From positions 1 through 31,262 of the IMG/VR virus record IMGVR_UViG_3300029286_003703: a stretch of 31,262 nucleotides of DNA; one strand, 5' to 3'. A program made the position numbers and the translations under genes. Shown piece by piece: positions 1 through 31,262 of this stretch. The notes beneath the pieces were generated by a model. That model saw only the letters and a program-made list of their open reading frames with translations. It made no database searches and was not told the origin of the DNA. Position 1 is the stretch's first letter. The number at the start of each line of letters is the position of its first letter. This DNA is from a virus.

Positions 1-702
1 AGTTTTCTTGAACCTGATAAGTCGTTTCTTGGAGGCTACAGGGAGTTTGATTACAGTGTTGCCTGAAACGTATAGGCTCTGAAAGCCGTCAGTGTCGAGG
101 ATGGTGTAGGCTGAGGACTTGGCGATGGAGGACACTGTGCCGAGGATCACCATGACTTCCGCCAGGGTTTTCTTGACCCAATCCAGCGGGGAGCCGGCGG
201 CCACAATGAAATCGTTCGCCGCCACCGGCGCGGGGACCGACCCGCCGAGGCCCAGGATCGCCTTAACCTGGGCCAGGGTTTTCCGGACCCACCCAAGCGG
301 CGACGATCCCCCGACGAGGAAATCGCTGACAGCCGTCGCGGATTCAATATCGATGTTCGTTTGCAGTATGTTCCAACTCGCGCCGACGGCTGCGTGAGTT
401 CCGGCTGCCGTGCCGTCGACGGAGCAGATCGCTACGTCGCCGACCGCAACAACGGGACCCGACGCGCCGCCGATTCTGCCGGCAGAGGAAACCTTGTAGA
501 CGTGGCCCGAATCCGCCGCCGGGTAGTTCGGATTGCCCGCGCAGGCAATCACACCCTTATAGACCATGGCATCCACGTCGCCGATGATCCCCGCCTTAAT
601 CTGCGCGTAAGTGACTTTCTTCGTAACCCCGCCCTGGACAACGACAAAGGCGTCGGTATCTGCGGGGGCCGCAACCGCTGTGTATTTACTTATTTTGGGC
701 AT
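1..702 (-). CDS. Tail fibre/collar-like protein, C-terminus cut by the window edge
   Basis: The reading frame opens at an ATG (bases 702-700) behind a strong ribosome site (AAGGAGG), stays open for 234 codons and leaves the left edge, so only the N-terminal part is visible. It begins MPKISKYTAV followed by an Asp/Ala-rich, beta-type stretch with a motif like VVQGGVTKKVTYAQI, common at the N-terminus of phage fibre or collar proteins. Two imperfect repeats of about 28 residues follow, containing DFLVGGSSPLGWVRKTLAQV and DFIVAAGSPLDWVKKTLAEV. Repeated short modules are typical of trimeric fibres. It is the last gene of the late run, after the tip proteins, which fits an adsorption role. The fibre call is inferred from position and composition, not from a recognised receptor-binding domain. 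Confidence 0.6.
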   Translation of the reverse strand, partial: MPKISKYTAVAAPADTDAFVVVQGGVTKKVTYAQIKAGIIGDVDAMVYKGVIACAGNPNYPAADSGHVYKVSSAGRIGGASGPVVAVGDVAICSVDGTAAGTHAAVGASWNILQTNIDIESATAVSDFLVGGSSPLGWVRKTLAQVKAILGLGGSVPAPVAANDFIVAAGSPLDWVKKTLAEVMVILGTVSSIAKSSAYTILDTDGFQSLYVSGNTVIKLPVASKKRLIRFKKT

Positions 703-723
703 GGGATTTAACCTCCTTATTTG

Positions 724-2631
724 TTAAAGTTCAAGCGCATTTACGAGTACATTATAGTCTATCAAATCTTCTGCCGGCTGAGTTGTTTCCAGCGAATAGG
801 CCAACAAGACAGCATCTTTTATAAGTTGCCCCAATGCTGCATTCGGCGCTGCGCCAAAGAAGTCTTCTCCCGAAGATCCTTCTTCATAATATTTGGCATT
901 GGCCACAACCTTAATCACCGGAGGTTCACCGTATGACACATTCCCCCCGTCAGTTTCGCGTTCCATGCTGTTTTGCAATAAGAAAACTGCGGCAATGATT
1001 TTGTCCGTGTAAGTGCCTCCGAAGTACGAACTCCATGGGTCTATTACTGGATCGTAAAGGATATAAGGAGGCATGATTCCAGGAGAACCTTCGGCTGCCA
1101 ATGTATAAAACGGTACCAAAGCACTCCATGGTGAATAAAAATCATAAATCCGCGCAAGAGATTGACTTACCGTAATTATCGGGCCGGGGATGGGAATACC
1201 TGAATCAGGCCAAAGTTGAGTCTGGACTGTATGAGCCGTCTTGTGTTCGGATACTCTTTGCCCGACGCAACCAAGAACCCCGGCGCCGTAACAGTAATCA
1301 CAAGTACCGCCTCCGGGATTCACCCCGTCGCCACCGCAACGGAAACAGGTTGTCTTTAACGGATACGCAGGCAAAAGAACGACATAGGAATAACAAGCGG
1401 CCCCTTCCCCTTTTTTCGCTGGTTGAAGAAAATCTGAGTCGCCGGTCAATGTATGCAGCCCCCGCGAACACGGCGCTCCGCCATATTCCCCAATCGGCCC
1501 TTCATCAGTTATCAATGCAGTCGCTGTTTGCTGCAATCCGGGGGGCGGAGAATAATACCACTTTGCTTCAACCGGCGATGTTTCCGTATTATAAAATGAA
1601 GCCAACCCTTCCTCGATCATCCTTCCGGTTAATGAACTACCAGCCATCGAATAGCGGCTCAACCATGCCAGATATACCGGATCAGTTGCCGAACACGGGA
1701 AGATTACTCCGGGGATTATAGCGACAGCATCTTTACTGACATCCCAAATAACGACTGTTTGAGGAAAAAGTCCAGTATCCTCATAAATCTGGTATTTTAC
1801 GAAGATCCCGCACGGCTTCGGGTTGCTCTCGAATCCAATGACCTTCGGGGTGTTGAAACTCTGTCCGGTGAACTGCACGACAACCCTGTCGCCCACGGCG
1901 AAGGCGCCGGCATTGCAAGTCATATATTGGATGGGAACGCTCGCCAGCACAAGACCTTGATTGATATTGAGGGCCGGACCTGCCGGCCTTTCCCTGCTGG
2001 TTTCCGTGTCGAGCGTGACGGTACAGGTATTCAAAGTCGTGTTGATCGTGTTTATCGTCCCGATCCGAAAGGTCGGCTTCCATTTCTGCCAGCCGGGCAT
2101 CATCGCCTTGTTAAAAAACGCCCCTTCCGGCGTGTTTGCCAAAACAGGCTGCACCTGGCCGTCCCGCGCCTGATTATAGACTGCCCCGCCTTGATAGCCT
2201 GGGCGGACGATGTAACCTGCCGGCTCCCCGTTCGGTTCGATTGTCCCGACATTCCCGGAGAGGTTCTCTGTCAGGTCCGCGCACCAGGCGCTCGCATTCG
2301 GGTCCACCGGGATCGCCTGCAACTGCCTCTTGGTCGCCTGTTTCGAGGCCTTTTCGACCAGATACAAGTCCCTCTTTGTCTTCTTCGCTTTGATCGCCGA
2401 GGCCATTGCGGCCAATTCTGCGAAGGTCTTTGCGGGAGAGGTCGTTTTTGCCGCCTCATACGCGATCTGCTGCGCTGCAAGCTCGGCGGCAAGGGTGGCG
2501 AGGATCGTGTCCAGCGAAGCGACCGCAACGTCGATCTTGGCGATCCTCGCGGTTGCCTTCACGCGGTCATAGAGAACCTTGATGGCATAAAGGCCGCCGG
2601 TCCCGCCGCTTATGATTTGCGCCTTTCCCAT
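724..2631 (-). CDS. Large tail-tip/baseplate hub-like protein with a DnaJ-type zinc motif
   Basis: This protein has 635 residues. Its ATG directly follows the TAG of the upstream gene (no gap), suggesting coupled translation. Residues 25-110 are Ala/Lys-rich and probably helical (coiled-coil-like). Around residues 190-275 there is a beta-rich segment (TVTLDTETSRE ... GDRVVVQFTGQSF) resembling the OB-like fold of phage spike or baseplate proteins. Residues about 428-457 hold two CxxCxGxG units, CFRCGGDG and CDYCYGAG, with a further Cys after them: the zinc-binding pattern of DnaJ-type zinc fingers. The rest is aromatic, Gly/Pro-rich sequence without a recognised family. Its place between the SPRY tail protein and the fibre suggests a tip or adsorption component. 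The zinc motif is directly visible; the hub role is inferred. Confidence 0.55.
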   Translation of the reverse strand: MGKAQIISGGTGGLYAIKVLYDRVKATARIAKIDVAVASLDTILATLAAELAAQQIAYEAAKTTSPAKTFAELAAMASAIKAKKTKRDLYLVEKASKQATKRQLQAIPVDPNASAWCADLTENLSGNVGTIEPNGEPAGYIVRPGYQGGAVYNQARDGQVQPVLANTPEGAFFNKAMMPGWQKWKPTFRIGTINTINTTLNTCTVTLDTETSRERPAGPALNINQGLVLASVPIQYMTCNAGAFAVGDRVVVQFTGQSFNTPKVIGFESNPKPCGIFVKYQIYEDTGLFPQTVVIWDVSKDAVAIIPGVIFPCSATDPVYLAWLSRYSMAGSSLTGRMIEEGLASFYNTETSPVEAKWYYSPPPGLQQTATALITDEGPIGEYGGAPCSRGLHTLTGDSDFLQPAKKGEGAACYSYVVLLPAYPLKTTCFRCGGDGVNPGGGTCDYCYGAGVLGCVGQRVSEHKTAHTVQTQLWPDSGIPIPGPIITVSQSLARIYDFYSPWSALVPFYTLAAEGSPGIMPPYILYDPVIDPWSSYFGGTYTDKIIAAVFLLQNSMERETDGGNVSYGEPPVIKVVANAKYYEEGSSGEDFFGAAPNAALGQLIKDAVLLAYSLETTQPAEDLIDYNVLVNALEL

Positions 2632-4170
2632 CTAAGCCAAATCCTCCGCTTCCTCGACTTCCATTGTAACGTATGACGGATTTACCATCCAGGTGATCAC
2701 GCCCGCGGTGAAGGTATCATCCCCGACAATACAGATATCTCCGGGGCGCAGATAAAGGTCCGGGGTGCATCGGTAGCGGATTTTTCCGCCATAAACCGCC
2801 TTGTAGGATTCGCCCGTAAGTTGCGTCGTTTTTGGAATATGCGTCACGGTCCGATGCCCGGAGAGTGTGACGCTGACGCTGCCGGCGCCCTCGTCAATCC
2901 GAATATCCTCCAGGTCAACCGTGCAAATCTCTTCCGAATGATAGACCACGCCATCGATGAGGTATTGCATGGTAAGGATCAGATCGCCCTCGTCCCGGTC
3001 CGTGATGTCCTCGTATTGATCATTTCCGGGAACGACAACCGACAGGAACGTCGGATCGCCCGTTCGGAAGCGGCCCTGGAAAGACGAGATCGGAATATCG
3101 ATATCATCGAGGATGCCGTCGGAAAGGGTCAGTTTATAGCGAATGCTGATCCGGTCCCGATACACCCGGAGGAAATCCGACCAATTGAATCCTTCAAAGT
3201 CGGCCAGAACGCCCGCTTCCGCGGCCATGCTCCGGAGATATTCAAAACCGCAAGCGAGCACCATGCGGGTCCCGGCGGCGGCCGGCAGGGTATCGGACAT
3301 CTGAATACCGGCAAATTCTGCCTGGACACCGGCGGCGGCCTGGACGCCTCTCAGGTATTCACTTCCGGCCGCTCCGAATGCCGCCTTGATTCCGGCGCCT
3401 GCGGGAAAGGAATCGACGAGATGGAGGGGTTCAAATTCTGCCTTTACTCCGGCCTCCGGGGCGATGTTTCCGATCAGGCTGACAACAAAACCGTCAAAAT
3501 CCGCTTCGATCCCGGTTTCCGGCGCAAGGTCGTCGACAAAGTGCAGGGCCGTCATTTCCGCCTTGACCCCGACAGAACCTTCGATAGTTTCCTCGATTAC
3601 GGGCGGCGGGTCGTACCATCCGGCATCAAAGCCGGAAGGAACGGTATGAGCGAACGCTGACGCTCCAAAGTTCGCCAGAAGGTTCGCCGCATTGACTGAG
3701 GCGATAGGGGTGACGGATGTTCCGGCGGCAAAAGTAGCCGCTGGATCCGTCCCAGCCGCCGGATCGCCGGAGTTCAGCCAAACCCCATCTTTGCCGTACC
3801 ATACCTTCCCGGCATCAATATCTACGGCAATGCATAAGTGAGCGCCATGAACGAACGACGATGAGGATGTCCAGAGTCGTGTAAACGGGGAGTCCGCATA
3901 TTGCCCTCCGGTCTGATACACGCCTGTGGCGTTTGTATCTGTCCCACCCGGATTCGTTGTCAGCACCCCGTCTGCTGCGCCTACGCCTCCGGCGCAATAA
4001 GTAACATCGGTGAGCGTCAATTCAAAATAGAACTTCCCTGTGGTTTTCCACAGATTCGCCCTGACCGCCCTGTCAGCCGCCCCGGAATTTTCTGCTTTGA
4101 GGTTTCCCTCGGATAATGTAACGTCAGCGTGCTTATCCGAGGGATTCCATGTTGCGTAAGTGTTCGGCAT
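2632..4170 (-). CDS. Tail protein: N-terminal SPRY-like domain, seven ~21-residue repeats, beta-rich C-terminus
   Basis: This protein has 512 residues. Residues about 5-180 look like a SPRY/B30.2 domain: WNPSDKHADVTLSEGNL near the start, then GKFYFELTLTD, then LCIAVDIDAGKVWYGKDG and WLNSGDPAAGTDP. In phage tail proteins this fold is a likely ligand-binding module. Residues about 190-330 hold seven degenerate units of about 21 residues with the consensus AxAGVxAxFxGxxxxDxL. Residues about 335-512 are beta-rich (FQGRFRTGDPTFLSVVVPG, IRYRCTPDLYLRPGDICIV) and resemble tail-tip domains found in other phages. It lies between a fibre-like small protein and the hub-like protein. The SPRY call rests on motif order. 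The repeats probably form a stalk or spacer, which is inference. Confidence 0.6.
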   Translation of the reverse strand: MPNTYATWNPSDKHADVTLSEGNLKAENSGAADRAVRANLWKTTGKFYFELTLTDVTYCAGGVGAADGVLTTNPGGTDTNATGVYQTGGQYADSPFTRLWTSSSSFVHGAHLCIAVDIDAGKVWYGKDGVWLNSGDPAAGTDPAATFAAGTSVTPIASVNAANLLANFGASAFAHTVPSGFDAGWYDPPPVIEETIEGSVGVKAEMTALHFVDDLAPETGIEADFDGFVVSLIGNIAPEAGVKAEFEPLHLVDSFPAGAGIKAAFGAAGSEYLRGVQAAAGVQAEFAGIQMSDTLPAAAGTRMVLACGFEYLRSMAAEAGVLADFEGFNWSDFLRVYRDRISIRYKLTLSDGILDDIDIPISSFQGRFRTGDPTFLSVVVPGNDQYEDITDRDEGDLILTMQYLIDGVVYHSEEICTVDLEDIRIDEGAGSVSVTLSGHRTVTHIPKTTQLTGESYKAVYGGKIRYRCTPDLYLRPGDICIVGDDTFTAGVITWMVNPSYVTMEVEEAEDLA

Positions 4171-4179
4171 TGCTTTTCC

Positions 4180-4758
4180 TTACACTACGTCGCTCGCCGT
4201 CAGGGTGCAGGTCACTTTGAACGTGTCGCCCGATTCAACCGGCTTCGCGGTATCGAACTTCGCGGCCGCATAAAGCACGCCGCCGCCTGCCGTGTCGCCC
4301 TTGCCGTTGGCCGGGGAGCCGCCGCCGACGAGGGCCGCGCCGTAGAGCGTCTTTGTCGCGTTCATCGTGAAGGTCGCCTTCGCTGCGGTGTTGGACATGG
4401 ACTTCCCGGTGGCTTCCGCTTCAACAAATTCCTGCCGGACCGTTTCATCGTAGGCGGTGCATTCCGTGTAGCCGGGGACGGCGTAGGTGTGTGTGTCGAG
4501 CGGCGTGGTATTCGTCTCAAACAGGGCAATATACCAGGTTGAAATAGCCGCCGCCGCATGGAACATCACATTCAGGAGTTTATTCAACCCCTCTGCCGTG
4601 CAGCAGTTTTCCGCGTGGCCGGTGAATTTGAGTTTCCCGTTCCGGTCATAGCATTCAATGTCCCAATGAGAGCGGACGAGAAAATTTACCTTTGCTCCGC
4701 GAACCGCCGTTAATACGCCTTTGAAGAAGGCGCCCATTGAAGATTTCATGTTTCTCAT
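4180..4758 (-). CDS. Predicted small tail protein
   Basis: This protein has 192 residues. It starts MRNMKSSMGAFFKG at an ATG overlapping the upstream stop (ATGA, bases 4755-4758), so translation is probably coupled; later Met codons at residues 4 and 8 are alternatives. The core contains SHWDIECYDRNGKLKFTG and CCTAEGLNKLLNVMFH, a pattern I associate with phage tail-fibre-adjacent or receptor-type proteins, then Thr/Ala-rich beta sequence ending in DTFKVTCTLTASDVV. No catalytic motif or membrane segment is visible. The position after the tape measure and before the tip proteins supports a minor tail role, but the family is not securely recognised. Confidence 0.5.
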   Translation of the reverse strand: MRNMKSSMGAFFKGVLTAVRGAKVNFLVRSHWDIECYDRNGKLKFTGHAENCCTAEGLNKLLNVMFHAAAAISTWYIALFETNTTPLDTHTYAVPGYTECTAYDETVRQEFVEAEATGKSMSNTAAKATFTMNATKTLYGAALVGGGSPANGKGDTAGGGVLYAAAKFDTAKPVESGDTFKVTCTLTASDVV

Positions 4759-5108
4759 GTCAGTTTCTCCTTTATCAAAATGGACAAGACCGCCCTGTCC
4801 TCCTCCCGGACCGCCGATTCAAGGCAGCCGCTGAAAAACCCCTCCTCTGTGGCGATATAAACCAGCGCATAGGTGATCATGATCGCCCAGAGCGCATCCC
4901 AGACCGCGTCGCTGACACGCGCCTCAACGCTCCATGTACGATCGGCGTGTGAAAACCCGCCGTCATAGATTGCGCAACCGCCGTCCAGCGTCTTTGTGCG
5001 CGACACCCGGCGCAGACCGCTTTTAAGTTTCGAATCCTGCGTCATTCTCAAAACCACGGCGCCCGCTTCGTCTGCGGTTGAAACCGATATGGCAATCATG
5101 TCATTCAT
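4755..5108 (-). CDS. Predicted small tail protein of unknown function
   Basis: This 117-residue protein begins MNDMIAISVSTADEAGAVVLRMTQ and has two Met near the start. The middle is beta-type, with a Gly/Asp stretch (LDGGCAIYDGGFSHADRTWSVEARV). The C-terminal third is more hydrophobic (WDALWAIMITYALVYIATEEG) and ends in a charged helix. The hydrophobic part is interrupted and looks more like a buried helix than a membrane span. It sits between the tape measure (11-base gap) and the next small tail gene (4-base ATGA overlap), a slot often used by distal-tail or tail-completion proteins of siphoviruses. I do not recognise the family. Confidence 0.5.
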   Translation of the reverse strand: MNDMIAISVSTADEAGAVVLRMTQDSKLKSGLRRVSRTKTLDGGCAIYDGGFSHADRTWSVEARVSDAVWDALWAIMITYALVYIATEEGFFSGCLESAVREEDRAVLSILIKEKLT

Positions 5109-5119
5109 GCTTACCCCCG

Positions 5120-7798
5120 TTATGCAATCCCCAACAGGAACTCAGACCCGCTCTGATTCGCCCGGACCTGGATCGCCTCCAGAACCTCCCAGAGGATCAT
5201 CTCCAGGTGCGGCTTCAGCCCGTCGGCGGAGATTTTAATCATCGAATCGCCGCGCTCCAAAGCCGAAAGTTTCAGCTTATTGAGTTCAATCTGTTGCGCG
5301 GTGAGCTTTTGGCTTTGCTCCATGGCGATCTTTCGCGCATCTGATTCCTTTTTCAGCAGGTCCTCCAACTCGTATTTCACCCCGGACGCCAAATCTTTGT
5401 TGCCAAGTTCGCCCAGAATCTTCTCGATAACCGACCCCGTGCTGGTGATCTGGGTATCGAGATTTTTGAAGGTCGCCTCCATTACCTTTGTTGCCGACTC
5501 GATCTGGGAGATGTCAACCTTTGCCTTCCACTCCATGGATTTCTGAATGATCGAGGATTGTTCCTTCAGTTTAACTTCGTCGAACTTGAGTTGTGCATCG
5601 ATTTCCTTCTTCGCCGGGACCGCTTTCTCGATCTTCTTCGCGACGCCATCGAGATTTACATCATCCGTTCGTACTCCAATATTCGTATACAGCACCTGCC
5701 CGTCCGGGAAGGTCTGCTTGATGAGTCCATGGGCTTTTTCAATAGTCGAACCGTCTGCGAGAATCTCAATCCCGACATATTTCTTCTCAGACAGTTCGAC
5801 CAAGGTTTTTTTGATATCCGCAACCGTTTTGGCGGAATCCTCGCCCCCGGTCAGGCGGATCTCCGGGGCGGTGACGGCAGGAAGATCCAGCAGTCCTTTG
5901 CGAAGTTCATCGGTCTTTGTCTTAGTGTTCCCCGTTTCATTTCCAAGACGAATAAAACCGTCAGCCAACCGCGATAATCCTTGCCACCCCTCTTCATTAT
6001 TCGTTAGGATGGATTTCGTAATGTCCTCATTCTGCTTCACGATCTGCGCCTTGAGCGCCTCAAGGCCGGGGAACATTCCAAGAGTCATCGTGTCAAGGAC
6101 CGAAACGAACTGTTCCTCCAACTTCAAAAACCCTCTCGTGGTCAGGTCAAAGAGAATCTGCATCGCGTTCCATGCGAACTGCGAACCGCCGGCCAATACG
6201 TCGAAGAGGCCGCGAACTGAGAGATTGAATTCATTGATGGCCAGAATTGCGCCGACGACTCCGAGTCCCGCCATTTGAATCGCCTGGGAAAACGCGAGGA
6301 TCTTTCCCATCGTCTCCTGCGTCTCGGGACCGCCGGCGGCCAGGGTTTTGAAGAAATCGACGATCACCGTTACGAACGGCCGGAAGGCGTCTGCCATGCC
6401 CGTGGTTACGCTGACCAGGCCGGTGACGATATCAATCACGGTTTGCAGTGCACCCGCCAAATCGTCGGCCTTGGTCAGATCGAGTCCGCCCAGATAGTCC
6501 CCCATTGCGCGGCCCAGGTCGTTGAACGCGGCGATCAATTTGGTAAAGTCCAGTTTCGAGAATGCTTCCGGCATGGCTGCGGCAATCCCGCTGATCCACG
6601 TTGACAGGGATCCGGCCACCTGATCCAGATAGGCAAAGAGCGGATCGAACGCCCCCGAATCCACGCCGATCTTTACGCCGGCGAACATTGCCCCGAACGA
6701 ACCCGCGATCTTCGCTGCCATCGGTTCAAGCCTTGTGCCGATATCGATCATCGTAACTTCCGCGACGTTCTTTACCATCTGCATCTGGTTTGAGAACGTC
6801 GCCACCATTTTCTCGTAAGCCTTTTCCGCATTGCCGGATGAATTTATGGTTTGATCCAAGGCGCTGTTGAAGAACTTCATCCCGTCGCCGGTCAGGGAAA
6901 GGACGCCATTCATCGCGCGGATCTCGCTGAACAATTCGACCATCTTTTCTTTGCTGCCGCCCGTTTTGGCCATGATCTCCGCAAGCACCGCGGCAAAGCC
7001 TTTGGAGGTGAGTTCCGTCAGGCTGAAATTGAGGCCGAGCGCTTTCGCCGCTTCGCCCGCTTCCTTGGACGGGGAAATGAGGGTGGTGATCACATTTTTA
7101 ACGGCAGTGATAGCGGTTTCCGTGTTCATGCCCTTCGCCGTCAGGGTCGCAATCGCCGCGCTCAATTCTTCAAAGCTGACCCCCGCGTTGGCTGCGATGC
7201 CGAGGACCTGCCCCATGCTCGTCCCGAGTTCATCGATGGTCTGTTTGCCGATCAGGGTGGACTGGAAAAACACATCGTTGAGATGGCCGACATCTTTGAC
7301 GGTGAAGCCATAGGCGTTCATCGTGCCGGTCAGCAGATCGACAGTGGTGTTCAGATTGGCGTTGTTCGCAACGGATAACTGCTCGGCCGCACGGATAAAC
7401 GCCAAAGAGTCGGAGTATTTTATTCCGGCCTGGGCCGCCGTATAAAGGGATGCGTTGATATCTGCGAGGGATTTAACGGACGTGGTCGAATAATTGAGAA
7501 TGTCTGTCCGGTACTTATCCAGATCCGGGCCGGCGGCGGTGATGGATGTGGAAATAAGCGCAAAGGATTTATTGAATTCGGAGGATTGCTTGATCGCCAG
7601 CGCCATGCCGCCGATCGCCAGAGCCACGAGCGCGGCATCGATCTTCAGGACGGAATCGCCGATCTTGGCCAGCGGGGCGGTGACGTTGTCGGCGATATCC
7701 CCAAGGCTGTCAAACTGCCGGCTGATGTCGGTGACGACCTTTGAGACCTCATTTTTTGCGCCGAAAATGATTTCGACGGTTTTTTTGATATCGGCCAC
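5120..7798 (-). CDS. Tail tape measure protein (TP901-like core)
   Basis: At 892 residues this is the longest protein in the window. Tape measure proteins fill the tail tube lumen, set tail length and pass into the host during DNA injection. Residues about 50-250 match the TP901-type core: FNKSFALISTSI, LADINASLYTAAQAGIKYSD, IRAAEQLSVANNANLNTTVDLLTGTMNAYG and LGIAANAGVSFEELSAAIATL. Hydrophobic, Gly-rich stretches follow at about residues 400-540 (GAILAINEFNLSVRGLF), then a long Lys/Glu-rich helical region with coiled-coil character to about residue 860. The start is GTG (bases 7798-7796), about ten bases after a GGGAG-like ribosome site. It is separated from the chaperone gene that normally precedes it by about 2.8 kb of lysis-like genes. 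Confidence 0.9.
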   Translation of the reverse strand: MADIKKTVEIIFGAKNEVSKVVTDISRQFDSLGDIADNVTAPLAKIGDSVLKIDAALVALAIGGMALAIKQSSEFNKSFALISTSITAAGPDLDKYRTDILNYSTTSVKSLADINASLYTAAQAGIKYSDSLAFIRAAEQLSVANNANLNTTVDLLTGTMNAYGFTVKDVGHLNDVFFQSTLIGKQTIDELGTSMGQVLGIAANAGVSFEELSAAIATLTAKGMNTETAITAVKNVITTLISPSKEAGEAAKALGLNFSLTELTSKGFAAVLAEIMAKTGGSKEKMVELFSEIRAMNGVLSLTGDGMKFFNSALDQTINSSGNAEKAYEKMVATFSNQMQMVKNVAEVTMIDIGTRLEPMAAKIAGSFGAMFAGVKIGVDSGAFDPLFAYLDQVAGSLSTWISGIAAAMPEAFSKLDFTKLIAAFNDLGRAMGDYLGGLDLTKADDLAGALQTVIDIVTGLVSVTTGMADAFRPFVTVIVDFFKTLAAGGPETQETMGKILAFSQAIQMAGLGVVGAILAINEFNLSVRGLFDVLAGGSQFAWNAMQILFDLTTRGFLKLEEQFVSVLDTMTLGMFPGLEALKAQIVKQNEDITKSILTNNEEGWQGLSRLADGFIRLGNETGNTKTKTDELRKGLLDLPAVTAPEIRLTGGEDSAKTVADIKKTLVELSEKKYVGIEILADGSTIEKAHGLIKQTFPDGQVLYTNIGVRTDDVNLDGVAKKIEKAVPAKKEIDAQLKFDEVKLKEQSSIIQKSMEWKAKVDISQIESATKVMEATFKNLDTQITSTGSVIEKILGELGNKDLASGVKYELEDLLKKESDARKIAMEQSQKLTAQQIELNKLKLSALERGDSMIKISADGLKPHLEMILWEVLEAIQVRANQSGSEFLLGIA

Positions 7799-7819
7799 GG
7801 ACTATTTCTCCCATATCGC

Positions 7820-8338
7820 TTAATCCGGCGAATATCGCCCCGTTACCGTGTACCCAGTCCGTTTTGTCCATTCCCTGAGTTCCTGCGGATCAGGATGTTC
7901 CGGATCATAAGGTTCAACCAACTCAATGTACCCCCCCCGTTCAGAGCAGAAACTTAAGGAGTCCCGGTTCATCCAGTCAAAACCAAACAGTTGCCCTACT
8001 ACACCGATGACATCATATCTGGTTTTCCATTTGAATTTCTCCAAATCAATATTGATGGCTGTCAGTATCGTCAAACGGTCCAACTCGGTCCACTTCGGAT
8101 TTGCTACAAAAGTCAGGTGTGCGCCGACGTAATGATCCAACGTCTGCCGCTGGAAATAGAACCACTGAGAGGCGATTTCGTTCTTGCCGACCAGCCACAT
8201 GAAATGGCCATAGTACCCGCTGGTCCTTTTCTTAACGAGCAAGGAGAAAATCCCCTGGGCGTTGTCGGCAAAAACCATCTGCGGAAACGGGCCGTCAAAC
8301 AGTTTCCACGCTTCAAGATCATAGTAATGTTCGTCCAT
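7820..8338 (-). CDS. Possible permuted NlpC/P60-like (YiiX-like) cysteine hydrolase
   Basis: This protein has 172 residues from the ATG at 8338, chosen because it overlaps the previous stop as TAATG and lies behind GGGAGG; an ATG at 8410 would overlap the preceding small gene. Visible features are a His in SGYYGHFMWLVG near residue 45, an aromatic middle, and then KTRYDVIGVVGQLFGFDW followed by LSFCSERGGYIELV near residues 120-135. His first and a late FCSE-type Cys is the order in circularly permuted papain-like YiiX enzymes, which cleave cell-wall peptides or lipoprotein-type bonds. Its neighbours are holin-like and lysis-type genes, which supports a wall- or envelope-active role. The assignment is tentative and rests on two short motifs. 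Confidence 0.45.
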   Translation of the reverse strand: MDEHYYDLEAWKLFDGPFPQMVFADNAQGIFSLLVKKRTSGYYGHFMWLVGKNEIASQWFYFQRQTLDHYVGAHLTFVANPKWTELDRLTILTAINIDLEKFKWKTRYDVIGVVGQLFGFDWMNRDSLSFCSERGGYIELVEPYDPEHPDPQELREWTKRTGYTVTGRYSPD

Positions 8339-8502
8339 TACTGCCCTCCCATCCCGTGATTCGGATCGCGCTCGTCTGGCGTGGGCATACTCTTTATTGC
8401 AGCAGCCCACGCCGCTTTCTGTTCATCTGTCAGATGATTCTTGTAACGATCCAACAGTTGAATCGCCAATGAGACCATCATCTTAATTGCCCACAATGGC
8501 AT
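8338..8502 (-). CDS. Small conserved-looking phage protein (54 residues)
   Basis: The frame runs from ATG (bases 8502-8500) to TAA (8340-8338), and its stop overlaps the next start as TAATG. The peptide begins MPLWAIKMMVSLAIQLLDRYK and continues NHLTDEQKAAWAAAIKSMP, ending in a polar tail (TPDERDPNHGMGGQ). The N-terminal 17 residues form an amphipathic or weakly hydrophobic helix; the middle is a charged helix. It is wedged 3 bases after the holin-like gene with tight spacing on both sides, strong evidence that it is translated. The function is unknown; a lysis accessory role is suggested only by position. Confidence 0.55.
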   Translation of the reverse strand: MPLWAIKMMVSLAIQLLDRYKNHLTDEQKAAWAAAIKSMPTPDERDPNHGMGGQ

Positions 8503-8505
8503 ACT

Positions 8506-8691
8506 CTACACCGGCAACCACCACGCACCGGCAAACTTGGTGCGGAGGCCTTTCCCGATAGCCATCAGTATCGGAGCGATGGCAAGAATCGTCGGATCAG
8601 TAGAGTTTGTGAGTGCCTGGACGCCAATGGCTGCGCCAATAGCCACTGCTGAACGTGCCGCTCTTTTCAACATCTCCTTGAATACTTGCAT
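8506..8691 (-). CDS. Holin-like small membrane protein
   Basis: This protein has 61 residues. A basic N-terminus (MQVFKEMLKRAARS) is followed by a hydrophobic segment (AVAIGAAIGVQAL), a short polar turn (TNSTDP) and a second hydrophobic segment (TILAIAPILMAIGKGL), ending with KFAGAWWLPV. Two short membrane helices joined by a tight turn fit small class II-type holins, which permeabilise the inner membrane so that lysis enzymes can act. Neighbours are the DUF5675 protein upstream and the 54-residue and hydrolase-like proteins downstream. The ATG follows an AGGAGG-like site. The holin role is inferred from size, topology and context. Confidence 0.5.
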   Translation of the reverse strand: MQVFKEMLKRAARSAVAIGAAIGVQALTNSTDPTILAIAPILMAIGKGLRTKFAGAWWLPV

Positions 8692-8700
8692 AAATCCTCC

Positions 8701-9090
8701 TTACATGCAGTCTACGATAACCAGATTAAACTCTGTGTCGCTTCCCATCTTCTTCATGAACTGTTCAAAGGCCCATGCAGAATTCAGGATAGCCCGTTTG
8801 CCGTTTAGATAACCAACTTCTTTCCCTACTCCGACACACCCTTCAGATTCATCCTCTCTGTTCAAGATATGAAAGAGCAAGGCAGAATGACCGGGAACAA
8901 CAATCTCAAAGGTATCAGAATACTTACGCCCGTGAAAACGCTTGCAGAGATAATTCCCAACGGAAATACTGAAGTGAATGTCTGCCTCGTCCGGTTGAAG
9001 GGTAAAACATTCCACCTTTCCGTCGATGGTAAGAATACCGATGATTCCATCTTCGGTTCGTTCAACCCTTATGAGTCGTAAGTGCTTCAT
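8701..9090 (-). CDS. DUF5675-family protein
   Basis: This protein has 129 residues, starting MKHLRLIRVERTEDGIIGILTIDGK. The pattern of an N-terminal strand pair, CFTLQPDEAD, a GNYLCKRFHGRKYSDTFEIV segment, HILNREDESEGCVGVGKE and a C-terminal AFEQFMKKMG helix matches my memory of DUF5675 proteins, which are frequent near lysis modules of phages and in related secretion clusters. The conserved Glu/Gly/Cys/Gly cluster (EGCVGVG) may form an active or binding site; the biochemical activity is not established to my knowledge. It overlaps the upstream gene by ATGA. Its sequence is more AT-rich than the flanking tail genes. Confidence 0.7.
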   Translation of the reverse strand: MKHLRLIRVERTEDGIIGILTIDGKVECFTLQPDEADIHFSISVGNYLCKRFHGRKYSDTFEIVVPGHSALLFHILNREDESEGCVGVGKEVGYLNGKRAILNSAWAFEQFMKKMGSDTEFNLVIVDCM

Positions 9091-9425
9091 CTATCCTCCT
9101 GATGTCTTATCTGATCTTCCATTCTTTCCAGCTTATGATTGAAATTATCTTCTTGCGCCTGACAGTGAGTCATATCAACCTTTTCATCCATTTTAGTTAT
9201 TATCTTCTCTACCTCATCTTTAGTATCAGATTGACATTTTGAAAACCGAGTCCACCATTCTTTAATAGCTTCCTCTTTTAGCTCATCAATTTGTTTATCC
9301 TTCTCATCTTTTCGTTCAAATTGTCTTTTGATTCCATACCACAGCAAAGCCAAGCATAGAGGAATGAATACATTACTTAATATAAGATCCCAAGTAACCA
9401 CTAAATTAGATGATTGTGGCATCAT
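9087..9425 (-). CDS. Membrane-anchored coiled-coil protein, spanin- or holin-like
   Basis: This protein has 112 residues. Residues about 10-31 form one membrane segment (WDLILSNVFIPLCLALLWYG). After it, almost the whole chain is highly charged helix with heptad-like spacing (FERKDEKDKQIDELKEEAIKEWW, MDEKVDMTHCQAQEDNFNHKLERMEDQ). A single N-terminal anchor followed by a coiled coil resembles inner-membrane spanin subunits and some holin-accessory proteins. A predicted lipoprotein lies two genes upstream, as expected for a two-component spanin, but the order and spacing are not the classical nested form. The gene is AT-rich. The role is inferred from topology only. Confidence 0.5.
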   Translation of the reverse strand: MMPQSSNLVVTWDLILSNVFIPLCLALLWYGIKRQFERKDEKDKQIDELKEEAIKEWWTRFSKCQSDTKDEVEKIITKMDEKVDMTHCQAQEDNFNHKLERMEDQIRHQEDR

Positions 9426-9437
9426 AAACTCCTATAC

Positions 9438-9851
9438 TTAATTAACAATCTCAAACTCATCGCTTAATTTACTGACAACCACATCCCGAAAGCCAAAGTA
9501 TTCATAAATGACCGTATAGTTTATTTGATACTTACCCGGCATTTCCCCGTTGCTTGTTCTGATAAACCCAATTCTCTTTGCTTCGCCTACCGGGACCGCG
9601 CTTATATGAGGTGAATAGTTTACCACTCGATCATTGATTAGTTGCCTGTAAACCGTTCCAGCTTTATCCGTGTGCTTTATGTAATGGACTTCAAAAAGAA
9701 CATCCCTCCCGATCTCTACACACTTACCTCCGTTAAGGATAGTTACTGACTTAATCTCAATCGGATTCAACGGCCACCACATCAGGCAAAGCATAATGAT
9801 GCTTGGCAAGATCATCGTAGCGATAATTATTTTTAGCCAATGCTTACCCAT
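9438..9851 (-). CDS. Membrane-anchored beta-domain protein of unknown function
   Basis: This protein has 137 residues. A basic start (MGKHWLK) and a hydrophobic segment at residues about 7-27 (IIIATMILPSIIMLCLMWW) form an uncleaved signal anchor. The remaining 110 residues alternate in beta pattern (IEIKSVTILNGGKCVEIGRD, VLFEVHYIKHTDKAGTVYRQL, GKYQINYTVIYEYFGFRDVVV), suggesting an immunoglobulin-like periplasmic domain. A good ribosome site (AAGGAGA) precedes the ATG. It lies between the lipoprotein and the coiled-coil membrane protein, in the most AT-rich part of the window. No family is recognised. It could be a lysis or superinfection protein of the envelope, but nothing in the sequence decides this. 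Confidence 0.5.
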   Translation of the reverse strand: MGKHWLKIIIATMILPSIIMLCLMWWPLNPIEIKSVTILNGGKCVEIGRDVLFEVHYIKHTDKAGTVYRQLINDRVVNYSPHISAVPVGEAKRIGFIRTSNGEMPGKYQINYTVIYEYFGFRDVVVSKLSDEFEIVN

Positions 9852-9883
9852 TGCCGTCTCCTTTCAACGAATTGGCGGAACTG

Positions 9884-10462
9884 TTACGGCACAACTACCA
9901 CAGGAGTTTCAAATACTGGCGGAACCACAACTACAGGAGGAACCACAACTACAGGAGGAACTACTGTCACCGGAGGCTGTTCAATCATCCCGGCAGCAGT
10001 ATTGCCATTCCCTGTGATCCCGCCAACGTGCATATTGCCCGAGGTCTTAACACTGGCAGAGTTGCCCGTCCCGGTGACAGACTGATTATAAGTAGTCGTC
10101 GTCGTTCCGGCTGCATCTCCAACCGCTTTGACCATACCCCAGGCGCCGAGCCACGGGAGGGCCGCGCCGACGATGTTAAGCCATGGTTGCACGTAATCTT
10201 TTTGCTGGTACTGGGTCAGGACGTCATTCGTTCCGCCCGACGGGAGTTGAAACACCCGCAAGGCGGAAACGTTCTGCAAAACGATGGGTTGAGAGGCGTC
10301 TGCCGCCGTCATTTCAAAGATAGGCTGCGAGACTGCCCGCTGAGACATGGCAACCTTGGCCTCATAGAAAGCCTTCTCTCCGGCGAGTTGGTTCGCCGAC
10401 ATGCAGCCGGTGACGAAAAGCAATAAAATCATGATCATCAATAAGCAAATAATTTTTTTCAT
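9884..10462 (-). CDS. Predicted lipoprotein with a PPVVVV-repeat tail
   Basis: This protein has 192 residues. The signal peptide (MKKIICLLMIMILLLF) ends in the lipobox VTGC with Cys20 as the lipidation site, so the mature protein should sit in a membrane and face the periplasm. The middle has an Ala-rich helix, a hydrophobic patch (PWLNIVGAALPWLGAWGMVKAVG) and a Ser/Thr/Gly/Asn-rich linker. The last 30 residues are near-perfect repeats of PPVVVV, encoded by tandem 18-base units at about 9890-9965. The start overlaps the stop of a tiny basic reading frame upstream. It could be an outer-membrane spanin subunit or a virion/exclusion lipoprotein; lipidation is well supported, the role is not. Confidence 0.65.
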   Translation of the reverse strand: MKKIICLLMIMILLLFVTGCMSANQLAGEKAFYEAKVAMSQRAVSQPIFEMTAADASQPIVLQNVSALRVFQLPSGGTNDVLTQYQQKDYVQPWLNIVGAALPWLGAWGMVKAVGDAAGTTTTTYNQSVTGTGNSASVKTSGNMHVGGITGNGNTAAGMIEQPPVTVVPPVVVVPPVVVVPPVFETPVVVVP

Positions 10463-10548
10463 GACATCTTCCTCTTTTTTTTCTTGCGGGCCTTCTGTTT
10501 TTTGAGTTTCCGGGCCTGTTCTTTTAAGGCCAACTTGCCGGTCTTCAT
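10459..10548 (-). CDS. Possible tiny, very basic protein (29 residues)
   Basis: An ATG at 10548 opens a frame MKTGKLALKEQARKLKKQ... of which about half the residues are Lys or Arg; its TGA overlaps the ATG of the lipoprotein gene (TCATGA). It starts 6 bases after the stop of the frameshifted chaperone. Overlap with the next start favours translation, perhaps as a coupling peptide for the lipoprotein, but the length is at the limit of what can be judged and no ribosome site stands out. Low confidence. Confidence 0.3.
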   Translation of the reverse strand: MKTGKLALKEQARKLKKQKARKKKKRKMS

Positions 10549-10553
10549 CCGAT

Positions 10554-11173
10554 TTATGTCCCCTTGATCGATTTGTAATATCTCTCCCAGAGTTCGATTT
10601 CGGTCCGCGTCAAAAAGCCCTGGGGAAACAGGTCCGGCCTCAGCTCGTAGAGGAATCGCCCCCTGGCGTATCCGAGGGCGAGGCAGGCGCGGACTTCGGC
10701 GTCTCGCCAGAGGGCGGCTGTTTTCCCGGCAACTGGCCCTGCCCGGTCAACTGGACGATCCGGTTCGTGAGCTGGAAGAATTCGACCGGGAAGGTCTCGC
10801 AGAGACGGATAGCCAGATCCGGAGTGCAGGGCGGGTCAACGCTGCCCAGGACCAGGTGCTCCAGCCGCTTGGCGATGTCCTGCGGCGTGGAGCCGCCGAC
10901 GCCGAGGAGCTCCTTGACCGCCTCGGTCTGCTCCTTGGCCGCCCCGGAGGCGAGCCCCTCCAGGATCGCGGCGACGTTCCTGTTCCTCTCCGCCGCTTCG
11001 TTTGACCGGCCGAGCTCATGGCCGGTCAACCCGCGGACCTTCCAGGCGGCCTTTGCGCCGTCCGGAAAAAACGCGGCCAGATCCGGGACCGGGACCTCCT
11101 CGGTCCGGGGGGTCCACTTCGTTTTCAAGAATTTCTTGGCGTCGAAACCTGTGACCTTCTTTTCGGTCGTCAT
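10554..11173 (-). CDS. Tail assembly chaperone, -1 frameshift product (GT-like)
   Basis: The predicted fusion has 206 residues: 151 from the zero frame, then 55 in the -1 frame after slippage at GGGAAAA. The -1 frame reads TAALWRDAEVRACLALG, then YARGRFLYELRPDLFPQGF and TRTEIELWERYYKSIKGT before TAA at 10556-10554. It is a well-composed protein segment with the Leu-Tyr-Glu-Leu and Glu-Leu-Trp motifs I associate with T-type chaperone tails, unlike the low-complexity zero-frame end. Chaperone pairs made by -1 frameshifting are an established, conserved feature of long-tailed phages; the G and GT forms are needed in a set ratio and do not enter the virion. Frameshift efficiency cannot be read from sequence. 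Confidence 0.75.
10640..11173 (-). CDS. Tail assembly chaperone, zero-frame product (G-like)
   Basis: This protein has 177 residues from the ATG at 11173 (after AGGAGG); longer readings would run through the palindromic repeats and are rejected. The start MTTEKKVTGFDAKKFLKTKWTPRTE and the domain with VPVPDLAAFFPDGAKAAWKVRGLTGHELGR look like the N-terminal half of phage tail assembly chaperones, which bind the tape measure protein while the tube forms. The C-terminus after residue 151 turns into low-complexity Pro/Ser/Gly sequence (PPSGETPKSAPASPSD), as expected for a reading past a frameshift site. It follows the tail tube gene directly, the standard position. The slippery sequence and longer product are listed separately. 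Confidence 0.8.
   Translation of the reverse strand: MTTEKKVTGFDAKKFLKTKWTPRTEEVPVPDLAAFFPDGAKAAWKVRGLTGHELGRSNEAAERNRNVAAILEGLASGAAKEQTEAVKELLGVGGSTPQDIAKRLEHLVLGSVDPPCTPDLAIRLCETFPVEFFQLTNRIVQLTGQGQLPGKQPPSGETPKSAPASPSDTPGGDSSTS
10721..10727 (-). promoter_or_regulatory. Slippery heptamer for -1 ribosomal frameshift
   Basis: On the coding strand the bases are G GGA AAA in the zero frame, a perfect X XXY YYZ heptamer and one base different from lambda's G GGA AAG. Slipping by -1 re-pairs as GGG AAA and enters the long -1 frame. About 50 bases downstream TCGCCC can pair with GGGCGA, a possible stimulatory stem; this is weaker evidence than the heptamer itself. Confidence 0.75.
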
Positions 11174-11205
11174 GATTCCTCCTGTGCGTGCGTTTCCACG
11201 TGCCC

Positions 11206-11230
11206 GGGGACAGATTTCAAATCTGTCCCC
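11206..11230. repeat. REP-like palindrome, family A, copy 1
   Basis: Perfect inverted repeat with 12-base arms (GGGGACAGATTT and its complement) around a single central base. It lies in the 106-base gap between the tail tube stop and the chaperone start, next to copy 2. As RNA it would form a stable hairpin. Related elements are at 11242, 12328, 18059 and 20201. Confidence 0.8.
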
Positions 11231-11241
11231 TGTTCTTACTG

Positions 11242-11278
11242 GTTTATGGGGACAGATTTCAAATCTGTCCCCATAAAC
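11242..11278. repeat. REP-like palindrome, family A, copy 2, extended arms
   Basis: Perfect inverted repeat with 18-base arms and one central base at 11260. The 12-base core is the same as copy 1, but six further bases on each side (GTTTAT / ATAAAC) also pair. It ends one base before the tail tube stop codon (complement 11280-11282), so it could act as an mRNA 3'-end hairpin for the tube gene or as an attenuator. Confidence 0.8.
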
Positions 11279-11279
11279 T

Positions 11280-12299
11280 TTACCCGGTGACTTCCTCCGC
11301 CGCCGCTTCCGCCGAGATCGTGCAAGCCGCCGTGATCTGATCACTGGCCGGGAAAGTCCGGGAGATCCCGAGTTTTCCCTGCATAAGCAGATACGGCGTC
11401 GAATTCAGCGCGTTTTGGTAGAACCTGAAAAAGAGCTCCGCATTTTTCAGCGACAGGAGCCCGTCGGAGATGCCGTCCTGCAGGTACGCCGTGAACGACC
11501 CCTGATTCAGCGACGAGGACGAGGAACCGAGCGTCATCCCGTAAATCTGTTTGGAACTGACGGAGTTCGTGGTTTCAGGGGGCACGAAATCCGAGGACTT
11601 CGGCACGTCCGTAAAGGCCGGCTCGTAATACTGGGCATAGACCTTTTTCGGCAATGCTCCGGTATGGATCAGCGGCAGGGCCGAGGCGAACGTGACACCG
11701 GCATTCCCGATCACTCCGCCGGAGACGTTGAAACGGTTCTCTTCCCAGGTCGGATAATCGTACCGTTCGCAGTGGGTGCCGACGACCTGTTTGATCTCCG
11801 TGGCCGCGATTTCAAGGGTGGTCGCGGACGACAGCCAGATCTGGGCGATCTCGATTGACCCCACGGGGATCAAAGGAGGGCCGCCTGCCGCGCCGCGCGT
11901 GTTGGAATGCGCCGTGCTGTCCGTCCCCTTGACGACCGCAATCGCCCCGGCAGAGTTGACCGTGATGGAGCTTTTGTTGTGGGTGTTGGCGGGACTGCCG
12001 CCCGTCGGCCTGACGACCGTGGTGTCCACCGCGGCGCCGACCGTGGTAAGCACGCCCGCCAGGTAGCAAGTGAGCGCGGCGACGTCGACCTTTTCATGCG
12101 ACCCGGATACGGCCGGAATCACAGCCCCGCCCGTAGCCAGACCGTCCGGCTTGACATCCGGCTCATATCCCGCCCGGTTCGACCACAGGGCATCCGCACT
12201 GCGGAAATCCTTGTGATCCCCTTGATCCGTCAGGGCTACGAATGTCACAATGTCCTGACCACTTTCATAACTGATTTTTGCATTGCTGGCATCACTCAT
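11280..12299 (-). CDS. Major tail tube protein-like
   Basis: This protein has 339 residues and starts MSDASNAKISYESGQDIVTFVALTDQ, an opening typical of tail tube proteins that stack as hexameric rings. The chain is beta-rich with Ser/Thr-rich loops (TLGSSSSSLNQGSFTAYLQDGISD), then LSLKNAELFFRFYQ, and an Ala-rich end (TISAEAAAEEVTG). It sits immediately before the chaperone with its frameshift site, exactly where the tube gene lies in lambda-type tails (V before G). It is flanked on both sides by palindromic repeats instead of overlapping its neighbours, in keeping with separate, high expression. The length is larger than many minimal tube proteins, suggesting an added surface domain. Confidence 0.7.
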   Translation of the reverse strand: MSDASNAKISYESGQDIVTFVALTDQGDHKDFRSADALWSNRAGYEPDVKPDGLATGGAVIPAVSGSHEKVDVAALTCYLAGVLTTVGAAVDTTVVRPTGGSPANTHNKSSITVNSAGAIAVVKGTDSTAHSNTRGAAGGPPLIPVGSIEIAQIWLSSATTLEIAATEIKQVVGTHCERYDYPTWEENRFNVSGGVIGNAGVTFASALPLIHTGALPKKVYAQYYEPAFTDVPKSSDFVPPETTNSVSSKQIYGMTLGSSSSSLNQGSFTAYLQDGISDGLLSLKNAELFFRFYQNALNSTPYLLMQGKLGISRTFPASDQITAACTISAEAAAEEVTG

Positions 12300-12327
12300 G
12301 GTTTGATTCCTCCTTCATTTTTGGTTG

Positions 12328-12356
12328 ACGGGGACAGATTTGAAATCCGTCCCCGT
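12328..12356. repeat. REP-like palindrome, family A, copy 3
   Basis: 14-base arms around a central base (12342) with one A/C mismatch; the core is GGGGACAGATTT-type, and two extra flanking bases per side (AC / GT) pair as well. It fills the 60-base gap between the cassette's last methyltransferase stop and the tail tube start, upstream of the tube's ribosome site. Confidence 0.75.
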
Positions 12357-12359
12357 TGG

Positions 12360-12914
12360 CTATACTCTGCCAATGGTTATGTACCTGTGCTCGTGCTCAG
12401 GACTTTTTACTGATTCCACCGCGGGCCAATGTTTACGCATCTCCCCCGCCCACCATGCCGCGTCCCCCTTGATCATCGTCAGATCCCGCCCGAGGCGGGT
12501 GTCCGGCCAGTCGTAAACCTCGATGATCAGGTTCCGGCAGGTCCGGCGCATCTCGGCCATGATGGCGTCCAGTTTCGCCGGATCGACGGTCATCAAAACA
12601 TTTATGCAGATCCCCCAGTCGGCGATCGGGAAATCCACCGGCAAGGCCTCCAGCGGCGCGATTGTATAGGTGAGGCGCTCGCCGATCAGCGCGCGGACCT
12701 CACCCTCGAGGGCCGCGTCGGCAAAATCGACCATGTTCACCCGTAAACAGAATTCAAGGAGGCCCGGCTCCGCGCGGCCGGTTCCGCTGCCATAATCATT
12801 GACGACACTCCCAGCGGGGATGTGTTGCCGTAGAAACGGCAAAAGCCGCAGGGCCGTCGAGCCGTTGCGGTAGTTTCCTTTTTGCCAGACCTCGTTGAAT
12901 ATTTCAGGCGTCAT
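12360..12914 (-). CDS. Class I SAM-dependent methyltransferase
   Basis: This protein has 184 residues from the ATG at 12914, which overlaps the upstream stop as ATGA; in-frame ATGs at 12923 and 12938 are alternatives. Motif I of the Rossmann-type methyltransferase fold is clear at residues about 34-43 (VVNDYGSGTGR), followed by an acidic second strand (VNMVDFADAAL) and the aromatic stretch FPIADWGICINVLMTVDP where motif IV normally lies. The substrate is unknown. It closes a six-gene coupled cassette with a methyltransferase-glycosyltransferase fusion and another methyltransferase, so a shared glycan or small-molecule target is more likely than DNA: no DNA methyltransferase NPPY/DPPY motif is visible. 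Confidence 0.7.
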   Translation of the reverse strand: MTPEIFNEVWQKGNYRNGSTALRLLPFLRQHIPAGSVVNDYGSGTGRAEPGLLEFCLRVNMVDFADAALEGEVRALIGERLTYTIAPLEALPVDFPIADWGICINVLMTVDPAKLDAIMAEMRRTCRNLIIEVYDWPDTRLGRDLTMIKGDAAWWAGEMRKHWPAVESVKSPEHEHRYITIGRV

Positions 12915-14086
12915 TCCGTCCATGCCCTCTTTACCCATCCGCCGCAGTCCGGCGGCTTCGGCAATCCGTGAAACATGACCACGCTGCATTCAGGGGGGTT
13001 CTCTCCGGCCAGATTATGCAGTTTGTAACTCTGGACGAACCGCTCCGGGAGAAGGTTCGCCAGGCCGGGAAACTCCCGGTTGATCCACTCCTGGTCGCCG
13101 GGGCTCTCCGGGGTTGGTTTTCCGGTTGCGACATATCTCTCCCAGATCTGCGGCGCCGCGCCGACCGTCAGGAGCACCGCCGAACTCTGACCATCCTGGT
13201 TCCGACTGTCCGTTTTCGGCCATCTCCCCGTCGGCCAGTCCTTCGCCATTGCGAAATCACTCTGATATTTCAAAAGGTCATCCAGCGGCCCGGTGATAAC
13301 AACATCCAAGTCGAGGAACAGCAGGCGCTTTGTGTTGATTCCGGGAATATCCGGCATATAAAGCCCCATCTTCCCCCACCACTTCGGGGCGTCATAGGGC
13401 AGAGGCGCGGTCCGGATGTGCGGATGAATCCCCCGCGGATTATCCGTGAAGCAGACGAAATCATAACCGACCAGGTGGACATTCCGCATGACCATCCCGG
13501 CCAGAATATTGACATATTCCGGGCCGTACTTATCGCCCGCCTTCAGGCAGCACACGGTCACGGCGTCGGCGCCCAAATTCTTCGGGCGCGCCCAGGTTTC
13601 ATCCGTCTCCAAAACAGGACAATTGACAGGAGAAAGCAGCTCCTTGACGGCCTGATTCACCCCCGGCCACAGGTAGTCGTGGCCCATGATCCACCCCGAA
13701 TCCTTGATCTTTGGCAGCCAGCGCAAAATATCCGTCCGGCACCCTTCATAGGTGTGATCCCCGTCAACGAAAACAAAGTCCAGCGAGCTATCGGCTATCG
13801 TCTCGGCGGCCTTGCTCATTTCCATTTCCAGGATGATCGATCGACCGCCATACGGCGCCTTCTTGCCATACACTTCCGCCCGGTTTTCAGTCTGGTCTTT
13901 ATGATGCGCAAAGTGGGGATAACGCGGATCCCAATTGTCCACGCCGATCAATGTCAGATCCGGGCACTCCTCCAGAAGCCGGAAATACGTTTTTCCGTAC
14001 CAGACGCCCAGCTCGGCGCCGATTTTCCAACCGTGTTTCTTTATGAGGCTTTCGATATACATCCCGCGCCTGTCCGTGATATTCAT
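12911..14086 (-). CDS. Fusion of a SAM methyltransferase and a glycosyltransferase-like domain
   Basis: This protein has 391 residues from the ATG at 14086, which overlaps the preceding stop as ATGA; longer upstream readings lie in the other gene. Residues about 1-185 form a Methyltransf_24-like domain: GAELGVWYGKTYFRLLEECP, LTLIGVDNWDPRYPHF, and LDFVFVDGDHTYEGC near residue 105, the Asp-Gly-Asp-His signature of sugar or metabolite methyltransferases. Residues about 195-391 resemble a nucleotide-sugar glycosyltransferase: Tyr-rich start, KWWGKMGLYMPDIPG, then RLLFLDLDVVITGPLDDLL near residue 252, where DLD is a DxD-type metal/nucleotide site, and DQEWINREFPG later. This domain order suggests transfer of a sugar together with its methylation. 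Substrates cannot be read from sequence. Confidence 0.7.
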   Translation of the reverse strand: MNITDRRGMYIESLIKKHGWKIGAELGVWYGKTYFRLLEECPDLTLIGVDNWDPRYPHFAHHKDQTENRAEVYGKKAPYGGRSIILEMEMSKAAETIADSSLDFVFVDGDHTYEGCRTDILRWLPKIKDSGWIMGHDYLWPGVNQAVKELLSPVNCPVLETDETWARPKNLGADAVTVCCLKAGDKYGPEYVNILAGMVMRNVHLVGYDFVCFTDNPRGIHPHIRTAPLPYDAPKWWGKMGLYMPDIPGINTKRLLFLDLDVVITGPLDDLLKYQSDFAMAKDWPTGRWPKTDSRNQDGQSSAVLLTVGAAPQIWERYVATGKPTPESPGDQEWINREFPGLANLLPERFVQSYKLHNLAGENPPECSVVMFHGLPKPPDCGGWVKRAWTE

Positions 14087-14601
14087 GCGACGCCCCCGAA
14101 GAGATAGAGTTTCCCCCAGGCGCCGAAGTCGATCTCCGCTATGGGCGGCGCGCCATTCCATGCGATGAATTGCTCCCGCGCGATCCCCACGCCGACGACC
14201 TCTTTTTCCGGGCATTCGATGATGATGTTCCGGGCGATCCGCTTGGCCTCCCGGAAACATTGTTCTTGCACCGGGGCCAGGTGATGCCAGAGCCGAAGGG
14301 CAACGAGGAGGTCATACCGGCCATCCGCGAAGGGCCAGGGGAAGATCCGGGCATCATGCAAAACTGTTTTTCTGTCGCCCGAGAAATCCCATTCCCCGTC
14401 CGGTAGATCCATCCGGTCGCTGCCGAAGATGAGCCCAGCGCCGAAAGCGCCGATCTCCAGAACCGATTTCGCTCGCTTGACTTCAAGGGTTTTGATGATC
14501 TCAATCGCCCGCGCGTGATAGATCCAGCGTTCCCGGTAGCTGCGCCATTTCTCGTTGCCGCTCACGTTCGCCTCAAAAGTTTCAAAATCAAGATATTTCA
14601 T
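14083..14601 (-). CDS. Class I SAM methyltransferase-like protein
   Basis: This protein has 172 residues. The N-terminal helical part (WRSYRERWIYHARAIEIIK) leads to motif I, VLEIGAFGAGLIFG (residues about 46-60), then DARIFPWPFADGRYDLLVALRLWHHL, the strand and post-strand segment usual in Methyltransf_11-type enzymes, and IIIECPEKEVVGVGI. The spacing and the acidic end of strand 2 are less standard than in the neighbouring methyltransferases, so loss of activity is possible. It overlaps both neighbours by ATGA (14598-14601 and 14083-14086), placing it firmly in the cassette. The target is unknown. Confidence 0.65.
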   Translation of the reverse strand: MKYLDFETFEANVSGNEKWRSYRERWIYHARAIEIIKTLEVKRAKSVLEIGAFGAGLIFGSDRMDLPDGEWDFSGDRKTVLHDARIFPWPFADGRYDLLVALRLWHHLAPVQEQCFREAKRIARNIIIECPEKEVVGVGIAREQFIAWNGAPPIAEIDFGAWGKLYLFGGVA

Positions 14602-15107
14602 TTTTCAACCCTCACATTCGGCACGGTCTCCCGCCCCAGGGCCGCCAGGATGGAACAACGGTTTTTCCCGTCCCTTACCAGGAATCGGGGGACACGATGC
14701 GGCATCATGTCCCCGAATATTGCGGGCCGCTCCGTCATGGTGATCGGCGGCCCCTCCTGGGGCAGATATCCCCGCGCTAAAATGCTTTCCAGGACCGGCA
14801 GGTGCAACCGATCGTATCGGCGTTCCGCCGCCTCCTGGACGATCTGGCGGTCCGCGAGTAGTTTGTCGGCGGGCATCGGGATCCCGCGCTCCTGATAAAT
14901 CTCGCGGACGAAATTCTCTGTGGAAATCTCGTTTTTCCTGCTCTCGCTTGCGTAAATAGAGGCGCGAAACTCCGATATGATATTCCGGCAACGATCAGGG
15001 TGGCCCGCGAGATATTCGCGATATCCCAGGCAGAGCGGCCCGCCCAGCACGGCGATGTGCGGTTCGGTGCTGTAGTCGATCAGGCGGATGGGGATTTCTC
15101 TAAGCAT
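14598..15107 (-). CDS. ParB/sulfiredoxin-like domain protein interrupted by a repeat-encoded segment
   Basis: This protein has 169 residues. The N-terminus (MLREIPIRLIDYSTEPHIAV) and a Glu/Arg-rich helical middle lead to a C-terminal motif FLVRDGKNRCSILAALG near residues 140-157, then VPNVRVEK. An Asp-Gly-x-x-Arg box followed by a helix is the signature of ParB/Srx-type nucleotide-binding domains, found in DNA partition proteins but also in stand-alone phage and glycan-cluster proteins. Directly before this box, residues GDMMPHRVP are encoded by a palindromic element (14688-14714) related to the intergenic repeats, in frame and without a stop. It overlaps its upstream neighbour by 8 bases and its downstream one by ATGA. 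A role as kinase- or NTP-dependent enzyme is possible; partition is unlikely. Confidence 0.5.
   Translation of the reverse strand: MLREIPIRLIDYSTEPHIAVLGGPLCLGYREYLAGHPDRCRNIISEFRASIYASESRKNEISTENFVREIYQERGIPMPADKLLADRQIVQEAAERRYDRLHLPVLESILARGYLPQEGPPITMTERPAIFGDMMPHRVPRFLVRDGKNRCSILAALGRETVPNVRVEK
14688..14714. repeat. REP-like palindrome, family B, copy inside a coding region
   Basis: 13-base arms (GGGGACACGATGC against GCATCATGTCCCC) around one central base at 14701, with one mismatch. The outer GGGGACA/TGTCCCC matches family A; the inner GATGC/GCATC differs. The only other copy is at 19163. Unlike all the others it lies inside a gene and is translated in frame. Confidence 0.7.
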
Positions 15108-15654
15108 TCAGCCATTCCTCCGTGTATTCCCCCAAAAGCTCCCGCGTGTAGCCGCTCATGGACCGGACAGGGCAGCAGCGCAGCAGATCAGCGATCCATC
15201 GCCAGCCCGCCTGGAAATGGGCGTAATGCCCCTCGTCGATCGGGACCCCCGCAAGGATGATCTTTTGATAGCCGAGGCGGAGGCCGACCTTCAGGCCGAG
15301 CATGGCGGATGAGCCGGAGTAATGATGTAGATTACGCGGATCGTCCGCCGCAAAACGGGGGCGGCAATCATAGTCGCATGTCGGCCCTGTCAGATCGGGC
15401 AGGACATGATCGACGCCGGAATGCTGTCGGTTGGAAAATGTCTCATAGTCCGTATTCAATCCGTTCAGTTGCCGCCGTTCCCGGATCGCGGCGAAGTCGT
15501 CCTCATGGCTGACATGATACGCAAGGCGCCGGATATTGAGAATCGCCGGGGATCCGGCGCCGATCAACATAATATCGAACCGCGCATGATCCGGGACAGC
15601 GGCCAGGTCGTAAAGAACGCATGGGGCGGAACCGGCGATAATCAGTTTATCCAT
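15100..15654 (-). CDS. Rossmann-like protein, DUF115/MptE- or sialyltransferase-like (paralogue 1)
   Basis: This protein has 184 residues. The start MDKLIIAGSAPCVLYDLAAV resembles the Gly-rich nucleotide loop of DUF115/MptE-like and CST-I-type sialyltransferase proteins. In the second half HHYSGSSAMLGLKVGLRLG leads to YQKIILAGVPIDEGHYAHF, matching the Gly-x-Ala ... Gly-Tyr-x-x-Ile-x-Leu-x-Gly pattern of those families, where it binds the CMP or pyrophosphoryl donor. The C-terminus PVRSMSGYTRELLGEYTEEW is shared almost word for word with the next gene upstream, so the two arose by duplication. It overlaps its neighbours by 8 bases on each side. The nucleotide-binding inference is moderate; the substrate is unknown. 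Confidence 0.55.
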   Translation of the reverse strand: MDKLIIAGSAPCVLYDLAAVPDHARFDIMLIGAGSPAILNIRRLAYHVSHEDDFAAIRERRQLNGLNTDYETFSNRQHSGVDHVLPDLTGPTCDYDCRPRFAADDPRNLHHYSGSSAMLGLKVGLRLGYQKIILAGVPIDEGHYAHFQAGWRWIADLLRCCPVRSMSGYTRELLGEYTEEWLNA

Positions 15655-16159
15655 TCAACCATTCCTCCGTCGGCGCACCGAGCAGTTCCTTCGTCCAGCC
15701 GGACATCGACCGGACCCGGCCATTCAAGAACTTCTTTTTCTGTTCCCAACCTGCGCGGAAGGTTTCATAGTTATCATTTTTGACGCTCTTGCCGGTCATG
15801 GGGCAACCGCACAGGACGATCCGGCGGTAGCCGAGTTTGACCGCGGCCTGCGCGCCCATGAGAGCCGATGATCCGGAGCATTCTCCGCCAAGCAGGGGCT
15901 CGATGATGTCAACACCCGGTTTCTGCTCGTGCGAAATCACGATGTAGTCCGTGTTCCCGCCGATGGATTCCCGGCGCGCCTTGATCTCCGGGATCTCGAC
16001 CGGGTGGTAGGTCGCCATGTATTTGATCGGCCACGGATACTTGTTGACGGCGTCCAGCCCGATCGCCATGAAGTCCGCCCGGGTCTCGTCCATCGCCAGG
16101 ACGGTGAGATCGTCGAGCACGCAGAGCGCGGCGCCGGTTATGATCAGGATGCTCTTCAT
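15647..16159 (-). CDS. Rossmann-like protein, DUF115/MptE- or sialyltransferase-like (paralogue 2)
   Basis: This protein has 170 residues and starts MKSILIITGAALCVLDDLTV at an ATG overlapping the preceding stop as ATGA. It carries ADFMAIGLDAVNKYPWPIKY, then MATYHPVEIPEIKARRESIG, then CSGSSALMGAQAAVKLGYR and IVLCGCPMTGKSVKND, the same fold order as its neighbour. The end GRVRSMSGWTKELLGAPTEE aligns with the neighbour's end with few differences, while the middle has diverged, so the copies probably act on different substrates or form a heterodimer. It is the first gene of the accessory cassette, directly after the tail-terminator-like gene. The function is inferred from distant family resemblance. 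Confidence 0.55.
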   Translation of the reverse strand: MKSILIITGAALCVLDDLTVLAMDETRADFMAIGLDAVNKYPWPIKYMATYHPVEIPEIKARRESIGGNTDYIVISHEQKPGVDIIEPLLGGECSGSSALMGAQAAVKLGYRRIVLCGCPMTGKSVKNDNYETFRAGWEQKKKFLNGRVRSMSGWTKELLGAPTEEWLNG

Positions 16160-16659
16160 TGGCTGTATGGATCTCCAATCTTCGTCCAGTAGGTCACCAG
16201 AAAAACGGCAGATGCCCCAACGGTCGTCGAACCATCTTCCGGGTAGGAGTCCGTTCCGCCGCCCTGGTAAACGATATTTTCCATGTACGGATTGAGATAA
16301 GTGACCGGCGATGCGGGACTGGTTACCAACCGCCGCCTATCCCATGCCGGAGAGGTGAAGCATTTGATCAGGTCGCCCAGGATGCGCTCGGAAATGACGG
16401 AAAGATTCTCCGCACCGAACACCGCGATTCCCTCGATTTTAACCGGCATTCTGTGGCGCGATTGGCCGTTGGCATTCTCCGCTGTCTCCACCTGCGGCCA
16501 GACCACCGTGCAGGGGAGATCATCCGGATCGATCTTTGGCCGGGCCCGCAGGACCGTTTCGCCGATGTCGGTCGCATAGGCCTGCGGTGAGCCGGTCGTC
16601 CGGATGACGGCGGCCCGCGCGATGAGCTCCAGGATGATCAATTCGCGAATGGTGTTCAT
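16156..16659 (-). CDS. Tail terminator-like protein (U-like position)
   Basis: This protein has 167 residues. It begins with a helix typical of tail-completion proteins (MNTIRELIILELIARAAVIR), then TVVWPQVETAENANGQSR, KIEGIAVFGAENLSVISERI and a C-terminal strand region VGASAVFLVTYWTKIGDPYS. This layout (N-terminal helix, mixed alpha-beta core with a basic strand, late Tyr/Trp strand) fits phage tail terminators, which cap the tube and join it to the head. It follows the Z-like gene and overlaps it by ATGA. In lambda the next gene would be the tail tube; here six accessory genes intervene. Confidence 0.65.
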   Translation of the reverse strand: MNTIRELIILELIARAAVIRTTGSPQAYATDIGETVLRARPKIDPDDLPCTVVWPQVETAENANGQSRHRMPVKIEGIAVFGAENLSVISERILGDLIKCFTSPAWDRRRLVTSPASPVTYLNPYMENIVYQGGGTDSYPEDGSTTVGASAVFLVTYWTKIGDPYSQ

Positions 16660-17252
16660 AGTTTGCTCAGTTCGTAATTCAGTTCTTTGTCAACGGCCTT
16701 GTGAATACGGTCATCCGCCTTCGCCAGAACGGCGTTCATCACCGGATCGTCCCCCAGGATGTCCGGAATGCGGGAGCCGAAGAGCTGTTTCATCGGCAGG
16801 CGGTATTTTTTCGGCAATTTCCCGTAGGCGATTTTCTTCACAGGTCCTTTGGCGCCATGCCACTCCCGCCAGAAGACGCCCTTATGGCCGCTCTTCAAGG
16901 TCTGGATGAACGCCCCTTTGATTACGGAACGCGGATTTTTCTTCTTCACCTGGACGGAGACGCCCGCCTTGGTCTGCCGGGCGGAAAATTCAATCAGCGG
17001 CAGAGGGGGACCCGAGCTTGAGACCAGGCCGGAAAGTTGCGTCACGGTCGCCTTGACGGTCCGGAATGTCCCGTCCACGGCGCTTTTTTTAGCGGTTATG
17101 ATGCTGCGGATCTCCGCCGAGGCGTCGGTCTTGACGCCGGCGAGCGTGTCGTTGATCGCCCGGCTCAGGACTTTCGGAACGACATCGTCAATTCCCCGCA
17201 GCATGGATTTGACATGGGCGACATCCGCCTCGTTGAACTTGATCTCGATCAT
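16656..17252 (-). CDS. Minor tail protein Z-like
   Basis: This protein has 198 residues: MIEIKFNEADVAHVKSMLRG, then VVPKVLSRAINDTLAGVKTDASAEIRSIIT, then a basic beta region (VQVKKKNPRSVIKGAFIQTL, HKGVFWREWHGAKGPVKKIA) and LPKKYRLPMKQLFGSRIPDIL. This order matches the Minor_tail_Z family, whose lambda member helps finish the tail so that it can bind the head. It is coupled by ATGA to the FII-like gene upstream and to the terminator-like gene downstream, the FII-Z-U order of lambda. High Lys content and length are as expected. Confidence 0.8.
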   Translation of the reverse strand: MIEIKFNEADVAHVKSMLRGIDDVVPKVLSRAINDTLAGVKTDASAEIRSIITAKKSAVDGTFRTVKATVTQLSGLVSSSGPPLPLIEFSARQTKAGVSVQVKKKNPRSVIKGAFIQTLKSGHKGVFWREWHGAKGPVKKIAYGKLPKKYRLPMKQLFGSRIPDILGDDPVMNAVLAKADDRIHKAVDKELNYELSKL

Positions 17253-17569
17253 GTCACCACCGCCTTGACGGTGAGGCCGTCGTTTTCAAGGATCGCCTGG
17301 ACGGTGTAGATCGTGTCATCGGACGGGATATCGAGAGTGAAGGTCTCGCCGCGGTTCGGCTCCCTGGTCAATACCGAAAGAAGCGCCTCAATCGTCGTCC
17401 CCTGCTGCCAGACCTGCGTCTCGACGCCCGACGGCTGCAGCATCACATTGAAATCGATGAAAACCTTGCAGGGGATCGAATCGCCCGTTGCGGGTGTGAA
17501 AACGGCATCCTCCCCGGCGGCATCGAAGATCCCGGGAAGGGCTGCGGCGAATACGGCTCTAAGTCCCAT
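17249..17569 (-). CDS. Head-tail attachment protein FII-like
   Basis: This protein has 106 residues. Its start overlaps the upstream gene's end by 11 bases. The N-terminal helix is MGLRAVFAAALPGIFDAAGE, then DAVFTPATGDSIPCKVFID (the Phe-Thr-Pro pattern typical of the Phage_Attach family), then a beta domain with PNRGETFTLDIPSD and YTVQAILENDGLTVKAVVT. In lambda the homologue forms the knob to which tails attach. The order 49-residue protein, FII-like, Z-like, U-like supports the call. Confidence 0.75.
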   Translation of the reverse strand: MGLRAVFAAALPGIFDAAGEDAVFTPATGDSIPCKVFIDFNVMLQPSGVETQVWQQGTTIEALLSVLTREPNRGETFTLDIPSDDTIYTVQAILENDGLTVKAVVT

Positions 17570-17708
17570 GGATCTCGTTCCCCTTCTCGTCCCGGACGGG
17601 GTTTCCGGTCTCGTCCAGGACAGGTTCGGACGCTACGTTAAAAAGGACAGGCGGCGCCAGGCGGACCGGCTCCAGAATCGGCGATTTCATCGTCGGGTTG
17701 AAGTTCAT
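17559..17708 (-). CDS. Small head-completion-region protein (49 residues)
   Basis: ATG at 17708 overlaps the previous stop as ATGA; TAG at 17561-17559 lies 11 bases inside the FII-like gene. The peptide is MNFNPTMKSPILEPVRLAPP, then VLFNVASEPVLDETGNPVRD and a charged end (EKGNEIHGT). Pro-rich, no membrane segment. Overlaps on both sides, codon use like its neighbours and full coverage of an otherwise unexplained gap argue that it is real. Function unknown; a head-tail joining cofactor is possible from position. Confidence 0.6.
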   Translation of the reverse strand: MNFNPTMKSPILEPVRLAPPVLFNVASEPVLDETGNPVRDEKGNEIHGT

Positions 17709-18037
17709 TCGCTCACCCCGTTCACCCCGCTTGTGATGATGACGTTATAGGTTTTCCCGGTGTCGAAACTGGCCGGGGTGAAGCGAATCTCCTCCGCAAA
17801 GCAGGGGCCGAAGGTCTTCAAAAGCTCGGTCCCGGTCAAATCGAAACTCCCGTCCAGCGTCACGAACTCCCGGGCGCCGGGGGAGCGGATAGCCACGGCC
17901 AGACTCCCGGCGGAGGGCGTTGCGCTCACCTCCACCTCGATCTGGTGGTAGCAGAAATCTTTGGACGCGCCCAGAGCGACGATAAAGGCGCCGTCCGCCT
18001 GGGTCTTGTCGCTGACCACTTCATTGAAAAGAATCAT
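17705..18037 (-). CDS. Predicted beta-rich virion-region protein
   Basis: This protein has 110 residues and starts MILFNEVVSDKTQADGAFIV. Alternating hydrophobic strands (YHQIEVEVSATPSAGSLAVAI, GTELLKTFGPCFAEEIRFTP, KTYNVIITSGVNGVSE) suggest a compact beta sandwich without catalytic motif or membrane segment. It follows the major capsid gene after a palindrome-containing gap and is ATGA-coupled to the 49-residue gene. In other siphoviruses this slot holds head-completion or minor decoration proteins. The family is not recognised. Confidence 0.5.
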   Translation of the reverse strand: MILFNEVVSDKTQADGAFIVALGASKDFCYHQIEVEVSATPSAGSLAVAIRSPGAREFVTLDGSFDLTGTELLKTFGPCFAEEIRFTPASFDTGKTYNVIITSGVNGVSE

Positions 18038-18058
18038 GTTACACCTCGTGTTTCCTTG

Positions 18059-18094
18059 ATTCTTGGGGACAGATTGAAATCTGTCCCCAAGAAT
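18059..18094. repeat. REP-like palindrome, family A, copy 4, extended arms
   Basis: Perfect 17-base arms with a 2-base loop (18076-18077). The core is the family A core with one T missing at the centre; five extra bases on each side (ATTCTT / AAGAAT) pair, and differ from the flanks of the other copies. It lies in the gap between the capsid stop and the next start. The remaining part of that gap (18095-18166) shows nothing recognisable. Confidence 0.8.
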
Positions 18095-18166
18095 TCCATT
18101 CGGCCCTCGCCCGGCCCGCCGCCGGAGAGATTAGGCAGTGGGCCGGGTCAATGAGAGGGCTCTGGG

Positions 18167-19135
18167 TTACGCTGTGATATTTGACATCAAATACCCGGCG
18201 CCGGTGAAGATGAACGCCTCGTCGATGTTGTGCCGCACCCGGTACACGTTCGACCGTTTCTGCTCCTCGCGGTACTGCTCCGTCACGAGGTTCTGGGGGC
18301 TGTCCGCCGTCCACAGGAAACTCCGCCCGAGGCACGGCTCGCGGAGATCCGGCCCGCCGGAAGATGTCTTCGCCAGCAGGACGTATTCGTCATCCCAGAT
18401 ATCGGCGAGACTGAAGGACTGGCCCTTTTTGGCCGAACTTCGGATCGCATCCCCGACGATGACCTTCCCGACGCCGAAATACTGCGCCAGCACGGACTTT
18501 TGCTGCTCTTCCCCGCCGATCTGGATCGGGTTGGTGTATTGCAGAACGTCTGTGATCTCCTTGATCATCATCGTGTTGCGGAACACCTTGTAGCTCATCG
18601 CCATAACGTTCGGGATGAGTCCGGAGGCCGCTCTCATGGCTGCCTTCGCGGTGTTCACGTCCGCCCTCGGGGTTGCCGTTGCCGCCGTGCTCCACTCGGT
18701 ACCCACATCAGCCGTCCCGGTGATGTTGGAGGTGTTGAAAAGCGCATCGGCGATGCGTTTTTCCTGGCCGCGGAGCAGGGTATCGACCGCCCGCTTGACC
18801 GCCACTTCCTCGGCGTCGAAATACCGACGATAGAGGGCCGCCTCCAAGTCGTCCACGAGCTCCTCCCATCCGTATTCTTGGCAGGCATAGGTGCCGGTCT
18901 CAAACTTGTAGTCGCTCCGGTTGTAGTTGCCTCGCGAAGCCCTTGAGGTTTCCTGCAACTTGAGCAGGGATTCGATGGGGATGACCGGGTAGTCCGCCGA
19001 CTGCTCCGGAACGTCAAAGATCGGAAGCAGTTCCAATCCGATAAAGCCGCGCTGGGATGCCTCCAACGCATATTCGTATGCGATGGCTCCCAAGTCGGCC
19101 CGTTGTAATGTCGTTGCACTGGTAGGTCTGGGCAT
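18167..19135 (-). CDS. Major capsid protein
   Basis: This protein has 322 residues and starts MPRPTSATTLQRADLGAIAY. Position (after decoration-like protein, before head completion) and sequence fit a HK97-fold major capsid protein: SRASRGNYNRSDYKFETGTY and QEYGWEELVDDLEAALYRRY, consistent with the E-loop/N-arm region, a long helix (EEVAVKRAVDTLLRGQEKRI, the spine helix), then TSNITGTADVG, LIPNVMAMSYKVFRNTMM and an A-domain-like stretch with QYFGVGKVIVGDAIRSSAKK. It ends in NIDEAFIFTGAGYLMSNITA. Hundreds of copies per particle imply strong expression; both gene junctions are non-overlapping and carry palindromes. No protease-cleaved delta domain is obvious, in line with a separate scaffold. 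Confidence 0.8.
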   Translation of the reverse strand: MPRPTSATTLQRADLGAIAYEYALEASQRGFIGLELLPIFDVPEQSADYPVIPIESLLKLQETSRASRGNYNRSDYKFETGTYACQEYGWEELVDDLEAALYRRYFDAEEVAVKRAVDTLLRGQEKRIADALFNTSNITGTADVGTEWSTAATATPRADVNTAKAAMRAASGLIPNVMAMSYKVFRNTMMIKEITDVLQYTNPIQIGGEEQQKSVLAQYFGVGKVIVGDAIRSSAKKGQSFSLADIWDDEYVLLAKTSSGGPDLREPCLGRSFLWTADSPQNLVTEQYREEQKRSNVYRVRHNIDEAFIFTGAGYLMSNITA

Positions 19136-19162
19136 TTGCTATTCCTCCTTTTCCTTTTTCTC

Positions 19163-19190
19163 GGGGAACATGATGCGGCATCGTGTCCCC
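19163..19190. repeat. REP-like palindrome, family B, copy in the capsid leader
   Basis: Arms GGGGAACATGATGC and GCATCGTGTCCCC around one central base, with one extra A in the left arm and one mismatch. It lies 27 bases upstream of the capsid start, between decoration-like stop and capsid ATG, so it sits in the transcript leader of the capsid gene. Related to the copy at 14688. Confidence 0.7.
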
Positions 19191-19198
19191 CGTTTTGT

Positions 19199-20173
19199 TT
19201 ACGAAGTCTTGATCTTCGTCTTGTATTCGATCCACAGGGCCGACATGTACATGGCGTTGGTCGTGTGGGCTGCGGGGGTCAGGCTGACCGACAGGGTCTG
19301 CGCGCCGGCCGGAACATCCGCGGCGGCGATGGTGATGATCTTCTCCGCCCAGGTGGCCGTCTGGTTGGTCTCGCCGGTATCCTCCACCAGCGTGTCGCCC
19401 TCGTTGAAATAGGCGTCGCAGGTGAAGCCGACCGCGTTGGTCGTCCCGGCGCTCTTGATCCGCGTATGGATCACGATATCCGCCGCATCATCGAGATCCG
19501 GGGGAAGCGGGATCTGGAAGATAACCGGGTCGTTGTTGCTGGCCGCCCAGGTGACCACCTGGCAGCCATCCAGCGGCGAGGCGGTGGCGGGGCCGAGGAC
19601 CGGCGTGGTATCGCTGGCCAGGAGACCGCCGTTTGCGGCGATATTGCCGACCGCAAAGGCTGCGGCTTCCCGGAGAGTTGCCAGCGGAATCGGGATGAAT
19701 CCCTGAACGCTGATCGCATTCTGATAGAGTTCCTGCAGGGCCGCTTCCACCGTTGCGGCGCTTGTGAAATTTCCGGCGTCGGCCTGGGAGACCGAATCCG
19801 CCGTCGTGGAGATCACCGTGAAATCGATGAACTCGATGATATCGCCGCTTGCGGTGGCCTCTTCGAGGGAGATGCCGATGGCGGTTCCGTCGGAGGTGTC
19901 CTTGACGCCGCCGGCTGCCGCCCCGTAAAGGATTGCGCCGACTGCGAGGGCTTCCGTTGCCACGCCTTCATGCGTGCCCGGATAGGTACGCAGTTTGACC
20001 GACAGCAAAGTGCCGTCCGCTGCCGCAAATTCCGCGATGCCGATATGCTGCTCCCCGGCGCCTGCGAGTTCAACCTGCACAGGGACCGTGGTCGATGCGG
20101 ATGTGAGTTTCACCCGCGCCTTGTCGGTAATGGCCCCGTTTGCCGTAAATGTTCTGATTCCTTCGTTATACAT
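19199..20173 (-). CDS. Capsid decoration-like protein with an added C-terminal domain
   Basis: This protein has 324 residues. Residues 1-115 (MYNEGIRTFTANGAITDKARVKL, VELAGAGEQHIGIAEFAAAD, EALAVGAILYGAAAGGVKDT, IGISLEEATASGDIIEFIDF) match the DUF2190/decoration type pattern, proteins that bind the outside of expanded capsids. The lambda D position, between protease/scaffold and capsid, agrees. From residue about 130 onward a second, beta-rich domain of nearly 190 residues follows (PPDLDDAADIVIHTRIKSAG, FTCDAYFNEGDTLVEDTGET, LSVSLTPAAHTTNAMYMSAL), which may be displayed on the virion surface. The decoration call is fairly secure; the function of the extra domain is unknown. Confidence 0.65.
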   Translation of the reverse strand: MYNEGIRTFTANGAITDKARVKLTSASTTVPVQVELAGAGEQHIGIAEFAAADGTLLSVKLRTYPGTHEGVATEALAVGAILYGAAAGGVKDTSDGTAIGISLEEATASGDIIEFIDFTVISTTADSVSQADAGNFTSAATVEAALQELYQNAISVQGFIPIPLATLREAAAFAVGNIAANGGLLASDTTPVLGPATASPLDGCQVVTWAASNNDPVIFQIPLPPDLDDAADIVIHTRIKSAGTTNAVGFTCDAYFNEGDTLVEDTGETNQTATWAEKIITIAAADVPAGAQTLSVSLTPAAHTTNAMYMSALWIEYKTKIKTS

Positions 20174-20200
20174 GCTTATTCCTCCTTTTCCTGTTTTCTG

Positions 20201-20225
20201 GGGGACAGATTTGAAATCTGTTCCC
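20201..20225. repeat. REP-like palindrome, family A, copy 5
   Basis: 12-base arms around a central base (20213) with one G/T mismatch, so the left arm is GGGGACAGATTT and the right arm ends TTCCC. It lies in the 61-base gap between the scaffold/protease stop and the decoration-like start. An extra G extends the left side without pairing. Confidence 0.75.
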
Positions 20226-20234
20226 GTTCCATTC

Positions 20235-20744
20235 CTATTCCTGTTTGGACTGGGGTTTCAGACTCGCAAGCCACGTCTCATGCAGTTTCGGGTTTTCCCT
20301 GGCGACGATCGACACCGCGGTTCCGCGCCCGACCTTCTTCTCGGAAATCACCTTTTCGACTTCGGCCATGAAATCCTTCTCCGCCGGTTTCGCGGGGAGA
20401 ACCGGGGCCGCCGGCTGCGCCACACCGAGCGCTCCGTCCTCTTTCAGGGCCGCGTGGACCGCCAACCGTGTCGTCTTTTCCGCGGCGACCATCTTCATCG
20501 CCGCCTCCTGGCCGGTGGTCTTGCCGTCCGCAGCCAACTGATCGATCAGGGCTTCGTGCCCGGGGATGAGTTGCGCCCGAACATCCGCAATCCGCTGACG
20601 TTCCGCCGCCGCTCCCAGGGCCTTGCCCTCCTCGATCCCTGTCTGTTTCGCGGCGGTTGCGTGTTCCAGGCCAAAAGCCTTTCCTTCCGCCAAAACCGCT
20701 TCATACACGTCGGGATGTTTCGTCTTGAGTTCGTCTTTATTCAC
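20235..20744 (-). CDS. Nested capsid scaffold protein (Nu3-like), internal GTG start
   Basis: Within the protease gene, in the same frame at codon 291, a GTG (bases 20744-20742) lies 8 bases after a perfect AAGGAGG ribosome site, which would give a 169-residue protein starting MNKDELKTKHPDVYEAVLAEG. The product is nearly all helix and highly charged, ending LHETWLASLKPQSKQE, as expected for a scaffold that fills the prohead and is later removed. Lambda makes Nu3 from the 3' part of gene C in the same way. Location at the exact domain boundary strengthens the call. Experimental proof is lacking. Confidence 0.75.
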   Translation of the reverse strand: MNKDELKTKHPDVYEAVLAEGKAFGLEHATAAKQTGIEEGKALGAAAERQRIADVRAQLIPGHEALIDQLAADGKTTGQEAAMKMVAAEKTTRLAVHAALKEDGALGVAQPAAPVLPAKPAEKDFMAEVEKVISEKKVGRGTAVSIVARENPKLHETWLASLKPQSKQE

Positions 20745-21614
20745 GATAGGTTCCTCCTTTGCTGAAAATTGCTGTCCTGCCGATACTTCGGCTGAATTGA
20801 TGAGATCGGAAAACGCTTCCACACCGTCCACGAGCCCGACCTCCATTGCCTGTTTGCCGATAAAAATCTTGCCGTCCGCCATCGCGAGCGCCGCTTCCTG
20901 ATCCACGCCGCGATTCCTGGCGATCGTGTTGACGAATGTCAAATAGAAATAATCAACTTGATCCTGTATAGTGGCCGCGCCCTCATCCGAAAGCGGTCGA
21001 TGCGCGGAATAGACCCGCTTGTAACGGCCGCCGGTGATCTCCGTCCATTTCTCGCCCATCATCTCTTCTGACTTTGAATAATCTATATGAGTTGCAACGA
21101 CGCCGATCGAGCCAACTAAGACCGTATCGCCGGAGATGTAGATCTCATCCGCTGCCGACGCGATCCAGTACGCCCCGGAGGTCATCGATCCGTCGGTATA
21201 AGCGATGATCGGCTTCTGCCCGCGCGCCTGGAAGATCGCCTCGCCCAGTTCCTCCGTACCGTCCAAGGTCCCGCCAGGGGAATCGACATCCAGCAGGATC
21301 GACTTCACCAGCGGGTCGTCAAGGGCCGCCTGGAACGCGATCCCGATCTGTTTCAGCGACGAGCCGCCGAAGAGGAATGAAAAGAAGGAGATCCCCTTCG
21401 TCAGGACGCCCTTCACCGGGATCACGGCGACGCCGTTCATCACCTGGTAGGCCTCCTCCTGCTTGTCGCCGCCCGGGATCAGGGCGACGCTGGCCTGCAT
21501 CTCTTTCCAGTCGATCTTCGGGCCGCGCAGGTGGGCGCTGTAAATGTTCCGGATCTCCGCCATCTTCTCGGGGCAGATGGACCAGGGGCTTGTCAATATG
21601 TCGAGGAGTTTCAT
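20235..21614 (-). CDS. Phage S49-family (SppA/ClpP-fold) head maturation protease with scaffold domain
   Basis: This protein has 459 residues. The N-terminal 290 residues are an S49 serine protease: AVIPVKGVLTKGISFFSFLF, SILLDVDSPGGTLDGTEELG, then GSMTSGAYWIASAADEIYIS with the nucleophile Ser near residue 144, and TVLVGSIGVVATHIDYSKSE with the likely general base Lys near residue 175. It should cut scaffold and itself during head maturation. Residues 291-459 are Lys/Glu/Ala-rich helices (HATAAKQTGIEEGKALGAAA, AEVEKVISEKKVG), the scaffold part. This is the lambda C/Nu3 plan. The ATG overlaps the portal stop by ATGA. Signal peptide absent, as expected for a cytoplasmic phage protease. Confidence 0.85.
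   Translation of the reverse strand: MKLLDILTSPWSICPEKMAEIRNIYSAHLRGPKIDWKEMQASVALIPGGDKQEEAYQVMNGVAVIPVKGVLTKGISFFSFLFGGSSLKQIGIAFQAALDDPLVKSILLDVDSPGGTLDGTEELGEAIFQARGQKPIIAYTDGSMTSGAYWIASAADEIYISGDTVLVGSIGVVATHIDYSKSEEMMGEKWTEITGGRYKRVYSAHRPLSDEGAATIQDQVDYFYLTFVNTIARNRGVDQEAALAMADGKIFIGKQAMEVGLVDGVEAFSDLINSAEVSAGQQFSAKEEPIVNKDELKTKHPDVYEAVLAEGKAFGLEHATAAKQTGIEEGKALGAAAERQRIADVRAQLIPGHEALIDQLAADGKTTGQEAAMKMVAAEKTTRLAVHAALKEDGALGVAQPAAPVLPAKPAEKDFMAEVEKVISEKKVGRGTAVSIVARENPKLHETWLASLKPQSKQE
20753..20759 (-). promoter_or_regulatory. Internal ribosome binding site for the nested scaffold
   Basis: AAGGAGG on the coding strand, a perfect complement to the 16S rRNA 3' end, inside the protease gene and 8 bases before an in-frame GTG. 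In the protein it encodes Lys-Glu-Glu, so it costs nothing in the long product. Confidence 0.75.
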
Positions 21615-23254
21615 TCCTCGCCTCCTTCTTCGGGTTTATTCGGATCTGCCGGCGGTTGGGAGGATCCCGGACTAATAGCCGAAACCGGCGCGGGGGGCGC
21701 GGGCAGCAGATCGTTCTTTTTCAGCATCCGTTTCTCTTTGGCCATCTGCCGGACGTTCGCCTCAAAGTCACCGCCGGTCAGCAGCGCGGTCTCCTCATCC
21801 AGGGTGGAGAACATCCCATTTACCCTGTCCTTTGCCGCGTCGACATCTTTCTGCGGATCCACATAGCCGGGGCTATCGCCCACCCAGAGGGATCCGCAAT
21901 AGGCCTTTCGGACGAGCGGGTCGGAGAAAAATCCGGGGGCGGCGATCCGACCGGAGGCGATGGCCTCATAGAGCCAGATCTCATAGATCGGCTGGCAGAA
22001 TGTCGAGACGAGCCAGACCCGGCGGGAGCGGAAGAAACGCCAGGCCTCCAGGAGGGCGGCGCGGGACGCCGAGTAGCTGGATTGAAAATGCCGGATCAAC
22101 ACCTCGAAGGGGATTCCAAGCGCCGCGCCGATCTGCTCAAGTATCGATTTCACGAACGGATCAAAGGATGTGTTCGGGCGGCCGGGGTTCGCGCTTTCAA
22201 TGCTTTCATTTTTTTTGAGGCCGACGATCGCGCCGTTGCCGAGTTTCATATCGTCGTCTGCGGCCGCCGCGCCGGTCTCGACACCCATCCCGGTCGTCAC
22301 GTCGAATTCCAGCGCGCCGCTTTCCGACTTTACAAACACGGTGAACAGGCCGGAGACGACCGCCGCCATGAGTTCTGCCTCGGTGTAGCGGTCCAGTTGC
22401 TTGAGGGTCTCCATTACCGGCGCCAGGAACGGGACGCCGCGCGTCTGGCCGGGCCGGGTCATTTCGTAAAGATGCAGGACGTTGCGGAGGCCGATTTTCG
22501 CGCCGAAGGCGGGCACGACTTTCCAGGTTCCGCCGTCCCTCTTCCAGAACCGCGTCTGGCCGGGATGCTGGTTCATAACGTGATAGGCAATGGGCGCGCC
22601 TGTGGCGGGGTCCTTCTGCACGCCGGCGGTAAGTGTTTCCGTGTCCGATTTCCAATTTTCATTGCAGACCCGGTCCGCCTCGACGAGTTGGACTTTGAGA
22701 GAATAGGGAGAACCCTCCCGGTCAATTCGGGGAAGGAGGGCGAATACGTCGCCATTCTCCAGCGTCTGCCGGAAGGCGAGCGCCTGCAGGCCGAAGAAAT
22801 TCAGCGTCCGGGAAATGTCGCACTCCTGAGACTCGGAGAAAAGACGCCACTCGCGTTCGGTATGATCTTCCCAGGCGTCGGCCGCGTCTTCGGTCAGATT
22901 GAGAAATTCGGAATCGACGCGGGATTGCAGTTTCAGGCCGGTGCCGACGACGTTGGCAATCGACGTTCCGACGGCGCCGACGGCGATCGGGGCGTTTCGG
23001 ATCAGATCGCGGGAGCGCTCGCGGAGGAGCGGGAGGTCATACAGGATGTCGGCGTCGGCGTCGGCGTTTTGCGTGCTCCATTCTTTCAACGCCCGGCGCG
23101 TGCGGGATGCGCCGTTGAAAGAGCCGGAAAGGGACTCGAACGCCCGCGCCCGGATCCGGCGAGCCCCGCGAACGGGATCGAAGTAGTTGACGATCCGGTC
23201 GATGGTATTCATGAGGTCGGAGCCAGGTCTTTTTCTCTTAGTTGCGTTCAACAT
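21611..23254 (-). CDS. Portal protein, lambda type
   Basis: This protein has 547 residues. It forms the dodecameric ring at one capsid vertex through which DNA enters and leaves. Family marks of Phage_portal_2 are visible: WSTQNADADADILYDLPLLR and ERSRDLIRNAPIAVGAVGTS near residues 60-105, RQTLENGDVFALLPRIDREG, then VLHLYEMTRPGQTRGVPFLA near residue 265, and LGIPFEVLIRHFQSSYSASR near residue 385. The C-terminus is a Pro-rich tail (PAPPAPVSAISPGSSQPPAD). The start overlaps the gpW-like gene by 7 bases; a Met at residue 15 is an alternative. The neighbours gpW-like, portal, protease/scaffold follow lambda's W-B-C/Nu3 order. Confidence 0.9.
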   Translation of the reverse strand: MLNATKRKRPGSDLMNTIDRIVNYFDPVRGARRIRARAFESLSGSFNGASRTRRALKEWSTQNADADADILYDLPLLRERSRDLIRNAPIAVGAVGTSIANVVGTGLKLQSRVDSEFLNLTEDAADAWEDHTEREWRLFSESQECDISRTLNFFGLQALAFRQTLENGDVFALLPRIDREGSPYSLKVQLVEADRVCNENWKSDTETLTAGVQKDPATGAPIAYHVMNQHPGQTRFWKRDGGTWKVVPAFGAKIGLRNVLHLYEMTRPGQTRGVPFLAPVMETLKQLDRYTEAELMAAVVSGLFTVFVKSESGALEFDVTTGMGVETGAAAADDDMKLGNGAIVGLKKNESIESANPGRPNTSFDPFVKSILEQIGAALGIPFEVLIRHFQSSYSASRAALLEAWRFFRSRRVWLVSTFCQPIYEIWLYEAIASGRIAAPGFFSDPLVRKAYCGSLWVGDSPGYVDPQKDVDAAKDRVNGMFSTLDEETALLTGGDFEANVRQMAKEKRMLKKNDLLPAPPAPVSAISPGSSQPPADPNKPEEGGEE

Positions 23255-23463
23255 GGCGTGATCCCCTTGATCGCCCGGCCGCCGCGGCTCTTTTCCTGCA
23301 CCTTGGCATCCCAGAATTCTACGGATTTGCGGATTTCAGCGGCATTGGCGAGGGTCAGGGTTTTATCGCCCAAAGAAAAAGTCTGCCCCGATGCGACGGC
23401 AGTGGACGCCGCGATCCAAACGGCAAGTTGTGCGGATGCTTGTGCGAGGGTGATTCCGGCCAT
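23248..23463 (-). CDS. gpW/DUF6148-like head-tail joining protein
   Basis: This protein has 71 residues, starting MAGITLAQASAQLAVWIAAS. A helix, then TAVASGQTFSLGDKTLTLANA (the short hairpin plus Ala-rich region typical of the family), then EIRKSVEFWDAKVQEKSRGG. Proteins of this size and pattern directly before a lambda-type portal gene are gpW- or DUF6148-like and, in lambda, plug the portal after packaging. The ATG lies behind GGGGGAAAG, a purine-rich site. It overlaps the portal start by 7 bases. Confidence 0.75.
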   Translation of the reverse strand: MAGITLAQASAQLAVWIAASTAVASGQTFSLGDKTLTLANAAEIRKSVEFWDAKVQEKSRGGRAIKGITPC

Positions 23464-23547
23464 CTTTCCCCCTAAATGTGGTGGTCAAATTCGATGGCTC
23501 CACCATATCATGGGGTTTTGGGGGAAATTGGCTTTCGCGTGTAATTT

Positions 23548-23580
23548 GGGGGTCGGTTGGGGGTCGGTTGGGGGTCAGTT
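23548..23580. repeat. Three tandem 11-bp repeats
   Basis: Plus-strand units GGGGGTCGGTT, GGGGGTCGGTT and GGGGGTCAGTT lie end to end in the 144-base gap between the HTH gene (stop 23608) and the gpW-like gene. On the transcribed strand this is a C-rich run of ACCCCC boxes about 85-118 bases upstream of the gpW-like start. It could be a protein-binding leader element; no promoter box is clear. Confidence 0.7.
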
Positions 23581-23607
23581 AAGTGTTATTTTACTTGACA
23601 GCTTTTT

Positions 23608-23847
23608 TTAGACGTGTGAGTCGCCTATCGTTTCTTCTTCTTCCATCGGCATTTTTTTCATGGAAATTCTTGTATAAGCCTTCATGAACTCATCGAGGTT
23701 ATCCATATGAGCAATCCAACGCCGATCTTCATAGCGAGCCGGGAGACCGCGTTCTATATATTTTTTGAACATATAATCAGAAAGATTCCCAAGATATCCC
23801 TTTATTTCGTCTTTGCTGGTGAGAATTTTACAGGACTTGGCAACCAT
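23608..23847 (-). CDS. Small helix-turn-helix protein next to the terminase
   Basis: This protein has 79 residues from the ATG at 23847, which overlaps the terminase stop as TAATG; longer readings begin inside the terminase gene. Sequence: MVAKSCKILTSKDEIKGYLG, NLSDYMFKKYIERGLPARYE, DRRWIAHMDNLDEFMKAYTR. The pattern (helix, turn, recognition helix ending GLP, short wing RWIAH, helix) is that of MerR/excisionase-type winged HTH proteins. The C-terminus is acidic and Met-rich. Possible roles are a packaging cofactor or a late regulator binding the repeat-bearing region directly downstream. Confidence 0.65.
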   Translation of the reverse strand: MVAKSCKILTSKDEIKGYLGNLSDYMFKKYIERGLPARYEDRRWIAHMDNLDEFMKAYTRISMKKMPMEEEETIGDSHV

Positions 23848-25883
23848 TATTCCACCCCCTTGGAGAGAACCCGGTGCTTTGTTCCGGCTGCATGGCCAGG
23901 TTCTTTTTTCGATTTCAGATACGCCGCCAGCATCTTGAGCGACGGGAGCCATTCGCTGTCGGCGCAGGCCGCGGCGATCACCTCGGCGTCGAGTATATGA
24001 TTGTCGCGACGCAGACGCTTCCAGTAAGTCTTGCCGCGCCGGTCGCGGCAGAACTCCTCAGCCAGGAGCTGCCGGGCGTAGTCGATCCCCGTTTCGGCAT
24101 GGAGGAAGAACCGCTGCGTCTCCCCCTCCTTGCGCTCCATCCGCCAGTGGATCACCGCCTTGAACTGATCCGTGTGGAGGAGCCGCAACTCCAGACCTCC
24201 CGGGATCGGTTTGTTCGACCGGGGCAATTTATCAATTTGCGTCGCCCGGACGCGGTTGATATGCTCCCGGTGGGTCGCTCCCTTGGTGCCATAGACGCGG
24301 CCTGGGGGCTGCCGGCGGAGCCACTGATAGATCTCCTCCGTCCGGGTCCAGATGTTTTCATCGGTTGCGCCGCCTCCGGTATCCATCCCGGCGCGCCAGA
24401 TCCCCATTGTCTCTTCCGGTCTCTTTCCCTCGATCGGATAGCGGGTCTGGAAGACAAGGGTCTCCACATCGGCGAACGTCGTCAGGTATCCATACTGGAT
24501 CAACCAGGAGGAGAGGTCCTCCGCCCAGGCGCGAACGACAAACCAGAAGCCGTCCTTCTGGGCGTCGATACCGGCGGTGAGGGCGACCGCCTCCTTGGGA
24601 ACGATCCCTCCGGGGAGGGCCGTCTTGTGGGTCAGTACGCCGCTCTCCTTCTTCGGGAGGACCGATTCCTTCCAGACCTCCGCCTTGTGCTGCGTGATGA
24701 AAACCATGAGTTTGCCCGGGTCCTCCAGGCCGCGCAGGTAGGCGGCGACGACCGAAGAGAGCGAAACGAACGGCGAGCAGTAGGACGGCAGATGGAACGC
24801 CACGACTTGGGGCCGCTCGACCGGCTCCTCCGCCTGCCAGAAGCCCTTGGCGACAGCCATGTCGCGCTTGTGATCGTCCCAAAACATCCCGCAGACCTCG
24901 CACTGGTATTCGGCCAGGCGCTTCCGGACGATCTCCCGCGGGTCGTGGCAGTTTTGCGGCCAGACAAACTGGCCGAAGTGCATCACCTGGGCGGCGCCGC
25001 AGATCGGGCAGAGAACATGATAGCGGCGCAGTTCGTCGGCATCCTGCTCGATCGCGCGGCCGATGTAGCCGGATTCATCCGCCGGGGTGGACAAATCGAT
25101 GATTTTCTTTGTAAACGGGTAGGCATTCGTCCGGATCTCGGAGAGGGCAAGCGGATCGGCTTCCTTCCCGGAGAAGTCCGGGAACTTGTCGAGCTCATCG
25201 CGGATCAGATACTTGATCGACTCGGAGGAGAGCTCCGCGGCGGAGGTGGCCCAGGCCATCATGAAATCCATCCCGTTTGTGAAATTGACGGCGAGGGTGG
25301 TTATATCCGACACGCTGGAGCCGAGGAGCTCGGCGATCCGGGGCGTTCCTTTGAACATGGGGATGACGCGCCGGCGGGATATCCTCTTTGTCACCTTCTC
25401 ATCCGGGCCGACATACATCGCCGGGCCGGGGTCCTGGTCGATCATGTGGCATAAGAAATTAAAGGCGACCTGGGTCTTGCCGGTCTGCGGGGCAAACTGG
25501 AGGATGATCCGGCGGACGAACGGCTCGCAGATGCAGTCCATCGGACCGACCAGATAGGGGGTGACATCATTCCGCCAGCGGCCGGTCATAGGGCCATTGG
25601 TGACGACACGGTGGCGGGCGGCCCACTGGGAGGTGGTGATCCGCTCCTTCCGGCGGAAGATCCGCCGCTCGCCCGGGGTAAAAACAATCGTCTCCGGAGG
25701 CGGTGGGGGAGGCGCCGGGGGAAGGGTGTGAACCAGGCTGGCATTGATTTTTCCCCTTATGATCCATTGCGCCGCGGTGGTATCGTTTAACCTGGGCGAT
25801 TTATGGGGGCCGATTCCGACCGATCGGTCGGAAAAACAGCCGATTTTCGGTTTCAGGGGGGCGGTGGAGAGGGTGGCGGTCAT
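23847..25883 (-). CDS. Terminase large subunit, GpA family
   Basis: This protein has 678 residues. It is the packaging motor: ATPase translocation plus nuclease cutting of concatemers. Motifs: RITTSQWAARHRVVTNGPMT near residue 70, Walker A-type ILQFAPQTGKTQVAFNFLCH near residues 127-146, Walker B-type IKYLIRDELDKFPDFS near residue 225, and CPICG ... CEVCG zinc-binding pairs at residues about 290-332. The nuclease part has AGIDAQKDGFWFVVRAWAED near residue 435 and GMDTGGGATDENIW near residue 490. Both ends overlap neighbours by TAATG. The preceding gene is Nu1-like, so cos-type packaging as in lambda is likely. A cos site was not found. Confidence 0.92.
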   Translation of the reverse strand: MTATLSTAPLKPKIGCFSDRSVGIGPHKSPRLNDTTAAQWIIRGKINASLVHTLPPAPPPPPPETIVFTPGERRIFRRKERITTSQWAARHRVVTNGPMTGRWRNDVTPYLVGPMDCICEPFVRRIILQFAPQTGKTQVAFNFLCHMIDQDPGPAMYVGPDEKVTKRISRRRVIPMFKGTPRIAELLGSSVSDITTLAVNFTNGMDFMMAWATSAAELSSESIKYLIRDELDKFPDFSGKEADPLALSEIRTNAYPFTKKIIDLSTPADESGYIGRAIEQDADELRRYHVLCPICGAAQVMHFGQFVWPQNCHDPREIVRKRLAEYQCEVCGMFWDDHKRDMAVAKGFWQAEEPVERPQVVAFHLPSYCSPFVSLSSVVAAYLRGLEDPGKLMVFITQHKAEVWKESVLPKKESGVLTHKTALPGGIVPKEAVALTAGIDAQKDGFWFVVRAWAEDLSSWLIQYGYLTTFADVETLVFQTRYPIEGKRPEETMGIWRAGMDTGGGATDENIWTRTEEIYQWLRRQPPGRVYGTKGATHREHINRVRATQIDKLPRSNKPIPGGLELRLLHTDQFKAVIHWRMERKEGETQRFFLHAETGIDYARQLLAEEFCRDRRGKTYWKRLRRDNHILDAEVIAAACADSEWLPSLKMLAAYLKSKKEPGHAAGTKHRVLSKGVE

Positions 25884-26479
25884 TATTGGTCCTCCTCATC
25901 TTCATCGTCCTCTGTCCTGGCATCGCTGTCCGGCGGCGGGAGCGGGACCTTGAATTCCCGCTCTTCAGAATAGCGGGCCAGAAACGCCTCGACGCGGCCG
26001 AGGATCCAATCGATCACGTCGGGGATCTTGCCGGCGTCTCCGGCCGCCAGGGAGACGATCCCGCCCGTCTCGGCCCTGGCGAACGTCTCAAGGTCGTTCC
26101 GGAAGATCGCGGCGCGCCTGGCCAGCTCCGCCTCGAAGAGCTCCTTCGGCACGTAGGCGCCGGAGAATGTCTCCGCCTTCATCGTCCAGTGGCGCGCCTG
26201 GGCCTTGGTCTTGTCGATCTCGGCGATGAGCTTTTCCTGCTGGAGCTTGTCGAGCTTCCCGGACTCGCTGCCGTCCTTGCGCCGGAGGTAGGCCGCAGCG
26301 TAGCGCTCGACATCGGCGATCCGGAAGGAGCCGTCCGGCTGCAGGCGGAGCTTCCCCTCCTTCCGGTGATTATAGACGGCCGACTTTTTAACCTTCCACC
26401 CCTGGGCGGACAGATAATCCACCACGGCCAGGACATTCTGCAGGGATCCGTCTGTCGGTTGCGCATTTTCTTCAGGCAT
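25883..26479 (-). CDS. Terminase small subunit, Nu1-like
   Basis: This protein has 198 residues. Residues about 14-70 form a winged HTH (LQNVLAVVDYLSAQGWKVKK, SAVYNHRKEGKLRLQPDGSF, RIADVERYAAAYLRRKDGSE) like the DNA-binding domain of lambda Nu1. Then a long helical dimerisation part (KLIAEIDKTKAQARHWTMKA, FEAELARRAAIFRNDLETFA). The C-terminus is acidic (DSDARTEDDEDEEDQ). The role is recognition of the packaging site and recruitment of the large subunit. Its stop shares a base with the large subunit's start, so both are made in coupled fashion. It overlaps the zinc-ribbon gene upstream by 8 bases. Confidence 0.85.
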   Translation of the reverse strand: MPEENAQPTDGSLQNVLAVVDYLSAQGWKVKKSAVYNHRKEGKLRLQPDGSFRIADVERYAAAYLRRKDGSESGKLDKLQQEKLIAEIDKTKAQARHWTMKAETFSGAYVPKELFEAELARRAAIFRNDLETFARAETGGIVSLAAGDAGKIPDVIDWILGRVEAFLARYSEEREFKVPLPPPDSDARTEDDEDEEDQ

Positions 26480-26948
26480 TGGTGATCACCATCATCCCCT
26501 TGACTCGTTCCAGGGCCTTGGACTTAATATCCCAGAGGCGGACCGTCTCCGGGCTGATCCTCAAAATCCGCGCAATCTCGCGGTGCGGAATGTCAAAATG
26601 CAAAAAGGCGGCAAGGAGAATGACCTCCCGGAAATCCATATGACAGCCGCCGAGGAATGTCCCGGTCAGGGCGGTGAAGAATTTGCCGCAGGCGCGGCAG
26701 CAGATCCGGCGACCTTCCCAGAATCGCCGCAAGGCGATGTCCGACAACGGGACGCGACATTTGGGGCAGGTAATCTGACCGGCGCCATGGATCCCCGATA
26801 GTATCCATCGACGGCAGAAACCCTCATCTAAAAAGCCAGCCCCGAATTGACAGCCAACATCCCTGGGGGTGAACGACCGCGGCTCGGTTGCGGGTGGATC
26901 GATCTCCGGCCTGAGATTCTGAATTGCATTAATTTTAATGGATTCCAT
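26472..26948 (-). CDS. Zinc-ribbon/HTH protein resembling a transposase N-terminus
   Basis: This protein has 158 residues. Residues about 60-92 form a zinc ribbon: ITCPKCRVPLSDIALRRFW, then RRICCRACGKFFTALTGTFL. Then HMDFREVILLAAFLHFDIPH and a helix-turn-helix REIARILRISPETVRLWDIK, residues about 118-145. This zinc ribbon, Phe-Thr-x-x-x-Gly-Thr and HTH order is that of the N-terminal part of IS1595/IS1-type transposases, but no DDE nuclease follows. It ends right after the HTH and overlaps the small terminase by 8 bases. It is probably a phage DNA-binding protein, perhaps a late regulator or packaging aid, built from a transposase domain. Confidence 0.6.
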   Translation of the reverse strand: MESIKINAIQNLRPEIDPPATEPRSFTPRDVGCQFGAGFLDEGFCRRWILSGIHGAGQITCPKCRVPLSDIALRRFWEGRRICCRACGKFFTALTGTFLGGCHMDFREVILLAAFLHFDIPHREIARILRISPETVRLWDIKSKALERVKGMMVITNA

Positions 26949-26960
26949 TATTCCATCCAG

Positions 26961-27455
26961 TTATTTTTCCCGAAGTAGTGAAAAGTCGAGGTTTGAATTA
27001 CCGTGAATCGAAGGCTTTGCTGACAGGACCCGCGCTGAAAATTTCGGATCGCCGGTTGGTTGCTGGCTCTGATTTGTGAGGCGCGAATCGACTTGGTAGT
27101 GGATCAACAATGGGACATCAATGCCGGCGGCGATCATAGTTTTTAAATCTGCAGTTGCATCTTGGAGGAGACCGAACAGATTCATTGCGATCTGTGCTCG
27201 CCCGTTCTTTATATCGGCATTGTTGATCCCAGGTTCGAACTTCAGGCCGACCGATCCAAAGCGTTCATACAAGATCACCCCCTGGTCCTGATGCTTGCGC
27301 ATGTATTCGATCAGGAGGATGACTGATGTGCTTGTCATCCAGGGTTCTGCTCTGCCAGGGGCTGAGGCATGGTCATCATAGTCGGCGGAAGTGAATCCCG
27401 TTTCAAGATCGCTCTGTTTCTTCTGTCTCATTGGATCGTATTTCGTGAAGTCCAT
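26961..27455 (-). CDS. Hypothetical protein (164 residues) downstream of the iteron region
   Basis: It begins MDFTKYDPMRQKKQSDLETG behind GGAGGG. The central part is mixed alpha-beta (MTSTSVILLIEYMRKHQDQG, VILYERFGSVGLKFEPGINN) with a helix (IAMNLFGLLQDATADLKTMI), and a polar Ser/Gln-rich C-terminus (SRLTNQSQQPTGDPKF). No catalytic motif or membrane span. It is the first gene after the candidate origin and precedes the zinc-ribbon gene by 12 bases. Base composition is more AT-rich than the terminase genes. Not recognised. Confidence 0.6.
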   Translation of the reverse strand: MDFTKYDPMRQKKQSDLETGFTSADYDDHASAPGRAEPWMTSTSVILLIEYMRKHQDQGVILYERFGSVGLKFEPGINNADIKNGRAQIAMNLFGLLQDATADLKTMIAAGIDVPLLIHYQVDSRLTNQSQQPTGDPKFSARVLSAKPSIHGNSNLDFSLLREK

Positions 27456-27561
27456 TCTTAATTCCCTCCACTTTGCCTACTGCCAGCAGCTGGATCGCCG
27501 CAACGATCGCTCCACTTTGGCCGTGTTTTTGACCGTCTTCCTCCACCAACAAAACACAGAA

Positions 27562-27672
27562 AAGCGGAAACCCGCTCTGGCATTGGTCTGATCCAAGTGA
27601 TCCAAGCGAATCCAAGCGGATGATCCAAGCGGAAACCCGCTCTGGCATTGGTCTGATCCAAGTGATCCAAGC
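27562..27672. repeat. 46-bp direct repeat (two copies, 65-bp period)
   Basis: Bases 27562-27607 and 27627-27672 are identical. Each copy holds AGCGG-AAAC-CCGCT, a small hairpin, followed by CTGGCATTGGTC and two end-to-end TGATCCAAG iterons. Between the copies lie two more iteron-like words (AATCCAAG, TGATCCAAG). Perfect identity suggests a recent duplication or selection for paired protein sites. Confidence 0.85.
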
Positions 27673-27855
27673 TATTTCTTACAAATTCAAATTTAAGTCT
27701 CAGAAAATGAATGATGTGCAAAAAAAATATAGATGCATACGCGCGCGCGCGCATGTGTATAATGTTGAATTTCGCTTGGATCACTTGGATCACTTGGATC
27801 AGATCAGTATTGACGCGGGGTTTTTGATCCAGGTGGATACTTTCCGCTTGGATCA
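27589..27855. other. Candidate replication origin with opposed 9-bp iterons
   Basis: Five TGATCCAAG words (27589, 27598, 27621, 27654, 27663) plus a degenerate one at 27609 lie on the left in one orientation. On the right, CTTGGATCA, the same word inverted, occurs at 27775, 27784, 27793 and 27847, with TGATCCAGG at 27825. The middle (27673-27774) is AT-rich. The block lies in a 571-base non-coding gap directly downstream of the primase-helicase gene, where phage origins often sit. The reading frames across it are repeat artefacts. The rest of the gap (27856-28026, 27456-27561) shows no clear element. Alternatively a regulator-binding operator region. Confidence 0.65.
27733..27761. other. 29-base alternating purine-pyrimidine tract
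   Basis: A strictly alternating R-Y run whose core is a (CG)n stretch from 27740 to 27752, between the two iteron clusters and beside an A-tract. Such runs can adopt Z-DNA under supercoiling and could assist local melting. Confidence 0.6.
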
Positions 27856-28026
27856 ACCTGGAACAAAAAGGCAAAAATGGGACGATGTTTGTCAAAAACA
27901 GACCAAATGACGTACATCTGCCGGGCGACCGGACTGCGGTATTAACTTTTTTGGCCGTCGAATACCCCAGGGGATCGGGGGCGCGGAGAACGGCGACACT
28001 TTTCAACCTCATAAATATTTCCTTTG

Positions 28027-30465
28027 TCAATCTTTCAACGGTTTCACGATCTGGATCCCAGCAATTCGCCGGCGCAATGACCCATCTTCGGTTCTCGGCC
28101 GGTAGAGGCGCAGGTTATGGACCGCCGCGTAGAGCTCCCGGAAGAAATTCTCGCGGTTGACAGGCATGTATCCGTTCAGGCCGCAGTATGACCGATAATC
28201 TCCATACAGTTCCCCTTTGTCGGCCGATTGGCCATCCCCCAGGATGCATTGGTCCTCGACATAGCAGAGGATCGGGTTGTTGCTCCGGCGATATCCCATC
28301 AACAGGTCGCGCGTCTCCCGGCAATCCGTAAAGCGCTTCTGCTCCGTCAGCCTTTTCAACCCGCACAGCGCCCAGTAGAAGATCTCTGAAAGCTCCTCTT
28401 TGAACTTCTCCAGGAGCTCCGGATCCCGATCCGGATCCCCCTCGAGGAATTGCCGCTTGAACTGGATCGGAAGGACGCGCTGGAAATAGGCGTCTGAGTT
28501 GTCCTTGACCCTCGGGAGCATATTCCCCGCGAAGATTAGCTTACAGTAGGGGCTGAATGTGAAGGCGTCGCGGTGCTTGTAAGCCGCATTGATCGGATCG
28601 CCGCTCGTGATCGCCTTGAAATAGGGCGATTCGATGGCCTGGCCGCCGATCTCGGTGGAGATATTGAGGAGCTTGTTATAGAGTGATGATCGATGGAACT
28701 CATTCTCCAGATCCGGGAAGGAGACGGCGGCGCAGTTTTCGTCTCCGACGATTTCTTTCAAGACCTTCATGAAAGTAGATTTGCCGTCGCGGCCGGGCCC
28801 CAACAGGAAGAGACACTTTTCGAACCGCGTATGGCGGACGATGCAGTATCCCGCGAACTCCTGGGCCTGGGCGATCGGCTCGGGCGTCTGGATGTTCGTC
28901 TCCAGGTATTTCTCCCAGCGCTCGCAGCGCTTTTTAGACTCCGGATCAAACGTAACCGGCAGGGCGTGGGTGCAATAAAATTCAGAGGCATGGGGGATGA
29001 TCTCGAACGTCATGAAATTGAGCATCCCGTTCTGGAGGCAGATCCACTCCGCCCGGTCGTTCACCTTGCGGTCCGCCGGGATCGTCGAGAGCTTCGTCAC
29101 TTGATAGATCGCATCCTCGACGCGGCTCTTTTGCGCCTCATTCCCCAGGCAGCGGATCGCAACGGCCTTGATATGGTCCTCGTCGAAGATCTCCCAGAAG
29201 ATCCCATTCCAGCGGTATAGGATGCCGGTATCCGGATCCGACAGGAGTTTATAGTCGGCGATGATATGCTCGGCCAGCAGACGCGGTTTGAAGGAGAAAC
29301 GCTTATTGACCCCATATTCGAAGAATTTAAGGATATCAGGTGAAACGTCGGGCGCCGGCGGCGCTGAGGGTGGGGCGGAGGCCTGTATGGGGGCCGTCCC
29401 CTCGATCAGGGCCTTGAAGTCCTCCGGCGTCTTTTTGTGACGGACAAAGAAGTCGGTCAGGTCCTGGCCATGGTCCTTCGGAACTTCGCCTGCAGGGCCG
29501 ACGCCCATCTCGGGCGGCCATTGTATCGACCGGACCGATTTTGCGACCGTGGCGAGGGCCTGGCAGGCCCATTTGCCATATTTCTGCCCTGGCTCATCCG
29601 CGTCATAGGCGACGACGACGTCCTTGCCTTTAAAGAACAGGAGCTGCTCGTCCGGCCATTTCTTGACCTTGCTGGTCTGTGTAACTGCGTTAAGACCGTG
29701 TGCGAGGGCGCAGATTGTATCCGATTCGCCCTCGCAGAGCAGGATTGGGGAAACGTATTGTCCGGCCTTCTCCTCAATTTCGCCCATCATGGGCCGGGGA
29801 GGAAACAGCGCGTTTTTCCCCGTCGACCTGGCCCATGAGATGATCTTGTATTGCGATGCGCCCGGTTTATATAAACGGATATTCTTCAGGCGGCCGAGGA
29901 TGTCATGGATGGGGATCGCGATCCGGTCCGTCGTCTCCAACTTGGCCAGCTCGCCTTTTTTCGTGAACCGGTGCGTCTGCATCCGGAGATCGAGGATCTC
30001 AATCCACTTGCGAGACCATCCCCGCGTTTTCTCCAGGCGGGCGATCCATTCATCCGGAAGCGGCGGGAAAAGGTCCCAGGCCTTTTCCATCGCCTCGAAT
30101 ACCTTGATCTGCATCTCCGGATTTTCGTCCTCGTCGGCCCCCGCCCCCTTTCGCCGCGCCCCGCCTCTGTTGTTCCCTTCCCCAGTGGAAACCCCGAACT
30201 CGGCGCAAAAGGCCTTGAAGCCTTCCTTTTGGCCGTAGCCCTTGACTTCGCTCCAAAGGCGCAATAGATCGCCGTCTGCCCCGCAGGAAAAACAACAATA
30301 TAAGTCTTTTTTGAAATTGTATCCGAATGATGAGTGTTTTTCTCCATGGATCGGGCACAAACCGATCAGTTCACCCTTGATTTCATCGACGGATATAACA
30401 GTGAAGAGGGTCCGGGCGATTTCCGCGCAGCGCGATTCTCCGAGACTTTTGGAAGCAAATCCCAT
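28027..30465 (-). CDS. Primase-helicase: CHC2 zinc finger, Toprim, D5-type SF3 helicase
   Basis: This protein has 812 residues. A zinc finger with Cys37, His40, Cys58 and Cys61 (GLCPIHGEKHSSFGYNF, YCCFSCGADGDLL) is of the DnaG CHC2 type. A Toprim domain follows at about 240-295 (ILLCEGESDTICALAHGLNA and VVVAYDADEPGQK) for primer synthesis. Residues about 390-700 form the D5_N and superfamily 3 helicase part: Walker A FLLGPGRDGKSTFMKVLKEI near 555, Walker B-type LLNISTEIGG near 600, and FAGNMLPRVKDNSDAYFQRV. The end (about 747-805) is the primase C-terminal domain, DKGELYGDYRSYCGLNGY. It starts the new strand and unwinds DNA at the phage origin. The gene starts 1 base after the previous stop, with its ribosome site inside that gene. 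Confidence 0.9.
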   Translation of the reverse strand: MGFASKSLGESRCAEIARTLFTVISVDEIKGELIGLCPIHGEKHSSFGYNFKKDLYCCFSCGADGDLLRLWSEVKGYGQKEGFKAFCAEFGVSTGEGNNRGGARRKGAGADEDENPEMQIKVFEAMEKAWDLFPPLPDEWIARLEKTRGWSRKWIEILDLRMQTHRFTKKGELAKLETTDRIAIPIHDILGRLKNIRLYKPGASQYKIISWARSTGKNALFPPRPMMGEIEEKAGQYVSPILLCEGESDTICALAHGLNAVTQTSKVKKWPDEQLLFFKGKDVVVAYDADEPGQKYGKWACQALATVAKSVRSIQWPPEMGVGPAGEVPKDHGQDLTDFFVRHKKTPEDFKALIEGTAPIQASAPPSAPPAPDVSPDILKFFEYGVNKRFSFKPRLLAEHIIADYKLLSDPDTGILYRWNGIFWEIFDEDHIKAVAIRCLGNEAQKSRVEDAIYQVTKLSTIPADRKVNDRAEWICLQNGMLNFMTFEIIPHASEFYCTHALPVTFDPESKKRCERWEKYLETNIQTPEPIAQAQEFAGYCIVRHTRFEKCLFLLGPGRDGKSTFMKVLKEIVGDENCAAVSFPDLENEFHRSSLYNKLLNISTEIGGQAIESPYFKAITSGDPINAAYKHRDAFTFSPYCKLIFAGNMLPRVKDNSDAYFQRVLPIQFKRQFLEGDPDRDPELLEKFKEELSEIFYWALCGLKRLTEQKRFTDCRETRDLLMGYRRSNNPILCYVEDQCILGDGQSADKGELYGDYRSYCGLNGYMPVNRENFFRELYAAVHNLRLYRPRTEDGSLRRRIAGIQIVKPLKD

Positions 30466-30466
30466 T

Positions 30467-31003
30467 TCAGGATTCCTCCCTCAAGCTGACTCCCCGCAAA
30501 CAAAGCAAGCGGATCGCGTCTTTGTTCCTTGGTCGATAGTCGCGCACCGGGGCATACTTGCGAATCGCCTTGAAAAAGATTTCTCGGCAGTATAGCGAGT
30601 CGCCTTCCTCCCTGGCAAACCGTTCGTAAGCGGCGTATAGATCTGCCTTTGAAACGACCAGATCTATATCGGACAAATGCAGGCCGAAAAGGCATTTCGA
30701 ATCAAAGAAACGATTCAGATCCGGATCGGCGCCGCATCCGTTCCGTGCGGGAAGATTCGCCCCCGCCCGCATCGCCTCGCACAAATCGGCATAGAAAGAT
30801 AGGCTGCCAGCCTTGCTCCGGGGTCCCTTATCGGGCTGGCTCATCCTGCAGGCAATATCCAGGAGCTTGACCCGCAGCGCGATCTCGATGCCATGATGGC
30901 TCTTACGAACCCGTGACCAGACCTCCGGGGAAATCCGGGGCGAGTCACCAGGGATATCCTTCCCGATCCCATCAACGTCATGCTGCATATTGTTTTCGTT
31001 CAT
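30467..31003 (-). CDS. Early protein ending in a stand-alone primase C-terminal-like domain
   Basis: This protein has 178 residues from the ATG at 31003 behind AGGAG; longer readings run into the preceding gene. The N-terminal 110 residues (SPRISPEVWSRVRKSHHGIE, IALRVKLLDIACRMSQPDKG, GSLSFYADLCEAMRAGANLP) are helical and basic, not recognised. Residues 114-178, KADLYAAYERFAREEGDSLY, CREIFFKAIRKYAPVRDYRP and LLCLRGVSLREES, align along their length with the last 60 residues of the primase-helicase encoded next: Lys-x-x-Leu-Tyr, Arg-Glu-x-Phe-Phe, Tyr-Arg-Pro-Arg and a closing Gly. It may bind the same DNA or compete with or regulate the helicase. Confidence 0.6.
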   Translation of the reverse strand: MNENNMQHDVDGIGKDIPGDSPRISPEVWSRVRKSHHGIEIALRVKLLDIACRMSQPDKGPRSKAGSLSFYADLCEAMRAGANLPARNGCGADPDLNRFFDSKCLFGLHLSDIDLVVSKADLYAAYERFAREEGDSLYCREIFFKAIRKYAPVRDYRPRNKDAIRLLCLRGVSLREES

Positions 31004-31064
31004 ATTTCGTTTCTCCTTTTCCCTTCCATGAAGCCCTCTGCGTGGAAATGAAGGTGGAATTCTG

Positions 31065-31262
31065 TTAAATTTTCTCCAGATCGCGGATGTCGAAAAGAAT
31101 CTTTCCGCCGATCCGCCGGTAAGGGATTGGACAGGGCTTTTTCGATTTGCGGGATGTTCCATTATAGAGAAATTGTACCGATACCCCCAGGTAGTTCGCT
31201 GCAGCCGTTATCGGATAAAATCTCCGTTCAAGCGCTGGCTTCTCAGGCTTTAGTTTCGCCAT
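31065..31262 (-). CDS. Excisionase-like HTH_17 protein
   Basis: This protein has 65 residues: MAKLKPEKPALERRFYPITA, AANYLGVSVQFLYNGTSRKS, KKPCPIPYRRIGGKILFDIR. The order of helix, AANYLGVS turn, recognition helix, and Pro-Ile-Pro-Tyr-Arg-Arg-Ile-Gly wing followed by a Phe-Asp-Ile-Arg-Asp-Leu helix is typical of HTH_17/excisionase-family proteins. The ATG is the last three bases of the window, so an upstream start cannot be excluded. It may act as an early regulator or in recombination directionality. Confidence 0.7.
   Translation of the reverse strand: MAKLKPEKPALERRFYPITAAANYLGVSVQFLYNGTSRKSKKPCPIPYRRIGGKILFDIRDLEKI

Follow-up and report, generated by a model that had tools for sequence, protein, structure and literature searches.

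The window, the 31,262-nucleotide stretch of viral DNA analysed here, carries six genes (c1 to c6) on its minus strand at positions 12360-16159, lodged within the tail operon. We read them, with a probability of about 0.58, as an exchangeable virion-glycosylation cassette; the glycosylation itself, together with its substrate, the donor sugar and the order of the steps, is what we infer from these genes. This reading draws on the gene order and overlaps, on the families of c5 and the methyltransferases, on the optional and variable character of the site, on the predicted folds of c1 and c3 and on the recurrence of c1 beside virion genes. To our knowledge, glycosylation of phage virions has been demonstrated in few systems.

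Organization of the locus

The six open reading frames were confirmed at the coordinates given beforehand, and the order on the minus strand was the U-like gene, c1-c2-c3-c4-c5-c6 and the presumed tail tube gene. The features are as follows.

16656..17252, minus strand: Z-like minor tail protein (PF06763, Minor_tail_Z, 25.2 bits)
16156..16659, minus strand: U-like tail terminator gene by synteny; upstream border of the cassette site
15647..16159, minus strand: c1, core transferase-like protein of 170 aa, motif SMSGWTKE (predicted fold, family distribution)
15100..15654, minus strand: c2, 184 aa, motif SMSGYTRE, c1 paralogue (identity to c1, alignment)
14598..15107, minus strand: c3, ParB/sulfiredoxin-like, motif DGKNR, putative partner of c4 (predicted fold, Foldseek)
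14083..14601, minus strand: c4, SAM-dependent methyltransferase of 172 aa (Methyltransf_11, 21.8 bits)
12911..14086, minus strand: c5, Methyltransf_24 plus GT8/glycogenin-like glycosyltransferase, LDLD motif (Pfam, PHROG, profiles)
12360..12914, minus strand: c6, SAM-dependent methyltransferase (Pfam; profile match to 4hg2, E 1.8e-6)
11280..12299, minus strand: presumed tail tube (major tail protein) by synteny with the tape-measure gene; downstream border of the site

As the first-pass annotation had described, the genes form an unbroken chain of 4- or 8-base overlaps, which we verified in the sequence for U/c1 (4 bases, 16156-16159), c1/c2 (8 bases, 15647-15654), c2/c3 (8 bases, 15100-15107), c3/c4 (4 bases, 14598-14601), c4/c5 (4 bases, 14083-14086) and c5/c6 (4 bases, 12911-12914). 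The 60-base gap between c6 and the tube gene holds a palindromic element and a GGAGG ribosome site. From U to c6, a signal scan found neither promoter-like sites exceeding the background nor, on the coding strand, a strong terminator.

The Z-like gene, which scores above the PF06763 cut-off of 23.9 bits, confirms by its sequence that the site lies in a tail module. The borders proposed earlier stood as the limits of a real site, with the names of the two flanking genes less secure: the match of the U-like gene to phrog_4204 was sub-threshold (E 0.32), and the presumed tube gene belongs to a PHROG family of unknown function (phrog_30644, E 1e-101). Both labels are therefore inferred from synteny, with Z upstream and the tape-measure gene (TMP) downstream of the presumed tube gene.

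Comparison with the nearest relative, L124, gave dN/dS values of 0.08-0.18 for c1-c4 and c6, beside 0.12 for U and 0.19 for the tube gene, and was saturated for c5; c1-c4 and c6 are thus under purifying selection. The notion that the cassette is a remnant, degenerate or neutral, that no longer has a function, which might be prompted by the widely differing contents among relatives and by a palindromic element inserted in c3, is already disfavoured by this selection, and we consider it the least credible of all the readings, given also that every frame is open and overlapping, that the glycosyltransferase catalytic motifs are kept and that the palindrome lies in frame.

The transferase-like proteins c1 and c2

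The two proteins share segments with 50% and 41% identity, and a repeat, D2, spans the 3' ends of both genes; c2 is probably a tandem duplicate of c1. Since c1, c2 and c3 matched no family in Pfam or PHROG, the labels previously given to them, sialyltransferase/DUF115-like for the paralogues and ParB-like for c3, rest on fold evidence, and the predicted folds of c1 and c3, neither of which is that of a tail protein, agree with these labels, for c3 more tentatively.

The c1 model (pLDDT 93.2) predicts for c1 and c2 a fold of the thiamin-pyrophosphokinase/Maf_flag10/GT42-sialyltransferase type. Foldseek assigned it a probability of 1.0 for the GT42-type Rossmann fold, with a TMq of 0.67 for Cst-II, and the only PDB matches below E 1e-3 were thiamin pyrophosphokinase (5e-4), which ranked top, and the sialyltransferase 9c08 (8e-4). 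As thiamin pyrophosphokinases have the same fold, the GT42-type fold is not exclusive evidence for c1. In the profile search against the PDB, every match of c1 with E below 0.15 was a GT42 enzyme; the E values of 0.009-0.13 do not reach a significant GT42 family match for c1/c2, and the alignment covers only residues 81-139 of the profile, from which the catalytic His and CMP-binding residues could not be matched up. The GT42 donor loop GNGPS is absent from c1 and c2, in which the loop reads GAALC/GSAPC. PF01973 (Maf_flag10/MptE-like), a family resembling Cst-II (PMC11339370), was not matched by the window c1 in Pfam; it was the family most often matched by c1 relatives (8/33), all of these matches being weak (E 0.0078 or weaker).

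These results bear on an alternative in which c1 is another enzyme of the thiamin-pyrophosphokinase/MptE superfamily, such as a nucleotide or pterin pyrophosphokinase-like protein, or a non-catalytic assembly factor, with its neighbours constituting a loose moron hotspot. The top Foldseek match and the donor loop unlike that of GT42 would suit such a protein, but the exclusively GT42 profile matches and the presence of a glycosyl- or methyltransferase-type gene within four genes of c1 in 58 of the 84 non-redundant loci render it improbable.

The c3-c4 pair, c5 and c6

In the predicted structure of c3 (pLDDT 89.3), which carries a helical insertion, sulfiredoxins ranked on top in Foldseek (E 0.04, probability 0.97) over about 67 residues, and the DG-x-x-R phosphate motif (DGKNR/DGHNR) occurs in six of seven c3 sequences. 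A pattern search recovered c3 relatives at four loci, one of them on a contig identical to the window. In relatives c3 and c4 travel together as adjacent genes, and in L006 they form one fused protein. We take c3 to be a probable ParB/sulfiredoxin-like, putatively NTP-binding partner of c4, whose Methyltransf_11 score lies just above the cut-off of 21.2 bits.

Residues 25-138 of c5 constitute a Methyltransf_24 domain (PF13578, E 1.8e-17, 64.5 bits against a cut-off of 26.3), and residues from about 175 to 390 a GT8/glycogenin-like domain (phrog_1962, E 3.5e-24) with a conserved DxD motif, LDLD. The C-terminal half did not reach the Pfam GT8 cut-off; among solved structures its profile matched glycogenin and Skp1 GalT. 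The methyltransferase-glycosyltransferase fusion recognized in the first-pass annotation was hence substantiated, and with c4 and c6 also matching methyltransferase models, so was the presence of non-structural glycan- and methyl-transfer enzymes in a late tail operon. In most relatives, including L035/L124, the GT8-like domain stands alone. c6 is usually the last cassette gene in relatives, directly ahead of the tube gene.

A ParB-like protein along with a glycosyltransferase and methyltransferases could also belong to a system modifying phage DNA or the nucleotide pool in the manner of T4-type glucosylation or methylation, and ParB-methyltransferase fusions in phages have been discussed as possible anti-defence factors (PMC12704722). 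Nevertheless, the Pfam scan of the window proteins revealed no hypermodification, hydroxymethylase or DNA-methylase family, the cassette lies within the late tail operon, and the closest solved relatives of the glycosyltransferase are protein-glycosylating or glycogenin enzymes. DNA modification, entertained earlier, found no positive support and is very unlikely.

Proposed function and comparison with known systems

In the proposed virion glycosylation, the cassette would be made late, together with the tail proteins. c1, with its duplicate c2, would serve as a minimal transferase, akin to GT42 sialyltransferases and to the Maf flagellin glycosyltransferases in their catalytic domain, that either primes a glycan or joins a nucleotide-activated sugar onto a protein of the capsid or tail. 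The GT8-like half of c5 could then extend the glycan with a sugar from a UDP donor, and the Methyltransf_24 half, the c3-c4 pair and c6 may methylate or otherwise cap it.

The same enzymes could instead act on the host surface, altering lipopolysaccharide, capsule or another envelope glycan, either in the lysogen or late during infection, whether for superinfection exclusion or for keeping released virions off debris. Similar phage transferases are classed as moron/host-takeover genes (phrog_1962, and the GtrB-like match of a GT2 neighbour), and the lambdoid phage phiNP carries a homologue of the c5 glycosyltransferase and a sialyltransferase-like gene at a moron-like spot between Rz and terS, a position that would suit host modification. 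The window cassette, however, shows no promoter signal of its own, and its translation is coupled to that of the tail-terminator-like gene. Pfam recognized neither a flippase nor a membrane anchor gene in it, and the c1 family occupies fixed places in several virion modules, tracking them. A host-surface role, in either form, is accordingly judged unlikely, and virion glycosylation is the reading we prefer.

The nearest precedent is found in the mycobacteriophages Che8 and Rita, whose capsids, according to PMC11256854, carry covalent glycans; the work on Che8, Rita and cluster O is that of Freeman et al. 2023, to which PMC11256854 and PMC11600133 refer. Both systems pair phage-encoded glycosyltransferases with methyltransferases, and the working mode proposed here by analogy would resemble that of Che8 with other glycosyltransferases and another position. 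Che8 gp108 is a GT2-Methyltransf_24 fusion, whereas c5 has a GT8-like domain and the reverse domain order; the Che8 enzymes, of the GT2 and GT25 types, are encoded at the genome's right end, whereas the window cassette occupies an exchangeable site inside the tail operon. The c1 and c5 glycosyltransferase profiles did not match Che8 gp108-110, and among these three proteins no counterpart of c1, the GT8-like domain, c3, c4 or c6 was found, the Methyltransf_24 part alone being related.

c1 also resembles the superfamily of the Cst-II-like central domain of Maf flagellin glycosyltransferases (PF01973), and transfer to protein is proposed for it by analogy; unlike Maf, it is a stand-alone protein of 170 aa without the N- and C-terminal domains and falls below the Pfam cut-off. 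Its predicted fold is like that of GT42 (Cst-II) and of phrog_4603 ('alpha-2,3-sialyltransferase'), with which a segment SSG..A..LGY..I.L.G aligns, but c1 has about 90 aa fewer, carries no GNGPS loop and bears its own SMSGWTKE signature. The predicted c3 fold may likewise be related to that of the ParB-CTPase-fold-methyltransferase fusions (PMC12704722), which the fusion of c3 in L006 parallels; c3 differs by the helical insertion, the lack of a Pfam match and the tie to a glycan cassette, NTP binding being putative. The C-terminal half of c5 is a member of the phrog_1962/GT8-like family, from which the window form is set apart by its Methyltransf_24 fusion.

Variation of the site among relatives

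The complete block recurs in L035/L124, so the outcome that the first-pass annotation had named as refuting, genes never found together and folds of ordinary tail proteins, did not arise for the gene block or for the c1 and c3 folds. Tube-anchored searches of the site, which are independent of c1, revealed that in filled sites c1 adjoins U and that empty sites contain neither c1 nor the enzymes. The isolated Marinobacter phage PS3, in which the U and tube genes are 57 bases apart, and several contigs share this tail module but have nothing at the site; L007 has c1 only. Among filled sites c1 alone is constant and the other genes come and go, so the site is an optional, exchangeable set of sugar- and methyl-transfer genes. 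A fixed six-gene system was thereby ruled out, and the earlier notion of one self-contained route found no support. Since empty sites exist, c1 is dispensable for the tail module, which argues against the alternative reading of c1, although the solitary c1 of L007 would fit a protein other than a glycosyltransferase.

Other cassettes at the site contain GT2, DegT aminotransferase, PglD/hexapeptide, CTP_transf_3 and Methyltransf_24 genes. Beside its transferases and methyltransferases, the window copy contains none of the sugar-nucleotide synthesis genes found in relatives; a host-derived sugar is therefore more likely attached and edited than a new one made, the making of a sugar having been one of the options suggested earlier. 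The tube protein was considered as an obvious target and set aside, as neither its Ser/Thr content nor its length distinguishes empty from filled sites. Three related cassettes contain genes (cl50, cl51 and cl92) with no Pfam or PHROG match.

Distribution of the c1 family

The c1 family comprised 119 confirmed matches in IMG/VR and only 10 among 84,980 prokaryote genomes, and a single relative among isolates, Paracoccus phage Pkon1, in which c1 adjoins the major capsid gene. It is thus a small, previously uncharacterised, phage-specific, transferase-like family, and we found no paper in the open-access literature describing it or the cassette site. Its members keep to set positions in some four virion modules that are unrelated to one another; besides the present one, the order is portal, then GT, MT and c1, then scaffold in one, and MCP, then c1, MT and GT, then tail tubular in another, and in a further module c1 adjoins a head morphogenesis gene. 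Direct adjacency to virion genes was found in 33 of 66 cases against 20.9 expected within loci (z 3.4), a moderate excess, and 18 of the 84 loci have no recognised virion gene within eight genes. On the c1 tree module type changes 4 times, where shuffling gave a mean of 33; the tree thus tracks module type, a pattern that plain vertical inheritance could also give.

A broader reading, for which the odds seem slightly less than even, is that there are widespread, undescribed virion-glycan islands in siphoviruses and podoviruses, in which phage-specific minimal Maf/GT42-like protein glycosyltransferases (c1, SMSGWTKE) anchor exchangeable glycan-building and methylating genes. It is put forward just as tentatively that each c1 subfamily belongs with a single virion architecture, its site within the head or tail operon being fixed. 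With exchangeable islands at a fixed site, related phages would carry different coats. If so, an uncharacterised transferase family would mark virion-glycan cassettes across many uncultured phages and give a sequence handle for finding them, the series of empty, c1-only and full sites would offer a natural means to probe whether coats serve adsorption, stability or evasion, a protein glycosyltransferase of 170 aa would be a useful tool, and ParB/Srx-like proteins would be linked to glycan methylation.

The 'alpha-2,3-sialyltransferase' of phiNP was rejected as a family member, its profile match, obtained with the filters switched off, being weak (13.7 bits) and covering only some 40 residues. 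The uncultured genome MW202621 has a weaker c1 profile match adjoining its tube gene.

Gene order and coupling

In the window, a single linear IMG/VR virus record of 31,262 bases, the genes of interest were located throughout on the minus strand, in the order TerL, portal, S49, major capsid protein, Z-like, U-like, c1 to c6, presumed tail tube and tape-measure gene. The Z-like protein matched Pfam Minor_tail_Z above the cut-off and the presumed tail tube matched phrog_30644; the names U and tube were assigned from synteny.

12360-16159, minus strand: c1 and c2, paralogous transferase-like proteins; c3, ParB-like; c4 and c6, SAM methyltransferases; c5, methyltransferase-glycosyltransferase (GT) fusion

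The six-gene cassette was confirmed, and the chain of overlapping genes that the first-pass annotation had claimed, including the U junction, was borne out by successive overlaps, starting at U and ending with c6, of 4, 8, 8, 4, 4 and 4 bases. The tube gene started 60 bases past c6 with a ribosome site of its own, and a promoter scan of the coding strand gave no signal above background. Between the window and its nearest relative, dN/dS was 0.08-0.18 for c1-c4 and c6.

An optional site between U and tube

A tube-protein search, independent of c1, recovered both empty and filled sites. The U-tube gap was only 16-57 bases in L142 (tube 72% identical to that of the window), L146, L147, L149 and the isolated Marinobacter phage PS3; L145 and L150 were also empty, with overlapping ORF calls. 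Filled sites reached 7.7 kb and, most surveyed loci being contig fragments, c1 adjoined U wherever the locus included that end.

Contents of filled U-tube sites
L007: c1 alone
L070: c1-c4-c3
L080: c1-c6-GT
L005: c1-GT-PglD/hexapeptide-GT2-DegT-Methyltransf_24-c6
L071: a set including a CMP-sugar-synthetase-type cytidylyltransferase

Two loci showed the complete six-gene order: L035 and L124, the latter a contig from a Syntrophaceae MAG. They appear to represent a single phage, thus leaving one independent relative with the exact set besides L004, which was identical to the window across the shared stretch.

Other U-tube cassettes carried a weakly matched LAGLIDADG-like homing endonuclease ORF (L061:2344-2847) and large genes of 446-560 aa common to three of them (L076:6255-10850, L077:7817-12419, L050:2751-6116), for which Pfam and PHROG scans gave no match. 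At another phage's site, small membrane-type or secreted proteins (L136:5720-7477) were present, versus enzymes elsewhere.

Cassette proteins

c1 and c2 are members of the same family, A1, in which G117, M151, S152 and G153 are invariant and whose motif is SMSGWTKE. The solved structures nearest to the c1 model (mean pLDDT 93.2) were thiamin pyrophosphokinase and GT42 sialyltransferases; the A1 profile matched GT42 enzymes at E 0.009-0.13, aligning over its residues 81-139 only, and 8 of 33 c1 relatives weakly matched PF01973, the Cst-II-like Maf_flag10 domain of flagellin glycosyltransferases (PMC11339370).

15652-15720 and 15105-15173: GGAGGAATGG, coding for the EEWL C-terminus conserved in c1 and c2

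This stretch could also act as the ribosome-binding site of the overlapping gene that follows, suggesting tandem duplication with translational coupling.

c5 fuses Methyltransf_24 (E 1.8e-17) to the phage glycosyltransferase family phrog_1962 (E 3.5e-24), whose aligned members keep LDLD and whose profile matched glycogenin and Skp1 galactosyltransferase. The fusion is not general: the GT is a stand-alone gene in L035, as is Methyltransf_24 in L005. c3, with a sulfiredoxin/ParB-like core, adjoined c4 in either order in loci where both were seen; L006 has a c3-c4 fusion and L125 a fusion of c3 with a GT. ParB-methyltransferase fusions are known in phages (PMC12704722).

14688-14714 and 19164-19190: palindrome GGGGACA.GATGCGGCATC.TGTCCCC

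Within c3, this palindrome adds about 11 residues in frame (GDMMPHRVPRF region) that all six c3 relatives lack, and it recalls protein-coding palindromic elements.

Distribution of c1 and proposed role

An A1 motif scan of IMG/VR returned 130 stretches, 119 of them confirmed, whereas 84,980 genomes of bacteria and archaea yielded 10 confirmed loci, and thus the family is essentially one of phages and prophages. In the non-redundant set, with neighbours labelled by HMMs iterated on the same locus set with greedy ORF picking, and with c1-seeded searches favouring c1 (only tube- and c6-seeded searches are free of that bias), a recognised virion gene lay within eight genes of c1 in 66 of 84 loci, and in 58 a gene of the glycosyl- or methyltransferase type was no more than four genes away. 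Placements repeated between loci.

Recurrent placements of c1
U, c1.., tube
portal (phrog_145), ..c1, scaffold (phrog_206); c1 often touches the scaffold gene
MCP (phrog_3437), c1, MT, GT, tail tubular (phrog_394)
c1, head morphogenesis (phrog_3517)

The main rival explanation, a less probable one, is that the cassette enzymes modify the host envelope. Against other genes of the same loci as a local control, c1 touched a virion gene in 33 of 66 cases, versus 20.9 expected; on the c1 tree, module type required 4 changes versus an average of 33 after shuffling, with the 21 U-tube rows all in one group.

The demonstrated enzyme families, predicted folds, gene coupling, optional site, module-specific c1 subfamilies and variable companions are consistent with an exchangeable virion-glycosylation cassette. 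In such a scheme, c1 would be responsible for attachment to a virion protein, the step specific to each module; the glycan would be extended by the GT8-like domain and capped by the methyltransferases and the c3-c4 pair, and different companion sets would yield a different glycan. With no synthesis gene in its cassette, the window phage presumably takes the donor sugar from the host. Among demonstrated systems, the nearest is capsid glycosylation in Che8/Rita (PMC11256854): Che8 gp108 is a GT2-Methyltransf_24 fusion parallel to c5, whereas the GT families and genome position are unlike those of the window cassette. Cluster O phages have tandem GTs beside an O-methyltransferase that, according to PMC11600133, modify the capsid and the tail tube.

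In two phage c1 loci, a gene for methylmalonyl-CoA mutase (L081:10010-11557, assigned by similarity; L082:9154-10767, PF01642 E 1.4e-162) lay next to genes for hexapeptide transferase and DegT aminotransferase. The mutase is not a partner one would expect for a glycan cassette.

11206-11230, 11248-11272, 12330-12354, about 18064-18088 and 20201-20225: palindrome GGGGACAGATTTCAAATCTGTCCCC

Most of these five copies lie where genes of the head-tail operon meet, the c6/tube junction being one such place, and the palindrome was abundant in L050 and L141 too.
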